A stretch of DNA of 60,061 nt, taken from positions 35,186 through 95,246 of the forward strand of contig MEVD01000006.1 of assembly GCA_001772865.1 (NCBI GenBank), read 5' to 3'. Source of the stretch: a candidate division WWE3 bacterium RIFCSPHIGHO2_02_FULL_38_14. GTDB taxonomy: Bacteria > Patescibacteriota > WWE3 > UBA101185 > UBA10185. The notes beneath the pieces were generated by a model. The model did no database searches, was not told the origin of the DNA, and worked only from the letters and a program-made list of their open reading frames with translations. The position numbers and the translations under genes are program-made. Below, piece by piece: positions 1 to 60,061 of the stretch (position 1 is its first letter; the number at the start of each line of letters is the position of its first letter).

Positions 1-483
1 TACTTTAAAATTAATAGTTGTTCCCGTTATCTGCTCAGCTTTTAAATAATAATACTTATCGTCTTCTTTTACATCCACTCCTAAAGATCTCCAGGAATCT
101 ACCCATCTATTTATAGGCTTTATCACAATTACTTCCGGATTTTGTTTTGGCAACACAGCCTGCCCGAACCTGAACATTAATGGTCCAGCCAATAATCCGG
201 TATTTCTATATACTGACCCAAGTTCATATGGAACTTCAAAAGTTTCAAGGGATGCTCCATTGATTAATAGCTTATTTTTGCTTATCCACTCAGCTTTTCC
301 CCCCAGCGATTTAATAATTGCTATCAACGTGTCAATTGCCCCGAACTTCGGAACATTATCAATTACTATATCGTCATTGCTGAATAATGCTGCCGGAATA
401 AGGGCAACTGAGGAATTTCTAGATCCGGATAAGTGTACGTTGCCTATTAAAGGTATTCCACCTTCTATTTCCAGTAGCGGCAT
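1..483 (-). CDS. murA: MurA-family enolpyruvyltransferase, N-terminal part (cut by window edge)
   Basis: The visible 161 residues match the N-terminal part of UDP-N-acetylglucosamine 1-carboxyvinyltransferase, which transfers enolpyruvate from PEP to UDP-GlcNAc in the first committed step of peptidoglycan synthesis. Landmarks are the start MPLLEIEGGIPLIGNVHLSG, the N-P-K motif region at DNVPKFGAIDTL, and ARFGQ-like GPLMFRFGQAVLP. Two active-site features differ from the family. The PEP-binding lysine of SGAKN (Lys22 in E. coli) is arginine here (SGSRN). The loop that carries the catalytic cysteine (LPGGC, Cys115) reads LPKQNPEVIVIKP and has no cysteine. The start is ATG at 483, six bases after the secG stop codon, so it is probably co-transcribed with secG. 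It could be a MurA paralog with another substrate; the family call is firm, the substrate is not. Confidence 0.8.
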   Translation of the reverse strand, partial: MPLLEIEGGIPLIGNVHLSGSRNSSVALIPAALFSNDDIVIDNVPKFGAIDTLIAIIKSLGGKAEWISKNKLLINGASLETFEVPYELGSVYRNTGLLAGPLMFRFGQAVLPKQNPEVIVIKPINRWVDSWRSLGVDVKEDDKYYYLKAEQITGTTINFKV

Positions 484-489
484 AAAAAC

Positions 490-714
490 TTAACTCAACA
501 GAGTTATTACCAGTGAATTTATTATAAGCATTAAACCTAAAACAATTGTTAAAATAAAAATTACTTTCTCAAGTCCCCTTCTCGATCTGTAAAAACCTAT
601 AGAACCTGTAAATGCGCTAAACAGTCCCTTACCTTTTGATTGTATAAGAATAACTAATATTATTAATGCAGAAATAACTATTTGTGAAATTTGTGTTATA
701 TATACCCAGTTCAT
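490..714 (-). CDS. secG: SecG, preprotein translocase subunit
   Basis: This 74-residue protein has two hydrophobic helices (about residues 5-24 and 49-72) separated by a short polar loop containing GKGLFSAFTGS and a basic stretch (YRSRRGLEK). That is the layout of SecG, the small accessory subunit of the SecYEG channel in the inner membrane. The loop motif resembles the G-x-G-L...F-G region of SecG proteins, and the length is normal. It lies between the four-helix membrane gene and murA with short spacers, in a minus-strand operon headed by uvrC. Confidence rests on topology and loop similarity, because the family is short and weakly conserved. Confidence 0.8.
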   Translation of the reverse strand: MNWVYITQISQIVISALIILVILIQSKGKGLFSAFTGSIGFYRSRRGLEKVIFILTIVLGLMLIINSLVITLLS

Positions 715-744
715 TATGATTTTTCGTATGATTCGGGCAGTTTC

Positions 745-1158
745 CTACTTCTTGGGGGTAAGCCACACCAAATATCTGTAAATTACACTCAATACTAATG
801 AAGTAACAACCAAAGATAATGAGTTTGATAAACTACTTGATGGTACCATACCGCCAATAAATAGCAAATTCTCGGTGTTCAGCTCTATAATCCTTAAATT
901 ATCCAGTATTTGAATAAGAACCAGCAAAAATATTACCGTAAACAAAAAATGAATTAATAAGTACTTTAATCCTTCCTCAGGTAGCGAAAGAATTCCTAGT
1001 ATAGGCTGCAGAAACATATTCAGCATGAAAAGCGTCATTAACAATAATATTAATTCCGGAAAAGGAGAAGGACCCAGGTCGATAGTGTTTAACAATGTTT
1101 TAGTTGTAACCAGTGAAATAAATGTATAAGTCAATACTTTTAATACATTTCTCAGCAT
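745..1158 (-). CDS. Small four-helix membrane protein, phage-holin-4-like (PF04020 type)
   Basis: The protein has 137 residues and about four hydrophobic helices. The stretch MFLQPILGILSLPEEGLKYLL resembles the conserved N-x-x-x-x-P-I-L...L-P segment of the PF04020 family, small membrane proteins named after a mycobacteriophage holin but widespread in bacterial chromosomes without known function. There is no phage context here. It sits between uvrC (14 bp away) and secG (30 bp away) in one transcription direction. The similarity is from memory of the family pattern, so the family call is tentative; the membrane topology is clear from the sequence. Confidence 0.5.
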   Translation of the reverse strand: MLRNVLKVLTYTFISLVTTKTLLNTIDLGPSPFPELILLLMTLFMLNMFLQPILGILSLPEEGLKYLLIHFLFTVIFLLVLIQILDNLRIIELNTENLLFIGGMVPSSSLSNSLSLVVTSLVLSVIYRYLVWLTPKK

Positions 1159-1172
1159 ATATTAATAATACA

Positions 1173-2519
1173 TTATCTTGAAATAATTTTTAGTCTTAGT
1201 TTATGATGATAACTCTGGGCAAATCTGTGGGCTTCATCACGCAATCTTTGAATTAATTTTAATCCTTCACTTTCTTTTCCAGGGATCACCTCCTGAAATT
1301 TCCCGTCTTTAATATAAACAACTGTTTCAAATTTCTTAGCAATGCCTACAACGGGTAAGTTCAAATTGGCTTCTTTTAATATTTCCAATCCAGCTGAAAC
1401 TTGCCCCTTTCCACCGTCAAGAATTATCAAATCCGGCAAAGTCCATTTATTTTTTACCGATTCATTCAGACTTCTATTTAATCTCCGTTTTAATACTTCA
1501 CTTAACATTCCGAAGTCATCGGGTGTATCTTTAAATTTAATTCTGAATCTTCTGTACTGCGATTTATCGATTTTACCTTTCGTGGCAACAACCATTGAAC
1601 CCACTGCATCTTTGCCTGAAATATTAGAAATGTCATAACATTCAATTCTACTTAGTGGTGGCTTTAAATTTGGAATTAACACCGATAAGTCATCTAATGC
1701 TTTATTTGCAATATCCTCGGTAAAATAAGGATTTTCCAAGTAAGTTTGAGCAGTTTTAAAGCCTTGGGTAATATATGCGAATCTATTTAACAAATCTCTG
1801 TATCTGGCAGCTTCTTCAAAATTAAATAATTTAGCGTTTTTATCCATTTCCTTTTTAAAGTTTTGAACCAGTTTTCTGCTTTCACCCGAAAGGATTTTCC
1901 TAATTCTATTAATACCCTTCTTATATTCAGCTAAATAATCTTTATGAATGCACGGAGCCGAGCAAAGACCCATATGCCCGTATAAACAAGGCCTTCCCAA
2001 ATATTTATACCTGTTAAATTTAGTTATATTGCAGTCCCGAAACGGAATAATTTTTCTTAGAGTTCTTAATATATACTTTGCTGTACTGCTGTCGGGATAC
2101 GGGCCATACACTTTATCCTTTTTTTGAATATTCGATTCTCTTTCGGTGGCTATTTTTGGAACGACCGCAACATCATTCTCATAAGATACCTTTTCATTTC
2201 TAATAACAATATACAAATAAGACTTATCATCCTTCATTATAATGTTGTATTTAGGGCGGTATTTTTTTATTAATGATGTTTCTAGAAGAAGTGCTTCAAA
2301 CTCAGAAGTAACTTCAATAATTGAAAAAGAATCGATTTTACTTACCAATGCAAAAGTTTTCGACGAAGGATCCAGATTTTCCATGAAATAAGAACCTACC
2401 CTGTTTTTCAGATCTTTAGCTTTTCCGACGTAAATTACTTCATCATCGGAATTCTTATAAATATATACACCGGGTCTGTGTGGTAGTTCTTTTGTCTTTT
2501 CTACCAGCGCGTTATTCAT
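1173..2519 (-). CDS. uvrC: UvrC, excinuclease ABC subunit C, lacking the C-terminal HhH domain
   Basis: UvrC makes both incisions around a lesion during nucleotide excision repair. The N-terminal GIY-YIG nuclease is seen at PGVYIYK followed by VIYVGKAKDLKNRV, with the catalytic Glu in EFEALLLE. A UVR helix pair that binds UvrB lies mid-protein (NFEEAARYRDLLNRF). The RNase H-like second nuclease has its three acidic/His positions: ECYDISN, ILDGGKGQ and DEAHRFA. The protein stops 18 residues after that histidine, so the tandem helix-hairpin-helix domain of typical UvrC (about 600 residues) is absent. I chose ATG at 2519; an in-frame GTG two codons upstream (2525) is possible. It heads a minus-strand operon with the small membrane gene, secG and murA. 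Confidence 0.95.
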   Translation of the reverse strand: MNNALVEKTKELPHRPGVYIYKNSDDEVIYVGKAKDLKNRVGSYFMENLDPSSKTFALVSKIDSFSIIEVTSEFEALLLETSLIKKYRPKYNIIMKDDKSYLYIVIRNEKVSYENDVAVVPKIATERESNIQKKDKVYGPYPDSSTAKYILRTLRKIIPFRDCNITKFNRYKYLGRPCLYGHMGLCSAPCIHKDYLAEYKKGINRIRKILSGESRKLVQNFKKEMDKNAKLFNFEEAARYRDLLNRFAYITQGFKTAQTYLENPYFTEDIANKALDDLSVLIPNLKPPLSRIECYDISNISGKDAVGSMVVATKGKIDKSQYRRFRIKFKDTPDDFGMLSEVLKRRLNRSLNESVKNKWTLPDLIILDGGKGQVSAGLEILKEANLNLPVVGIAKKFETVVYIKDGKFQEVIPGKESEGLKLIQRLRDEAHRFAQSYHHKLRLKIISR

Positions 2520-2640
2520 ACTCACCTATTTTATCAGTTACTCAAAAATAGAAATGAACCATCTGTTTCGTGTATCATGTAATTTATGAATAAACAGGTT
2601 TTAAGGAACCGATTTTATAGGTGAATTATTAATTAATAAT

Positions 2641-4494
2641 ATGCCAAAAACATTAAATTTATTATTAAAATCAGCGATTATAGCACTAATAATATGTATT
2701 GATTTCAGTTATGGGAAAACATTCGCACAGGAGCAATTCAATACCGAATACGACATTATTTATGAAATCAACACAAACGGAGAAACCAAAGTCACACAAA
2801 ACATTACTATAGAAAATAATTTAAAAGATGTTATCGCTAAAAATTATTCTTTATCAATTAACCAAATGAATATTTATGATATTAAAGCTTCAAATGATAA
2901 AGAAAAATTAGATACTGAAATTTCACAGGATCAGAAATCAGCTAGTATCAAGGTTATTTTTGAAGACGAAATAATCGGCGAGGGACGAAAAAATAAATTT
3001 AAAATCGAATTCAAATCCAAAGATATTGCTACCAAAGTAGGGGAAGTCTGGAATATCAATTTTCCTAACATTCAGCTTTCGGATTCTACAAAAGAATATA
3101 CTGTAACTTTAAAGGTCCCTTCGGTATTCGGTCCTGAAATTTATATAGCCCCCCAGGCTGATGAAGTGAAAAAAGAGAATAATTATTCTATATATAAATT
3201 TTATAAAAATTCAGTTGAAAATAAAGGAATAACTGCTTCTTTCGGCAAGTACCAAACCCTCAACTTCAAATTAAAATATCAAATAGAAAACGACTCGAAC
3301 TTTTCGGCATTGCATGAGATTGCTCTACCGAGCGACATTAAAGACATGCAGAACGTAGCATACCTTGATATATCTCCAAAACCCGAATCATTAAAAAAAG
3401 ATCAGGACGGCAATTTGATAGCCAGTTTCAAGCTTACCCCAAAACAAAAATTACAAATAGCTTTAAACGGATCAGCCCGCATTCTCGGCAATCAAATTAA
3501 TCCTTCATATGGAGGGAAATTTGAAGAAATTCAGACTGATTTAATTAAAAAATATACAAAAGAAGATAAATATTGGGAAATTTATGATCCAAAAATCATC
3601 GAAATTTCCAAAAACCTGTTAAATAAAGAGATTTCCGTATCGGAAAACGCTAAATCGGCATATAACTATGTTATAAAAAATCTAAAATACAATTTTGACA
3701 TTGTAAAAAACGATTTTATTCCAAGGAGCGGAGCCGCAAAAGCATTAAATTCCAAAGGACTTTGGGGGTGCATGGAATTTACCGATTCATTTATAGCTTT
3801 AACCAGAGCCATGGGCATTCCCTCAAGAGAAATCAATGGCTACGCTTTCGCTACCGATAATATATCTACTCCAATTTCAATTAATTTAAAGGGCGGAGAT
3901 CTGCTTCATTCCTGGGCAGAATATTATGACCCGAATTTCGGGTGGGTTGCGGTAGACCCTACCTGGGGAGCAACTTCAGGAGTAGACTATTTTTCCAAGC
4001 TCGATACAAATCACTTCGCTTTTGTAATTAAAGGTATGGATTCGGAATATCCTTTACCGGCCGGAGCATATAGAACTGATAATTTTCAGGAAAGACTTAT
4101 ATCAGTTGACTTTGCACAAAACAATTCCAACGGGGATTTTAAAGAAAGCTTGATGGTTGAACAGACAATCAGTTTAAACCCTTTAAAAACATTAAAAGGA
4201 TTAAGAAACTATAAAGTCTCAAATATCGGACAGGTTGTTTTATACAGTATTAATGATGAGGCTAATTACATTCTTCCCGGTGAAAGTCTAAACATATATA
4301 TGCCTAAAAATCCCGACAAAATTAGTTATAAAGATTTTAATAATGTTCAAAAATCTATCGGAATTTATCTTCCTGAAGATTACCTGTTTTTTGGCTACGA
4401 ATATATTTCATTACTGATTCCGTTGATTTTAGGGCTTCTGACGTGTATGAGTTTTTATCTCTTAATAATTCGTCCAATGGTCCTTCGAAAATAA
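2641..4494 (+). CDS. Membrane-anchored transglutaminase-like (TGc) domain protein
   Basis: The protein has 617 residues. An N-terminal hydrophobic segment (about 7-25) fits a signal peptide or anchor. A beta-rich extracytoplasmic region follows, then a transglutaminase-like fold at about residues 335-465 with the Cys-His-Asp triad visible as LWGCMEF, LLHSWAEYYD and AVDPTWG. A C-terminal transmembrane helix (about 580-612) ends in the basic tail RPMVLRK. TGc proteins of this type are thiol hydrolases or peptidases acting outside the membrane; the substrate is unknown. It is transcribed divergently from uvrC, with 121 bp between the start codons. Its last 140 bp overlap the 3' end of uvrA on the other strand, and that overlap encodes most of the C-terminal anchor. 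No ribosome binding site is obvious before the ATG. Confidence 0.85.
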   Translation: MPKTLNLLLKSAIIALIICIDFSYGKTFAQEQFNTEYDIIYEINTNGETKVTQNITIENNLKDVIAKNYSLSINQMNIYDIKASNDKEKLDTEISQDQKSASIKVIFEDEIIGEGRKNKFKIEFKSKDIATKVGEVWNINFPNIQLSDSTKEYTVTLKVPSVFGPEIYIAPQADEVKKENNYSIYKFYKNSVENKGITASFGKYQTLNFKLKYQIENDSNFSALHEIALPSDIKDMQNVAYLDISPKPESLKKDQDGNLIASFKLTPKQKLQIALNGSARILGNQINPSYGGKFEEIQTDLIKKYTKEDKYWEIYDPKIIEISKNLLNKEISVSENAKSAYNYVIKNLKYNFDIVKNDFIPRSGAAKALNSKGLWGCMEFTDSFIALTRAMGIPSREINGYAFATDNISTPISINLKGGDLLHSWAEYYDPNFGWVAVDPTWGATSGVDYFSKLDTNHFAFVIKGMDSEYPLPAGAYRTDNFQERLISVDFAQNNSNGDFKESLMVEQTISLNPLKTLKGLRNYKVSNIGQVVLYSINDEANYILPGESLNIYMPKNPDKISYKDFNNVQKSIGIYLPEDYLFFGYEYISLLIPLILGLLTCMSFYLLIIRPMVLRK

Positions 4495-7396
4495 TTCTTC
4501 CACCTTCGTCACCGCCTTCTGGACCCAAGTCAATAATCCAGTCTGAGTTTTTTATAACATCCAAATTATGTTCTATTACTAAAACAGTGTTACCTTTTGC
4601 TGTTAAACGTTTAAAAATAGATATCAGCTTTTCCAAATCCGCAAAATGCAGGCCGGTTGTAGGTTCGTCCAATATATATAAAGTATGCCCCATAGCCCTT
4701 TTGCTAAGTTCCAAAGCCAGTTTAACTCTTTGCGCTTCACCGCCCGATAAAGTCGGTGCAGGCTGGCCAAGCTTAATATACCCCAAACCAACATCAAATA
4801 TTGTTTGAATTTTACGTCTAATTTGAGGAATATTTTCAAAGAATTTTAATGCTTCTTCAACAGTCATTTCAAGAACATCGCTGATATTCTTGCCTTTATA
4901 ATGAATTTCCAGAGCCTCCCTATTGTATCTCTTGCCCCGGCAGACATCACAATTCACATAAACATCGGGCATAAATTGCATTTCAATTTTAATTTGCCCC
5001 TCACCTCCGCAGGCTTCGCACCTTCCACCCTTTACATTAAAGCTAAACCTCCCCTGATCATAACCGCGTATTCTGGCTTCTTCGGTCTTGGAAAAAAGTT
5101 CCCGGACATGGTCGAAAGATTTTGTATAAGTAGCCGGATTAGATTTGGGAGTCCTTCCTATAGGAGACTGATCAATAGCAATCATATTTGTTAAATGTTC
5201 CACACCCTCCAGCAGCTTGTACTCTTCAGGTCTCTCTTCATTCTTCAGACCGAACTCCTGCCTTAATGCTCTATGCAATGTGTCCATAACCAGAGTAGAC
5301 TTTCCGGAACCGGATACCCCCGTTATACATACCAGCTTACCCAGCGGTACCTTTATATCTAAATTTTTCAAATTCCTTCCCGACGCTCCTCTTAAAACCA
5401 AATGTTCTCCGTTTTTATTGTTTTTCTTTTTAGCATACGCAATGTCATCATCTATTAATATTTCACTATAATATTTCCCAAATTCCGATCCGACGTTTTT
5501 TCTGCCAGATAAATAATCTCCCGTTAATGAATTTTTGTCAGACATTATTTCCTGAGGACTGCCGTGTGATACTACTCTACCGCCGTGATCACCCGCTCCC
5601 GGCCCAAAATCAAAAATATAATCGCTTTCCATTATAGTTTCAGTATCGTGTTCAACTACTAATACTGTGTTTCCTAAATCCCTTAAATGTTTCAGTGTGT
5701 TTATTAACTTACTTTGATCTCTTTGGTGTAAACCAATTGATGGTTCGTCCAGTACATATAAAACACCCGAAAGTCCCGAGCCTATTTGCGATGCTAATCT
5801 TATTCTTTGAGCCTCGCCTCCTGATAAATGAGATGAAGATCTGCTCAATGTTAAATAATTTAATCCTACATCCAGCAAAAATTTTATTCTGTACTTAATT
5901 TCCCTCAGTATTAAACTGGAAATCTTCTTCTCTTTTTCCGAAAATACATTTTCTAAATTTCCCGTCCATTCTTTTATATCTTTTATTGAAAGTTCCGTAG
6001 CTTCCCAAATATTTTTGCCATCGATCACAACTGACAGAAACTCTTTTTTTAGCCTGGATCCATTGCAGACCGGGCACGGTTCTCTCACCATAAATTTCTC
6101 TATTTCGGTCCTGATATATTCGGAATTAGTTTCTTTATGCCTTCTAATCAGGTTGGGAATAACTCCTTCAAAATGTGCATTAAAAGTATTGTGGTCACCC
6201 TCCCTATTAATGTAACTAACGCGGACTTTCTGTTTGTTCGGGATTCCGTATAAAATTGTATTTAAAGCTTCTTTAGAAAGTTTTCCAATAGGATCGCTCA
6301 AAGAAAACTCGAATTCTCTTGCTACTGATTCGATTACTTTTGATGTCCAAGTAAAGTGTTCAAAAAGTCGCGCCCACGGAAGAACCCCGCCTTCAGAAAC
6401 GGACAGCTTGGGGTTTATAATAATCGATTCATCTACCTCTAACTGAGTTCCCAATCCGTCGCAGTTTGAACAAGCTCCGTGCGGAGAATTAAATGAAAAA
6501 TTTCTGGGTTCTAAGTCAGGCAGTGAGATATTACAAACCGGACAGGCAAAATTTTCCGAAAACAAATGATCTTCAAAATTTTTAGGAGTATCAGCAAAAT
6601 CGAATTCTTTATCCCTAACAATTGTCAGCACAACGTTACCTCCGCTCAGCTTCAACGCAGACTCAATTGATTGAAACAGACTGCTTTCAAATAGCTTTCT
6701 TTCTTCATTATTCTTTAATTTCTTTAAATTAACTATTTGCCTTGTAACAATTGCTTCGATTGAATGTTTGTTAGTTTTAATAAGCTCAAAATGTTCTTTT
6801 AAATCCCTTACGGCTCCATCTATTCTCGCTCTTAAAATACCCTGCTTTTTCAGATTTTCAAACAGCGCTGAATATTCCCCTTTTCTGTCTTTCACTATCG
6901 GAGATAAAATAAAAAATCTCACTCCACGTTCACTTTTAAATTCTTTTTCTTGCGAAATAAGCTCAATTACTCTTGTAAGTATTTGATCACTGCTCTGCCT
7001 GCTTATTTCCCTTCCACAGTTTGGACAATGCGGGTGTCCTACTCTAGCGTATAGAAGACGGAAAAAATCATAAATTTCCGTGATAGTTCCTACGGTGGAT
7101 CTGGGATTTTTAGAAGTGGTTTTCTGATCGATTGCTATAGCAGGTGACAACCCTTCTATTTTATCTACATCCGGCTTATCCATTACCCCCAAAAACTGCC
7201 TTGCATATGCTGAAAGGCTTTCCACATATCTTCTCTGACCTTCCGCATAAATAGTATCCATCGCCAGACTAGACTTGCCCGATCCCGATACACCGGTAAA
7301 TACTACGAATTTATTTTTAGGTATTTCAAGATCTATATTTTTAAGATTATGCTGGCGCGCACCTTTAACTATAATGTGGTCTAAGGCTGAAGTCAT
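4355..7396 (-). CDS. uvrA: UvrA, excinuclease ABC subunit A
   Basis: UvrA is the dimeric ATPase that recognises damaged DNA and loads UvrB. Two ABC-type ATPase modules are visible: Walker A motifs at GVSGSGKSS (about residue 35) and GVSGSGKST (about 665), and ABC signatures LSGGEAQRI and LSGGEAQRV, each followed by an LDEP Walker B. Zinc-finger cysteines appear as CPVC/CSNC and CEAC/CDVC. At 1013 residues it is slightly long; the extra C-terminal tail (ESVMKYIRS onward) is the part that overlaps the convergent transglutaminase-like gene. The start lies 8 bp after the stop of the upstream alpha/beta hydrolase, so both are likely on one transcript. Confidence 0.98.
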   Translation of the reverse strand: MTSALDHIIVKGARQHNLKNIDLEIPKNKFVVFTGVSGSGKSSLAMDTIYAEGQRRYVESLSAYARQFLGVMDKPDVDKIEGLSPAIAIDQKTTSKNPRSTVGTITEIYDFFRLLYARVGHPHCPNCGREISRQSSDQILTRVIELISQEKEFKSERGVRFFILSPIVKDRKGEYSALFENLKKQGILRARIDGAVRDLKEHFELIKTNKHSIEAIVTRQIVNLKKLKNNEERKLFESSLFQSIESALKLSGGNVVLTIVRDKEFDFADTPKNFEDHLFSENFACPVCNISLPDLEPRNFSFNSPHGACSNCDGLGTQLEVDESIIINPKLSVSEGGVLPWARLFEHFTWTSKVIESVAREFEFSLSDPIGKLSKEALNTILYGIPNKQKVRVSYINREGDHNTFNAHFEGVIPNLIRRHKETNSEYIRTEIEKFMVREPCPVCNGSRLKKEFLSVVIDGKNIWEATELSIKDIKEWTGNLENVFSEKEKKISSLILREIKYRIKFLLDVGLNYLTLSRSSSHLSGGEAQRIRLASQIGSGLSGVLYVLDEPSIGLHQRDQSKLINTLKHLRDLGNTVLVVEHDTETIMESDYIFDFGPGAGDHGGRVVSHGSPQEIMSDKNSLTGDYLSGRKNVGSEFGKYYSEILIDDDIAYAKKKNNKNGEHLVLRGASGRNLKNLDIKVPLGKLVCITGVSGSGKSTLVMDTLHRALRQEFGLKNEERPEEYKLLEGVEHLTNMIAIDQSPIGRTPKSNPATYTKSFDHVRELFSKTEEARIRGYDQGRFSFNVKGGRCEACGGEGQIKIEMQFMPDVYVNCDVCRGKRYNREALEIHYKGKNISDVLEMTVEEALKFFENIPQIRRKIQTIFDVGLGYIKLGQPAPTLSGGEAQRVKLALELSKRAMGHTLYILDEPTTGLHFADLEKLISIFKRLTAKGNTVLVIEHNLDVIKNSDWIIDLGPEGGDEGGRIIFEGPLDELLRDKNSYTSEALKSTESVMKYIRSQKTGNLQEDKFR

Positions 7397-7404
7397 AAGT
7401 TATA

Positions 7405-8844
7405 TTATTCGGTATTTATTTGGGTTTGTAAAGTGTTTTTATGTGAAATAGAAAAAAGTTTTCTTGTCACAGTTTCATCTCCTAATAAAGCTCTGTAATG
7501 ACCACTATCATCTTCTTTTTCGTACTTTTCTCCCTCAACCAAACCCGGAATCTCCACTCTTTGAACTAATTTTACAGCTGCCTCTGATGCCTCTTCAGCA
7601 CCGGGCACACCTGCATTTTTCGCATCCAAAGCGTAAGCTGAAATTGTCGTCAGGGTAAACATTAATTCTTCCCAAGGTACTAAAGTATCAAACTTACCGC
7701 ATATAATATCTACATTTTCCAGGTTGGCTATTTCCTGCATGGTCCATTCTGAAAAATCTACTCCGTTCATTAAATTCAATACAGTAGTAGACACCGTTAA
7801 TAATTTATCAGTTGTTAATTCATCAACATGAATAGCACCAAGGTGCTGCAACATTGTTTTGTCTTTTTTAGGATCTCCGGATATTTTCCTTCCCATTAAC
7901 TCTTTCCCGATTACATAAAAAGTTTGTTTTACAGCTAATTCACTTAAGGAACTCATAAATCCTTTTAATTTTTCCACATAACCGGCTAGTTTCACACTAC
8001 TACCCAAGAAACGGTAAAGTCTTTCTGCTGCTTTGTTTTTTCTCAATATATCCTGATGTGACTTCATATATTGCTCATTTTCAGTGGTTGGAAACAGCGC
8101 AGGCGCCGATGCAAGACAATTCTTATACCCCCATCTGGTAGCCATAATCATCGCTGCAGCTCCCCCCATTGAGTGTCCAAGAATTGCAACTCTATCGCTC
8201 GCTTCATTTACTTTAGATTCATCATTATATTCATCAAGTTTTAAAACTGTGCCGGCAAGAAACTGCATTTGCATTGCGTAGTATTCCGGTGAGCTTTTGT
8301 CATATACTGTCCTTCTTTGTGTATCTTTATTAAATCGGGATTCTCCAAATCCATTACCGTCAGGTACTACAATTATTGCCGAAGGATCTCTTGCCAATAT
8401 TTCTTCAACCATTGTCAGATCATTATGGCGAATTACGTCAGTATAAATTGCATGAGTAGCTGTCCATCCATGTAAAAGTAAATAAACTTTCCTGTCCGGT
8501 CTGTCACCTATTGAACCATCGTCATCTTTTTCTCTGGAATAAACATGAAATTTAATATCCTGTAATGTCAGGTCTCTATTTAAAAATATTTTTTCTTTGT
8601 CCGAAAGCTCAAAATTCAGAGCATTTTGCTCTGAGTGATAATAATCAAACTCTACTTCTGTTACATTTCCGGATTCATCTGTAATTTTGCCTTTACAGGG
8701 TTTTTTTGATCCCTCCGATAATTCTATTCCTGATAATCCACCTTTAATTTTTTCTTCGGAAATTATTGATTCCCTTCTTGATTTATCAAAGTCTCCAACA
8801 GATAGTATTTCATCTCGGGGTTCTTCTTCTCTGGTATTTTTCAT
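7405..8844 (-). CDS. Alpha/beta hydrolase
   Basis: This 479-residue protein has an alpha/beta-hydrolase core. The oxyanion-hole region is LLLHGWTATH (about residue 125), the nucleophile elbow is GHSMGG (Ser about 225), the acid is probably in CGKFDTLVPW, and the histidine is in DDSGHYRAL near the C-terminus. A charged N-terminal region of about 95 residues precedes the core, and a long helical lid (about 270-370) is inserted. No signal peptide is visible, so it is probably cytoplasmic. Substrate unknown; esterase or lipase activity is the default inference. It sits directly upstream of uvrA (8 bp gap), which suggests co-transcription rather than a known functional link. Confidence 0.85.
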   Translation of the reverse strand: MKNTREEEPRDEILSVGDFDKSRRESIISEEKIKGGLSGIELSEGSKKPCKGKITDESGNVTEVEFDYYHSEQNALNFELSDKEKIFLNRDLTLQDIKFHVYSREKDDDGSIGDRPDRKVYLLLHGWTATHAIYTDVIRHNDLTMVEEILARDPSAIIVVPDGNGFGESRFNKDTQRRTVYDKSSPEYYAMQMQFLAGTVLKLDEYNDESKVNEASDRVAILGHSMGGAAAMIMATRWGYKNCLASAPALFPTTENEQYMKSHQDILRKNKAAERLYRFLGSSVKLAGYVEKLKGFMSSLSELAVKQTFYVIGKELMGRKISGDPKKDKTMLQHLGAIHVDELTTDKLLTVSTTVLNLMNGVDFSEWTMQEIANLENVDIICGKFDTLVPWEELMFTLTTISAYALDAKNAGVPGAEEASEAAVKLVQRVEIPGLVEGEKYEKEDDSGHYRALLGDETVTRKLFSISHKNTLQTQINTE

Positions 8845-8861
8845 GCTTCAATACTATTATA
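8845..8861 (-). promoter_or_regulatory. Probable -10 element (TATAAT) close to the hydrolase start
   Basis: On the minus strand a perfect TATAAT (8861-8856) ends 11 nt before the ATG at 8844. A start site 6-8 nt after the hexamer would leave a leader of only a few bases, so the mRNA may be leaderless. No good -35 hexamer is seen at the normal distance. Confidence 0.4.
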
Positions 8862-8924
8862 TATATCTATTTTGCTCAATCTTATAAAATTTCAAAATAA
8901 AAATACAAAATCTATTTAAACATA

Positions 8925-11357
8925 CTATGTTTTGCTGCTTTTTTTTCTTTCCGATTGACAAGTCATTGAAGGAATACTGCTTCCTTTAATAAAATACTCA
9001 CTGATATTGCATCTTTTATAATATATAAGAGTTACAATATCTGGTTTCATAAATACTTCGGAAGGTTTTCCCTGAAGCGTCAGACTCATAATTCGATTCC
9101 ACATGGGTGCAGCTCCGCTTAAACCTGAAGCCAGGTTTTTATTCATAGGGGTATTGTCATTATTACCTACCCAGGTAGCCACAACATATGACGGAGTATA
9201 TCCGAGCGTCAAATTATCCTTTTTATTATCGGTTGTTCCGGTTTTAACCGCTACCGTGTGACCGGTTATCGATAGAAAATTGTTTATCCCAAAAGCCGGT
9301 ATTCTGGCTTTATAGTCAGACAGGATATTAGTAATTAAAAAGCTGATTTCCTCGCTCAATACTCTTTTTTCTTTATCCTTTTCCAAAATCTCGATACCTT
9401 TAGAATCTTTAACTGATATAAATGGAGTAGTATTTTTATATACACCATATCTGGATAAAGTGGCATAAACATTCGCAAGGTCCAGAAGCCTAACTTCTTT
9501 TCCGCCTAAAGTTACGGAAATTCCGTAAGAACTATCTTTCTGCCAGGTAGTTAAACCCATATCTCTTCCTAACTCCACCATATTATCCGCTCCGAGTTTG
9601 CTGACCAATTTAACCGCAGGAATATTATAAGAATTTGCCAAAGCCTGTCTTACAGTCACCGTACCGTGGTATCTGCCGTCATAATTTACCGGCACATAGG
9701 TTTCCCACTGATTTTTATAAATGGTTTTTTCATCTTTTATAGTGGACAATGCCGTATATCCGTTTTTGAGAGCCAAGGCATATGTTACCGGCTTAATAGA
9801 GGATCCCGGCTGCCTATAAGCAGTCAATACATCAAATGATCCGAATTTATCGAAGTAATAGTCTCTAGATCCCACATAAGCCAGGATTTCTCCGGTTCTT
9901 GGATCCAAAACAATTGCCGCACCGTTTGAAATATTTAAATAAGCATTTTTAATTACTTCTTCAGATACTATCTGTTGAACTTTTTCATGGAAATCGAGGT
10001 CCAAAGTGGTTTTGACCGTAAGACCGCCTTTATCCACGATGTTTTTCCCGTATACTCTTTCCAGTTCATCTCTGACATACATTACAAAATGAGGAGCTCT
10101 TATATAATCTACCTGCGGAATAATATTTATTTCTTTTTTATAAGCAGCGTCTGCCTCTTCCGTAGCAACGTATCCAAGCTCAACCATTCTGTCCAGAACC
10201 AGCTTCTGGCGCGATTTTGTCAATTCTAAATCCCCGTTTAAAGGAGAATAATAAGTCGGTGCGGTCGGAAGTCCGGCGAGCAAAGAAGCTTCGGATAAAT
10301 CTAATTCCCAGACATTTTTTCCAAAATATTTTTTGGATGCCGACTGCACTCCCCAGGTTGTTCCACCGTAAGATATGTTATTCAAATAAAGTTCCAGAAT
10401 CTGATCTTTAGAAAAACTCTGCTCAACTTTTAAGGCGATCATTGCTTCTTTTATTTTTCTCACTATGGTACGTTCAGGTGTTAATAAAAGGTTTTTAACA
10501 AGCTGCTGGGTAATTGTTGACGCACCCTGAAGATTGTCTTCCAGAACAGTAGCTTTGGCGGCACGCAGTATGCTTAGCGGCCTGATACCGTTATGCAAAT
10601 AGAACTCGGAATCTTCAACTGCGATTGTACTGTTTTTAACAATATTCGGAATTTTTTCCAAAGCAACCGGCTCATACTTTTTATCTACAAATATTTCATA
10701 TAACAGCTTGTCGTTTCTGTCATAAATTTTGGTAGGCTGGTTCGGAATCCGCTGAAAAAGTTGATACGGGTCAGGAAGGCTTTCATAAAATACGAATACT
10801 GATAGGGGGATGGCAAAAAATACTATAGAGAATACCGTGCCGGAAGTGAAAAACAATAAAGTTTTAATATATGAAAAGAAATTTATTTTTTTAATTACAA
10901 TAGGAGCAACCGCGGTAGCCAAAGCTTCTTCCGAATCTATTATTATAATTTCCTGCAATACTTTTTGCGGATTTTTAAATTTGTTAGCTAAAGTATGAAT
11001 TAACTTTGATACGTTTATTTTTGGAATAGTAACATTCGAATAAAGTATTTTTAGGAAATATTCCTTAACTTTTCCGGTAATATTTCTGATATTTATTTCC
11101 GGAAACTGATAATCCAATGATTTTTCACCAAGAAATAAAAGAAAGTTTTTAAGAGGAGTCAATATATAAATAAGTGAATCAAATAAGAAAAGGTAGTTTA
11201 GTAGTATTAATATCGAAAATAAGCCATTTATCAGTCCGGATAAAAACCTAATCAATAAAAAAGGCAAAATTCTCAGGATCTTAATAATCGAACTTATTAA
11301 AGACCTTGAGTTGACCTTCAACATTATTCTTTTTACCATATCAAATGCAGCAATCAT
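8925..11357 (-). CDS. Class A penicillin-binding protein (glycosyltransferase 51 plus transpeptidase)
   Basis: This is a bifunctional peptidoglycan synthase: it polymerises glycan strands from lipid II and crosslinks the peptides. The GT51 domain (about 210-380) shows EDSEFYLHNG with the catalytic Glu, GASTITQQLVKN and the region ending at LLAGLPTAPTYYSPL. The transpeptidase domain has SSIK (Ser about 519), the SxN motif in ANSYNIP and KTGTT. The family normally has one N-terminal anchor. Here about 200 residues precede GT51, with several hydrophobic segments (about 20-70) and then the usual anchor at about 165-185. Length is 810 residues. The gene stands alone, with 80 bp to the hydrolase gene and the cassette array starting behind it on the other strand. 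Confidence 0.93.
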   Translation of the reverse strand: MIAAFDMVKRIMLKVNSRSLISSIIKILRILPFLLIRFLSGLINGLFSILILLNYLFLFDSLIYILTPLKNFLLFLGEKSLDYQFPEINIRNITGKVKEYFLKILYSNVTIPKINVSKLIHTLANKFKNPQKVLQEIIIIDSEEALATAVAPIVIKKINFFSYIKTLLFFTSGTVFSIVFFAIPLSVFVFYESLPDPYQLFQRIPNQPTKIYDRNDKLLYEIFVDKKYEPVALEKIPNIVKNSTIAVEDSEFYLHNGIRPLSILRAAKATVLEDNLQGASTITQQLVKNLLLTPERTIVRKIKEAMIALKVEQSFSKDQILELYLNNISYGGTTWGVQSASKKYFGKNVWELDLSEASLLAGLPTAPTYYSPLNGDLELTKSRQKLVLDRMVELGYVATEEADAAYKKEINIIPQVDYIRAPHFVMYVRDELERVYGKNIVDKGGLTVKTTLDLDFHEKVQQIVSEEVIKNAYLNISNGAAIVLDPRTGEILAYVGSRDYYFDKFGSFDVLTAYRQPGSSIKPVTYALALKNGYTALSTIKDEKTIYKNQWETYVPVNYDGRYHGTVTVRQALANSYNIPAVKLVSKLGADNMVELGRDMGLTTWQKDSSYGISVTLGGKEVRLLDLANVYATLSRYGVYKNTTPFISVKDSKGIEILEKDKEKRVLSEEISFLITNILSDYKARIPAFGINNFLSITGHTVAVKTGTTDNKKDNLTLGYTPSYVVATWVGNNDNTPMNKNLASGLSGAAPMWNRIMSLTLQGKPSEVFMKPDIVTLIYYKRCNISEYFIKGSSIPSMTCQSERKKSSKT

Positions 11358-11409
11358 AATTAAGAGATCGAAAATGGAATATTTAAATTACCCGGCTTTC
11401 CGATTTCTG

Positions 11410-11438
11410 TCGCTATGCTAGTAAAAGAATAGTATAAT
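11410..11438 (+). promoter_or_regulatory. Promoter of cassette 1
   Basis: A perfect TATAAT (11433-11438) is preceded at 17 bp by TCGCTA (11410-11415). The hexamers at the same place in cassettes 2 and 3 are TCGATA and TCAATA, so the -35 element is conserved but is not TTGACA. The distance from TATAAT to the ATG is 49 nt, and AATTAACA follows the -10. The leader ends in the strong ribosome binding site AAGGAAGAG. Confidence 0.65.
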
Positions 11439-11487
11439 GTCAATTAACACATCCTGTCGTTAAAACCGGCTAGAAAGGAAGAGTGAA

Positions 11488-11976
11488 ATGAGTGAATTGT
11501 TAGGTGGGATCTTTAAGCTGATCCCTCATAGCCGCGCCGGGTTTCTGGTTGTGGCCGTCGTTTTCGGGCTGATCGGATTTGTCGGTGTACAGATTTACAG
11601 GGGCATAGGTCCCGCAATCCCCGAACCGACTGTGGTACCAACATCTCCTTCTCCTGAGGCTCCGGCAGCTCCAGAAGTACCGGCTGCACCTGTATCACCG
11701 AGTGAGGTGGAAGGGCTTCCTATATTTTCCGGCAGTTTGAGGCTGGATGGCAATACATACTGGCCTCAAACTATTGAAAGCCAATATCAGCCGGGAGTTG
11801 ACAAAGGACTGGGAATTCTTTGTTATCAGAGCTCTACGGATTCCGTTAGGAGCTTCACCAACAGGTTTCCCAACGGAATGTCGGATACAACTCCCTGCGC
11901 ATTTTTCCGTATTTACGCGTATAGCTACTCGGCTGAAAACATCGCTGCAGTCAGCGATGTACAACCTCATCCGTGA
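11488..11976 (+). CDS. Cassette protein 1: small anchored secreted protein of unknown family
   Basis: I do not recognise this family. The 162-residue protein has a single hydrophobic helix (about 17-37), then a Pro/Ala/Thr-rich linker (about 42-72) and a C-terminal domain of about 85 residues that is clearly shared with the two following genes. Shared motifs are YWPQT, YQPGVDKGLGILCY, FPNGM, and PCAFFRIYAY followed by an Asn-Ile-Ala. Two cysteines are conserved, which would suit a disulfide outside the membrane. Topology suggests an N-in, C-out surface protein. The start ATG is fixed by AAGGAAGAG seven bases upstream. It has its own promoter and 3' hairpin. Codon use is GC-richer than in the flanking genes, which could mean transfer or selection for high expression. 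Confidence 0.8.
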   Translation: MSELLGGIFKLIPHSRAGFLVVAVVFGLIGFVGVQIYRGIGPAIPEPTVVPTSPSPEAPAAPEVPAAPVSPSEVEGLPIFSGSLRLDGNTYWPQTIESQYQPGVDKGLGILCYQSSTDSVRSFTNRFPNGMSDTTPCAFFRIYAYSYSAENIAAVSDVQPHP

Positions 11977-11982
11977 AAGAAC

Positions 11983-12014
11983 CGCCGCGCTTGTACTCAA
12001 AGATAAGCGCGGCG
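11983..12014 (+). other. Conserved 3' stem-loop of cassette 1
   Basis: The arms CGCCGCGCTT (11983-11992) and AAGCGCGGCG (12005-12014) pair perfectly over 10 bp around the loop GTACTCAAAGAT. The stem begins 7 nt after the TGA stop. No T-run follows directly, so a classical intrinsic terminator is doubtful. An RNA processing, stability or recombination signal is possible. Confidence 0.75.
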
Positions 12015-12093
12015 AGCCCTATAATTAATAATTAAAGTTCTTTGAGTAAATATAAATTATTAAAATATTAATAATAAATGGAAAATTTCATTT

Positions 12094-12122
12094 TCGATAT
12101 TTAAATACTAAAATAGTATAAT
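12094..12122 (+). promoter_or_regulatory. Promoter of cassette 2
   Basis: TATAAT (12117-12122) sits 17 bp after TCGATA (12094-12099). The distance to the ATG is 49 nt, the same as in cassette 1. The leader contains ATTAACATAT and the small inverted repeat CCGG-gtaaa-CCGG (12141-12153), then the ribosome binding site AGGAG (12161-12165). Confidence 0.65.
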
Positions 12123-12171
12123 AACAATTAACATATTACACCGGGTAAACCGGTTAGATGAGGAGATTTCA

Positions 12172-12639
12172 ATGAACAAGACCCTGGTAGGTTTTATAGT
12201 GGCGATACCGTTGATCATTGCTACTGTCTGGGCGGTCGACTTCTTTCGTGGTGAGTTACATCGCTCAGATGCAACACCTAAAGTTGTTCATTCAGTTGCA
12301 ACTGCTACACCCAGCGCAGTTGATGTGACTGTGACTCCATTAACTGATGTCGAAAACGAACTCCCTGTTTTCGAAGCAGACATCGAGGCAATAGGAAGCA
12401 TCTATTGGCCAAAGACCAACGTCCGAGATTACCAACCAAGACAAGAACACGGGTTGGTCATTCGCTGCTACGTTATGCAAACGGCTCCGATAGATGCATA
12501 CTCAGCCTCGTTTCCCAACGGGATGGAAGTAGGGACTATTTGTCCCTTTTTCCGGGTTATTGCCTACAAGTATAATTGGGATAATGCAGTAGCATCTACC
12601 CAGATGAGAGCACTACCAGGTCCCGGGGAAATACCTTGA
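12172..12639 (+). CDS. Cassette protein 2: small anchored secreted protein, paralog of its neighbours
   Basis: This is a 155-residue paralog of the genes on either side. It has one hydrophobic segment near the start (about 5-23), a Thr/Val/Pro-rich linker (about 33-62) and the shared C-terminal domain: YWPKT, DYQPRQEHGLVIRCY, SFPNGM, GTICPFFRVIAYKY and DNAVA. The two cysteines line up with those of the paralogs. The N-terminal parts of the three proteins are hardly alike, so the selected part is the C-terminal domain together with the flanking signals. The start is set by AGGAG six bases before the ATG. No enzyme motif is visible; ligand binding, adhesion or a role in cell-to-cell contact are guesses only. 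Confidence 0.8.
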   Translation: MNKTLVGFIVAIPLIIATVWAVDFFRGELHRSDATPKVVHSVATATPSAVDVTVTPLTDVENELPVFEADIEAIGSIYWPKTNVRDYQPRQEHGLVIRCYVMQTAPIDAYSASFPNGMEVGTICPFFRVIAYKYNWDNAVASTQMRALPGPGEIP

Positions 12640-12645
12640 AAGAGC

Positions 12646-12677
12646 CGCCGCGCTTGTACACAGTAATAAGCGCGGCG
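12646..12677 (+). other. Conserved 3' stem-loop of cassette 2
   Basis: The arms CGCCGCGCTT (12646-12655) and AAGCGCGGCG (12668-12677) enclose the loop GTACACAGTAAT. Stem and position (6 nt after the TGA) match those of the other two cassettes. CCCTCCAATA follows and is nearly the same after cassette 3; a TTTTT run comes only about 13 nt after the stem. Confidence 0.75.
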
Positions 12678-12757
12678 TGCCCTCCAATATTTTTAACATA
12701 GAAATTTAAATCATTTATCTCAAAATTATCTATTGTATTCCAATTATTAATATTCTA

Positions 12758-12786
12758 TCAATATATTTTGAAATTAATAGTATAAT
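12758..12786 (+). promoter_or_regulatory. Promoter of cassette 3
   Basis: TATAAT (12781-12786) sits 17 bp after TCAATA (12758-12763). ATTAACATAT and the inverted repeat CCGG-gttacg-CCGG (12805-12818) follow in the leader, then AAGAGG as ribosome binding site. The distance from TATAAT to the ATG is 46 nt. Confidence 0.65.
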
Positions 12787-12832
12787 ATGTATTAACATAT
12801 ACCACCGGGTTACGCCGGCTTAAGAGGTTGAA

Positions 12833-13315
12833 ATGAAACAGCTTTTCAGTGATCTGACCGAACATCCATGGATCGCAATTGCATTAGGTCTGTCGATCGC
12901 CATTGTTATGTTTAAGCCAATTTACAACTTTACGGGGCAATGGCACCCAACTGAGGATCCAATTATAGTTAGGTCAGTGGCAACACCGACTCCAGGGCCT
13001 TTAGTTGAGATGACCGAAACTCCGGGCGTATCAGCAGAAAATGAAGGTCAAGGTGATTTTGAAGCAGATCTGCAGCAAGTAGACGGATTGTACTTTCCTT
13101 CGACTTCTAATAGCCAGTACCAGCCTGCGGTTGAGAAAGGATTAATCATCCTTTGCTACTCTAATCCGGCTGATTTAGAAGAAAATCCGAAGTCCCGTTT
13201 CTTAAACGGCATGCCGGTCGGAACTAGCTGCCATTATTTCCGTGTTGTTGCTTGGCATTTTAGCACGGAAAATTGGGTAGCTCTCTCCGGAGTAAAGCCT
13301 GGCCCGCCGCCATAA
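12833..13315 (+). CDS. Cassette protein 3: small anchored secreted protein, paralog of its neighbours
   Basis: The third paralog has 160 residues: a hydrophobic helix at about 13-30, a Thr/Pro/Glu-rich linker (about 38-75) and the shared domain, seen as LYFPST, QYQPAVEKGLIILCY, FLNGM, GTSCHYFRVVAWHF and ENWVA, ending in a Pro/Gly-rich tail. The cysteine pair is kept. Its first residues differ fully from those of the other two copies. It has its own promoter and 3' hairpin, so the three genes look like independent transcription units rather than one operon. It is convergent with uvrB across 173 bp. Family and function unknown. Confidence 0.8.
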   Translation: MKQLFSDLTEHPWIAIALGLSIAIVMFKPIYNFTGQWHPTEDPIIVRSVATPTPGPLVEMTETPGVSAENEGQGDFEADLQQVDGLYFPSTSNSQYQPAVEKGLIILCYSNPADLEENPKSRFLNGMPVGTSCHYFRVVAWHFSTENWVALSGVKPGPPP

Positions 13316-13321
13316 AAGAGC

Positions 13322-13353
13322 CGCCGCGCTTGTACATTATGATAAGCGCGGCG
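13322..13353 (+). other. Conserved 3' stem-loop of cassette 3
   Basis: The arms CGCCGCGCTT (13322-13331) and AAGCGCGGCG (13344-13353) enclose the loop GTACATTATGAT. All three loops share GTAC at the 5' side and AT at the 3' side, with a variable middle. The rest of the gap to uvrB (13354-13488) is AT-rich and shows nothing I can name. Confidence 0.75.
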
Positions 13354-13488
13354 TTCCCTCCAATAATTTTCTTATTCTCAACATTTAGTAAATATTAAAA
13401 ATCTTTACTTTAATAAATTAAAAAATAAACAAGAATTTAAACTAAGATTATTCAGCTTATATTTAAACGCCAATAGATTCTTTTATCT

Positions 13489-15561
13489 TTACTCCGAATA
13501 CTTCTTGACTTCCCTAATCTTATCCCTTAATACCGCTGCTTTTTCAAAATTAAGCATTTCGGCTTCGTATCTCATCATTTCCGTCAGCTTCTTTACTTCT
13601 TTTTTCAGCTCTTTGGGGGGCAGTGTTCTGTAATCTATGTCTTCAATATCTTTATGTTTTTTCTTGTCCAACGACTCTTCTATAATTTCATCAATCAATT
13701 TCTCGCGGATCGGTTTCACTATCTGCTGGGGGGTAATTCCGTGTTCCTTATTATATTTTTCCTGAACTGCCCTTCTTCTATTAACTTCATCCATAGCTCT
13801 TTGCATACTAACGGTGACCGTATCGGCGTACATCACTACCTCCCCTAAAATGTGCCGTGCTGCCCTTCCCATAGTTTGAATCAAGGAAGTATCTGACCTC
13901 AAAAAACCCTCTTTGTCGGCGTCTAGAATGGCAACCAGTGAAACTTCCGGCAGATCCAGCCCTTCTCTCAACAAATTTATACCTACCAATACATCGTAAT
14001 TTCCCTTCCGCAGATCATCCAAAATATTAGTTCTCTCTAACGTATCAATATCAGAATGCAAATAAGTAACTTTCACCTGCTTATCTATTAAATAATAACT
14101 CAATTCTTCGGCCATTCTTTTGGTCAGTGTCGTCACCAAAACTCTTTCCTTTCTGTCTACCCTTTCTACAATCCTGGCCAATAGATCCTGAATTTGGCCT
14201 TGTGTGGGCAAAATACTAATTTTGGGGTCAACGATGCCTGTGGGTCTTATAAACAGTTCTTTAACACTACCTCCCGCCATGCTTAATTCCCATTCCGAAG
14301 GGGTTGCACTCACAAATATACATTGATTAGTTTTCCTCAAAAACTCCTCAAAGTTCAAAGGCCGGTTGTCCATTGCAGAAGGAAGCCTGAAACCATAATT
14401 CACCAGTGTTTCTTTCCTGGATCTATCGCCGTTATACATCCCTCTTATCTGGGGGACGGTGATATGAGACTCATCAATTACCAACAAATAATCCTTTGAA
14501 AAAAAGTCCATAAGAGAATACGGTGGATCTCCGGGATTCCTTCCGTCAAAATACCTGGAATAATTTTCAATTCCTTTGCAGTATCCAATTTCCATCATCA
14601 TTTCAAGATCATAGTTTGTCCTCTGCTGAAGTCTGTACGCCTCTATCATTTTTCCCTGGTCTCTAAGCTCTTTTAGTCGTATTTCCAAATCTTCCTGAAT
14701 TTGTTTTATTCCCGTTTCCCTTCTCTCATCAGCGGCAATGTAATGCTTGGCCGGATATATAAGCGCCGCACCGCCTTCTACCATTCTGTGAAGCATATAC
14801 TCCTGTTCGTTCTCAATAATTTCCCTGGAATGGCTTCCTCTTCGTTCTTCCGGCAGCATTGATCTGTCAATCGGCTCACCGGTTAAGGGATTAAATAAAA
14901 TTACCTCGGATAAAGAATCATTAAATATTTCTAATCTCATGGCATAATCAGCATAAGCCAGAAAGACGTCCACAACATCGCCTTTTACTCTATAAGTACC
15001 ACGCTTAAAGTCAAATTCCGAACGGTCATAATAAACCTGGTTCAGCCGTTTCAACAAATCTGCCATTCTTATTTTCATCCCTTTTTTCAGCTCTATAGCC
15101 ATTTTGGAATACTCTGCGGGCGAACCAAGATTGTAAATACATGAAACCGAGGAAACTACAATTACGTCTTTTCGAGTCATCAAAGAAGTAGTCGCTGACA
15201 ACCGTAGTTTATCTATCTGTTCATTAATATCTGCGTCCTTTTCTATATAGGTATCTGTTGAAGGTATATAACTTTCAGGCTGGTAATAATCGTAGTAGCT
15301 TACAAAATACTCTACAGCGTTTTCCGGGAAAAAATCGCGGAATTCCTGATAAAGCTGGGCCGCTAAAGTTTTATTATGAGAAATTACTAAAGTGGGTCTG
15401 CTAATATTTTTAATTACATTAGCAGCTACATAAGTTTTTCCGCTTCCTGTTACTCCCAACAATACCTCATTTTTTCTTCCTGCCAAAATATCTTTTGTCA
15501 GCCCATCAATTGCTTTAGGCTGATCGCCTGTAGGATAGTAATCCGATTTCAACTTGAACAT
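13489..15561 (-). CDS. uvrB: UvrB, excinuclease ABC subunit B
   Basis: UvrB is the helicase-like subunit that verifies damage and recruits UvrC. Walker A is GVTGSGKTY (about residue 36). The damage-probing beta-hairpin region reads YYDYYQPESYIPSTDTYIEK. The DEAD-like box is IDESH, and helicase motifs TLTKRMAEEL and QTMGRAARH are present. The C-terminal UVR domain (NFEKAAVLRDKIREVKK) matches the coiled pair that binds UvrC. The length of 690 is normal. It is divergent from the DUF2270 gene. TATTAT on the minus strand (15581-15576) ends 14 nt before the ATG and may be the -10, which would give a very short leader. Confidence 0.98.
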   Translation of the reverse strand: MFKLKSDYYPTGDQPKAIDGLTKDILAGRKNEVLLGVTGSGKTYVAANVIKNISRPTLVISHNKTLAAQLYQEFRDFFPENAVEYFVSYYDYYQPESYIPSTDTYIEKDADINEQIDKLRLSATTSLMTRKDVIVVSSVSCIYNLGSPAEYSKMAIELKKGMKIRMADLLKRLNQVYYDRSEFDFKRGTYRVKGDVVDVFLAYADYAMRLEIFNDSLSEVILFNPLTGEPIDRSMLPEERRGSHSREIIENEQEYMLHRMVEGGAALIYPAKHYIAADERRETGIKQIQEDLEIRLKELRDQGKMIEAYRLQQRTNYDLEMMMEIGYCKGIENYSRYFDGRNPGDPPYSLMDFFSKDYLLVIDESHITVPQIRGMYNGDRSRKETLVNYGFRLPSAMDNRPLNFEEFLRKTNQCIFVSATPSEWELSMAGGSVKELFIRPTGIVDPKISILPTQGQIQDLLARIVERVDRKERVLVTTLTKRMAEELSYYLIDKQVKVTYLHSDIDTLERTNILDDLRKGNYDVLVGINLLREGLDLPEVSLVAILDADKEGFLRSDTSLIQTMGRAARHILGEVVMYADTVTVSMQRAMDEVNRRRAVQEKYNKEHGITPQQIVKPIREKLIDEIIEESLDKKKHKDIEDIDYRTLPPKELKKEVKKLTEMMRYEAEMLNFEKAAVLRDKIREVKKYSE

Positions 15562-15648
15562 ATTTAAATTGTATCATAATATTCGGGTATTATATGGTAG
15601 TTAAACTTGACTATTATTACAATGTGGTTAATAATTGCCGTTATTACT

Positions 15649-16302
15649 ATGTCACTCGAAGAAAGTTTAAAAGATATAAAAGAAAAATATTATGGTTTTC
15701 TTTACCATTATTATAGGGCTGAAGTATACAGAGAAACCAACTGGAGAAACCGATTAGATACAACTACAAATTGGTCAATTGTAGTAACTGCGGCAATCGC
15801 CTCTTTTGCGTTCGGAAATGAGGATATTCCTCATATAGTGTTTATTCTGAACTATTTTTTTGTACTCTCATTTTTATATATCGAAGCCAGAAGATTTAGA
15901 AATTATATGCTATTGAGAGAAAGAACCAGATTAATGGAAAAAAACTTATTGGCCCCTATTTTAATCGGTCATGACTTAGATATAGATTTAAATAATGAAT
16001 GGAGGTCCTCGTTAGCAGACTCTTTAAACTCACCTAAAATAGAATTATCAAAAACTGAAGCTCTTGCCTGGAGAATTCGCAGAAATTACGCAATTATACT
16101 TGTATTCATTGCAATTTTATGGCTGGTAAAGGTTACAACATCTCCTACAAAATCAGAAAGTATTTTTGATGTTTATAAAAATGCACGAATGTGGTTTATT
16201 CCTGGGGAAATTGTGTTCTGGGGAATAATAGTATCGGTATTTACTGTAATATTCCTATCCTTATTATCTCTCAATAAGACAAGTCATTCAGATTTACCGT
16301 AG
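15649..16302 (+). CDS. DUF2270 family integral membrane protein
   Basis: The stretch YRAEVYRETNWRNRLDTTTN followed by WSIVVTAAIASFAFG matches the conserved core of DUF2270, predicted integral membrane proteins of unknown function. Four hydrophobic segments are visible: two at about residues 38-80 and two near the C-terminus (about 150-167 and 187-207). I chose ATG at 15649 (MSLEESLKD) because the family starts in the cytoplasm shortly before the conserved core. In-frame starts at 15622 (ATG) and 15607 (TTG) would add a hydrophobic N-terminus. It is divergent from uvrB and convergent with the metalloprotease gene. Confidence 0.7.
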   Translation: MSLEESLKDIKEKYYGFLYHYYRAEVYRETNWRNRLDTTTNWSIVVTAAIASFAFGNEDIPHIVFILNYFFVLSFLYIEARRFRNYMLLRERTRLMEKNLLAPILIGHDLDIDLNNEWRSSLADSLNSPKIELSKTEALAWRIRRNYAIILVFIAILWLVKVTTSPTKSESIFDVYKNARMWFIPGEIVFWGIIVSVFTVIFLSLLSLNKTSHSDLP

Positions 16303-16338
16303 TAGAATTTAACTCTTCAGCCCATTTTAAATGAATTA

Positions 16339-17982
16339 TTAAGGTTGTTTAATTCGTTCCTGAAGTTCTTTAAGTTTTATTTCGTATTTATCCAAAGCTT
16401 CAATTATATCAATGTTTTCATCCTGAGAATCAGAATTAAACTGTTTATTTAAATTTTCCAATTCAGAATAAAATCTACTGGTATCTTTATCATGTCCCCA
16501 CCTCAACCTAATTCCTAAAGAATTTATTTCATCCATTAGTTCATCATATCTTTTACCTATAGCATAAATTTCAGTTTCACGAACAAGTTCTTCAAGACCG
16601 GAAAACTCATTTCTGAATTCTTTAAGGTTTTTAAGAATTGGCATTCCGGAGTTGTCGCTTACAAAAGTCTTAAATCTTTTATCAAACTCTGCAACTCTAT
16701 CAAGTGATAATTGTTCGTCAGATGTTAATTTTCGGCTTCCATATTCCCGCATTCTTGAAATACATGTATCTATACCATCTCTGACAGAAATAAAAGTTTC
16801 CATTTCCTCAATAAACAAGGTTTCATTTAGTTGTTTACTCCATTCCTCAACTGGCAACTGGGCTAATACTAATCTGAACTTTTCTCTCCGGTTGTTCCAC
16901 TCCGTATTTCGCTGATAAAAATAATATAAATCAATTGCATCTTGTGTTAATTCTTGTAATTTTACCGAATATGTATTCCATATCTGCTCGTACGCTATAT
17001 TTCCAGGATTAAGGTGAAGATTATTTTTAATATAATCATACAAACCTTCTTGTGTCTGTAAATAGTTCAGGTGGCTTCTTACATTACCGTTTTCCGGTTT
17101 CATTTCAGCTAATATTTCATCCTTAGCCAATCCTAATAACATTTTTACGCTTTTATTCAATAGTGGTTCGGGTATTAATTCGTCTTGTTTATTTCTTTGA
17201 TATTCTTCAAAGAAAACTTTCACTTCTAAATAATCATCAGCTGTTAAATCCATCCACAAAAATCTAAGTTCTTCACCTGTATCTTTTTTCGTTGTCATAG
17301 CTGCTATAATATTTACATTTTCTGCATGCCCTGCTTCGTGCTCATGAACTCTTTTTTGTTCTCTAGATGAATCACTTTTTTTTTCTACAACAACCGGAAT
17401 TGGTAATATCTCTCCCTCTTCTAATTTAAATATAAGTATATTGGCCGAAAAAAAACCTCCTGCATTAATTTTCGGATCTATATTTTTGTATAAGTTTTCA
17501 TCCAAACAAAGTCCAACTGCCAGTGGATAATGTATTGTAAACACTGCATAACCTTGAAAAACTGGCCGAGGCTTATGAAGATATTCTTCTTTTAAATTTT
17601 GCGGTAATAAACTAAAATACATTGCGTATTCAGGCCTATCATAAAAGGATTTCAAATCGACATATTCTCTTAATACCCAATCTGAATAACTTAATACACC
17701 GTCTCTTGCTTTTAAAATCGAATCAACAAATCTATTTGCAGCTTCCGGGTGTACAATATCCGTCCGCAAAGATAATTTATGCTTCAAATCATCCGACTGA
17801 ATATATAAGTTTTCTGACAAACACCCAACTGCTCCAATTACAAAACCAGCTGAATCAAGCATTAACTCCATTCTTAACAATTTAGCAGCCTCACGCTTTT
17901 CGGCTGAATGACCGGTTTCGTCCACGGGAAGACTTCGAACCTCTTCTATTTTCTCCTGAATTTCCTGCGATCTTTCAAACAT
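16339..17982 (-). CDS. Putative zinc metalloprotease (HExxH, gluzincin-like) with helical C-terminus
   Basis: The 547-residue protein has no assigned function that I recognise. It contains HEAGH at about residues 215-219, the HExxH zinc signature, followed about 70 residues later by KDEILAEM (Glu about 289). That spacing and motif fit the third ligand of gluzincin-type peptidases. No signal peptide or membrane helix is apparent, so it may be cytoplasmic or peripheral. The C-terminal half (about 330-545) is helical and rich in charged residues, with likely coiled coils. It is divergent from lexA, and the LexA operator lies between the two starts. A minus-strand TATAAT (17998-17993) ends 10 nt before the ATG. 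Regulation by LexA is an inference from position. Confidence 0.55.
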   Translation of the reverse strand: MFERSQEIQEKIEEVRSLPVDETGHSAEKREAAKLLRMELMLDSAGFVIGAVGCLSENLYIQSDDLKHKLSLRTDIVHPEAANRFVDSILKARDGVLSYSDWVLREYVDLKSFYDRPEYAMYFSLLPQNLKEEYLHKPRPVFQGYAVFTIHYPLAVGLCLDENLYKNIDPKINAGGFFSANILIFKLEEGEILPIPVVVEKKSDSSREQKRVHEHEAGHAENVNIIAAMTTKKDTGEELRFLWMDLTADDYLEVKVFFEEYQRNKQDELIPEPLLNKSVKMLLGLAKDEILAEMKPENGNVRSHLNYLQTQEGLYDYIKNNLHLNPGNIAYEQIWNTYSVKLQELTQDAIDLYYFYQRNTEWNNRREKFRLVLAQLPVEEWSKQLNETLFIEEMETFISVRDGIDTCISRMREYGSRKLTSDEQLSLDRVAEFDKRFKTFVSDNSGMPILKNLKEFRNEFSGLEELVRETEIYAIGKRYDELMDEINSLGIRLRWGHDKDTSRFYSELENLNKQFNSDSQDENIDIIEALDKYEIKLKELQERIKQP

Positions 17983-17992
17983 ACATATTTCA

Positions 17993-18021
17993 ATTATAAA
18001 CTATTGACAGATTCGGAATAA
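17993..18021 (-). promoter_or_regulatory. Probable promoter of the metalloprotease gene
   Basis: On the minus strand TATAAT (17998-17993) is preceded at 17 bp by TTATTC (18021-18016). The LexA dyad begins at 18023, directly upstream. The ATG follows 10 nt after the -10, so the leader would be almost absent. Confidence 0.45.
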
Positions 18022-18033
18022 ATTCGGTAATAT
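18004..18033 (+). promoter_or_regulatory. lexA promoter
   Basis: TTGACA (18004-18009) and TAATAT (18028-18033) are separated by 18 bp. The -10 element lies inside the dyad operator, the layout expected for autorepression. The ribosome binding site AGAAAGGA precedes the ATG at 18093. Confidence 0.65.
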
Positions 18034-18045
18034 AAATATACCGAA
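18023..18045. promoter_or_regulatory. Probable LexA operator (dyad)
   Basis: TTCGGTA (18023-18029) and TACCGAA (18039-18045) are perfect inverted arms separated by 9 AT-rich bases. The dyad overlaps the lexA -10 and adjoins the promoter of the divergent metalloprotease gene. An extra half ATTCGG occurs at 18011-18016. The sequence differs from both the E. coli (CTG-N10-CAG) and the B. subtilis (CGAAC-N4-GTTCG) boxes. Confidence 0.65.
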
Positions 18046-18092
18046 TAAAACACAAATTTCCTTAAAATATAAAATTTCAGAAAGGATTCTAA

Positions 18093-18725
18093 ATGAGCCC
18101 GGTTACAATTTATAGAAAACAGAAGCAAATTCTCGATTATATTTCTCAATATATTCAATTAAACGGAAGCTCTCCTACTTTACAGGAGATTGCAAATGCT
18201 ATGGGACTGTCTTCGCTTGCTACTGTACACGAGCATTTACAGGCTTTAGTAAAAAAAGGTCTTATTAGAAGGTTTGAAGGAGCTGTAAGAGGCATTGAAA
18301 TACTTGATGAAAAAATAAATTCGGCTCTTAATGGTGTAGAACTACCATTAGTCGGATATATTGCTGCAGGAAAACCAATTGAAGCTTTGGAAAATCCTCT
18401 GTCAACCGTCACGGTTTCTCCGGATCTGGTATCTAAGTTTAAAAGATGCTATGTATTGCAGGTAAAAGGCGATTCCATGATAAAAGAAGGTATTTTTGAT
18501 GGAGATTATGTGGTTATTCAGCAGCAGGAAACGGCAAACAACGGTGACATTGTTGTAGCATTACTGGATAACGGATTTGCAACATTAAAATCATTTTACA
18601 AAGAAAAGAGCGGAAAAATCAGACTGCAACCAGCTAATGATTCAATGGAACCTATTATCGTTGATGCCGACACGCTCAAAATTCAAGGAAAAGTAACAGG
18701 TGTAATAAGAAAGTTCAATAATTAG
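18093..18725 (+). CDS. lexA: LexA, SOS repressor
   Basis: LexA represses DNA-damage genes and cleaves itself when RecA filaments form. The N-terminal winged helix (about 1-65) shows the family pattern QILDYISQYIQLNGSSPTLQ and MGLSSLATVHEHL. The self-cleavage site is the Ala-Gly in GYIAAGKP (about 92). The S24 peptidase dyad is Ser128 in VKGDSMI and Lys166 in ATLKSF. The length of 210 is normal. The start follows AGAAAGGA at a good distance. A dyad overlapping its promoter suggests autorepression. Its stop codon overlaps the stop of the convergent DedA gene by two bases. Confidence 0.96.
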   Translation: MSPVTIYRKQKQILDYISQYIQLNGSSPTLQEIANAMGLSSLATVHEHLQALVKKGLIRRFEGAVRGIEILDEKINSALNGVELPLVGYIAAGKPIEALENPLSTVTVSPDLVSKFKRCYVLQVKGDSMIKEGIFDGDYVVIQQQETANNGDIVVALLDNGFATLKSFYKEKSGKIRLQPANDSMEPIIVDADTLKIQGKVTGVIRKFNN

Positions 18726-19390
18726 TTTTTAGGACCAAGTTTGTTTTTAATAACTGAAACAGCATCTATTTTGTTTCTCCTAAAATACAAATAAACTATT
18801 ACACTGCCTATAAGGAGCGCCAGCAATAGTTTGATTATGGACTCTGCACTGTCAAATCCTTGAGAAATAGAACTATATCCAATATAACCCAAATACAAAT
18901 AAATCATATTTCTTAAAAAATAACCGCTAAATGAAGTTATCAGATATTTTTTAAGGTCTATTTTGATAATTCCGCAGATTATAGAAATAGGTGAAGTAGG
19001 CACGATCGGCACAAATCTTAATAAAAACAGAAAAATATAATCTCTGCCGGTTCCGTCGAATTGTTTTCCCAGCCTTTCAATTTCATTATGTGTAACTCCT
19101 AAAATTTTCCCCAATTTACCAACAATAAAATCTTCAGCTTTATCAGAAATAATATAAATCACATATGCACCTATTGTTTTCCCAACCGATCCGATAAATG
19201 CCAGCCATAGAAGAAATAAAAAAGTTTTATTTTGGGAACTGGCTATTGACCCAGCCAATGTCATTACTAAAGGAGAAGGAATAGGAGCTATAATTTCCTC
19301 GCTCAGCGCTCCCAAAAATGTAAATATTTCAAGTGGAACTTTTGTCGATACACTTTCAATGTAAACAATAATTCCTTGTAAAAAACCCAT
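18722..19390 (-). CDS. DedA/VTT-family membrane protein
   Basis: The 222-residue integral membrane protein has the DedA (VTT domain) signature: an early acidic/proline loop (LSEEIIAPIPSPLVMTLAG), a G-x-x-G-x-Y-x-x-Y-type segment (GKTIGAYVIYIISDKAEDF) and the re-entrant FLLRFVPIVPTSPISIICGI with its conserved Arg and prolines. DedA proteins are linked to lipid scrambling and undecaprenyl-phosphate recycling, and so to envelope biogenesis, which suits the glycan genes in this window. Which lipid this member moves cannot be told. Transcribed alone, convergent with lexA. Confidence 0.88.
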   Translation of the reverse strand: MGFLQGIIVYIESVSTKVPLEIFTFLGALSEEIIAPIPSPLVMTLAGSIASSQNKTFLFLLWLAFIGSVGKTIGAYVIYIISDKAEDFIVGKLGKILGVTHNEIERLGKQFDGTGRDYIFLFLLRFVPIVPTSPISIICGIIKIDLKKYLITSFSGYFLRNMIYLYLGYIGYSSISQGFDSAESIIKLLLALLIGSVIVYLYFRRNKIDAVSVIKNKLGPKN

Positions 19391-19439
19391 AACCGATTGA
19401 TTATATCAGAATTTAATCATATTCTGATATCATTAATAT

Positions 19440-20126
19440 ATGGTTGATCCTACCTTATATAAGAAATACCCAAAGCAAAAAATTGAAGAAGCTTTAGCTC
19501 TTCTTGAATATAAAAAAGTAAGCGGAATGCCCAAAAAAGAATCAATCACCATGCCTACAATTTATATTTTCAGGCATGGACAGACCGAAGATAATGCCAA
19601 TTTTATTTTCAGCGGGTGGAGAGATTCACCTCTAACTGAAAAAGGCCGCGAACAGGCATTGGAGCTAGCTAAAAAATTAAAAGATAAAAAACTGGATATC
19701 CTGATTTCATCACCTCAAATCAGGGCTATAGATACTATGAAACTGGCAATCTCTTTAAATGAGTACGCAAAAGACAGAGAAATAAGTACTGATTCGAGAA
19801 TTAAAGAAAGAGGATACGGTGAGCTGCAAGGCAAAAGTAAGTTGGAAATTCAATTGGAAAACCCCGAACAATTAAAAAAATACAGAAGATCCTATTATGA
19901 AAAAGTCAAAGACGGGGAAAGCCTTGAAGATGTTGTAAAAAGAGTTGAAGATTTTTGCCAAGAAATAGTTCCCCTAATGAAACTCCATAAACTTAATGTT
20001 GCTATTTCCTGCCACGGGAACAGTATAAGAGGATTTAGAAAATATTTTGAAAATCTAACACCCGAACAGGTCTGCGAGGTTGAAACTCCGCTTGGTCAGG
20101 ATTATATTAGCTACGTAATAGATTAA
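19440..20126 (+). CDS. Histidine phosphatase family, probable 2,3-bisphosphoglycerate-dependent phosphoglycerate mutase
   Basis: The catalytic FRHGQTEDN (His about 46), SGWRDSPLTEKG, the phosphate-contacting SSPQIRAIDT, ERGYGELQGKSK and the second histidine in ISCHGNSIRGF follow the order of GpmA-type mutases, which interconvert 3- and 2-phosphoglycerate. GESLEDVVKRV and the Pro-Leu-Gly near the end also fit GpmA. The insert between ELQGKSK and GESLED is shorter than in E. coli GpmA, and about 40 extra residues precede the RHG motif. ATG codons just before the core (for example MPTIYIFRHG) are alternative starts. Enolase and PEP synthase lie close by on the other strand, which supports a glycolytic role, but a broader phosphatase is possible. 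Confidence 0.75.
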   Translation: MVDPTLYKKYPKQKIEEALALLEYKKVSGMPKKESITMPTIYIFRHGQTEDNANFIFSGWRDSPLTEKGREQALELAKKLKDKKLDILISSPQIRAIDTMKLAISLNEYAKDREISTDSRIKERGYGELQGKSKLEIQLENPEQLKKYRRSYYEKVKDGESLEDVVKRVEDFCQEIVPLMKLHKLNVAISCHGNSIRGFRKYFENLTPEQVCEVETPLGQDYISYVID

Positions 20127-20928
20127 GGGGTCCCTTTTTTCCAATAAACACCGCCTCGTTCTCATATTGATAATCATGATAACAATAACCATTTGAATCC
20201 TTCACTACAATATAAATTCTAGGCTGAACAAACTCATCAGAAATATCTGTCCTACCAAATTCAGCAGGTTTAAAACTATATCTCCAAAACTCGTCTTCAA
20301 TTTGTCTTCCATTAGGAAATACATTATCTTCTTCTTGATTAATTTCAAGCATAACTCTATCTAAACTCTCACCTTCAAAAAGTTTTAGCGGATCCCTATA
20401 TTCCCTTCCGTTAGCAGGCGACCCGGCGAAATACCAAAATTTATCTTCATCAGCATTTGGTTTAAATTCAACAACAAAATAAGAATGAAATTCCCACCTA
20501 CTATTTGGTGGATAGATTCCTTTAACCATAAAAGCCTTATTGAATGAACCTGGATATTTAATTCCTAAAAATGTTAATACTCGAATAGAAGCAAGGTAGC
20601 ATGCCTCATCAGTAGCTGTTTCAAATATGTCCTCAAGAGTTATTTCATCTTTTTCTGTCAATCTATTTTTTATTTTTTTTGGAAATACCCGCTCAGGAAT
20701 GACCAATCCGTCATAACCATAAGGTAAATGTTTTCTATATTTTAAAATTTCTAATTCTGATTCTTTCGGCAGTACAGACATTAAACGACTATAAGCCCAA
20801 ATCATAGCATCCGCTACTTCCGCACGAGCTTCATCAATTTTCTCACGCGATTCAATAGAAATACTTTCAGGGTATTCAAAAGTCATTCGTTCAGGAATTT
20901 CATCATGTGAAGTATATTTATCTATCAT
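20107..20928 (-). CDS. Hypothetical protein with possible Cys-His catalytic pair
   Basis: I do not recognise this 273-residue protein. It has no signal peptide or membrane helix. A cysteine in a helical context (TDEACYLASIRVL, about 118) is followed by a histidine at the edge of a strand (WEFHSYFVVEF, about 150) and then FAGSPANG. The order Cys, His, then a polar residue after a strand is that of papain or transglutaminase-like folds, but the similarity is weak. It is the last gene of the minus-strand run, 6 bp after the 176-residue unknown, and its 3' end overlaps the phosphoglycerate mutase gene by 20 bp. Confidence 0.6.
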   Translation of the reverse strand: MIDKYTSHDEIPERMTFEYPESISIESREKIDEARAEVADAMIWAYSRLMSVLPKESELEILKYRKHLPYGYDGLVIPERVFPKKIKNRLTEKDEITLEDIFETATDEACYLASIRVLTFLGIKYPGSFNKAFMVKGIYPPNSRWEFHSYFVVEFKPNADEDKFWYFAGSPANGREYRDPLKLFEGESLDRVMLEINQEEDNVFPNGRQIEDEFWRYSFKPAEFGRTDISDEFVQPRIYIVVKDSNGYCYHDYQYENEAVFIGKKGPLNLLRS

Positions 20929-20934
20929 TTATAC

Positions 20935-21465
20935 TTATTTAAATCTGCGGGTCGGATCTCTTCTAAACATCCAGTCAGGCAAATCATCAGAATCTTTAGT
21001 ATGTAATTTCGGTGGATGACCTTCTCCAATTTTATCAGTTTTTTTAGTATTAGCTATCTCTTGTGAACTTTTTGGTAAAATCTTGGTTTTACTTTGTTTT
21101 GTACTTTCGTCCTCAACTTCTTTATTCATTTTTATACGATCCATCTCTGCCTTCTCAACTATATAATCTCCTAATCCTTCGTTTATTAATTCAACATCTT
21201 TTCTTCTTCTCTTTACATTTGAAGTTTTTTTCAATTCTCCTGAATATCGTTCAGTTTTAGTTGAATCCCCCTCTTCATGTCCGGTAGGATTATTTACAGT
21301 TCCACGGTTTCTATGCCTTCTTTCTAAATTCTCAGCATGCCATCGTTTTTCCAAAGCTTCAATTCTTTCTAAGATTTTTCTTTTCTCTGCTTCTTCCTCA
21401 TTCTCTGCTTCGACAGCATCTGACAACGAATCAATAAATTCTGAAGATCCAAATTCAAAACACAT
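20935..21465 (-). CDS. Hypothetical charged, largely disordered protein
   Basis: The 176-residue protein is dominated by Lys, Glu, Asp, Arg, Ser and Thr. Residues 15-55 (EAENEEEAEKRKILERIEAL and on) could form a short coiled coil; the rest reads as disordered, ending in DLPDWMFRRDPTRRFK. I know no family for it. It lies 10 bp after enolase and 6 bp before the 273-residue unknown, so the two unknowns may work together. The open frame is supported by its place in the run of genes and by lack of any better frame. Confidence 0.55.
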   Translation of the reverse strand: MCFEFGSSEFIDSLSDAVEAENEEEAEKRKILERIEALEKRWHAENLERRHRNRGTVNNPTGHEEGDSTKTERYSGELKKTSNVKRRRKDVELINEGLGDYIVEKAEMDRIKMNKEVEDESTKQSKTKILPKSSQEIANTKKTDKIGEGHPPKLHTKDSDDLPDWMFRRDPTRRFK

Positions 21466-21475
21466 AATAAATTCC

Positions 21476-22705
21476 CTACTTATGATTATGATAAATTTCT
21501 AGTAAGCGATTGTACTTCACAACCCGTTCCCCCCTATCTGGTGCTCCGGCTTTTATAAAATCAGCTCCTACCGCAACTCCCAAGTCTGAAATAAAGGTAT
21601 CTTCACCGGTATCTCCGCTGCGGTGGCTTACAATTACAGTCATCCCATGAGATTTGGCTTTTTTTATAAAATTCAGGGTTTCGGACAAAGTGCCCACCTG
21701 ATTGGGTTTGACTATTACTCCGGTAGCCAGCTTTTTCTCAATAACTTCATCTAATATTTTGGGATTTGTTACAACCAGGTCATCTGCCACTACAATTAAT
21801 TTATCTTCAAATTCTTTTGTAAATTCCATCCAACCTGGAATATCTTTTTCGTAATAAGGATCTTCTATTAAAATAAATGGGTATATTGAAACCAGCTCTT
21901 TGTAATAATCCAATAGCTGCTCGCGTGTCATTTTTCTGCCTTCCTCTTTAATCTCGTAATTTCCCTTCGAGTAAAACGATTCGGCAGCAACATCGGTTCC
22001 AAAAAACACTTCCTTTCCTATTTTGTATTTTTCACCGATCGCTTTTTTAATATATTCCAAAGCTTTATGCACTGTAAAATCCGAAGGAGCAAAACCTCCC
22101 TCATCCCCCACTCCGGTAGAATAATTGTCTTTATGTAGCAATTCTTTAAGGGCGTCATACACATTAACTCCTATTTCAAGTGCTTTTTCTATATTAATAT
22201 TTCTCGCGGGAATAACCATAAATTCCTGAAATGACAAGTTATTTTGGGCGTGTTTTCCGCCGTTTAAAACGTTAAACAATGGGGTCGGGAAAGAAATCCC
22301 ATCAGATACAGCTTTTGTTGTTCCGTATTGTTCTGCTATATATCTATAAAGGGGCAGCTTTCGGGAATTAGCGCACGCCCTCGCTACAGCCAAAGATACC
22401 GATAAAATACTATTACCACCCAAATTACTTTTAAATTCAGTTCCGTCCAAACCAATCATTACATTGTCAATTTTGCACTGATCAAAAGGGTCAAATGCCT
22501 TAATAACAGGAAATATTTTATTCAATACATTTTCAACTGCTTTTTCTACAGGCAGTTCAATAGCTTCTCTTTCTCCTTTTGAAGCGCCTTCGGGAATAGT
22601 TGATACACCAACCGAACCGTCTTTTAATACTATTTCTGTTCTGATTGTCCAGTCGCTCCGCGAATTTATGATTTTATAAGATTTAACACTGTCAAATTTG
22701 TTCAT
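21476..22705 (-). CDS. eno: Enolase, divergent
   Basis: Enolase converts 2-phosphoglycerate to PEP. Magnesium ligands are visible in GTDVAAESFY, LIEDPYYEKD and VADDLVVTN. The catalytic Glu is in GDEGGFAPS, the Lys in VIVKPNQVGTL, and the phosphate-binding SHRSG is present. The family signature near the start, normally DSRGNPT and SGASTG, reads NSRSDWT and EGASKG; the metal-binding Ser is kept. SHRSGDTGEDT has one more residue than the usual SHRSGETEDT. The length of 409 is slightly short. It overlaps the ppsA stop by 4 bases (ATGA type), so translation of the two is probably coupled. Confidence 0.93.
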   Translation of the reverse strand: MNKFDSVKSYKIINSRSDWTIRTEIVLKDGSVGVSTIPEGASKGEREAIELPVEKAVENVLNKIFPVIKAFDPFDQCKIDNVMIGLDGTEFKSNLGGNSILSVSLAVARACANSRKLPLYRYIAEQYGTTKAVSDGISFPTPLFNVLNGGKHAQNNLSFQEFMVIPARNINIEKALEIGVNVYDALKELLHKDNYSTGVGDEGGFAPSDFTVHKALEYIKKAIGEKYKIGKEVFFGTDVAAESFYSKGNYEIKEEGRKMTREQLLDYYKELVSIYPFILIEDPYYEKDIPGWMEFTKEFEDKLIVVADDLVVTNPKILDEVIEKKLATGVIVKPNQVGTLSETLNFIKKAKSHGMTVIVSHRSGDTGEDTFISDLGVAVGADFIKAGAPDRGERVVKYNRLLEIYHNHK

Positions 22706-24996
22706 CTAGCCGGTCCGGAATTATTTTTCACCACTTTTTTCTCCGCTTCGTAAATTATTTCTCGGGTTTTCTCCAAAACATCAGGGCTCACCGAAACCGA
22801 AGTCATTCCCCAATGTACAAGCATCTCAACCAGCTCAGGATACACAGAAGGTGCCTGGCCGCATATTGAGCAGGTAACTTTACGTTTTTTGCAGGTAGTG
22901 GCTATTTTTTCCAGGCTTTTTAAAACTGCAGGATCCATTTCCGAATAAGTCTTCGCAACTCTTTCGTTATCTCTGTCCACTCCCAACGTCAGCATCGTTA
23001 AATCATTAGTTCCCACAGAAACTCCATCAATTCCTTCATCAATAAATTCATCCAGCAGAATAACATTTGAAGGAATTTCAACCATCATCCACACTTTAAA
23101 ATTTCCACTTCTTCTTAAGCCATATGAAGCCATAAGTTTTTTAACGTCTCTCAGCTGGCTGAGGGTTCTTACAAAAGGAAACATAACGTGCAGGTTTTTA
23201 TGCCCCTGCTTGTTCCGTACAATTTTTAAAGCTTCAATTTCCAACTTAAAAACTTCAGGATCTTCTAAATATCTGCCGGTACCGCGATAACCGATCATCG
23301 GATTCGGCTCCGGTTTTTCAAACTCTTGCCCGCCTTCTAAATTGGCATACTCATTAGACCTAAAATCCGTGAATCTGTAAACTACCGGCCTGCTATTAAA
23401 AGCAGAAGAAAATTGTGTCAGCCCTTCCGCAAGTTTGTTTACAAATTCATGACTTTTACCTTCTTTGATAAATTTACGAGGGTGCACTCCTATTTGAGCA
23501 ATCATAAATTCGGCACGTAGCAATCCCACTCCGTCAACATTTCTTTCGGCAATCTCTGCTGCCATTTCAGGCTCCGCCAAATTGACATATACTTTTGTTG
23601 CTGTCTTATAATCTTTGGAAGGCAGAACTTTTCCTTCATCTTTTACTTCTTCTTTTACAATGAAATTACCTTCATAAACCTTTCCAACAGCACCGTCAAC
23701 AGTTACAACTTCTCCTGCTGACAGTATCTTAGTAGCACTTCCTGTTCCGACTATAGCGGGTATTCCCAGCTCTCGGCTGACAATAGCCGCATGGGAAGTT
23801 CTGCCACCCTGATCGGTCACAATCGCACTGGCTCTTTTCATAGCGGGAACATAATCCGGATTAGTCATCTCGGCAACTAAAACGTCACCCTTTTTAACTA
23901 CAGCAATTTCCTTAGGATTATTGACTATTTTTACAGGACCAGCAGCTACTCCCGGAGAAGCCCCCAATCCCTCCAAAATTGTTTTACCCGCTTTTGAGGT
24001 ATCAACTACTGCGACCTCATGAGTACCTTCTGCTTTACCCGAACCCAGTGTGGTTACCGGCCTTGATTGAACAATGTAAAGTTTTCCGTCTTCCATTCCC
24101 CATTCTATATCCTGAGGATGTTTATAATGCTCTTCTATTTTTATGGAAATTTGTGCAAGCTCCAAAACAAATTTATCTTTTAATTTTTGGGCATCCTGAT
24201 ATTTTTTTGAGATCGGAGTTTTGTCCGCTCCCAAAGTCATCTGCCAAGTCTGTTTGGAAATATATTTATAAGTAATTTTACCTGTTTTTTTATTTACTAT
24301 GTATTGATCAGGCGTTACCTCGCCGGAAACAACCGGTTGTCCGAGTCCAAATGCTGCTTCTATTGAAACTTCGTCTCTGTTATTTGTGATAGGATTTACT
24401 GTAAATACAATTCCTGAAATCTCCGACTGTACCATCAGCTGAACCGGTACTGCAATACCTACTTTAAAATGGCTGAATCCTTTTTCGGTCCTGTAAAATA
24501 TTGCCCGTGATTCAAAAAGGGAAGCCCAGCACTTTCTGACATTCTCAATTACTTCTTTATATCCTTTTATATTCAAATATGTTTCCTGCTGCCCGGCAAA
24601 TGAAGCATCAGGTAAATCTTCGGCGGTTGCCGACGACCTAACAGCAACAAGTTTATCGTACTCTCCGCACAAATCATGATAATACCTCTTTATATCTTCT
24701 TTGAGCTTATCGGGCATTTCCGCGCTTACTATCGCTGTTTTTATGTTTTTCGAGGCCTTTTGAAGGGCAGAAGTATCGTTTACATCCAGTCCCGATAACT
24801 CCGTTAATATTTTATTCTTCAATGAGGTAGTTCTCAGAAAATCAAAATACGCATTTGAGGTTATTACAAATCCGTTCGGAACCGGAATTTTGGCAAATGT
24901 CATTTCACCTAAATTTGCCCCTTTACCTCCTACAATTGGAATGTCGGTTTTCCTGATTTGCTTAAACCAAAGGATTTGGGAGGATGATTTATTCAT
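22702..24996 (-). CDS. ppsA: Phosphoenolpyruvate synthase
   Basis: PEP synthase interconverts pyruvate and PEP with ATP/AMP and phosphate. The ATP-grasp-like N-terminal domain shows GGKGANLGEM and VRSSATAEDLPDASFAGQQE. The swivelling phosphohistidine domain has GGRTSHAAIVSRELGIPA (His about 400). The C-terminal PEP/pyruvate barrel has GTNDLTMLTLGVDRD and the catalytic cysteine in CSICGQAPS. The length of 764 is typical. Placed between the phosphohexomutase and enolase genes. Many reduced bacteria lack pyruvate kinase and may run this enzyme toward pyruvate, but that cannot be seen here. Confidence 0.96.
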   Translation of the reverse strand: MNKSSSQILWFKQIRKTDIPIVGGKGANLGEMTFAKIPVPNGFVITSNAYFDFLRTTSLKNKILTELSGLDVNDTSALQKASKNIKTAIVSAEMPDKLKEDIKRYYHDLCGEYDKLVAVRSSATAEDLPDASFAGQQETYLNIKGYKEVIENVRKCWASLFESRAIFYRTEKGFSHFKVGIAVPVQLMVQSEISGIVFTVNPITNNRDEVSIEAAFGLGQPVVSGEVTPDQYIVNKKTGKITYKYISKQTWQMTLGADKTPISKKYQDAQKLKDKFVLELAQISIKIEEHYKHPQDIEWGMEDGKLYIVQSRPVTTLGSGKAEGTHEVAVVDTSKAGKTILEGLGASPGVAAGPVKIVNNPKEIAVVKKGDVLVAEMTNPDYVPAMKRASAIVTDQGGRTSHAAIVSRELGIPAIVGTGSATKILSAGEVVTVDGAVGKVYEGNFIVKEEVKDEGKVLPSKDYKTATKVYVNLAEPEMAAEIAERNVDGVGLLRAEFMIAQIGVHPRKFIKEGKSHEFVNKLAEGLTQFSSAFNSRPVVYRFTDFRSNEYANLEGGQEFEKPEPNPMIGYRGTGRYLEDPEVFKLEIEALKIVRNKQGHKNLHVMFPFVRTLSQLRDVKKLMASYGLRRSGNFKVWMMVEIPSNVILLDEFIDEGIDGVSVGTNDLTMLTLGVDRDNERVAKTYSEMDPAVLKSLEKIATTCKKRKVTCSICGQAPSVYPELVEMLVHWGMTSVSVSPDVLEKTREIIYEAEKKVVKNNSGPAR

Positions 24997-25027
24997 AAAA
25001 AAATTTTAGCATTAATTAATGCTTTTG

Positions 25028-26422
25028 CTAACTATAAACTATTTCGGCTTTTTTCAGATTGTCCATGTTTACATTGAAAACTGACAATATAGAATCGACC
25101 GTATCGAGCATTAACTGCGCTTCGCTTTTGGAATTTCCTTCAATTCTTATACTTAAATAAGGAGAGGTGTTGGATGCTCTTATTAAAAACCAGCCGGTTT
25201 TTGTTATATTTACTCTAACCCCGTCAATTTTAATTACAGAATAAGCCTCCTTAGACAGTTTATCACTGATTTCTTTAATTATTTTAAATTTTTCTTCATC
25301 AGAGCAGGTGGCTTTGATTTCATGTGTATTAAAAGTTTTAGGGTATTTCGATAAAAGTTCGGATAGTTTTTTTCCGCTTTTTTGCATTATTTCCACGATT
25401 TTACAGGCGGCAAACATTCCGTCGTCATATCCGTATTCTCCGTCACCGAAAAAAACGTGTCCGGAGAGTTCTGCCCCCAATACCGCACCTTTTTTAACTT
25501 CTTCAGTGAAAAACGGGTGTCCGGTACGAATCATTTTCGGAACCGCGCCGATTTCTAGCAAATAATCATTTACAATCTGCGAGCTTTTTACATCATATAC
25601 AACAGTTTTTCCCTTAATTTCTTTCACACCATAATCTGCAAATAATAGCAGAACTTTGTCATTGGAATAAGAACGGCCTTCTTCATCTACAACCCCGAAC
25701 CTGTCACCGTCGGTATCTAATGCAAATCCCACGTCGGCTTCTTCCTCCAATACTTTTTTTTCAAGGTCATCCATAAAAAGCGGATTCTCCGGATCCGGAA
25801 CCCCATGAGGAAAACTACTGTCCAAATGGCAGTAAATCGGCACAGTTTTAACACCGAGATCATCAAATATCTGCGGGGCGATATTGCTGGAAGCACCGCT
25901 CCCGCAATCTATTACAACCTTTGTATCACTTTCATAATTAAATCTGGATTTCAGATAGTTTTTATATCTCGGAAATAAATCAGCTACCTTATAAATACCT
26001 TTACCTTCAGTAACCGTTCCGTTTTTTACAAATCTATAAAGATTTTTTATATCATCTCCGTAAAATGAATAAGCATCTCTATAATCGATTCTGAATCCAT
26101 TAAATTCTTTCGGATTGTGACTTGCCGTAACGTTTATTCCGGCGTCAAAGTCCTGAGTGCAAGTATAAAAATGAATTACAGGAGTTAAAGTGATTCCTAC
26201 GTCTGTAATATTTCTTCCGGTTTCCAATAATCCTTTAATCAAACTTTTACATAGTGAAGGAGAACTTTCCCTGTTGTCCCGGCCGACTACGATATTTTTA
26301 ATGTTTTTGCAGGATAATAAAGTACCCAGCGCCAGCCCAATACTATATGCAGCTTCTTCATTTAGCTCTGTTGGGTATATTCCCCTTATATCATATGTTC
26401 TGAAAATCGACTCTTTTATCAT
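25028..26422 (-). CDS. manB: Phosphomannomutase/phosphoglucomutase
   Basis: This alpha-D-phosphohexomutase moves a phosphate between C1 and C6 of mannose or glucose, feeding nucleotide-sugar synthesis. The phosphoserine loop is TASHNPKEFNG (about residue 100). The magnesium loop is DTDGDRFGVVDEEG. The sugar-specificity loop is GAELSGHVFFGDGEYGYDDG and the C-terminal phosphate-binding loop is RASNTSPYLSIRIEG. GEYGYDDG fits a dual phosphomannomutase/phosphoglucomutase. It lies 8 bp after the histidine kinase gene and upstream of ppsA, and its product would serve the polysaccharide locus further along. Confidence 0.9.
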   Translation of the reverse strand: MIKESIFRTYDIRGIYPTELNEEAAYSIGLALGTLLSCKNIKNIVVGRDNRESSPSLCKSLIKGLLETGRNITDVGITLTPVIHFYTCTQDFDAGINVTASHNPKEFNGFRIDYRDAYSFYGDDIKNLYRFVKNGTVTEGKGIYKVADLFPRYKNYLKSRFNYESDTKVVIDCGSGASSNIAPQIFDDLGVKTVPIYCHLDSSFPHGVPDPENPLFMDDLEKKVLEEEADVGFALDTDGDRFGVVDEEGRSYSNDKVLLLFADYGVKEIKGKTVVYDVKSSQIVNDYLLEIGAVPKMIRTGHPFFTEEVKKGAVLGAELSGHVFFGDGEYGYDDGMFAACKIVEIMQKSGKKLSELLSKYPKTFNTHEIKATCSDEEKFKIIKEISDKLSKEAYSVIKIDGVRVNITKTGWFLIRASNTSPYLSIRIEGNSKSEAQLMLDTVDSILSVFNVNMDNLKKAEIVYS

Positions 26423-26430
26423 ATAATTCT

Positions 26431-28101
26431 TTATACTGAAGGCAATGTAAATATAAACTTAGCTCCTTTCGGAACATTATCCTCTATCCAAATTCTTCCA
26501 CCGTGAGCCTCTACAATACCTTTGCAAATTACCAATCCCAAGCCCGTACCCTGCTCATTTGATTTATCCGACTCACGAGCCTGCACAAATTTTTGAAATA
26601 ACAGCTCCTTTACTTCGTCGGGTACTCCTTTTCCGCTGTCATTAACCGAAATTCCTATATAACTTCCGTAATTTTTAGAAACAATTACAAGTGTACCGCC
26701 CGGATCAGTGAATTTAATAGCATTTGACAATAGGTTGTTTAACACCTGTTTTATTTTCTGCTCGTCGAAATAAAATTTTTGGATAGAAAGGTCAAGATCA
26801 AAAGAAAAATTTATTCCTTTATCGCGGGCTAAATTATAGTAATAATTAAATTCGTCATTAATGATTTTGTTAATATCACCCTGCTTTTTAAACAGTTCAA
26901 CCTTTCCTGCTTCGATTTTAGAAGCATCCAATAGCTCATTAACAATACCAAGTAGAGCAATTGCTGAATCCTTAATTTGTACTATAAATGTATTCACCTG
27001 TTCAGAATTCAGATTTTTATATTCTTTAATCAGCAAATCGGATGTTCCTTTAATAACAGTTAGGGGAGATCTTAATTCATGCACCATCATTGCGGTGAAA
27101 TCCTGTCTTAACTTTCGCAGCTCCATTTCCTCCGACTGATCATGTATTAAAATTCCTCCACCGATAATATCTTCATTTGCCTTAACCGGGATTACTACAA
27201 TTTCATAATATTTATCTCCGATTTTAAGTTCCGAAACTGACTCAACTTTTCCGGTAGCAAATACTTTCGCTAATTTTTCTTCTAAAGAAAAAGTGCCTGA
27301 AAAGTAATCGAAAACATCAAAAATATTCAAATTCAGGTTCTGCTCCATACCCATTAATTTGTAACTTGCAGGATTAACCACTAATACCCTGAAATTTTTA
27401 TCAATCATTATTACACCGTCATACATGCTGTCCACCATTACCTGTAGTTTGCCTTTTTCATGACCTATTAAATCACCAAGATTAGCTATAGCCTTCATTG
27501 CATTATTGAATATTTCATAGACTATATTAATATCTTCTTCACTAAATGAATTGGAATTGTGTCCACTTATTGTAAATACACCAAAAAAATCGCCTGAGAC
27601 TTCCAGAGGTACATTGAAAAATGTAGATACTGATAACTTGCTCAAGTCATTAATTTTTGCACCGGTTATATTCTCCTCAAGAATCCTGGAAGTAAAAGCC
27701 GTTGGAGATACCAGTTTTATACTTTCAAGCATTTTGCTTTTAATATCACTTATATACTCTTTGGATACCCCTTCTTTTAAATGCGCCCGAAACAGAGCTT
27801 TTCCGTTATCCAGTAAAATATAAGACGCCACGCAGTATTTAAGCTGATTCTGACTGTCTAATCTATTTATAAATGTATCCAGAACTTCATTTACGTTAAT
27901 AGAATAGCCTTTTTGTGCCAGATTATTAAAAATTTCCAGTTCAAACAATTTGCTGCTTAGCTGTCGTTTATTTGTCGAAATTTCTTTTTTTAGTTTCTTA
28001 AGTTTTTTACCGCGGAATACATTTAATATAACAGACAAAGCCAGAATAACTGCCAATATTGCTAAAGCATACAAATAATATTGGTCGGGCAGCTTACTCA
28101 T
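26431..28101 (-). CDS. Sensor histidine kinase with GAF and PAS domains
   Basis: The 556-residue protein has one N-terminal transmembrane helix (about 8-28), a short coiled coil, a GAF-like domain (about 60-205), a PAS domain (about 215-335), and HisKA plus HATPase domains. The phosphoacceptor is in MMVHELRSPLTVIKG. The ATP-binding boxes are NNLLSNAIKFT (N), DSGKGVPDE (G1), FQKF (F) and GTGLGLVICKG (G2). With almost no extracytoplasmic part, it probably senses an intracellular or membrane signal through GAF/PAS. The response regulator and a small unknown lie just upstream in the same operon; its targets are unknown. Confidence 0.92.
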   Translation of the reverse strand: MSKLPDQYYLYALAILAVILALSVILNVFRGKKLKKLKKEISTNKRQLSSKLFELEIFNNLAQKGYSINVNEVLDTFINRLDSQNQLKYCVASYILLDNGKALFRAHLKEGVSKEYISDIKSKMLESIKLVSPTAFTSRILEENITGAKINDLSKLSVSTFFNVPLEVSGDFFGVFTISGHNSNSFSEEDINIVYEIFNNAMKAIANLGDLIGHEKGKLQVMVDSMYDGVIMIDKNFRVLVVNPASYKLMGMEQNLNLNIFDVFDYFSGTFSLEEKLAKVFATGKVESVSELKIGDKYYEIVVIPVKANEDIIGGGILIHDQSEEMELRKLRQDFTAMMVHELRSPLTVIKGTSDLLIKEYKNLNSEQVNTFIVQIKDSAIALLGIVNELLDASKIEAGKVELFKKQGDINKIINDEFNYYYNLARDKGINFSFDLDLSIQKFYFDEQKIKQVLNNLLSNAIKFTDPGGTLVIVSKNYGSYIGISVNDSGKGVPDEVKELLFQKFVQARESDKSNEQGTGLGLVICKGIVEAHGGRIWIEDNVPKGAKFIFTLPSV

Positions 28102-28140
28102 AGTTTAAGTATAAAGGGAGCCCGTATTTATATCAATTAA

Positions 28141-28389
28141 TTAGTGAATAAATTGCTCTATAGGTTTATTGGATATTGTACCAGCCAAATCAACAAATTT
28201 GTCCGATAAAGATTTGAGAACTTCCTTTTCAGTACTTGAGATTTCAATGACCTCGTTATTATTTCCGATTTTAATATTTAAACTCTTAACAACTAAATTG
28301 ACTGTGGCAGGACCTAAAAATACATTTTGTTTTTGCAACACTTCGGAAATAGTTTTGTATGAGCGCATATTAAATACAGTGAAATTCAA
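28141..28389 (-). CDS. Small hypothetical protein between response regulator and kinase
   Basis: This frame of up to 82 residues is not a family I know. If translation starts at TTG (28389), that codon overlaps the response regulator stop as TTGA, which favours translational coupling. An ATG at 28368 (MRSYKTISEVLQ) is the alternative and gives 75 residues. The sequence is mixed alpha/beta without a signal peptide or membrane helix. Its steady place between regulator and kinase suggests a part in the same signalling unit, which is inference. Confidence 0.55.
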   Translation of the reverse strand: MNFTVFNMRSYKTISEVLQKQNVFLGPATVNLVVKSLNIKIGNNNEVIEISSTEKEVLKSLSDKFVDLAGTISNKPIEQFIH

Positions 28390-28787
28390 CCTACTAATTT
28401 AATGGCTGAATCACTTTCATCGCCTAGAATAGCATTAACTTTTGAACTTAATTCGGACGGTACTATATTATATTTCAATATGTAGTCTTCAGCGCCAAGC
28501 TCTACAGCTTTGCTGATATTTTCATCTGTTCCATAATTAGTTAGCATCACAACTCTGATATCCTTGGTATCTTCTGAGGACTTTATATCTCCTAATATAT
28601 CTAATCCGTTTCTTTGGGGAAGCATCACATCCAATAATATTAGGTCGGGTTTCTCTTTTTTAACTTCGTCAAAAGCCTTCGAACCGTCTGATACATTAAG
28701 AACTTCATAACCTCTTAAAGAAAGTTCGGTAGAATACATATTGTACAAGGCTATGTCGTCTTCTATGATAAGTACCTTTCTTTTCAT
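28386..28787 (-). CDS. Single-domain response regulator (receiver only)
   Basis: The protein has 133 residues and only a receiver domain. The acidic pair is IIEDD near the start. The phosphorylated Asp is in LILLDVMLPQRNG (about 54). The switch Thr is in VVMLTNYG and the Lys in EDYILKYN. There is no DNA-binding or enzymatic output domain, so it must act through protein contacts, as CheY or Spo0F do. It is the first gene of the operon that includes the kinase and is divergent from the LCP gene across 56 bp. Confidence 0.92.
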   Translation of the reverse strand: MKRKVLIIEDDIALYNMYSTELSLRGYEVLNVSDGSKAFDEVKKEKPDLILLDVMLPQRNGLDILGDIKSSEDTKDIRVVMLTNYGTDENISKAVELGAEDYILKYNIVPSELSSKVNAILGDESDSAIKLVG

Positions 28788-28843
28788 ATATACAGATTAA
28801 TACTACAAAAGTTTTTTAACAAGCACAAGAGGTTTAAAACACA

Positions 28844-29947
28844 TTGACTCACATACTCATTTTCTACTATCCTTTTATAATGACTATTTCAAACGACGCC
28901 ACAACGACATCGATAACTGGTGTAATTCCCAACGGTCAAAATTCGCATAAAAAAATAATAATAACTCTGGCTTTTCTTGTTGGTGTAGGTGTTTTTTTGG
29001 CCGCAGGACTGACAATAATAACAGGAAATAAGGCTTACGAACAACTAAACAAACCGTTGATTAAAACATTATTGACAGGTGAAAGCTCTCCAAGCAATCC
29101 TTTTGCATCTTTAATGAAAAAAGAAAGCAAACCCTTGAATTTAGCACTACTAGGTATAGATAGAAGGAGTAAAGCCGAATCGGCGTTCAGAACTGACACT
29201 ATGATTCTTGTATCTATTGATCCAAAGGCAAATAAGGTGGTTTTAATCTCAATACCGCGTGATTTATGGGTCCAAGGAGGGAGAATTAATGCACTTTATA
29301 TCCAAAGAGGCTGGGAAAGCCTGGATAATGCACTTGAAGAAATAACAGGGATTAATCCTGACCACTACATTTTAACCGACTTCGAAGACTTTAAATGGGT
29401 GATAAACAATTTAGGCGGAGTTGAAGTTGATGTGGAGAACACATTTACAGATACACAATATCCTATAGATGCGACAAAAGGCTATCAGACCGTAAGTTTT
29501 ACAAAAGGAACGGAATTAATGGGAGGCGAACGTTCTCTAGTATTTTCGCGCTCGAGAAAAGGCAATAACGGGGAGGGAAGTGATTGGATGAGAATGAAAA
29601 GACAGCATCTTATACTGAAAGCAGCGGTTAAATCAGTATTTTCCCCCAAAAATCTGTTTAATACTGAAAACATTAAAGATGCTTTTTCTACTATTGTAAA
29701 CCACGGTATAGAAACCGATATGGATTTGGATGTTGCTTACTATTTATGGGACTTGGTTAAAGATCATCAAAAATATACTTACATATCTACCTATTTAGAT
29801 GGAAATTATGTCTATAATCCTCCCATGAGTGAATACGGAGGGGCTTGGGTATTAGCACCTATAAATAACACTTACTTCAACTTTCGGGAATATGTAAAAA
29901 CTCTGTTCGAAGAAACAAAAGAAACCTCCGGTACTAATCTACAATAA
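28844..29947 (+). CDS. LytR-CpsA-Psr (LCP) family protein
   Basis: LCP proteins transfer undecaprenyl-linked glycans to peptidoglycan or other cell-wall acceptors outside the membrane. Visible are a transmembrane helix (about 45-65), LALLGIDRRS, the FRTDTMILVSIDP motif, the conserved ISIPRDLWV and the late arginine-rich FSRSRKGNN plus DWMRMKRQHLIL. These hold the Arg and Asp residues that bind the polyprenyl pyrophosphate. The length of 367 is normal. The start may be TTG at 28844, which has AGAGG upstream, or ATG at 28880 without a clear site. It fits the envelope glycan locus in the last third of the window. The 3' end overlaps the convergent YraN gene by 9 bp. Confidence 0.92.
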   Translation: MTHILIFYYPFIMTISNDATTTSITGVIPNGQNSHKKIIITLAFLVGVGVFLAAGLTIITGNKAYEQLNKPLIKTLLTGESSPSNPFASLMKKESKPLNLALLGIDRRSKAESAFRTDTMILVSIDPKANKVVLISIPRDLWVQGGRINALYIQRGWESLDNALEEITGINPDHYILTDFEDFKWVINNLGGVEVDVENTFTDTQYPIDATKGYQTVSFTKGTELMGGERSLVFSRSRKGNNGEGSDWMRMKRQHLILKAAVKSVFSPKNLFNTENIKDAFSTIVNHGIETDMDLDVAYYLWDLVKDHQKYTYISTYLDGNYVYNPPMSEYGGAWVLAPINNTYFNFREYVKTLFEETKETSGTNLQ

Positions 29948-30325
29948 TATATTTTTGAAATGCCTAAAATTTAATTTAGACTTATCGCCACTGCTAATCG
30001 TGATGTAAAACAGATCAAGCCTCCAATTCTTATCCTGATCTTCATTTTCTTTTAAATAATTAAAAATCGACCTTTTTAACGAAATCTTCTTCTTATAAGT
30101 GAAAACCTCATTAATATCAAATATATCACGACTTCTATATTTAACTTCGGCAAACACCAGGTCATAATTATCCTCTAAAATAAGATCTATCTCTCCCCAA
30201 TGGCAATACCAATTTAAATCTATAATTTTATAGTTTAATTTTCTAAAATATTCTTTAGCAATTCTTTCAAATTTATTACCTTTTTTACGTAGATTTATGT
30301 TGTTCACATACTTATTTCCAACCAA
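29939..30325 (-). CDS. YraN/UPF0102 family nuclease-like protein
   Basis: The 128-residue protein matches the UPF0102 pattern: GNKFERIAKEYF at the start, then GEIDLILEDNYDLVFAEVKYRSR. The D...E-x-K order is that of PD-(D/E)XK nucleases. Biochemical roles of the family are poorly known; it resembles Holliday-junction resolvase folds. It lies upstream of neither a ribosomal nor an rnhB gene here, unlike in many genomes. It is downstream of ftsI (32 bp from the ftsI stop is its own upstream end), so it could form part of the same transcript... its start at 30325 follows no other gene closely on that strand except ftsI's end at 30358. Confidence 0.82.
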   Translation of the reverse strand: MVGNKYVNNINLRKKGNKFERIAKEYFRKLNYKIIDLNWYCHWGEIDLILEDNYDLVFAEVKYRSRDIFDINEVFTYKKKISLKRSIFNYLKENEDQDKNWRLDLFYITISSGDKSKLNFRHFKNILL

Positions 30326-30357
30326 ATGTATATTAAGAAAAATTTATTAAATATATG

Positions 30358-32151
30358 TTAAGAAACCGAAGGTTCTTTATCAGGTGTTATACCGTAAAAG
30401 TTGGCAAGTTCTTCTGCGATGCTCATCCACAACGGTACTGCTGTTTCTGCTGCAAAAATACTATTCGTAGGCTGTTCAAGCCTTACAATCATAGATATAT
30501 CACGAGTTCCTGCAAAGAAACCCACAAAAGTCGCGTTGGTTTTGTTTGGATCATATTTTCCTTCAAAAGGGATCTGGGCAGTACCGGTTTTACCTCCGAT
30601 TTTATAATTCTTAGTGTTAAAGAACTTGGCCTCTCCACCTTCTACGGCCAGAACCAGAAGTTCAATCATTGTGTCTGCGGTCTTTTTTGTAACAACTCTT
30701 CGGACTCTTTTGACCGGAATCTCTATTTCCTTTTCGTTATCCAAGATTTTGTCTACTACTCTGGGAACTATAAGTTCTCCGCCATTTATGAATACATTAA
30801 ACCCATTCAATACCTGCAGGGGAGTGGCTGAAATTCCTTGTCCAAATGAAATATTTGCCAAATCAATATCCGTTAATGACTTAAAATCTCTTACCGATCC
30901 TGTATCTTCACCTTCAAGTTCAATATTTGTTTTCTCTCCGAAACCGAATTTTTTTAAATAGTCGGTAAGATCCCTTGCGCCTACCAAATGCCCTACCCAT
31001 GCTGCACCTATATTATTGGATTTCTGTAGAAGCTGGATTACATTTTGCACACCATGATGCTGTCCGTTCCAGTTATCTATATAATAATCGGAATATTTTA
31101 CCTGCCCTTCGTCATTAAAAGTACTTTCTGGCACAATTTTACCCATATCTAAAGCAGACGAAATAGTAAAAGGTTTCATAACAGAACCGGGTTCATATGT
31201 GGCTGATATACCCAAATTTCTTCTTTCTGTCTCTTTCCTAAAAGTCTCATTAATATCTTCTATTGCTTTTTTCTCTTCATTAAAAACCGAAGGATTGTAG
31301 GTTGGGTAGTTCGCCATGGCTATAACATTTCCCGTGTCGGGATTCATAACTATCACGCTACCGGATGCTGCATCATATTTCTCAACTCCTTCCTTCAGCT
31401 TATTTTCAACCATATATTGAACCGACCTATTGATTGTTAAAACAACATCCCTTCCGTTAATGGGATCAAGTTTTTTATATCCTCCCAATAAAATCGGATC
31501 ACCCAATGCTCCTTTTTCCTGCAATACTTTACCGTCTTTACCTCTTAATTCTCTGTCCAAATCACCTTCAACTCCAAAATAACCTACTTTTTGCCCGGAT
31601 TCGTCGCTTGCCACGAATCCCAGTACATGAGCTGCAAGCGTACCGTTTGGGTAATATCTTACCGGTTCTTCTTCTACTCCTAAACCTTCAATACCTGCTT
31701 CCAGTATTTTATTTTTCTGCTCGGGATTCAGTTCTTTTGTAACTATTGCCCAAACTAAATCCGAACTCATAATATTATCTAAACGCTCACGAAATACACC
31801 GGCTAATTCCGTCTTTTTTTTAGAATCACCTTCTGATTTGACCTCGGCCAATAATTCTACAGCCTTTTTTACAAATATAAGTTTGTCAGTAACTTTTTTA
31901 GGTTCAACATAAAGTAGATAATATGTTTGAGTTGAAGCCAAACGGAAACCATCATAACTTAATAGGTCACCTCTTTTTGAAGTAATATTTTGGGAATCCC
32001 AATATTGCTCTTGAGCCAAATTCTTATATTTTTCATGACTTAAAACCTGGATAATAAATAATTTACCTGCCAAAATCACTGCCCCTGCTACAAAGAATAT
32101 TAATAGCATATTTATTCTAAAATCGGCATTTTCTACTTTTTTAACGGGCAT
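30358..32151 (-). CDS. ftsI: FtsI/PBP2-type class B penicillin-binding protein
   Basis: This is the septal peptidoglycan transpeptidase. It has an N-terminal transmembrane helix (about 13-33), the dimerisation region with RGDLLSYDGFRLA, and the transpeptidase motifs: Ser in EPGSVMKPF, SxN in QKSNNIGAAW and KTGTAQIPF. The length of 597 is typical. It is the last member of the mraZ-rsmH-ftsL-ftsI division cluster, the usual bacterial order, and is read from the mraZ side. The active-site motifs leave little doubt about the class; the FtsI label rests on the cluster. Confidence 0.95.
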   Translation of the reverse strand: MPVKKVENADFRINMLLIFFVAGAVILAGKLFIIQVLSHEKYKNLAQEQYWDSQNITSKRGDLLSYDGFRLASTQTYYLLYVEPKKVTDKLIFVKKAVELLAEVKSEGDSKKKTELAGVFRERLDNIMSSDLVWAIVTKELNPEQKNKILEAGIEGLGVEEEPVRYYPNGTLAAHVLGFVASDESGQKVGYFGVEGDLDRELRGKDGKVLQEKGALGDPILLGGYKKLDPINGRDVVLTINRSVQYMVENKLKEGVEKYDAASGSVIVMNPDTGNVIAMANYPTYNPSVFNEEKKAIEDINETFRKETERRNLGISATYEPGSVMKPFTISSALDMGKIVPESTFNDEGQVKYSDYYIDNWNGQHHGVQNVIQLLQKSNNIGAAWVGHLVGARDLTDYLKKFGFGEKTNIELEGEDTGSVRDFKSLTDIDLANISFGQGISATPLQVLNGFNVFINGGELIVPRVVDKILDNEKEIEIPVKRVRRVVTKKTADTMIELLVLAVEGGEAKFFNTKNYKIGGKTGTAQIPFEGKYDPNKTNATFVGFFAGTRDISMIVRLEQPTNSIFAAETAVPLWMSIAEELANFYGITPDKEPSVS

Positions 32152-32184
32152 GACTGATATTCATTTTACAGCTTTACCGGATAA

Positions 32185-32517
32185 TTAATATGTAGTCACT
32201 ACAGCTACTTGAGAATCGGATAGTTTGGGTAATGCGGCTATTGCTTCTTTTATTTTTTCAAATCCCTGCTCATTCGCTTTTTTCTCAATTAATACCAGCG
32301 ATGATAAATTATAGCTTTGATATTCGAGTTCGGATATTTCTTTTTGAAGTTGTGTTTTTCCTTTTTCAAGAGCAGCGAGCTCCTCGCCTTTTAATCCTGT
32401 GGCATTGGAAACAACAAGCTGGAATATAAGACTAATAATAAATAAGATAATATTAATAATCAGAGTTGTTTTAGCTATTGATTTTTTAGGCAGTTTAACC
32501 ATATTGTATTTTTTCAA
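32185..32517 (-). CDS. ftsL: FtsL-like division protein
   Basis: This 110-residue protein has a short basic cytoplasmic start, one transmembrane helix (about 16-36) and a coiled coil (about 45-85), the layout of FtsL, which links FtsQB and activates FtsWI at the septum. FtsL is poorly conserved in sequence, so the call depends on topology and on its place between rsmH and ftsI. It overlaps the rsmH 3' end by 23 bp, suggesting translational coupling. Confidence 0.75.
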   Translation of the reverse strand: MKKYNMVKLPKKSIAKTTLIINIILFIISLIFQLVVSNATGLKGEELAALEKGKTQLQKEISELEYQSYNLSSLVLIEKKANEQGFEKIKEAIAALPKLSDSQVAVVTTY

Positions 32518-33379
32518 AAACTCTCATTTTTGCGCTTCTAGACCTGATATTTTCTCTTATTTCATCATCAGTCGGGACTATCGGCTTTCGGTTGATTGTT
32601 TTCATCAATGGCCGCACATCCCGGCCAAAATCTTTAACGACTTTGTCCTCAAGCGAATGAAAGGTAATTACCACCATTCGCCCGCCAGGCAGTAGAAGCT
32701 GTGCGGCCAGAGGCAGTGATATTTTTAAGTTTTCAATTTCATCATTTACAGCTATTCTTAAGGCTTGAAAAACCCGTGTAGCCGGATGAATTCTGTTATT
32801 ATCGTAGCCTGGAGGAGCTTCAGCAGATATTAACTCAGCAAGCTGTTTAGTTGTCTGAAACTTCTTCAAGTTACGAGCTTTAACAATTGCTTTAGCAAAC
32901 TTTCTGGAAAATCTTTCTTCTCCATATTCAAAAAACAGATTTACCAAATCTCTTTCTTTCAATGTGTTCAGCAGGTCCGATGCCGTTACGCCTAAAGACT
33001 TGTCCAGTCTCATGTCTAAAGGATTGTCTTTAGAAAATGAAACTCCGGTCGGTTCCTCCAATTGAGTCGAGCTATACCCAAGGTCATAAAAAATCCCGTT
33101 TACCTTGTCAAATCCATTTTTTAGAGCGTGATCATTGATTTGCTTAAAATTTCCAAGCACCCACAAAAATTTATTTCCGATTCCTTCTGAGTCAATTCTC
33201 TTTATTGCTCTTGATATAGATCCCTCATTGTAATCAATACCCAAAACGGTTCCTCCGGCTTTAAGTATTTCAAAACTGTGTCCGCCATCACCCAAAGTAC
33301 AATCTATATATTTACCGCCTTTAACTACTTGAAGATTATTAAGAGTCTCTTTCAATAAAACCGGCTTGTGAAATTTCAT
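32495..33379 (-). CDS. rsmH: RsmH (MraW), 16S rRNA m4C1402 methyltransferase
   Basis: RsmH methylates N4 of C1402 in 16S rRNA using S-adenosylmethionine. The start FHKPVLLKETLNNL, the SAM-binding TLGDGGHSFEIL, the FYDLGYSSTQL stretch and the final ITFHSLEDKVVK are hallmarks of the family. The length of 294 is normal. The start overlaps the mraZ stop by 4 bases. Confidence 0.97.
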   Translation of the reverse strand: MKFHKPVLLKETLNNLQVVKGGKYIDCTLGDGGHSFEILKAGGTVLGIDYNEGSISRAIKRIDSEGIGNKFLWVLGNFKQINDHALKNGFDKVNGIFYDLGYSSTQLEEPTGVSFSKDNPLDMRLDKSLGVTASDLLNTLKERDLVNLFFEYGEERFSRKFAKAIVKARNLKKFQTTKQLAELISAEAPPGYDNNRIHPATRVFQALRIAVNDEIENLKISLPLAAQLLLPGGRMVVITFHSLEDKVVKDFGRDVRPLMKTINRKPIVPTDDEIRENIRSRSAKMRVFEKIQYG

Positions 33380-33804
33380 TTTTCGACTTTGCTTTCCTGG
33401 GCGAAGTCTTCAGAAATTTTTTCTAAATGTGCATTCCAAATATCGGTATCCCAAATCTCTATGTGGTCTCCGGCACCGATTACTGTTGATTTTTTATCGA
33501 TTCCGGCATAGTTTTTCAATGATGACGGTAGAACAACTCTTCCCTGCGCGTCTATAGACATTTCCGCGGCATTTGCGTACAAATATCTTTTCAGATTTCG
33601 GAATTTAGGGTCCGTTATCGGATTTTCAATTTGCTTGTTGGCTTCATTTACCCAGTCCTCTTTGTCGTATAAAAATATGCACTGTTCAAATCCTCTCAGT
33701 AAAATTACTTCTTCACCTCTGATTTGATCTCTTAGTTTCTTGGGCAGTGCTATTCGAGATCCTTCGGTAATATTCGGTTGATATTCCCCAAGAAACATCC
33801 TCAT
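33376..33804 (-). CDS. mraZ: MraZ, transcriptional regulator of the division cluster
   Basis: MraZ has two SpoVT/AbrB-like DNA-binding halves. The start MFLGEYQPNI with RIALPKKLRDQI and the second half with SIDAQGRVVLPSSLKNYAGI are the family repeats (D-x-x-G-R-hydrophobic-x-L-P). The length of 142 is normal. It heads mraZ-rsmH-ftsL-ftsI. Upstream are four direct repeats that fit its known autorepression. M3 is an alternative start (MFLGEYQ). Confidence 0.96.
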   Translation of the reverse strand: MRMFLGEYQPNITEGSRIALPKKLRDQIRGEEVILLRGFEQCIFLYDKEDWVNEANKQIENPITDPKFRNLKRYLYANAAEMSIDAQGRVVLPSSLKNYAGIDKKSTVIGAGDHIEIWDTDIWNAHLEKISEDFAQESKVEK

Positions 33805-33850
33805 TTTACTTTTTAAGCTTAGTGGTAAATTTAAATATTATTATGTGTTT

Positions 33851-33886
33851 CACCATTTATCACCAAACTATATCCAGTTTGCACCA
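33851..33886 (-). promoter_or_regulatory. MraZ operator: four direct repeats
   Basis: On the minus strand TGGTG occurs at 33886-33882, 33865-33861 and 33855-33851, with a fourth, weaker copy TGGAT at 33876-33872. The spacing is 10, 11 and 10 bp, about one helical turn. E. coli MraZ is known to bind TGGGN repeats with this period upstream of its own gene. The repeats overlap a likely promoter whose -10 (TAATAA) lies just downstream. Confidence 0.8.
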
Positions 33887-33960
33887 TTTAAAATGATGTG
33901 TCAATACAAAGAGAACCCGAAAACTGTAAAATAAATGTATTCAAAAGAAAGGTGAAAAGT

Positions 33961-34152
33961 ATGAGCAAAGAAGTCAAACACAGAATTGCAGTGTGGGCGT
34001 TGATTTTGGCTGTAGTCTTCATGGTTGCTGCTGTAATAGCAACCATGCAAAAGATCCCTGCGACATGGTGGATAGTCGGAATGATTATAACCTTCCTAGT
34101 CGCGTGGGCTACGGGTTTTGATGTGGGAAAAGGAGGAGAAGACCCAAATTAA
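33961..34152 (+). CDS. Small two-helix membrane protein, unknown
   Basis: This 63-residue protein has two transmembrane helices (about 9-28 and 34-52) joined by KIPATWW, and the polar tail GFDVGKGGEDPN. I know no family. I chose ATG at 33961 because AGAAAGGTG lies 7 nt upstream; a GTG at 33898 in the same frame would add an unlikely polar extension. It is divergent from mraZ and has its own terminator. Like the three cassette genes it is GC-richer than its neighbours and looks like an independent single-gene unit with a strong ribosome binding site. Confidence 0.65.
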   Translation: MSKEVKHRIAVWALILAVVFMVAAVIATMQKIPATWWIVGMIITFLVAWATGFDVGKGGEDPN

Positions 34153-34181
34153 AAAGAGACAAATAACTTAATGTAACAATT

Positions 34182-34219
34182 AACAGCCAAGTGACGAATC
34201 GCTCATTTGGCTGTTTTCT
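34182..34219 (+). terminator. Intrinsic terminator of the small membrane gene
   Basis: AACAGCCAA (34182-34190) and TTGGCTGTT (34207-34215) form a 9-bp stem with a 16-nt loop, followed by TTTTCT. It lies 30 bp after the stop codon. It is a standard terminator, unlike the stem-loops behind the cassettes. Confidence 0.85.
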
Positions 34220-34269
34220 ATAATATTTTTTACTAATTAAAATAATTAAAAAACAATCCCTTTAAATAT

Positions 34270-35634
34270 TCAAACCAAACTCCTCGCCAATCTCAGTGCG
34301 TTTCCAAGATCGTCAATTTTCACCCTAATTTGCTCTGTTGTATCTCTATCCCTCACTGTAACAGTTTCATCCTCTAAAGTCTGGTAATCGATTGTTATAC
34401 AGCTTGGTGTTCCAATCTCATCCTGAGCCATATATCTTTTCCCGATATTTCCTCTGTCGTCATAGTCAATGCTTAAACCATCTTCTAATAACATCCCAAA
34501 CACTTCTTCAGCTTTTTTTAAGAGATTCTCTTTATTTCTGACAAGTGGAAATACTGCCGCTCTGTAAGGAGCAACTTTCGGGTCAAGTTTTAACACAACT
34601 CTTTCCCCGTCTTCGTAATAAGCGTCAAACAACAAAACCAGCATCAATCTATTTAAACCAATTGAATATTCAACCACATGAGGTATATAAGACTCGCCGG
34701 TTTCTTCATCTTTATATGTAAAGTCAAAACCGGAAAATTGTCCGTGCCTTTTTAAATCCCAGTCACCCCTATAATGGATTCCCTGAAATTCTTTCCAACC
34801 AAAGGGATATTCATATTCTATATCTGTGGCAATTTTGTTATAATGAGCTCTTTCTTTGAATTCCTGGTCTCTTAACCTAAGTTTTTTATCATTTAAACCC
34901 AAGCTTTTTAGCCACTCAATACTCCATTTTTTAAAGCGGTTAAAGTATTTTTCCGCGTCTTTAGGGTGAATAAACATCTCCAGCTCCATTTGTTCAAATT
35001 CGCGTGTTCTATGGAAGTACGGACCTACTTTTATTTCATTTCTAAAAGCCTTTCCGATTTGGGCAATTCCGAAAGGGAGTTTTTTCCTCATAGAACTCCT
35101 TACCAACTCAAAGTTGTAAAAAATCGGCTGGCAGGTCTCACCACGCAAATAAGCATTAGTTTTTTCACTTTCCAATGTTCCGACTTCCACTTCAACTAAA
35201 CTATTGAACCTCCTGGCTTTTGATAGTTTATTTCCGTCAGGACTCTTTATTTTATTTTCTTCAATAAGTCTATCGAATTCTTCCAAAGTTGAACCGTCGC
35301 TGCTTATATTCAGTGCCTCATCAATAATATGATCTGCACGGAACCTTTTATGTGTTACCTGGTCTTCTACCATTGCATCTGCAAAGGATTCCACATGCCC
35401 GCTTGCTTCCCAAACACGAGGATGTGAAATAATTGCCCCGTCTATTCCCACTATATCAGGTTGATTGTGCACAAATTCCTCCCACCACAAATTACGCAGA
35501 TTTCTCAGAATTTCTGCACCCAAAGGACCAAAGTCATATGTTGCTTCCCATCCTCCGTAAATTTCCGATGAAGGAAACACAAAACCTCTTCGTTTGCAAA
35601 GCGAAGTTATTTTATTGATATCTGCCGAATCCAT
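34270..35634 (-). CDS. glyQS: Glycyl-tRNA synthetase, dimeric type
   Basis: This class II enzyme charges tRNA-Gly. Motifs visible are the start CKRRGFVFPSSEIYGG with GPLGAEILRNL, motif 2 in AFRNEIKVGPYFHRTREFEQME, and motif 3 in EYSIGLNRLMLVLL. VAPYRAAVFPLV begins the C-terminal anticodon-binding domain. The length of 454 agrees with the alpha2 type rather than the alpha2beta2 type. Start ATG at 35634 follows AAGGA at 8 nt. The long leader carries a T-box riboswitch, so expression should respond to uncharged tRNA-Gly. Confidence 0.96.
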   Translation of the reverse strand: MDSADINKITSLCKRRGFVFPSSEIYGGWEATYDFGPLGAEILRNLRNLWWEEFVHNQPDIVGIDGAIISHPRVWEASGHVESFADAMVEDQVTHKRFRADHIIDEALNISSDGSTLEEFDRLIEENKIKSPDGNKLSKARRFNSLVEVEVGTLESEKTNAYLRGETCQPIFYNFELVRSSMRKKLPFGIAQIGKAFRNEIKVGPYFHRTREFEQMELEMFIHPKDAEKYFNRFKKWSIEWLKSLGLNDKKLRLRDQEFKERAHYNKIATDIEYEYPFGWKEFQGIHYRGDWDLKRHGQFSGFDFTYKDEETGESYIPHVVEYSIGLNRLMLVLLFDAYYEDGERVVLKLDPKVAPYRAAVFPLVRNKENLLKKAEEVFGMLLEDGLSIDYDDRGNIGKRYMAQDEIGTPSCITIDYQTLEDETVTVRDRDTTEQIRVKIDDLGNALRLARSLV

Positions 35635-35640
35635 ATTAAA

Positions 35641-35855
35641 TATCCTTTCCGGGGATATACCCCTAACATCCGGTGCAATAACATTAAATAACCGGAATCT
35701 AGGGACGAAGGTTTAGAAGTATAAAAACCGGTTTAATCATTTAGATTTCGCAAAGTGACCGGTATAGCCCGCGCGGTTCCACCCTACTTTCCGCCAATGG
35801 CGGACACTCTTGTAAACAAATTAAGCTCAGGTTTGCCAAAGACCTTCAACGCTTT
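35641..35855 (-). promoter_or_regulatory. T-box riboswitch (glycine), ultrashort Stem I, probably translational
   Basis: The minus strand contains the T-box core GGGTGGAACCGCG (35784-35772). The bulge UGGA pairs with the UCCA end of bacterial tRNA-Gly. Upstream, a hairpin of only about 32 nt (35854-35823) with arms AAGC/GCTT and AGGT/ACCT has a terminal loop holding GGC (35837-35835), a glycine codon. A CCGCC/GGCGG stem (Stem III) lies between. TAGGG (35786-35782) can pair with CCCTA (35704-35700) as antisequestrator. TTCCGG (35697-35692) can pair with CCGGAA (35652-35647), which covers the start of the AAGGA ribosome binding site. No T-run is present, so control of translation is likelier than termination. 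This accounts for most of the gene-free stretch 35635-35952. Confidence 0.85.
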
Positions 35856-35871
35856 TTTTGTTTATTTACTA

Positions 35872-35900
35872 TTTTTAGTTTTTTATGGGGGATTTGTCAA
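35872..35900 (-). promoter_or_regulatory. Probable promoter of the glyQS leader
   Basis: On the minus strand TTGACA (35900-35895) is followed after 17 bp by TAAAAA (35877-35872). Transcription would start a few bases upstream of the T-box Stem I. The rest of the gap toward recO (35901-35952) is AT-rich with nothing else visible. Confidence 0.5.
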
Positions 35901-35952
35901 GTTTTATTAAAAATACTTGTTGAAATTAAAAATTATCTGTAATAAATTGCTT

Positions 35953-36684
35953 TTATATTTTTCTCAGAAGCTCAAAACTTTTAACCCTTTGCCCGAGGGT
36001 ATAAAGAGTAAAGGTATTAATTATATTAGTGATTTCCGACAGACTTCTCATATTATGATTTTTCTTTTTCTTATTTAAAGATAATAAATAAAGAGTTTCA
36101 GCAGAATCGTTGCTTAGTTCCATTCCAAAATTATTACATCTATTGCAGCATAAGCCTCCTAATTCAAAACTAAACTTATGACTCGTCCAGCTATCATCAA
36201 ATTTCCTACCGCATGAAGCACATTTATCTAAATAAAGTTCATAACCCAATAATTTCATTAACCTAACTTCAAAAGCACTTACAACATAGTTTAAAGGAAT
36301 CAAATTGTTTTCCAGAGTACTTAGAGATTGCTGCAATAATTCAAACTGATCGGGATTTTCGTGCTCTTCCTCATTAAATCTACTTATCAAATCACACATG
36401 TAATATGCAGCGCCTGACAAATCTAAGTCTTCCTTAATATATTTAAATGAGTTTTGTGCTTTAACTTCTTCAATTGTTTTATACTTAGATTTGCTTTCCC
36501 TGACGGAAAATTTAATGAGATTTAAAGTATCAAGATGAGGATTCCTCCTGGAATTTATTTTTCTTACCCCTTTTGCAACAACTGCAATCTTACCTTTTTC
36601 TTTAGAATAAATTGTGTAAAGCCGGTCAGAATCCCCAGAAGTATTCTTTTTTAATACTATTCCCGTTAGTGAATAGACTTTCAT
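35953..36684 (-). CDS. recO: RecO, recombination mediator
   Basis: RecO helps load RecA on gaps. The N-terminal OB-fold shows GIVLKKNTSGDSDRLYTIYS and GKIAVVAKGVRK. The helical middle is followed by a zinc site with CASCG and CCNRC (about 160-185). The length of 243 is normal. It lies 4 bp after the DUF4012 gene stop and is probably on the same transcript. Confidence 0.9.
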   Translation of the reverse strand: MKVYSLTGIVLKKNTSGDSDRLYTIYSKEKGKIAVVAKGVRKINSRRNPHLDTLNLIKFSVRESKSKYKTIEEVKAQNSFKYIKEDLDLSGAAYYMCDLISRFNEEEHENPDQFELLQQSLSTLENNLIPLNYVVSAFEVRLMKLLGYELYLDKCASCGRKFDDSWTSHKFSFELGGLCCNRCNNFGMELSNDSAETLYLLSLNKKKKNHNMRSLSEITNIINTFTLYTLGQRVKSFELLRKI

Positions 36685-36688
36685 TGTC

Positions 36689-38686
36689 TCACAAAGACAG
36701 TTTGAGGAGTTTATCCGTTTTCAAATCTACAGATTCAGTTTTACCATTAATTGTTATTCTATGGGTTTCTTCTCTAACTCCGGCCTGTTTTTGCAAATAT
36801 AAATTGTATACATTCTCTTTTACCACATTATCCGGTAAAACATATTTAAAAGTCATTTCCTTCGATTCTCCCGGACCCAATTCTACATATCCCCAAAAAT
36901 ATGTTTTATTTCTTTCTGATTCGGATCCGCTGCCATCTTCACTCCCGTCCACGCTTATCAGTTCAGAACCCAAAGGCGTATAAACCCTCAGCCAATCTTT
37001 AAATCTTTTTACAAATGCTCCGTATTCAGCGGCAGGTTCAGGATATGAGTATTTTACCATTACTGTTCTTACCCATTTTCCGTTTTCTTTAGATAAGCTG
37101 TGATCTACTTCTTTTGAAACAAACCAGTTTGTTTTATCACCGCCCAAATTTGTAGATGCTAGGAACGTGTAATCTCCTTCTACCGGATCTACTATCCTAC
37201 CTGCAAAATTATACTTTTCAAGCAAAGCTTGCGCTTCGGGATCAATACTATAAGCTGTAATATGTTTTCTGTTCGCAAGATCTACACCTTTTTCCAGCAA
37301 TTGGCTCCATAGGCTTTTTTCTGATTCAAATACATTTACAAGCATTCGTTCCATTAAATCACCCAGAACTCTTTTCCTCCCCTGCTGCTCCTTTAATGCC
37401 AGGCTGGCAATTGTCTCTAGTTCTAGGATTACATTTTCAGAATTATAGGTAACGCCATTCACAGTTGCCGGCCCGGTGATTTCAAGCAGCTCTTTTATTA
37501 CCTGAGTATCTATTGTTACAATTCCTCTCACCGGTTTTATTTCCAAAGGATCTATACGCATTGCCAGATTATACGATTTCATAAAATTATCTACAGAGGT
37601 GGGAAGGTCCGGCGAGGTATTGGCATCTCTGGCATACCATCTTTCAACTTTTAGATATTTTCCGTAAGGAAACGGTGGAGCTCCGAATGTGTAATACGCA
37701 TCTATTGCATCAAGAGTTAAATCCACGCTGTACATATCTTTGGATGAGAAATCCGAACTCAACAAGGCGTTATTTACTTTAAATGTAGCGTAGTTTGTCC
37801 AAAAACCACCCGTAGGTCTTAACTCCTTATCATTCTGCATTATAATCATGTATCTTTGTTCTCCTGTTGAAACTCCTAAAAGCCCAGGAATTATTGTCAA
37901 AGCATTTTTAATATCAGGAGCATAATCCGATAATTTGGTCAATAACTTCTGGGTATTTTCAATTGTCGACCTTACCGGCGTTCCCCGGATTTTTTCCGGA
38001 TATTTAGAGGCATCTACCTGAGATAGCTCTTTACCTACATCCTCAAGCTTAACCAATACTTTATCCATATCGTAAGCTATTTGAGGCATTACAGCTATCC
38101 AAGAAGCAAATGCGTCTGCGAGACCGACAGTCTGCACTTCCTGCTCTTCCGAGACTTTTAGCCCTGCTGCATCAGCAAAAGGCTTCATGAGCTCCACAGC
38201 TTCCCTTATTGCTTCAATTGAATGATTACCAGCATTTATAAAGTGGTCCGAATCCTGATAATAGCTTTTTGTTAAATTAAAGTTTTTAGCCCAACCAAAG
38301 TTTTCATCCATTGCTCTTTTAAGTTCTTTCAAATCATTTTCTGTTTCTATTAAGTTATTTTCCAGTGAAACCAGATCTCTGTTTTTTAAAGAATCCTGAA
38401 TATCGTTTGCATCAGTTTTTAATATATCAATTTTCGACTTTACTACAAGCCCTGGCCTTATTATATATATGTAAGATACCAATCCTACAATCAGTAATAC
38501 CACTCCTACAAATATTCCGGTTCTGCCTAATATTTTTTTAAGCTTGGGATTTTTATTTAAAAAACTAAATAAACCTGTGTTAAATTTAATAAACTGGCGA
38601 TGGTTGTTATCGATAGGTTTTGAAATACCGTTGTTATTTCCGTTTGTACCGCCTTTTGAGGGATTCCAATATTTAGTATCATTCAT
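36689..38686 (-). CDS. DUF4012 family membrane-anchored protein
   Basis: The 665-residue protein has a polar N-terminus, one transmembrane helix (about 53-73), a coiled-coil segment (about 80-260) and the DUF4012 core with PGLLGVSTGEQRYMIIMQND followed by LRPTGGFWTNYA. DUF4012 proteins are common beside polysaccharide genes in Gram-positive bacteria and in the Candidate Phyla Radiation; the function is unknown, with extracellular placement likely. Its position directly downstream of the sugar transferase supports a part in export or attachment of the glycan. Confidence 0.85.
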   Translation of the reverse strand: MNDTKYWNPSKGGTNGNNNGISKPIDNNHRQFIKFNTGLFSFLNKNPKLKKILGRTGIFVGVVLLIVGLVSYIYIIRPGLVVKSKIDILKTDANDIQDSLKNRDLVSLENNLIETENDLKELKRAMDENFGWAKNFNLTKSYYQDSDHFINAGNHSIEAIREAVELMKPFADAAGLKVSEEQEVQTVGLADAFASWIAVMPQIAYDMDKVLVKLEDVGKELSQVDASKYPEKIRGTPVRSTIENTQKLLTKLSDYAPDIKNALTIIPGLLGVSTGEQRYMIIMQNDKELRPTGGFWTNYATFKVNNALLSSDFSSKDMYSVDLTLDAIDAYYTFGAPPFPYGKYLKVERWYARDANTSPDLPTSVDNFMKSYNLAMRIDPLEIKPVRGIVTIDTQVIKELLEITGPATVNGVTYNSENVILELETIASLALKEQQGRKRVLGDLMERMLVNVFESEKSLWSQLLEKGVDLANRKHITAYSIDPEAQALLEKYNFAGRIVDPVEGDYTFLASTNLGGDKTNWFVSKEVDHSLSKENGKWVRTVMVKYSYPEPAAEYGAFVKRFKDWLRVYTPLGSELISVDGSEDGSGSESERNKTYFWGYVELGPGESKEMTFKYVLPDNVVKENVYNLYLQKQAGVREETHRITINGKTESVDLKTDKLLKLSL

Positions 38687-38724
38687 ATTTTTCTATTTAA
38701 GAAGAAACGGCCTCCTCCGAATCT

Positions 38725-39378
38725 TCACAATGCTCCTTTTTTAGTTAACACCACATAAGGTGTTTTAAGAATTATTAATAAATCATACACTAACGATCTC
38801 CTGCTTGCATAGTCAGCATCTAATCTTGCCCGTTCAACAAAGCCTATCTCTGACCGGCCACTGGTTTGCCAAACACCTGTTAAACCCGGTTTTACTGTTA
38901 TTGCTTTATTAATATATTCTATAGCTTCTGGGTATTTTAGAAGTTGTTCGTCCAGTTCATATCTAAAATACGCCCTAGGACCAACTAAACTCATGTCTCC
39001 TATAAAAATGTTAAAAAACTGAGGCAATTCATCTATACTTAATTTTCTTAGAAAGGCGGCTCCTTTAATTAATCTTGGATCCGGATCCAATTTATAATCA
39101 TTCTCCTGATACTTTCTATACAAATCAGGTTGATTTCTTAGCCATTCTTGAGCATTGGGACGCATGGAACGAAATTTAAACATTCTGAATTCAATACCTT
39201 TCTTTCCCACCCTTTTTTTCATATCAGCTAAAACCGGACCTTCAGAAGAAACCATTTTAATCCAGACTGTAGTTAATAGCATGGGAACAACAAAAAGTAT
39301 AATTCCTACTATAGCCCCAAAAATATCTATCAATCTCTTTCCTATGCTATAAAAGTCAATAACGTCTGTTTTTGGCAT
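38725..39378 (-). CDS. Initiating sugar transferase (polyprenyl-phosphate hexose-1-phosphate transferase)
   Basis: This PF02397-type enzyme starts lipid-linked glycan synthesis by placing a sugar-1-phosphate on undecaprenyl phosphate. Signs are KRLIDIFGAIVGII, the re-entrant membrane helix, the basic/aromatic FRMFKFRSM, FLRKLSIDELPQF, DMSLVGPRAYF and KPGLTGVWQTSGRS. At 217 residues it is the short form with only the catalytic domain. It marks the start of the assembly pathway served by the glycosyltransferases that follow. Confidence 0.95.
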   Translation of the reverse strand: MPKTDVIDFYSIGKRLIDIFGAIVGIILFVVPMLLTTVWIKMVSSEGPVLADMKKRVGKKGIEFRMFKFRSMRPNAQEWLRNQPDLYRKYQENDYKLDPDPRLIKGAAFLRKLSIDELPQFFNIFIGDMSLVGPRAYFRYELDEQLLKYPEAIEYINKAITVKPGLTGVWQTSGRSEIGFVERARLDADYASRRSLVYDLLIILKTPYVVLTKKGAL

Positions 39379-39403
39379 AAATATAGTTTAGTATACAATA
39401 CAA

Positions 39404-40510
39404 TCAATCTTGTAAGTAAGTAGAAACTAAGCTCAAGATATTTTGTTTAAACGTATTTTTATTGAATTTTCTTGCCCTTATTTTGCACTCTAAAGGTGAA
39501 TATTTTTCCGGATTAAATGTTTTTAATAGATTCATCAGTGATTCTGTGCTTTGTTCATAAAAGAATTCTCCTGTTATTCCCGGTAAAACGGTTTCGGTTA
39601 CTCCGCCACCTCCGTATGCAATTACCGACTTACCTGAAGCCATCGCCTCTAAAGGTACTATCCCAAAATCCTCATATTGTGTTTGAATAAGCGCAATACA
39701 ACCGGATAAATATTTTGCCTTTTCTTTTTCCGGTACGAATCCTAAAAACTCTATATTCTTATTAGCCATATGTTTTAACCTGGAAATATCCGGTCCTTCC
39801 CCGATAATTTTCAGTTTTAATCCAAGATTCTTGCATGCAGTTACAGCCAGATCCACTTTTTTCCACGGAACAAGCCTGGTTATAAGCAAAAAATAATCAC
39901 CCTTTTTCGCTCCGGTTTCATCTAATAATGCTGTGTCAACAAACGGATATATAACTATACATTTTCTTCTATAATATTTTTCTATCCTTTTTGCAGGAAC
40001 CTTTGAATTAGCAATAAGTATATCCGGTCTCTGTGCCGATACATAATCTATAGCTTTTATAAAACTAATAGGGAAACTTAAAATCAAATCGGCAAGTTTT
40101 TTAAATCGGCTTACCTTCTCATCTTCAAAATAACCGGACTTCTCCCAAAACATTCTGCCGGGTGAATTAATATAAGCTAAGTGCTTAGTTTCCGGTTTAG
40201 TGATAACCATGTGAGCATACCGCGATGAAACTGAGATAACAACATCACACCCACTGAAATCGAAATTTTGAAAAGCAATAACATGCATAAAAAATACCGA
40301 ATAAAACCTATTTAGTTTTTCCGCCAGCGGCAAATATTGCATAAAAGAAGTTTTCAAATCAATGTTTTCTTTTTTACACAAATCCTTCCACCTACGTGAA
40401 ACTACGGATGTATGAATCGGCGCATCGGGAAATATTTCATGCAAAAATAGCACTAATTTTTCCTGTCCTCCGTATTGGATCAAATCATCGCATACTAAAG
40501 CCATTTTCAT
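39404..40510 (-). CDS. Glycosyltransferase family 4
   Basis: The 368-residue GT-B enzyme has the N-terminal DLIQYGGQEKLVLFLH pattern and the C-terminal donor site: LITRLVPWKKVDLA, GEGPDISRLK, FLGFVPEKEK and the E-x7-E motif in FGIVPLEAMASGKSVIAYG. It would add a sugar from a nucleotide donor to the lipid-linked glycan at the cytoplasmic face. Donor and acceptor are unknown. It lies 25 bp before the sugar transferase and is divergent from the flippase across a 30-bp spacer. Confidence 0.92.
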   Translation of the reverse strand: MKMALVCDDLIQYGGQEKLVLFLHEIFPDAPIHTSVVSRRWKDLCKKENIDLKTSFMQYLPLAEKLNRFYSVFFMHVIAFQNFDFSGCDVVISVSSRYAHMVITKPETKHLAYINSPGRMFWEKSGYFEDEKVSRFKKLADLILSFPISFIKAIDYVSAQRPDILIANSKVPAKRIEKYYRRKCIVIYPFVDTALLDETGAKKGDYFLLITRLVPWKKVDLAVTACKNLGLKLKIIGEGPDISRLKHMANKNIEFLGFVPEKEKAKYLSGCIALIQTQYEDFGIVPLEAMASGKSVIAYGGGGVTETVLPGITGEFFYEQSTESLMNLLKTFNPEKYSPLECKIRARKFNKNTFKQNILSLVSTYLQD

Positions 40511-40523
40511 ATTTTTACATTAG

Positions 40524-40530
40524 TATTATA
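40524..40530. promoter_or_regulatory. Overlapping divergent -10 elements
   Basis: TATTAT (plus, 40524-40529) and TATAAT (minus, 40530-40525) overlap in a 30-bp spacer between two divergent starts. The plus-strand GTG follows after 11 nt and the minus-strand ATG after 14 nt. Both mRNAs would have almost no leader, and only one polymerase could sit here at a time. Confidence 0.45.
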
Positions 40531-40540
40531 CAATTTAACT

Positions 40541-41740
40541 GTGCTTAAAAAGTCTTTAATAAAAATATCTTACGTAAGTTTAGGTAATATTTTAAATGCA
40601 GGTTTGGGATTTTTATATATAGCTGCAGTAGCTAAAACTTTAGAACTTAATGATTTCGGTAAATACGCACTTCTGGCGAGTTTTCTGGTAATCATTGCAA
40701 AAATAATAGATTTCGGCACTAATTCTATTTACGTAGCTGGTACTATATCTAATAAAGAAGATTTAAATGAGATTTTTTTCGGAGTTAAGTTATTTCTATT
40801 CTTAGTTACAATTCCAATATCATACGCAGTTTTGTATTTATTTGGATTGATGGATTTAAAAATAATTACTATATTCATATTAGGACTTATCGGTTATGGA
40901 TTCAATTTTACTTTTTTTGCAATATTTCAAAAAAATGAAAATTACACAAAAATTATCTTAATAAATACAATACCGGCTTTGGTTAAAGGCTTTGTTTCGT
41001 TATTAATACTTTTAAAACTTTTAACTTTAAATTTTACCCAGGCTTTTGGAATATTCTCAATTTCTATTATTGCTTGCTTAATATTTTACAAAGACCTGTT
41101 AATAGAAATAAAAAAAATTAATATTAAAGGAAGTAAAAATCTGAATTTTATCAAAAAAAGCATTCCTGCCGGAATTTCACTTTTGGTAAATGACGGTTGG
41201 TCGGCAATTTCCAATAGTGTTGCTAAAATAACCGGAAGCTTTTCGGATGTAGGGATTTTTTCTCTTGCTGATAAAATTTCCAATATATTCTCCCTCATCT
41301 CTCTTTCTATTTTTACCGTTCTTCTTCCGAAAAACGCTGCAAGAAAGCGCGACAATTTAAAATATGATTTTAGAGAATCTATAATAATTTCTCTCATTGT
41401 ATTTATGTTAGCAATATTTACTATAATATTTTTCCAGGTATTTATAAATGTATTTTTCGAAGGAAAATTTGATCAGTCAATTAAAATTCTTGACTTGCTC
41501 ATATTTTCCAGTGCGATAACGGCAATTTATTCTTTTATGCGGGATTATTTTTTTATTGAAAATAGAACTTCCGAATTATTATTGATTACTATTGCAAAAC
41601 TGGGTGGATTTATTTTACTGGTAGTTTTAACTGCACCTCATCTAAAATTAACCGGAATAGCATTATCTAATTTAATCGCATCTATACTATCTCTGGTCGT
41701 TACTGTATATCTAATTATTTTCCGTGCAATTAAACGTTAA
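40541..41740 (+). CDS. Oligosaccharide flippase (Wzx/MOP type)
   Basis: The 399-residue protein has about 12 hydrophobic helices and the early pattern LGNILNAGLGFLYIAAVAKT followed by LNDFGKYALLASF, as in polysaccharide transporters of the MOP superfamily. It would flip undecaprenyl-linked oligosaccharide across the membrane. The start is GTG at 40541. It is the only plus-strand gene in this locus and is convergent with the polymerase fusion gene. Confidence 0.87.
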   Translation: MLKKSLIKISYVSLGNILNAGLGFLYIAAVAKTLELNDFGKYALLASFLVIIAKIIDFGTNSIYVAGTISNKEDLNEIFFGVKLFLFLVTIPISYAVLYLFGLMDLKIITIFILGLIGYGFNFTFFAIFQKNENYTKIILINTIPALVKGFVSLLILLKLLTLNFTQAFGIFSISIIACLIFYKDLLIEIKKINIKGSKNLNFIKKSIPAGISLLVNDGWSAISNSVAKITGSFSDVGIFSLADKISNIFSLISLSIFTVLLPKNAARKRDNLKYDFRESIIISLIVFMLAIFTIIFFQVFINVFFEGKFDQSIKILDLLIFSSAITAIYSFMRDYFFIENRTSELLLITIAKLGGFILLVVLTAPHLKLTGIALSNLIASILSLVVTVYLIIFRAIKR

Positions 41741-41766
41741 GAAAAATGCAAATTTAATATTCATTA

Positions 41767-44619
41767 TTATTTTTTCACTTGAATATAACCCAGCGACCAA
41801 TCCCCGTCTTTCATTTCAAGCTTAATATTAGGATACTGCTCAGATAATGAATTGAACCTACTCTCTTTAGTAATAAATATGAAACTGGAAATTCCGTCAT
41901 GCCACAAAATTTTATTCTTTAAATTACTGTATTCCAGCAATTCAAAAGCCCCTTCAGTATAAAATAATGCTAAGGGTTGCTCGATTTTATCCAAATATAA
42001 AATTTCATCAGTTCCAAATTTTTCGTCCTTTAGCTGAATTAACCTGGCTTGAGAACCGATTAAATCGCCGGTATAAACAAGGTTTTTATTGTAAAGCAGA
42101 TATATCAAACCAAAACTCACCAACAAATAAATTGAAATTAACCTGAAAGAAAATAAATCCATAAATTTAACCTTTGAACTTGCCCATGCAATTATTTTTG
42201 AAAGGAAGCTCCCAACAAATAATGATGCTGCCGGATAAAACGGAATAATATACCAAACCAGTTTAGATGTAGATACAGAAAAGAACATAAAAATAAAAGC
42301 CATCCAAATCAACAAAAAGATTTCTTTTTTGTTAGCTGCACTTTTGCTTTTTTCGGTAAATGATTTAGCTAAAGTATATAAAGTAACAGGAAGAGCTCCA
42401 AGTAATGCTAAAAACCACACTCTCATGCTGACTTTAATTACAATAATGTACCACCAAAACGGTCTTCCCTTATCCTCTATTGCCGAGGTTGCCCTGTCCA
42501 ATACATGATAAACAATATATTTATTTATAAATACGTCACCAAACAATCCGTACATTTTAATATGCCATGGCAAAAATATCACAGCCGAAGAAACAAACGT
42601 AATCAGCAAATTTTGAAGTGATTTAAATGAAACATCCCGGTCGCTGATAATAAATAAATAAAACTCATAAAATACCATTATTCCAAACGGAAGTAATCCG
42701 ATTACACCTTTAGTCATGACAGCGAGTCCAATAAACACTCCGCTTAAAATCGGCCAAAACATCCTTTTGTTATATTTTGAAATCCAATAGCTAAATATTG
42801 CTGCTGTAATAAAAAATGTAGTTGTCACATCCAGCATAGAAGACCTTGAATAATATAAAAATTGAGTAGTAGTTAACAACACAAACGCCGAAATTAATCC
42901 TGCTGTTTTCCCGTACATATATTTACCGAATTTAAATACCAGCAAAACAGAAGCAAAACCGAATAATGCCGATGTAATGCGGGCTGCCAGGCTGCTGAAT
43001 CCTAATACTTTCATAAATGCCGCAGTCATCCACATATATAAAGGAGGTTTTTCATACCAAACTTCATGCGGAACCCACCTTTGAACTATATAATCGCCCG
43101 AAACAACCATGTTTTTGGAAATTTTTGCATAAATAGCTTCATCCCATGGAATAAGATGATTCTTTCCCAAGGAAACAAAAATTAAAAATGCACTCAATAG
43201 GCATAAAAACAATATAATAAATTTATTGGACGTAATAAAAAGGGCAACAACTTCCTTAATAGATTTGTCTTTTGGTAAGACTGTATATCCGAATGCAAAG
43301 TACAATATAGTTAATATCCAGAAAAACTCCGAATTATAAGAATAAAATATTCCCGCAACAAGCCAGCCTAATAATGCGGAAAACATTGCTCCGGAAATTA
43401 AAAAGTTATCTCTTTCTTTACTCTTTATAGAAACATATAGCAACGGTAATAGACCAAATCCGAGAAATATAACTAAAGCGGATAACCCGGCATAACCTGT
43501 TTCAGATAAAGCCTCGCCCCAAATAGTATGAGCGGGAACTCTAGTGTTAAGAGCAGCAGGATCTCTCCCAAAATACACAGGTGCAATCTTCGTTTTGCTG
43601 AAATGCTCAAAGAAACTTCCATACCCTCCGCCCAAAATAGGATATTTCTCAAATATCTGGAAAGTCCCCTGCAGCAATAACAGATGTGAATCAAAAGAAT
43701 CCATTCTATAATGAAAATATTGTTTAACACCAGCTCTGAACGGGCTGGACCTATTGCTGTATTCAATAGTTAGAGGAATTGAAATAATAATTATTGCGGC
43801 AAATACCGTTATTACACCTTTAATTCCAAATTTTCGGATAAATAAGATTGAAACAAAAGTAATAAATGAAACAAACGCTAAAATCCACGCCGACCTGGAA
43901 TTGGTCAATAATAAAATCACCAAAATCGGAATTGATATCATTAAGTATAATAATTTCTTTTTTATAGTATCGGATATTAAGAAAAATACTCCTACAACAG
44001 GAAGCAGGGCGGCCAGTAATGCTCCAAAATGATTTACATCCCAAAACAGTGAGCCTATTCTCGGCAGATTGTCAGGAACATTCCACAAAGCTCCGATAAT
44101 TATTTTATATTGGGTATATAAATAAAACTGAAGAAATCCAAAAAGGCTAAGCACGAAAACTATCCATATATAAGCTTTAATTATCATTAATATTTTTTCT
44201 TTATTTCCGATTAAATATTTAATAAATAACACGCCGAAAACTGTAACGGCTGTAAAAAATAAATAAAGAAGCAAACTTGCCCTGATATTTTTAGTAAAAA
44301 CTATTGATAAACCTCTAATTATCCATAAAAGCAGGAGTGAAAAAATCAACGGCTGCTTCATCTCCCCTATAATAGCTTTAAGTCTTCCTTCTCTGGATAC
44401 CTTAATTAAATAAACTATAAGCTTGTAAAATGCCAGAATTACATAAGAAACCATCAAAAATCTAATCGGAAGTAAGTCCCATTGATAAATGCTGAATAGC
44501 TCTTTATGAAGTAAAACAGACAATATAAGCAATAAATAAATAGAAAGATCAAAATTAACGAATACAATAACTATACATAATAAGAACAATAAAATAAGAA
44601 CTAATAACTCAAGTGGCAT
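41767..44619 (-). CDS. Fusion of O-antigen polymerase/ligase-like protein and GT39-like glycosyltransferase
   Basis: The 950-residue protein joins two membrane enzymes. The N-terminal half (about 1-465) has roughly 12 helices and a large outer loop with GGGYGSFFEHF and VPAHTIWGEALSETGYAGL, the Wzy/WaaL signature. The C-terminal half (about 480-950) has the GT-C pattern: an acidic first loop (IPWDEAIYAKISKNM), WYEKPPLYMW, a second acid in SSMLDVTTTF and AVMTKGVIGL, as in GT39/ArnT-like enzymes that use polyprenyl-phosphate sugars. One continuous frame covers both. The product could polymerise or ligate a glycan and decorate it with a sugar at the outer face. Confidence 0.88.
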   Translation of the reverse strand: MPLELLVLILLFLLCIVIVFVNFDLSIYLLLILSVLLHKELFSIYQWDLLPIRFLMVSYVILAFYKLIVYLIKVSREGRLKAIIGEMKQPLIFSLLLLWIIRGLSIVFTKNIRASLLLYLFFTAVTVFGVLFIKYLIGNKEKILMIIKAYIWIVFVLSLFGFLQFYLYTQYKIIIGALWNVPDNLPRIGSLFWDVNHFGALLAALLPVVGVFFLISDTIKKKLLYLMISIPILVILLLTNSRSAWILAFVSFITFVSILFIRKFGIKGVITVFAAIIIISIPLTIEYSNRSSPFRAGVKQYFHYRMDSFDSHLLLLQGTFQIFEKYPILGGGYGSFFEHFSKTKIAPVYFGRDPAALNTRVPAHTIWGEALSETGYAGLSALVIFLGFGLLPLLYVSIKSKERDNFLISGAMFSALLGWLVAGIFYSYNSEFFWILTILYFAFGYTVLPKDKSIKEVVALFITSNKFIILFLCLLSAFLIFVSLGKNHLIPWDEAIYAKISKNMVVSGDYIVQRWVPHEVWYEKPPLYMWMTAAFMKVLGFSSLAARITSALFGFASVLLVFKFGKYMYGKTAGLISAFVLLTTTQFLYYSRSSMLDVTTTFFITAAIFSYWISKYNKRMFWPILSGVFIGLAVMTKGVIGLLPFGIMVFYEFYLFIISDRDVSFKSLQNLLITFVSSAVIFLPWHIKMYGLFGDVFINKYIVYHVLDRATSAIEDKGRPFWWYIIVIKVSMRVWFLALLGALPVTLYTLAKSFTEKSKSAANKKEIFLLIWMAFIFMFFSVSTSKLVWYIIPFYPAASLFVGSFLSKIIAWASSKVKFMDLFSFRLISIYLLVSFGLIYLLYNKNLVYTGDLIGSQARLIQLKDEKFGTDEILYLDKIEQPLALFYTEGAFELLEYSNLKNKILWHDGISSFIFITKESRFNSLSEQYPNIKLEMKDGDWSLGYIQVKK

Positions 44620-44625
44620 ATTTTT

Positions 44626-45750
44626 CTACCTTATACTTTTATACACTTCCAGGGTTTTTGCCGCTGCATTTTTCCAAGTGTATGTATTTATGATATCAGA
44701 AGGAAGTTTAGGCCGTTCGGCATAATACTCTTTTAATAAAGCTTCATAAATCGAATCGTCCTCATCCGGACGGCAATATGAAGCATACCCGTCGAGATAT
44801 TCTTTAGCCCTATCCCCGCACGCTACTGCATTAGTTCCAACAAATAAAGCATCAAGAGAAGTAAGTCCAGTAGTTTCAAACCAGCTGGCGGATATTCCCA
44901 CTTTGGCAAAGTGAAAATAAGAAGGAATCTGTTCGTAAGGTACTTGTTCAATATATATTATCCATGGATACTTCTGAAGCTCCACATTAAATTTATGGAC
45001 ATATTCAAAATGCTTCTTCGTGCTCTTTTTGCCGATAAATACCAATTTCACATCCAGATTTTTATCATCTCTTAATTTCTTTACTGCATTTATTATTTTC
45101 AGTTGATTTTTTCTGGCTTCAATGCGCCCAACGCAGATAATGTAATCTTTAAAATTGAATGGTTTTTCAAAATCTACTTTATCTAAAAATACATTGCCTA
45201 CACCGTTCGGAACTTTTACCCATTTAAAATCTACTTTATAGGTGTCCATTAAATCTCTAGCTTCAAGTTCTGTTTGTACCAGCACAATATCACTCATTTT
45301 AAGCATTTCAATATGCATATTCTTAAACCCTTTTACTACACTAAACAAAAAGGGTTTAATCAATTTTGAGTCAAAAAGTGCTCTATATAGGTTTTTCAAT
45401 GTATCACGCTTGAATTGGTCCCTAAAAATATATCTGCTGACTCTTCTAAGATCAAACACATATTCATCATCAAATTTTTTTACTTCCCTCATAGAATGGT
45501 GAATAGGTGAAAAAACTACAGGTTTCCCGAACTTTTTTGCGTTTTTAATATGAAAATAAGTATCTAATACCCAGTCCAGCTGAAATACATGAACAATATC
45601 ATATTTTATAAAATCAGAACGGTCGGAAGTAACATCAATATCCACCTCAATACCTAATTTTCTTAGTTCAGCGGCAGTATTATCTATTTGAACTTTATCC
45701 CCGCCTCCGGCGCTGAATAAATCCGACCTTCCTAACATCAAAACTTTCAT
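44626..45750 (-). CDS. Glycosyltransferase family 4
   Basis: The 374-residue GT-B enzyme begins KVLMLGRSDLFSAGGGDKVQ and has the donor-site elements ICVGRIEARKNQLKII, LVFIGKKSTKKH and, in place of the common E-x7-E, SASWFETTGLTSLDALFVG, which keeps the first Glu but has Asp at the second position. Sugar and acceptor unknown. It lies 6 bp upstream of the polymerase fusion gene in the same operon. Confidence 0.88.
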   Translation of the reverse strand: MKVLMLGRSDLFSAGGGDKVQIDNTAAELRKLGIEVDIDVTSDRSDFIKYDIVHVFQLDWVLDTYFHIKNAKKFGKPVVFSPIHHSMREVKKFDDEYVFDLRRVSRYIFRDQFKRDTLKNLYRALFDSKLIKPFLFSVVKGFKNMHIEMLKMSDIVLVQTELEARDLMDTYKVDFKWVKVPNGVGNVFLDKVDFEKPFNFKDYIICVGRIEARKNQLKIINAVKKLRDDKNLDVKLVFIGKKSTKKHFEYVHKFNVELQKYPWIIYIEQVPYEQIPSYFHFAKVGISASWFETTGLTSLDALFVGTNAVACGDRAKEYLDGYASYCRPDEDDSIYEALLKEYYAERPKLPSDIINTYTWKNAAAKTLEVYKSIR

Positions 45751-45777
45751 GTTCTAAAATTATAACAATTATCTTGT

Positions 45778-46980
45778 TCAAGAATATAAAATCTGATTGA
45801 ATATTCCGTAAGTCTCTTTTGCAGTTGTATCCCAGGAGTATTTTTTAAGTATGATATCCGAATGCTTTTTTAAATTATTTTTCAGTTCTTCATTAGTAAG
45901 CACTTTATTTATTTTGGAGGCGATATCAGACAGATCATATGGATTGAAATAAGCCACATGATTGCCGTAAATTTCTCTATGGGTAAGTATATCGGATACC
46001 AAACAAACAGCACCCATTTTTATTGCCTCCAGCGGTGTAAGACTAAAACCTTCTTTTAAAGAAGGAAATACATATAAGTCAGCTCCTGCCATAAATGCGG
46101 CAACTTCAGAGTCGTTAATAAAACGCTTTTCGCCCGGCATTTTCACATAATCGTTTAAATTTAATTCATTTATCATTTTTTTAATTTCCATTGAAAAATT
46201 ATCTTTTTTTCCCACAACAACCAGCTGGTATTCTTTAGAATGTATCGTTTTAAACATTGAAAAAGCCCGAATTAGCCTGTCTATGTTTTTATGTTCATAC
46301 ATACTCCCAACATATAATAGGTAGGGGGATTTAAAGCCGAACTCTTCTTTTAGACTTTTCAGAATTGAATTATCTTTTGGTTCTTCTATATCCGGATCGA
46401 TACCTTCATATGATACTAAAAATTTTTTTCTATGAATAAAAGGGTAAACCTTGTGAAAATCTTCCAAAGTGCTGTTTGAAGGAACTATTATTTTCTTTGA
46501 TCGCAATAGGGCCCAAAGAACTACCCACCAATAAACTACTTTTTTAATTTTAAAATATGTTTTGGGAAGCGTTGTTCCTTTTTCCGTGCTGAAAGTATGC
46601 ATTATTATATCCGGTATAGCCGTAACCATTGCTTTAGGATATAAAACAGGAATATTAAAATGGGGAATATATAAAAGATTTAATTTTTCTTTTATCAGCA
46701 CTTTTAGAAATCTGAACTGTTCTTCAAATGAATACCACTTAAAGTCTGCCAGCACTTTCTCAAAATTAGAGTTTTCAGGGTTATATTGAGAAAATGCTTT
46801 CTTTCTGAGAAATATTTTGTATTTGTGCCTGCGGTCAACCTTTTCTAAATGTTTTATTATATTTTTTACGTATCTTCCCGGACCGGCTTCACCGTAAAAA
46901 CGCGCATCAATACCTATGATTTTAACTTTCTTATGCTTGATTCTGTTTCCGCTCCAGAAATATTCACTTATTTCTGCCAT
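45778..46980 (-). CDS. Glycosyltransferase family 4
   Basis: The 400-residue enzyme shows IGIDARFYGEAGPGRYVKNI at the start, which is typical of mannosyltransferase-like GT4 members, and the donor site YVGSMYEHKNIDRLIRAF, VVVGKKDNF and FPSLKEGFSLTPLEAIKMG with E-x7-E. Mannose as donor is a guess from similarity of the N-terminus. It overlaps the 3' end of the next GT4 gene (46964-46980). Confidence 0.92.
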   Translation of the reverse strand: MAEISEYFWSGNRIKHKKVKIIGIDARFYGEAGPGRYVKNIIKHLEKVDRRHKYKIFLRKKAFSQYNPENSNFEKVLADFKWYSFEEQFRFLKVLIKEKLNLLYIPHFNIPVLYPKAMVTAIPDIIMHTFSTEKGTTLPKTYFKIKKVVYWWVVLWALLRSKKIIVPSNSTLEDFHKVYPFIHRKKFLVSYEGIDPDIEEPKDNSILKSLKEEFGFKSPYLLYVGSMYEHKNIDRLIRAFSMFKTIHSKEYQLVVVGKKDNFSMEIKKMINELNLNDYVKMPGEKRFINDSEVAAFMAGADLYVFPSLKEGFSLTPLEAIKMGAVCLVSDILTHREIYGNHVAYFNPYDLSDIASKINKVLTNEELKNNLKKHSDIILKKYSWDTTAKETYGIFNQILYS

Positions 46981-48112
46981 TTAACAGCTCCGAATATAAA
47001 TTTAAATATTTCTCTGAAAAATTCTCTTTGGTAAACAACTCTTTAACCCTAATTTTTGCAGCCTCCCCAAGTCTTCCCAATTCACTCTTTTTTTCAAAAT
47101 AAAAATACATTTTATCAAACAAATCCAAATGATTTTCCGATTCAAAATACATACAAGTCGAACCGCCCACCTCCTGCAACACTTCTAAATCTGAACAAAT
47201 ACAAGGAAGTCCGGAAGCCATTGCTTCCAACAGTACTATCCCAAAACCTTCAGCCCTGGAAGGTAAAACAAAAATATCAATAGCAGAAAAATATTTTTCG
47301 CGACCCTCGGCATTAAAAACGCCGGTTATTATAACTTTTTCCCGAATTTTTAAAGTTTCGCTCAATTGCTTAAGTTCATTTTCCCGCAACCCACCACCCG
47401 CCAACATTAAGTAAACATCTTGTCCGTTTCCTATCTTATTTAAAAAATCCGCAAAAGCTCTGATTAACACATCCTGACCTTTCTCAACAGTCATCCTGCC
47501 CACACACCCAAAAACAAATGCCCCGGAATTTATATTGTATTCCTGTAATAATTCTTTTCTATAACTTAATCTGGTTATAAAATCCTGATCAAAATGGTTA
47601 TAATCTACACAGTTGGGAATTACCTCCAGCTTATCTTCAATAATTCCCTCAGCCACTTTCACTCTTTTTCTCGATTCGGTTAAAGCTATCTCCTTAGTAG
47701 ACAACAAATTAACTACTTGTGAATAAAATAATACGTTCAATTTTTTCGCCAGTTTTCTGATCTGCCATTCAGAAATAGGAGTATGAGTGTTAGATATTCT
47801 TATTTTGACACCGGCAAGTTTGGCGGCAATCAATGTATTAACTACCGCTTTAAGCTCATGTGCATGAACTACATCAATTTTTTCTGCTCTTAAAAACTTA
47901 TACAGGTTATAAATGTATAGCGGATCAATATCGGTTTTTATACTAAATATTTTTACTACAGCCCCGGCTTTCTTATACCAGTCACTGATTACGCCTGTTG
48001 AGCACCAGACAAATGCCTGATGACCATTTTCAACAATAATTTCAACCAAATCAAGAACATGCTGTTCCATCCCGCCCGGAGTGCCTGAGTTTAAAGTATA
48101 CAATATTTGCAC
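46964..48112 (-). CDS. Glycosyltransferase family 4
   Basis: The 382-residue GT-B enzyme starts with YTLNSGTPGGMEQHVLDLVE, has DVVHAHELKAVVN, VFGCVGRMTVEKGQDVLIRA and LPSRAEGFGIVLLEAMASGL with the E-x7-E donor motif. It is likely the first gene of this block of three glycosyltransferases, 37 bp from the Gre-like gene that lies upstream in the same direction. Confidence 0.92.
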   Translation of the reverse strand: MQILYTLNSGTPGGMEQHVLDLVEIIVENGHQAFVWCSTGVISDWYKKAGAVVKIFSIKTDIDPLYIYNLYKFLRAEKIDVVHAHELKAVVNTLIAAKLAGVKIRISNTHTPISEWQIRKLAKKLNVLFYSQVVNLLSTKEIALTESRKRVKVAEGIIEDKLEVIPNCVDYNHFDQDFITRLSYRKELLQEYNINSGAFVFGCVGRMTVEKGQDVLIRAFADFLNKIGNGQDVYLMLAGGGLRENELKQLSETLKIREKVIITGVFNAEGREKYFSAIDIFVLPSRAEGFGIVLLEAMASGLPCICSDLEVLQEVGGSTCMYFESENHLDLFDKMYFYFEKKSELGRLGEAAKIRVKELFTKENFSEKYLNLYSELLNGRNK

Positions 48113-48149
48113 GTTATTATTGTACTAGATAAGCGGATTTTAGGCTCTT

Positions 48150-48584
48150 TCATGCCAATTCAACAATTTTTAATTCCTTTTTTGCACCGTTAAGGTTTAT
48201 TTCAAATAGTTCCCCCAAATGTCTGCCGATAATTGCTTTCCCTAAGGGTGATTCTGCAGATAACACATTATCCGAAAAACTTCCGTATTTAGGAACAAGA
48301 AGCATTATCTTTTTCTCGCCGTCGTATTCAAATGTTACTTTACTCCCAATAGCGGCTGCATCGCCTGAGACTTCGGGGAGTGCTGCCAATTCTTCTATTC
48401 TTTGTTTGGTTTCATAAACTTTGTCTTCTAAAATTATTATTGTGTTTTCCAGTTCTACTCTTTGCGTTGGAAACCTGGATTCCTTACCGCTATCTGCTTC
48501 ACCTAAAGAAAACCTTTTTTTTTCCAATTCATTTTTCAAGGAAGAGTACTCGATTTTTAGTTTATTAATGAGTTCGTCCTTCAT
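48150..48584 (-). CDS. GreA/GreB-like transcript cleavage factor, altered tip
   Basis: The protein has 144 residues, an N-terminal coiled coil (about 3-70) and the C-terminal GreA/GreB domain with IGSKVTFEYDG, AESPLGKAIIGRHLGE and FEI. Gre factors enter the RNA polymerase secondary channel and trigger cleavage of backtracked RNA with acids at the coiled-coil tip (GDLKENAEY in E. coli). Here the tip reads GEADSGKESRF: an Asp and a Glu are near the right places but the Asn-Ala-Glu-Tyr part is lost. It may be a true Gre factor or a relative that only occupies the channel. Located inside the polysaccharide locus. Confidence 0.8.
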   Translation of the reverse strand: MKDELINKLKIEYSSLKNELEKKRFSLGEADSGKESRFPTQRVELENTIIILEDKVYETKQRIEELAALPEVSGDAAAIGSKVTFEYDGEKKIMLLVPKYGSFSDNVLSAESPLGKAIIGRHLGELFEINLNGAKKELKIVELA

Positions 48585-48587
48585 AAT

Positions 48588-49229
48588 CTAAGGTTTTTTG
48601 GCCAGGATATTTATTCTGTTAAAACTTTTACCTTCTGTTACAAATATTTTCTCTATATTAAAATGAGCTTTCTTATATGTATTTTCAAGAGTTTGCTTTT
48701 TAAAAAAACAAAAATAACGTTTTACTTCTTTTTCATCATCCCATTCAGATCCCATAAGCTTAGTTTCATCATCTCCTTCAAAATAATTAGCAAAAAAGTA
48801 TCTGTCATTACATATCAATTTAAAACATCTTATCAGTATGGTTTCCAGCTCCTCCGGTTGAACGTGAACAAAAGACAAATGAGCTAAAATAAAATCAAAC
48901 AAATAATCAGTTGTAAATGTTTCGTATGATGATCTAATAAGCTCCACATTCGGATTATTATTTAAATTAATTTTCGCATGGTCGAGCATTCTTTGTGATA
49001 TATCGACCCCTACTAGGAGACTTGGCTTACAGGAAAGGATAAAATTAAAATTGTTGCCGGGTCCGCATCCGAAATCTAAAACTTGATAACCCGACTTAAT
49101 ATAAGATTTTAAATCTATATCATAAGAATTACCACTATCGATATAATTTCTACTGTAGTAAACATGCGCAATTCGATCATATTCTCTGGTATTTTGCTTC
49201 TTAACTTCACTTCCAGGCACACTTTTCAT
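48588..49229 (-). CDS. Class I SAM-dependent methyltransferase
   Basis: The 213-residue protein has motif I in YQVLDFGCGPGNNFNFI, the acidic end of strand 2 in LLVGVDISQRMLDHAK and FILAHLSFVHV as motif post-II. It belongs to the Methyltransf_25/11 group. Substrate unknown; within this locus a sugar or glycan terminus is plausible. It overlaps the upstream glycosyltransferase gene by 4 bases and precedes the Gre-like gene by 3 bp. Confidence 0.87.
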   Translation of the reverse strand: MKSVPGSEVKKQNTREYDRIAHVYYSRNYIDSGNSYDIDLKSYIKSGYQVLDFGCGPGNNFNFILSCKPSLLVGVDISQRMLDHAKINLNNNPNVELIRSSYETFTTDYLFDFILAHLSFVHVQPEELETILIRCFKLICNDRYFFANYFEGDDETKLMGSEWDDEKEVKRYFCFFKKQTLENTYKKAHFNIEKIFVTEGKSFNRINILAKKP

Positions 49230-50422
49230 TTATTCAAAAATTCTCCAATATAATCTAGCATTGAATCAACCTTTCCGTCCCAGTTATTTTGCTTGGCAAT
49301 TTCTTTTCTTTCTTTTATTTTTAAATTGTTGTCTTCATCTAGGGCTTTCTTCAATTGTATTAAAAACTCATCGTTATTTTTTGCTATATAACAAACATCC
49401 TTAAAAGGCATATAAGCCGGAAGGTCAGTTACAACAGTTGGTATTCCAACTGCTAAAGCTTCATGAAATTTAACCGGAAAACATCCTCCGACAGTATATT
49501 CATTCAACTGGTAAGGGATTATATAAGCATCAAATCCAGCATAATACATTGGCATTGATTCAAAAGGTTTTTCTCCTAAAAAGTAAATGTTATTAAGTCC
49601 GCCCAAGCCTATTTTCTCAAGGCTGGCATCACTATCTTTATAAGCTATTTGTCCAATTAAAACAAAAGAATAGTTCGGATAATTATATGCCAGATTCCTC
49701 ATTAAGTTTGCGTCAAATTTATATTCATCCAAAGATCCGCTGAACCCGATTCTCGGACGCGGAATATCCTTTATATCTTCGGGAAGATAGTCCTTAAATT
49801 TCTTTGCATCATGAAATCTTTCGTAATCTCCAACATTCGGTGTAAAGTATACTCTAGAATTATACTTTTTAAGTTTTTCTGTAAGCCCGGGTGTAGTAGC
49901 AAAAACAATATCCGCTTTTTTAGCCAGATAACCCTCCTGCTCCCGTATCAGTTTTTTTTTCTCTTCGGTATCATATTTCGGAAAAGCTTCATAGTTGTCA
50001 ACACAGTCGTATATAAGCAAATCGTGCGGTATCATGTTTATATAATTTTGAAGTCCGGGAATTTCTACATGATACACCCATAAAATAGTCTTACGCTTTG
50101 AATTAAGTAACAATTTAGAAATATATTTTAGCCTACTTGAATGAAATCTAGATAATAAATTAAAAAACGGCAGATAATTTAAGGGAGTAAAAACTTTAAC
50201 TCCGTCTTCCAACTTAACACTTGTAAAGGATCTTGAAAGACTCCATTTCCCTTTTCTTACTTGCCTATAAAAAACCTTACCGGTAGTTAAAGGCGGGTCA
50301 ACAAATAAAACATTATGACCTCTTTTGGCGAGTCGGCTCATCACATGACGTTTATTTGTCCAGTTCGGAAAATCCCATAACTGGTTTGAAAGGCATATAA
50401 TATTATATTTAATTTCATCCAT
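49226..50422 (-). CDS. Glycosyltransferase (GT-B fold)
   Basis: The 398-residue protein starts YNIICLSNQLWDFPNWTNKR with HNVLFVDPPL, then DLLIYDCVDNYEAFP, IVFATTPGLTEKLKKY, FTPNVGDYERF, IGFSGSLDEYKFD and GCFPVKFHEALAVGIPTV with the donor-site Glu. This is the GT4-like group seen in surface polysaccharide operons. Substrates unknown. It appears to be the first gene of a minus-strand operon with the methyltransferase and the Gre-like gene. Confidence 0.87.
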   Translation of the reverse strand: MDEIKYNIICLSNQLWDFPNWTNKRHVMSRLAKRGHNVLFVDPPLTTGKVFYRQVRKGKWSLSRSFTSVKLEDGVKVFTPLNYLPFFNLLSRFHSSRLKYISKLLLNSKRKTILWVYHVEIPGLQNYINMIPHDLLIYDCVDNYEAFPKYDTEEKKKLIREQEGYLAKKADIVFATTPGLTEKLKKYNSRVYFTPNVGDYERFHDAKKFKDYLPEDIKDIPRPRIGFSGSLDEYKFDANLMRNLAYNYPNYSFVLIGQIAYKDSDASLEKIGLGGLNNIYFLGEKPFESMPMYYAGFDAYIIPYQLNEYTVGGCFPVKFHEALAVGIPTVVTDLPAYMPFKDVCYIAKNNDEFLIQLKKALDEDNNLKIKERKEIAKQNNWDGKVDSMLDYIGEFLNK

Positions 50423-50496
50423 TCGTTTATTATACCCTTATAATTCCAGTGTCAGCGTGTAAAATTAATAATATAATATTTTAATTAACATTAATC

Positions 50497-51423
50497 TTAT
50501 TTAAGGGATTTAAGTATTTCTCTGGCCTGATTTTTCCGGTTTACAAGATGATTTTCCGGATCCTTAATATTTACTACAGAACTGGCGTAGAATTTGGTCA
50601 AAAAGTTTTTTCCTGTTTCTTTGCAGATTAATGCTTTAGTTAAATATATACCTGAAAGCCAAACATTTAACTTTAATATCGCTTGATCTCCTTGTTTTAA
50701 TTCATCTTCATATCCTTCAAAAATGCACGATTCGGCATAATTTAAAGTATTTAGTGCCTCGTTATAATCTCCTTTTAAAAACTGTAACTGTGATTTAGTA
50801 TTTAAAGCCCAGGATTTATGTGCTTTTGACCCCGGCAGATTATTTAATGCTTCGTCTATAATAATCAGAGCTTTCTTCACCTCAGAAGTTTTATCCGCAG
50901 AATTATCTATTTTTACAGTATCAGCCAGGATATTTGCAAAATGAACTTTTTGAATTGCAATCGTACCTTCTTTAATTTCATCACTAGACTCCGCTAATTC
51001 TAAAGACTGCTTAATAATTTCTGAGGCTTTTTTTAAGTATTTTAGTTTTTTATCAATATTCTTCTCTCTATCCGACAGTAGTTTATAAATGATTTTAATA
51101 TGACCCAAAACATCTATTTGTCCCTTTAGATTATTATTATAAACATCCCATTCCTTAACTTTATTAAATAATTCCAGTGATATATTTAACTTTCCTGCTT
51201 CCCGCAATTCAACAGCATTATTTTTATATCTTTCTCTCTCTTCTTTCGGAGAATTATTATTAAGATATAATGTGAAATCTTTATTTTTATATTCTAATAT
51301 TATTTTTTGTATCCTTTGAGGGGTTATTCCGTATTTTTTAGAAAGCGAATTATATGATTCTTCTTTTTCATTATAATCTTCAAATATTTTCCTGTTTCTT
51401 TCAACAAGATAGTCTTTTCTCAT
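50497..51423 (-). CDS. Hypothetical protein: N-terminal helix-turn-helix plus TPR-like repeats
   Basis: The first 50 residues contain YNSLSKKYGITPQRIQKIIL, a helix-turn-helix of the sigma-region-4/Mor type. The rest (about 65-300) is helical with TPR-like pairs (ALNTLNYAESCIFEGYEDEL, WALNTKSQLQFLKGDYNEAL). A DNA-binding regulator with a repeat domain that senses a ligand or peptide is plausible, as in Gram-positive Rgg/PlcR-like proteins, but I see no firm family match. It has its own gaps on both sides (74 and 81 bp). Confidence 0.6.
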   Translation of the reverse strand: MRKDYLVERNRKIFEDYNEKEESYNSLSKKYGITPQRIQKIILEYKNKDFTLYLNNNSPKEERERYKNNAVELREAGKLNISLELFNKVKEWDVYNNNLKGQIDVLGHIKIIYKLLSDREKNIDKKLKYLKKASEIIKQSLELAESSDEIKEGTIAIQKVHFANILADTVKIDNSADKTSEVKKALIIIDEALNNLPGSKAHKSWALNTKSQLQFLKGDYNEALNTLNYAESCIFEGYEDELKQGDQAILKLNVWLSGIYLTKALICKETGKNFLTKFYASSVVNIKDPENHLVNRKNQAREILKSLK

Positions 51424-51504
51424 TTTTAATTTATAACATTATATATATTCATTGTCAACAGCATATATTTTATATTATTCATTGTAAATAGATATCGTCT
51501 CGTA

Positions 51505-52971
51505 CTATAAGCACAAATCACATGCTTTTTCCAGCAAATCCGCTTTAACCATTACTCTTCTGATATTAAACATTATCTCGCTGTCTTTAACTGACCAAAG
51601 CCATGAAGTTTCATCAAATCCTTTGTCATAGGCCGCATGCCAGATACCGTCAAAAAAAACAACACCCATTATTTGCATCAATACTGAAAACCCAATCAGT
51701 AACAAGAATATATTTTTAGTTCTTTCAAAAAAATCTGATTTTATATAAGGAACCATTAGCAAAATTAAAAACGGAATAATGTCGGCACTCATTCTATATC
51801 CAAAAGACCAACCTCCATACCAATGCTTCCATCTCCCTACTATTAAAGTATGAAGTAGAACTATAAGTATAGAGACAATATAAAAGGAATCTTCTTTAAA
51901 ATTTTTCCGCTTAATAACTATAAATGCTCCCACGATTGAAAATATAAACACAGGAGAATATATTAATAAACCTTTACTTGGAGAAATCCACATTCCTAAA
52001 AAACCTTCCGGAAATTTTGAAAGCCATGATCTACCCAGCTGATTAAAATATCCTTGATTTTCTATGGAAAGAAAATAAGTGTTGTTATACCAAATAAAAA
52101 ATAAAAAACACAAAATTAACCCTGAAAATAATAATACTAAAAACTTCAGTAGATCTTTTTTAGAATAAACTTTAAATGTTAAATAAACTATTAGCGGAAT
52201 TAAAATCATTATAGGCAAAATCGCAGTCGGCCTGGAAAGTACTGAAAATCCCATAAAAATACCTCCCATTAAGGTCTTTTTAAAATCTGGAATGTCGTTC
52301 TTTTTAAACAATATTTCTGCAAACATATATATATACAGCAGCATAAAAAGCTGCAAAGGTCCGTGCTGCCATAAAGCCTGTGAAATTGTTGCAAAATTAA
52401 TTGTCGCAAACAAAAATATAAATGTGATTAGCAGCGATTTTTTTGAATCTTTAACCAAATATTTATTTAAAAGGATATACATTACTCCACCGGACAAAGA
52501 CATTATTATCGCTGCAGTTAAATGAGATAAAAGTGCTAAATTTTCAAATATTACAGTCATTCCCAAACTTAAAGGCAAAACATAAACCGGAATTGCAATT
52601 AAGCCACTAATTATTGGAAATGCAGATATAAAGTGGGTTTTGCATATTATATCGAAATCGACTGATTTAACTTGAGAGCTCAAATTATTACATGATTCTA
52701 GATCCATTTGCGGATTAATCTTTTTAAAATAAAAAGGTATAAGTCCCAGCTGATAGTCTTTATCATCAGGGTGTGGATACATTCGAATAATCATCTCATA
52801 ATAAGTATCGGCATATAGTGTACCCTCTTTTAAAACAGTAACCGGGATAAACATAGCTGGAATAGTATCTTCAGATTGAATAGCTAAATTATTGATTCCC
52901 AACCTATTAACTACCAACCAGGAGAAAAAATAGACAATAAAAGAAAAGGCAACTATTTTAAAAAAGATCAT
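51505..52971 (-). CDS. Polytopic membrane protein, GT-C glycosyltransferase-like
   Basis: The 488-residue protein has about 11 hydrophobic helices. The first outer loop (about 22-115) is large and has acids near a membrane edge (QSEDTIPAMF). YNNTYFLSIENQGYFNQLG and later WYGGWSFGYRMSADIIPFL resemble a family of GT39-like membrane proteins common in polysaccharide loci. It may transfer a sugar from a polyprenyl carrier at the outer face. Function inferred from topology and context only. Confidence 0.6.
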   Translation of the reverse strand: MIFFKIVAFSFIVYFFSWLVVNRLGINNLAIQSEDTIPAMFIPVTVLKEGTLYADTYYEMIIRMYPHPDDKDYQLGLIPFYFKKINPQMDLESCNNLSSQVKSVDFDIICKTHFISAFPIISGLIAIPVYVLPLSLGMTVIFENLALLSHLTAAIIMSLSGGVMYILLNKYLVKDSKKSLLITFIFLFATINFATISQALWQHGPLQLFMLLYIYMFAEILFKKNDIPDFKKTLMGGIFMGFSVLSRPTAILPIMILIPLIVYLTFKVYSKKDLLKFLVLLFSGLILCFLFFIWYNNTYFLSIENQGYFNQLGRSWLSKFPEGFLGMWISPSKGLLIYSPVFIFSIVGAFIVIKRKNFKEDSFYIVSILIVLLHTLIVGRWKHWYGGWSFGYRMSADIIPFLILLMVPYIKSDFFERTKNIFLLLIGFSVLMQIMGVVFFDGIWHAAYDKGFDETSWLWSVKDSEIMFNIRRVMVKADLLEKACDLCL

Positions 52972-52987
52972 ATAAGATCATTATACT

Positions 52988-53740
52988 TTAGGTGATTAAA
53001 AATTCATGAATCTTGTTTTTAACTTGTATTTCAACAAAACCCAGAGTTTTCTCCCATCTATCCTCAAAAGAATTATAGATAAACTCAAAAACTTTCCCGG
53101 TTTTCTCCTTATCAATTACATCTTTTTCCGGCAAACCCGCCATGGTTTTTTTCCATAAGTCCAATATTCCGTCAAAAGTATATATTTTAAATTCATTTAA
53201 AGTTTCTGTGGCATTCTTAACATCTTTAAATACATCGTTATAGTTTTTACCAAAACATTCGGAAAGCATCTTAGAAATTACATTTATAGACGACATTAAA
53301 TCAAATCGTTCAATGTCTTTAACAAAATCGTTGTGTTTTTTCAACAAATAAATTTCTACTCCCACCCATAAATAATTGTGCATTCTGTATTCTCTAGCAA
53401 CTTTTTCCGATACGCCGGAGCAATCGATTATCATCTCAACCATATTATTTTCTAAATCTTTATTACCTTTCAGAAACCAATTAACTATACTTCGGTTGTA
53501 ATAATCAACACCATATTTTACCGAATGTGTCAACATTGCCACAGGAAAATCAACCATTTCCGGATACTTTTCTTTTACAAAAAAATATACTTTTTCCGGG
53601 CTTTCGTGAATTTCTTCCCATGAAAATACAGAGTTCGGAATAAACGGAACTAAATCATTAACGTGCGAACCTATAATCACCATCTCATTTAATTTACCTA
53701 TTACTTTAAAAGCTATATAAGTGTGTCCAAGTGCATTCAT
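52988..53740 (-). CDS. Hypothetical protein, possibly zinc-dependent phospholipase C-like
   Basis: I place the start at ATG 53740, which overlaps the upstream SDR stop as TAATG; a longer frame to 53827 would lie inside the SDR gene. The 250-residue protein begins MNALGHTYIAFKVIGKL and has paired His/Asp motifs (IIGSHVNDLVPFIP, AMLTHSVKYGVDYYNR) that recall the metal-binding pattern of zinc-dependent phospholipase C-like proteins (PF00882). The match is weak. No signal peptide or membrane helix is evident. Coupled translation with the SDR suggests a shared pathway. Confidence 0.6.
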   Translation of the reverse strand: MNALGHTYIAFKVIGKLNEMVIIGSHVNDLVPFIPNSVFSWEEIHESPEKVYFFVKEKYPEMVDFPVAMLTHSVKYGVDYYNRSIVNWFLKGNKDLENNMVEMIIDCSGVSEKVAREYRMHNYLWVGVEIYLLKKHNDFVKDIERFDLMSSINVISKMLSECFGKNYNDVFKDVKNATETLNEFKIYTFDGILDLWKKTMAGLPEKDVIDKEKTGKVFEFIYNSFEDRWEKTLGFVEIQVKNKIHEFLIT

Positions 53741-54486
53741 TACTGTATTAATCTCGGATTCAAATATTGCCCTCCAGAAACCACCAAAGTTTCCCCAGTA
53801 ATATGTCTGGACCAAAAATCGCTGCATAAAAATACAGCAGCTCTGCCAATATCTCTAGGTATTCCGTTTCTTCCGCCCAACAGCACTGTTTTTTCTTTTA
53901 ACGCCAATTCCGGATTGTCAATTCTTTCGCTGATATGAATGCCGCCCGGTGCAATACCTACTACTCTAATATTATGCGGGGCCAGAGTCACCGCCATTTC
54001 TTTGATCAACATTTTAATAGCAGCTTTGCTCGACGAATAATGAGGTGTTCCCTGCACTATATCCTGATGAACAGACGAAATAAACAGAATCACTCCCTTT
54101 TTCTTTTTGGCAATAAAATCTTGTACAACCATCTGCGATAAAAAAAAGTGACCTTTTAAGTTGGTATTGAATACAATATCCCATTCATTTTGGGTCATGT
54201 CTAAAACACCATATGGAGTATTTAATCCGGCGTTATTTACTAATATATCAATATTACCGATTTTTTTCAGTATACCTTGAAATTTATTTATTTCCCGAGT
54301 GTCTAATTTAACAAATGTATGCCCTTTACTGATTTTATTTATTTCCGACAAAACATCTTCCCCAGCATTCTTATTAATGTCTGAAACTATAACTCTAGCT
54401 CCCTCTAAAGCAAATTCCCTGGCTATACCCCATCCGATACCTCCTCCGCCTCCTGTAATTAGAGCTGTTTTTCCTTTTAAATACAT
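53740..54486 (-). CDS. Short-chain dehydrogenase/reductase (SDR)
   Basis: The 248-residue NAD(P)-dependent oxidoreductase has the Rossmann start KTALITGGGGGIGWGIAREF, NNAG in DILVNNAGLNTPYG, the catalytic Ser in FISSVHQD, Tyr and Lys in HYSSSKAAIK (Tyr-x3-Lys) and VGIAPGGI. An Asp in VIVSDINK after the second strand hints at NAD(H) preference. This is the classical SDR length. The substrate could be a sugar or alcohol; context does not decide. Its stop codon overlaps the start of the next gene. Confidence 0.93.
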   Translation of the reverse strand: MYLKGKTALITGGGGGIGWGIAREFALEGARVIVSDINKNAGEDVLSEINKISKGHTFVKLDTREINKFQGILKKIGNIDILVNNAGLNTPYGVLDMTQNEWDIVFNTNLKGHFFLSQMVVQDFIAKKKKGVILFISSVHQDIVQGTPHYSSSKAAIKMLIKEMAVTLAPHNIRVVGIAPGGIHISERIDNPELALKEKTVLLGGRNGIPRDIGRAAVFLCSDFWSRHITGETLVVSGGQYLNPRLIQ

Positions 54487-54501
54487 ATTTATATTATATT
54501 A

Positions 54502-54963
54502 CTAAAAACCTCTAAAAATTGCGATATCAAAGTTTCCCGCAGCTCTATAAATCAAAGAATAAGCTTCAATAGAGAAACCATAATATGCTGTATCGTAAAA
54601 TACATGGCTAAGCATTCCAAGTGTAATAATCATTAACAAATAATTATTTTTCTTTTTAATAAGATAAAATCCTATAATTAATAATAGAAGTAATAATTCC
54701 CACGAATGTAAAAATACATAAACTTTCCCGCTTTGGGCAAAATGAGTTCCGAGTGCAAAATCCTCAAAATTAAATAAGAGTCCATAATATTTAAAATAAT
54801 CTATAAAATGATCCAAGTCTATTAAAAGTGTTGCTATTAAGCTAATTATTAAATATTTAGGCGAAAATAATATTTTTCCTGTTTTTCTAAATAAAATCAG
54901 AATTGAAAGTATAACGGAAATATAAAAGAGAAAATGTCCGATTTCATGAACTATTAAATACAT
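54502..54963 (-). CDS. Membrane-bound metal-dependent hydrolase-like protein (YdjM/DUF457 type)
   Basis: The 153-residue protein has about five hydrophobic helices with histidine/aspartate motifs at their ends: VHEIGHFLF, LIDLDHFIDYF, FLHSWELLL and LSHVFYDTAYYG. The order D-x-D-H, H, H-x3-D is that of YdjM-like (DUF457) inner-membrane proteins, predicted metal-dependent hydrolases that may act on lipids. It lies between a GT-C protein and the SDR in the same direction with short gaps (6 and 15 bp). Confidence 0.65.
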   Translation of the reverse strand: MYLIVHEIGHFLFYISVILSILILFRKTGKILFSPKYLIISLIATLLIDLDHFIDYFKYYGLLFNFEDFALGTHFAQSGKVYVFLHSWELLLLLLIIGFYLIKKKNNYLLMIITLGMLSHVFYDTAYYGFSIEAYSLIYRAAGNFDIAIFRGF

Positions 54964-54969
54964 TTTTAT

Positions 54970-56559
54970 TTATATATCCTCAACTTTATACAAATACGAG
55001 TCTTCGAATTCATTTACAATAGTCAGATTTTGCTCGTTTTCAAAAAACTCCCGATCTTCTCTTGTAATGTTTTTAAATACTATCAAATATTCTCCGTCAA
55101 ATTCCAGTAGTTTGTAAATTCCCTCATTTGTATTTAAGTTTTTCGTGAATTCTTCAGAATCCATATATTGGCTTGAATAGTATTTTGGATTCAAAAGGTT
55201 TCTTTTATGAGCATATACCCAGTACAAAGCGTCCAGAGTGGCATTATTAGGGTAAACGGCAAATATGGTATTTTCCGAAGTATTTTTGTTTAGAAATAGG
55301 TACACATTAGGAGGAATTTCTTTTTTAACAAAATCAAACGGAATGAATGTTTCAATTAAGGTGATTGCAGTAAATGAAATAATAATAATATTTATATATT
55401 TGATCTTCTTTTTTATTTTTTCAAAGTTTTTATCTATTATATAAGCCATTATAATTAAAAGATTAAGAAGTAATATAATACTAAAGCGCGATGTCACTCT
55501 GAACATTGGAAAGTATTTATAAATAATAATACCCGGAGTATATATATTTATTCCGCTTATAGTTAAAAAAGGTGGAAACATTAATGAATATAACAAAATA
55601 TTGCATAACATATAAATTGCGATTTTCTTTCTTGACTCAATTGAATTTTTATATGACCAAATAACTAAAGTTAATGAAGTAATTAAAAACACAAAACCGA
55701 AATAATTTCCCTGGTGTTCATTTGCAAAATAATCGTCTGCGAGAAAATAATTAGATTGCTTAATATTCTCCAAAACATCTGCCGAAAAACTTCCCAGCCA
55801 AGGATTTTTAACCGGCGGAATGAAAAAATACCAAGGACGGGAGCTGAATGCAAAGAAATCTTCGTAAGTCCTCGTAACTGTCAAGCCTATCTTATCACGT
55901 CCAAAATAATTAGCCTGAATATATTGAAATAGTGTTATATAAGATAACCCCACAAAAACTAAGACCGTTAATATTGCCCTTTTTAAAATTATTACTTCAA
56001 TGTTTCGGGTTGAAAGCCATTGATATATTAATTTCACAGCGCAGGCAATTATAAAATATATAAAAATTATAAAACCCGCGTAATTTGATATTAAAGTAGA
56101 TGCTACAAAGAACACTCCCAAAATCACCGGGCTTTTTAACGTTTTAACTCTAAAAAATTTGCTTAACAGTATAAAAAATAAAGGAAAGATCCATATTTGA
56201 AGCAGGTCGATATGTTTCCAAAGATGAGACCACATATACGATGAAAAGGTAAAAATCAGCGCCCAAGCTACTGAATATTTATATTTTTTAAACAATAAAT
56301 ATGAAAATAATAAGGTTATAACTATACTAATCAAACTTATAAAAAAATAAAAATTTGGTCCGAATACAGATAATCCTACTGATAAGAAAAGTGTTGAAAG
56401 TGGCTGGTTGGCAGAAAGAGGGTTTAATAAATGCCCGAAAAGAGTTCTGTATACATAGAATTCATTTAAATTCGGGTCAGAAATATTAAAGAGAGAATTT
56501 GAAATAAATCCCCAGGATAAATGAATGGTTTGATCGTCAAGACCTCCGGGAATAATCAT
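54970..56559 (-). CDS. Polytopic membrane protein, GT-C/YfhO-like, short at the N-terminus
   Basis: The 529-residue protein has about 10 helices and a C-terminal soluble part (about 415-529). It starts MIIPGGLDDQTIHLSWGFIS, which is the first outer loop of GT-C proteins, normally preceded by a transmembrane helix. No in-frame room exists upstream: the stop of the 106-residue membrane gene is 2 bp away. Either the first helix is missing or it is supplied by another protein. YFPMFRVTSRFSIILLLNL resembles the membrane segment FR-x-P-x-R-F of YfhO-like proteins. Function inferred as glycan modification. Confidence 0.6.
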   Translation of the reverse strand: MIIPGGLDDQTIHLSWGFISNSLFNISDPNLNEFYVYRTLFGHLLNPLSANQPLSTLFLSVGLSVFGPNFYFFISLISIVITLLFSYLLFKKYKYSVAWALIFTFSSYMWSHLWKHIDLLQIWIFPLFFILLSKFFRVKTLKSPVILGVFFVASTLISNYAGFIIFIYFIIACAVKLIYQWLSTRNIEVIILKRAILTVLVFVGLSYITLFQYIQANYFGRDKIGLTVTRTYEDFFAFSSRPWYFFIPPVKNPWLGSFSADVLENIKQSNYFLADDYFANEHQGNYFGFVFLITSLTLVIWSYKNSIESRKKIAIYMLCNILLYSLMFPPFLTISGINIYTPGIIIYKYFPMFRVTSRFSIILLLNLLIIMAYIIDKNFEKIKKKIKYINIIIISFTAITLIETFIPFDFVKKEIPPNVYLFLNKNTSENTIFAVYPNNATLDALYWVYAHKRNLLNPKYYSSQYMDSEEFTKNLNTNEGIYKLLEFDGEYLIVFKNITREDREFFENEQNLTIVNEFEDSYLYKVEDI

Positions 56560-56561
56560 GA

Positions 56562-56882
56562 CTACCTCTCATTTTTAATATAATCTTTAAATTCGATTAC
56601 ACATTTAACTACCAGATATAAAAACAACCAAATCGCAACACGCTCGGCAACTTCGAACAACCTGACAATTACAAGAATCGGTATCAGTGCAAACAAACCC
56701 ATGCCTATTTTATTAAATATGTCTTTATTTGGCTTAAGTAAAGTCATAATAACTAACCATAATAAAAATAGTATAAATATCACAAACTCTCCCGAATTGC
56801 GCAGTACAAGAGTATCAACCAAAGTAAATATCGCTACAAATGTTATTAAAATATATTTTACAAATTCATATTTTGGACTCAT
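56562..56882 (-). CDS. Small membrane protein
   Basis: The 106-residue protein has about four hydrophobic segments and a short charged end (EFKDYIKNER). No family recognised. It overlaps the upstream large GT-C gene by 4 bases (ATGA) and ends 2 bp before the next GT-C gene, so the three are tightly coupled. It might complete the short N-terminus of its downstream neighbour or act as an accessory subunit; both are guesses. Confidence 0.6.
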   Translation of the reverse strand: MSPKYEFVKYILITFVAIFTLVDTLVLRNSGEFVIFILFLLWLVIMTLLKPNKDIFNKIGMGLFALIPILVIVRLFEVAERVAIWLFLYLVVKCVIEFKDYIKNER

Positions 56883-59800
56883 TTGGACTTTTTAATTTTA
56901 TATAATTTTACGGTAACCACTCCAACAATAACAGAAATCATCAAAATATATCCTGCCAATAAGAAATAAAAATATCTTTGAGGGGTATACTCCAGAATTA
57001 ATTCCAGTTTTACCACCCCCGAATCATTTTTAAAATACCATCCGTTAGCAAATCCATTCGCAATAAAATGATTGTTATCGGACACAGGTTTTTTAATTAA
57101 CGTCTTCACAAAACTCATATCCCAGAAAATGTCTTTAACCGGCTTTTCAGTAACTTTATAGTTCGGAAAATCTTTAGCAGTTTCTTCTCCGGAAAATATA
57201 ATGCTTTGTTGAAATAATTTCCATTTCTTGTCAAAATTTTGGTTAAATACCAATATAAAATCTCCTTTAATGTTTTCGACTAGCACTTTATACCTTGTGG
57301 GATTTAATTTTTGATAAGCTATATTTGGAATATTAAACTCAGTAAACTCTTCTTCGCTTCTCACCAAATTAACCTTTGGCTCATAAACTCTTTGAATTTG
57401 GAGGTTTTTAACCGTATTTTCTGTTGTCTCAAATTCTAATAATAAAATGGCATTTTGTATATCATTCTTGGATGTAAATATAGTCTCAAAGTGTGAATAA
57501 CAACTTCCATCTTCTAAATAAATGCAATATCTGGTTCCCTTTAGCCCTTCATTATTAATTGGATTAATGTCAAAAACATGCAGATCTTCTTCAAATGAAC
57601 TTTTCTTTTGTATTGCATCGGTCTTTTTTTCCGCGCTTATTTCTTCTACAATTGATACTGATGTTTTTGGAACGTTGGTTTTATAGTCAAATTTAATTTT
57701 ATATTTTTGATTACTTAGGAAGTTTTTTATTTCTGCGAATTTGCTCGTTATACCAAAATCCTTCCATTCACCTATTTCTATTTTCTCCAAAAACAATTCC
57801 GGTCTTAATGGAGCATAATCCTTATTTTCCACTGTCAAATCACCAACACCAATATCATTATTATTCACGTTCAATTTATAAGACCCATTTTTAGGCACTT
57901 TGAAATCAAAACAATATTCTCCGCAGTTTTCCCCCATTACTTTAATTAATAGATTGTTATATTTTTCTTTAAGTCCGTTTATACTTTTATCTTCGGTGAT
58001 ATTTAAATCCATAGTAGATAAATATGCCAACGACCTTTCAAAGTATCGGATGAACTTTTTTAATAATCCAACATAAGTATCATCAGTTTCATCGACCGGG
58101 AGCGAATTAATAATTTCAAATCCTTTATTTACAGAAGAAATGTAGTCATTAAATAAACCCATTTTTTGCTCAGTTGACAGGTCATTCGAATACTTTCTAA
58201 TCTCTTCGACTCTTTTTGAAAAAAACCAGATATATCTGTCAAGTTTTTCTAATTTAGAAAACCTGATGAGTTCGATATTTTCCCACAGTCTTACAAATCT
58301 ATGCTCTAAACTTGCCGGGAACACATTAACTTCAGGCCAAAACCACCCCTCCTCCCAATCAATCCTCTCGGGAAAAAATAAAGGGTCGATTTTACTTGGA
58401 TAAAGTACATGTTTAGAAGACAGGCCAATCAGAGACTCATTAATATAAGATTTTTTGTGAGAATCATACTGATTTAACAAAAACAATGTTTTATTATCGA
58501 AACCTTCACGATTATAAATTTCCGAAAGCTTTGACGAATCGCCGGTAGAATAAATTATTTTGGTAGGAGAATAAATTAACGGATTAACATAATTTTGATT
58601 AATTTCGTATAAACTTAATGCCTGTTTATTTTCAAGTTCAGTATATAGCAACTTATTATCATTAGGAAACGGTGTACTGTTGGGTATGTTTTTTAAATAC
58701 TCTGTATCAAACATCCCAAAATCTTTGATTTTTTGCACACCCATATTTCCCAATTTGCTTAAATTTTCGGAAGGTGGGGATATATTGCTCCCGCTATATC
58801 TCCAATCTAAATCATTTTCAAGCAAAATGTATCTAATACCTAAGAAACCTAAATAAAACTGGTTAGGATTCTTAATATTGTAGATATTATCGATAATTAT
58901 ACCTATATCACCACCTGTTGACGTTAATGTATTTCTAACAACATAGTTGTACGGACCCACAAAACTAATCGCTACATCATCGGCTGATGTAAATCCTTCC
59001 GGCCAATTCCAGGCAGTGCCATAATTCACCTTAGGAAAAGTAATAATTTTTTCACCTTTAATTGAGTTTTCAACAAGATAGTCCCTGAATTCCTTCCAAT
59101 ATTCAGGTATTTTTACTCTAAATGTGCGCATATTCCCGTTCCATTTAGTCCAAACATGTTCACCAAACAAAACGGGTTTGGCACTAATTAAACAAAGTAT
59201 CACGATTCCGCCGAATAAAGCAGTTTTATATTTTTTATTAATTAATTTTTCTAAGTTTATTAATGCTATATAAAGCGAGACAGAAACAGCTATAACATAA
59301 ATTAATTCAAATTTAGTAAACGGTTCTCTGAAAATCTTGAACCCAAATAAATTTTCATAAAGAAATCTGTATACAAAACCAAAAGGTAATCTTGACCCCC
59401 CTACAAACAACAAACTGGTTATCGAGAGCACCAAAAAATATAGTCGATATTTTATAATGTTTGCTGAGTTTTTGTTGAACGGATTTAATAATGCAAAACC
59501 GACTATAAAATAGGTAACCAATACAACTATAATATTGTCATAATAGGCGTTAAAAGGATAATAATAATATAGGAAGTGTTTCGAATACCAAGCCCACTGG
59601 CCTAAAAATCTTAAATTCATAAAAGTATTGCCTACCCCTGTTGCACTAAACCAGTTTATGGAAAAAACCGTAGATGCGCTAGAAGCGAAATACTTAACCA
59701 ACGGAAAAACCCACCAAAGATTTAAGATAACCCATAAAGAATAGTATGCTAATACATTTTTAATTTTGAGTTTATTAAGTTTATTAAAGTTAAATAATAT

Positions 59801-60061
59801 ATATAATAACTGAGGTATAAATATTGTTACAGCCAGCGGAATGTTTGAATTGATAGGAGAAAATATTACCGATAATAAAGATAATTTAAATAATGTTTTA
59901 TAGTTAAAATTATCGGAATTAAACAATTCTAAAAAATAATATAAAGACAGTGGAAGGTAAATAGCATTTAATAATGGAAAGAACGAAAACGGATCCAAAG
60001 TTGAAAAGGCATTTAAAGAATACACTATTACCGCAGGAACCAGAGCAAAAACGGAAACTTT
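56879..60061 (-). CDS. Large GT-C/YfhO-like membrane protein with ectodomain (cut by window edge)
   Basis: The frame is open to the window edge, so the true start lies outside; a GTG at 60025 is internal. About 10 helices fill the first 280 visible residues, including LFGFKIFREPFTKFELIYVI, which recalls YfhO and arabinofuranosyltransferase-like (AftD/DUF3367) proteins. A soluble region of more than 600 residues follows, with beta-rich parts (for example FDFKVPKNGSYKLNVN, like a carbohydrate-binding module), then a final transmembrane helix and basic tail (VVTVKLYKIKKSK). Likely acts on a polyprenyl-linked sugar or cell-surface glycan outside the cell. Confidence 0.65.
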   Translation of the reverse strand, partial: KVSVFALVPAVIVYSLNAFSTLDPFSFFPLLNAIYLPLSLYYFLELFNSDNFNYKTLFKLSLLSVIFSPINSNIPLAVTIFIPQLLYILFNFNKLNKLKIKNVLAYYSLWVILNLWWVFPLVKYFASSASTVFSINWFSATGVGNTFMNLRFLGQWAWYSKHFLYYYYPFNAYYDNIIVVLVTYFIVGFALLNPFNKNSANIIKYRLYFLVLSITSLLFVGGSRLPFGFVYRFLYENLFGFKIFREPFTKFELIYVIAVSVSLYIALINLEKLINKKYKTALFGGIVILCLISAKPVLFGEHVWTKWNGNMRTFRVKIPEYWKEFRDYLVENSIKGEKIITFPKVNYGTAWNWPEGFTSADDVAISFVGPYNYVVRNTLTSTGGDIGIIIDNIYNIKNPNQFYLGFLGIRYILLENDLDWRYSGSNISPPSENLSKLGNMGVQKIKDFGMFDTEYLKNIPNSTPFPNDNKLLYTELENKQALSLYEINQNYVNPLIYSPTKIIYSTGDSSKLSEIYNREGFDNKTLFLLNQYDSHKKSYINESLIGLSSKHVLYPSKIDPLFFPERIDWEEGWFWPEVNVFPASLEHRFVRLWENIELIRFSKLEKLDRYIWFFSKRVEEIRKYSNDLSTEQKMGLFNDYISSVNKGFEIINSLPVDETDDTYVGLLKKFIRYFERSLAYLSTMDLNITEDKSINGLKEKYNNLLIKVMGENCGEYCFDFKVPKNGSYKLNVNNNDIGVGDLTVENKDYAPLRPELFLEKIEIGEWKDFGITSKFAEIKNFLSNQKYKIKFDYKTNVPKTSVSIVEEISAEKKTDAIQKKSSFEEDLHVFDINPINNEGLKGTRYCIYLEDGSCYSHFETIFTSKNDIQNAILLLEFETTENTVKNLQIQRVYEPKVNLVRSEEEFTEFNIPNIAYQKLNPTRYKVLVENIKGDFILVFNQNFDKKWKLFQQSIIFSGEETAKDFPNYKVTEKPVKDIFWDMSFVKTLIKKPVSDNNHFIANGFANGWYFKNDSGVVKLELILEYTPQRYFYFLLAGYILMISVIVGVVTVKLYKIKKSK

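Follow-up and report, generated by a model that had tools for sequence, protein, structure and literature searches.

The array of small genes described here resembles several known systems in part. Integron gene cassettes offer the same picture of tandem single-gene units with a hairpin after each. Lineage-specific tandem surface-protein families of bacteria share with it an N-terminal anchor, a low-complexity linker and an exposed C-terminal domain, repeated in tandem paralogues. For the single domain, the likeness is to the FN3/Ig-like fold (Pfam fn3, PF00041), as the array domain is all-beta with ~85 residues and seven predicted strands, and its top Foldseek matches are FN3/Ig.

The array lies in a window of 60,061 nucleotides, the whole stretch of DNA that was analysed. 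The explanation that we favour, and to which we give about an even chance, is that a laterally acquired and twice-duplicated unit displays a constant, disulfide-stapled binding domain outside the membrane. A laterally acquired gene would have entered between uvrB and pbp1A, and its complete transcription unit (promoter, leader, gene and 3' hairpin) would then have been duplicated twice. A single N-terminal helix would anchor each small protein in the membrane, leaving a compact beta-sandwich, probably with a disulfide staple, to act outside it as a constant binding module. The displayed domain might bind a polymer or a further protein of the envelope, or a different cell. For the 3' hairpin, the likeliest role is to end or protect each transcript and to keep read-through out of uvrB and pbp1A on the opposite strand. 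If this explanation is right, these small displayed domains form an orphan binding family, encoded in the reduced genome of a kind of cell with largely unknown means of touching other cells, and the arrival of the three-unit array can be placed by synteny.

Array layout and insertion site

The ORF listing places three genes head to tail on the + strand, gene 1 at 11488-11976 (162 aa), gene 2 at 12172-12639 (155 aa) and gene 3 at 12833-13315 (160 aa). Their products are paralogues with pairwise protein identities of 33%, 37% and 40% (BLASTP, E 2e-25, 1e-24 and 1e-26). Every unit follows the same order of promoter, leader, gene and 3' hairpin with strict spacing. The first-pass annotation had described tandem units with a promoter, a gene and a 3' stem-loop, and these parts are present in all three. 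The paralogy (33-40%) and the repeated layout also support its proposal that a complete transcription unit was duplicated.

Both flanking genes lie on the - strand: pbp1A, a transglycosylase/transpeptidase (Pfam Transgly and Transpeptidase), at 8925-11357 on the left and uvrB (Pfam UvrB) at 13489-15561 on the right. Co-transcription of the array with either was rejected because the array is on the opposite strand. In most family genomes uvrB and pbp1A adjoin with conserved order and orientation, and the gap between them is 2131 bp here vs mostly ~7-226 bp in family genomes (start codons called mechanically). Since the two genes are near-adjacent in most family relatives, ~2.1 kb has been inserted at this site. 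The pbp1A leader GTAATTTAAATATTCCATTTTC-ATCTCTTAATT, common to relative G017, is kept at ~11357-11396 just outside the array, which bounds the insertion absent from family relatives within ~11397-13480. A promoter-like sequence on the - strand (TTGACA-N17-TAGCAT, 11415-11443) faces pbp1A, overlaps the -10 region of unit 1 and may drive pbp1A transcription since the insertion.

Relatives G009, G020, G023 and G024 hold other, longer sequence in the uvrB-pbp1A gap, so the site tolerates insertions and is a variable slot. The extra sequence (at L058, L052, L057 and L047, respectively) is ~0.6-1 kb long and unrelated, and one extra gap gene is seemingly common to G020 and G023. In uvrB itself, matches in G001, G005, G007, G011, G020, G021, G023 and G026 are split in two near query residues 230-266, which suggests that some family members have an alteration in or beside the UvrB interaction region.

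The array genes have a GC content of 0.47-0.51 vs 0.35 +/- 0.03 in 29 other genes of the window, and a GC3 of 0.43-0.47 vs 0.30 +/- 0.04 in the same genes, while the inter-unit spacers have 11-19% GC. The high GC could partly reflect the encoded residues, although GC3 is raised too, and a lateral origin of the array is likely. The insertion of sequence with foreign composition into the conserved uvrB-pbp1A pair is a new finding, missed by the first-pass annotation.

Foreign composition, a promoter and hairpin for every gene and orphan status would also suit what is left of a phage or some other parasitic element, carrying a moron-like set of membrane proteins. However, tblastn searches of phages and plasmids gave no meaningful match, no PHROG was matched and no phage gene lies nearby, making a parasitic remnant improbable. 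Instead of binding other cells, the proteins could serve the envelope of their own cell by assisting the adjoining pbp1A in cell-wall synthesis. Envelope polymers can be ligands of membrane-anchored beta domains, and the array does adjoin pbp1A in the one genome known. This role is nevertheless unlikely given the opposite strand, the separate promoters, the foreign composition and the presence of pbp1A without array genes in all relatives searched.

Architecture, divergence and relatives of the proteins

Each protein comprises a single N-terminal hydrophobic segment, a Pro/Thr linker and an all-beta C-terminal domain of ~85 residues. In gene 1 the membrane helix spans residues 17-39 and is followed by a Pro-rich linker and a beta domain from ~75 to 162; genes 2 and 3 encode the same architecture. 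Hydropathy over 19 residues is 1.87-2.47 at the N-terminus of the three proteins and all later peaks are <=0.79. All three thus have one N-terminal hydrophobic helix and a soluble remainder, as is typical of a single-pass anchor. The full-length AlphaFold model places the helix at 17-39 and gives the linker low confidence, and the C-terminal domain is modelled with seven strands at a mean pLDDT of 92.9 and a pTM of 0.84, from an alignment of only three sequences. This domain would lie outside the membrane at the cell surface.

The motifs YQP, GL-x-I-x-CY, NGM and T-x-C-x-[FY]-FR are invariant in the C-terminal domains of the three copies, in agreement with the first-pass annotation. Two cysteines of this domain are invariant. 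A homologue of the disulfide-forming VKOR is encoded in the same genome, which makes a disulfide between them plausible, and they probably form one within the beta domain. In a Foldseek search of the beta domain against PDB, many FN3/Ig chains stand at the top, though the matches are weak and not significant (best E 0.03-0.04, the others above; TM mostly 0.3-0.5, maximum 0.51). Together with the seven predicted strands, they suggest, below significance, an Ig-like sandwich.

Pairwise identity of the coding DNA is 0.43 in the N-terminal and 0.49 in the C-terminal part. Synonymous differences among the three genes are saturated (pS 0.75-0.89), whereas pN in the exposed domain is 0.41-0.43, and the beta domain is under purifying selection. 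The anchor and linker are the most divergent parts of the copies and the exposed domain the least. The N-terminal anchor and linker had been described as almost fully diverged; this does not hold for the linker, since copies 2 and 3 have SVATxTPxxxVxxTxTPxxxxENE in common. Conservation of the exposed domain and the regulatory parts had also been claimed, and is supported by pN/pS and by the identity of the flanks.

The same pattern had been likened to that of antigens or adhesins, in which selection on the exposed domain would drive the copies apart. A membrane anchor with an exposed domain and the tandem paralogues fit such variable surface proteins. Antigens diversify their exposed part, but among the three copies the exposed part does not evolve faster than the anchor. 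The conservation of the exposed domain relative to the anchor and linker argues against an antigen-like role, synonymous sites are saturated, and neither further array-gene copies nor silent copies were found elsewhere in the genome. We therefore consider variable antigens or adhesins a poor explanation, with little chance of being correct.

Searches of Pfam, NCBIfam, PHROGs, Rfam and, by sequence, PDB returned nothing meaningful for the array family, and no homologue of its proteins was found in 57 relatives, 45 genomes of the class or 380 of the phylum. Among weak genome matches at E < 0.1, many cross stop codons, and YQP, GLxIxCY and NGM occur together in none of the alignments read; these matches are chance. 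Scans for peptide patterns in viral and in GTDB contigs returned 9 GTDB stretches, all unrelated; for GTDB these scans demanded exact hits to short motifs, which distant relatives would escape. A literature search for this protein family found nothing. The initial statement that no known family is recognised thus stood across the Pfam, NCBIfam, PHROGs, PDB, phage, plasmid, viral-contig and 380-genome searches. Further copies, always with the hairpin, had been predicted, and none appeared in the genome, the 380 phylum genomes or the other collections searched. The evidence base is one array in one genome, and the absence of relatives is limited to the collections covered and to the sensitivity of the searches.

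Promoters, leaders and the 3' hairpin

The promoters of units 1 to 3 lie on the + strand at 11410-11438 (TCGCTA-N17-TATAAT, extended AATAGTATAAT), 12094-12122 (TCGATA-N17-TATAAT) and 12758-12786 (TCAATA-N17-TATAAT). Their common form is a -35-like TCxxTA, a 17-nt spacer and TATAAT, the last at 11433, 12117 and 12781 and at distances of 49, 49 and 46 nt to the ATG, respectively. Both AATAGTATAAT and ATTAACAYAT are invariant across the units, and the -10/start block has a pairwise DNA identity of 0.87. A hairpin in the 5' leader is weak and poorly conserved among the three units; its interpretation as a riboswitch was rejected, as it has only 4 pairs with several broken.

A whole-genome search for the promoter block (<=3 mismatches) gave one extra match outside the array, with 1 mismatch, on contig 15 of G000 (151110; L093:1501-1584 and following), 5' of a signal-peptide-bearing protein. 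This protein has repeated beta-type units, and a very long frame with FN3 domains lies immediately upstream of it. Near-identical FN3 domain pairs occur on contigs 14 (5151-5639) and 15 (149182-149655; loci L076, L082, L085 and L087) within very long frames of 2340 and 2334 aa, which probably represent a duplicated giant surface protein.

The 3' hairpins occupy 11982-12014, 12645-12677 and 13321-13353 on the + strand. Each starts exactly 5 nt past the stop codon of its gene and consists of a GC-rich 12-bp stem, CGCCGCGCTTGT ... ATAAGCGCGGCG, with an 8-base loop; the region has a folding energy of -26 to -29 kcal/mol. Both arms are identical in 3/3 copies without compensatory changes, and the hairpin block with its loop has a pairwise DNA identity of 0.86. 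Apart from these three hairpins, the 60 kb window has no stem of 9 bp or more that includes at least 6 G-C pairs; arm matches in it number 3 observed vs 0.24 expected (<=3 mismatches). The whole 0.94 Mb genome holds exactly the three array copies (reversed control, 0), and the hairpin sequence was not found in 379 other phylum genomes except for one 3-mismatch match in G335.

The 3' stem is not a textbook intrinsic terminator, because no T-run occurs within 0-2 bases after it in the three units. A T-rich stretch begins ~11-12 bases past the hairpin in units 2 and 3 only. Given the saturated synonymous sites, identity of the flanks is far beyond chance. The hairpin has been kept identical either by sequence constraint or by recent homogenisation, which three copies do not distinguish, and its identity beside scrambled silent sites offers a clean test case for homogenisation against sequence-specific recognition. 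A bolder proposal is that the hairpin is a sequence-specific element that a dedicated protein reads in either DNA or RNA form, defining a new self-contained surface-protein cassette able to move and multiply in streamlined (Patescibacteria-like) genomes; we hold this to be a long shot.

Comparison with described systems

Integron cassettes raise the question of whether the array is mobile, with the hairpin acting as a DNA recombination or folding site (like attC sites or REP elements) that captures and multiplies single-gene cassettes. This is consistent with a single hairpin placed at the same distance behind every gene, with arms that are identical without compensatory change beside genes at synonymous saturation, with tandem units in the same direction and with a slot that holds other sequence in some relatives. 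However, the attC R' and R'' boxes (GTTRRRY/RYYYAAC) were not found at the array, and the best match to an integron integrase in the genome scores 90 bits vs a cut-off of 265, with only weak Xer-type matches. Identity as an integron cassette was rejected on the boxes and the integrase. Unlike in integron cassettes, a conserved promoter precedes every unit and the genes are all paralogous and not mixed, and the genome has no further copy of the hairpin; a mobile cassette array has only a small likelihood.

The likeness to FN3 extends to sequence in one place, where a profile alignment sets NGM-xxx-T-x-C-x-FFR-xx-A of the array in register with the F-strand motif of FN3, GL-xP-x-T-x-Y-x-F-x-V-x-A. 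The array proteins differ in having no Pfam match, with none to fn3 (PF00041) up to E 5, and in structural matches with a TM of about 0.3-0.5 and an rmsd of 5-6 A. Scored profile against profile, the array domain gave no significant match to 28 FN3 domains taken from related genomes (probability 1.6%; 1/15 column shuffles higher). From the lineage-specific tandem surface-protein families, the array is set apart by its separate transcription units, its identical hairpins and its conserved exposed domain.
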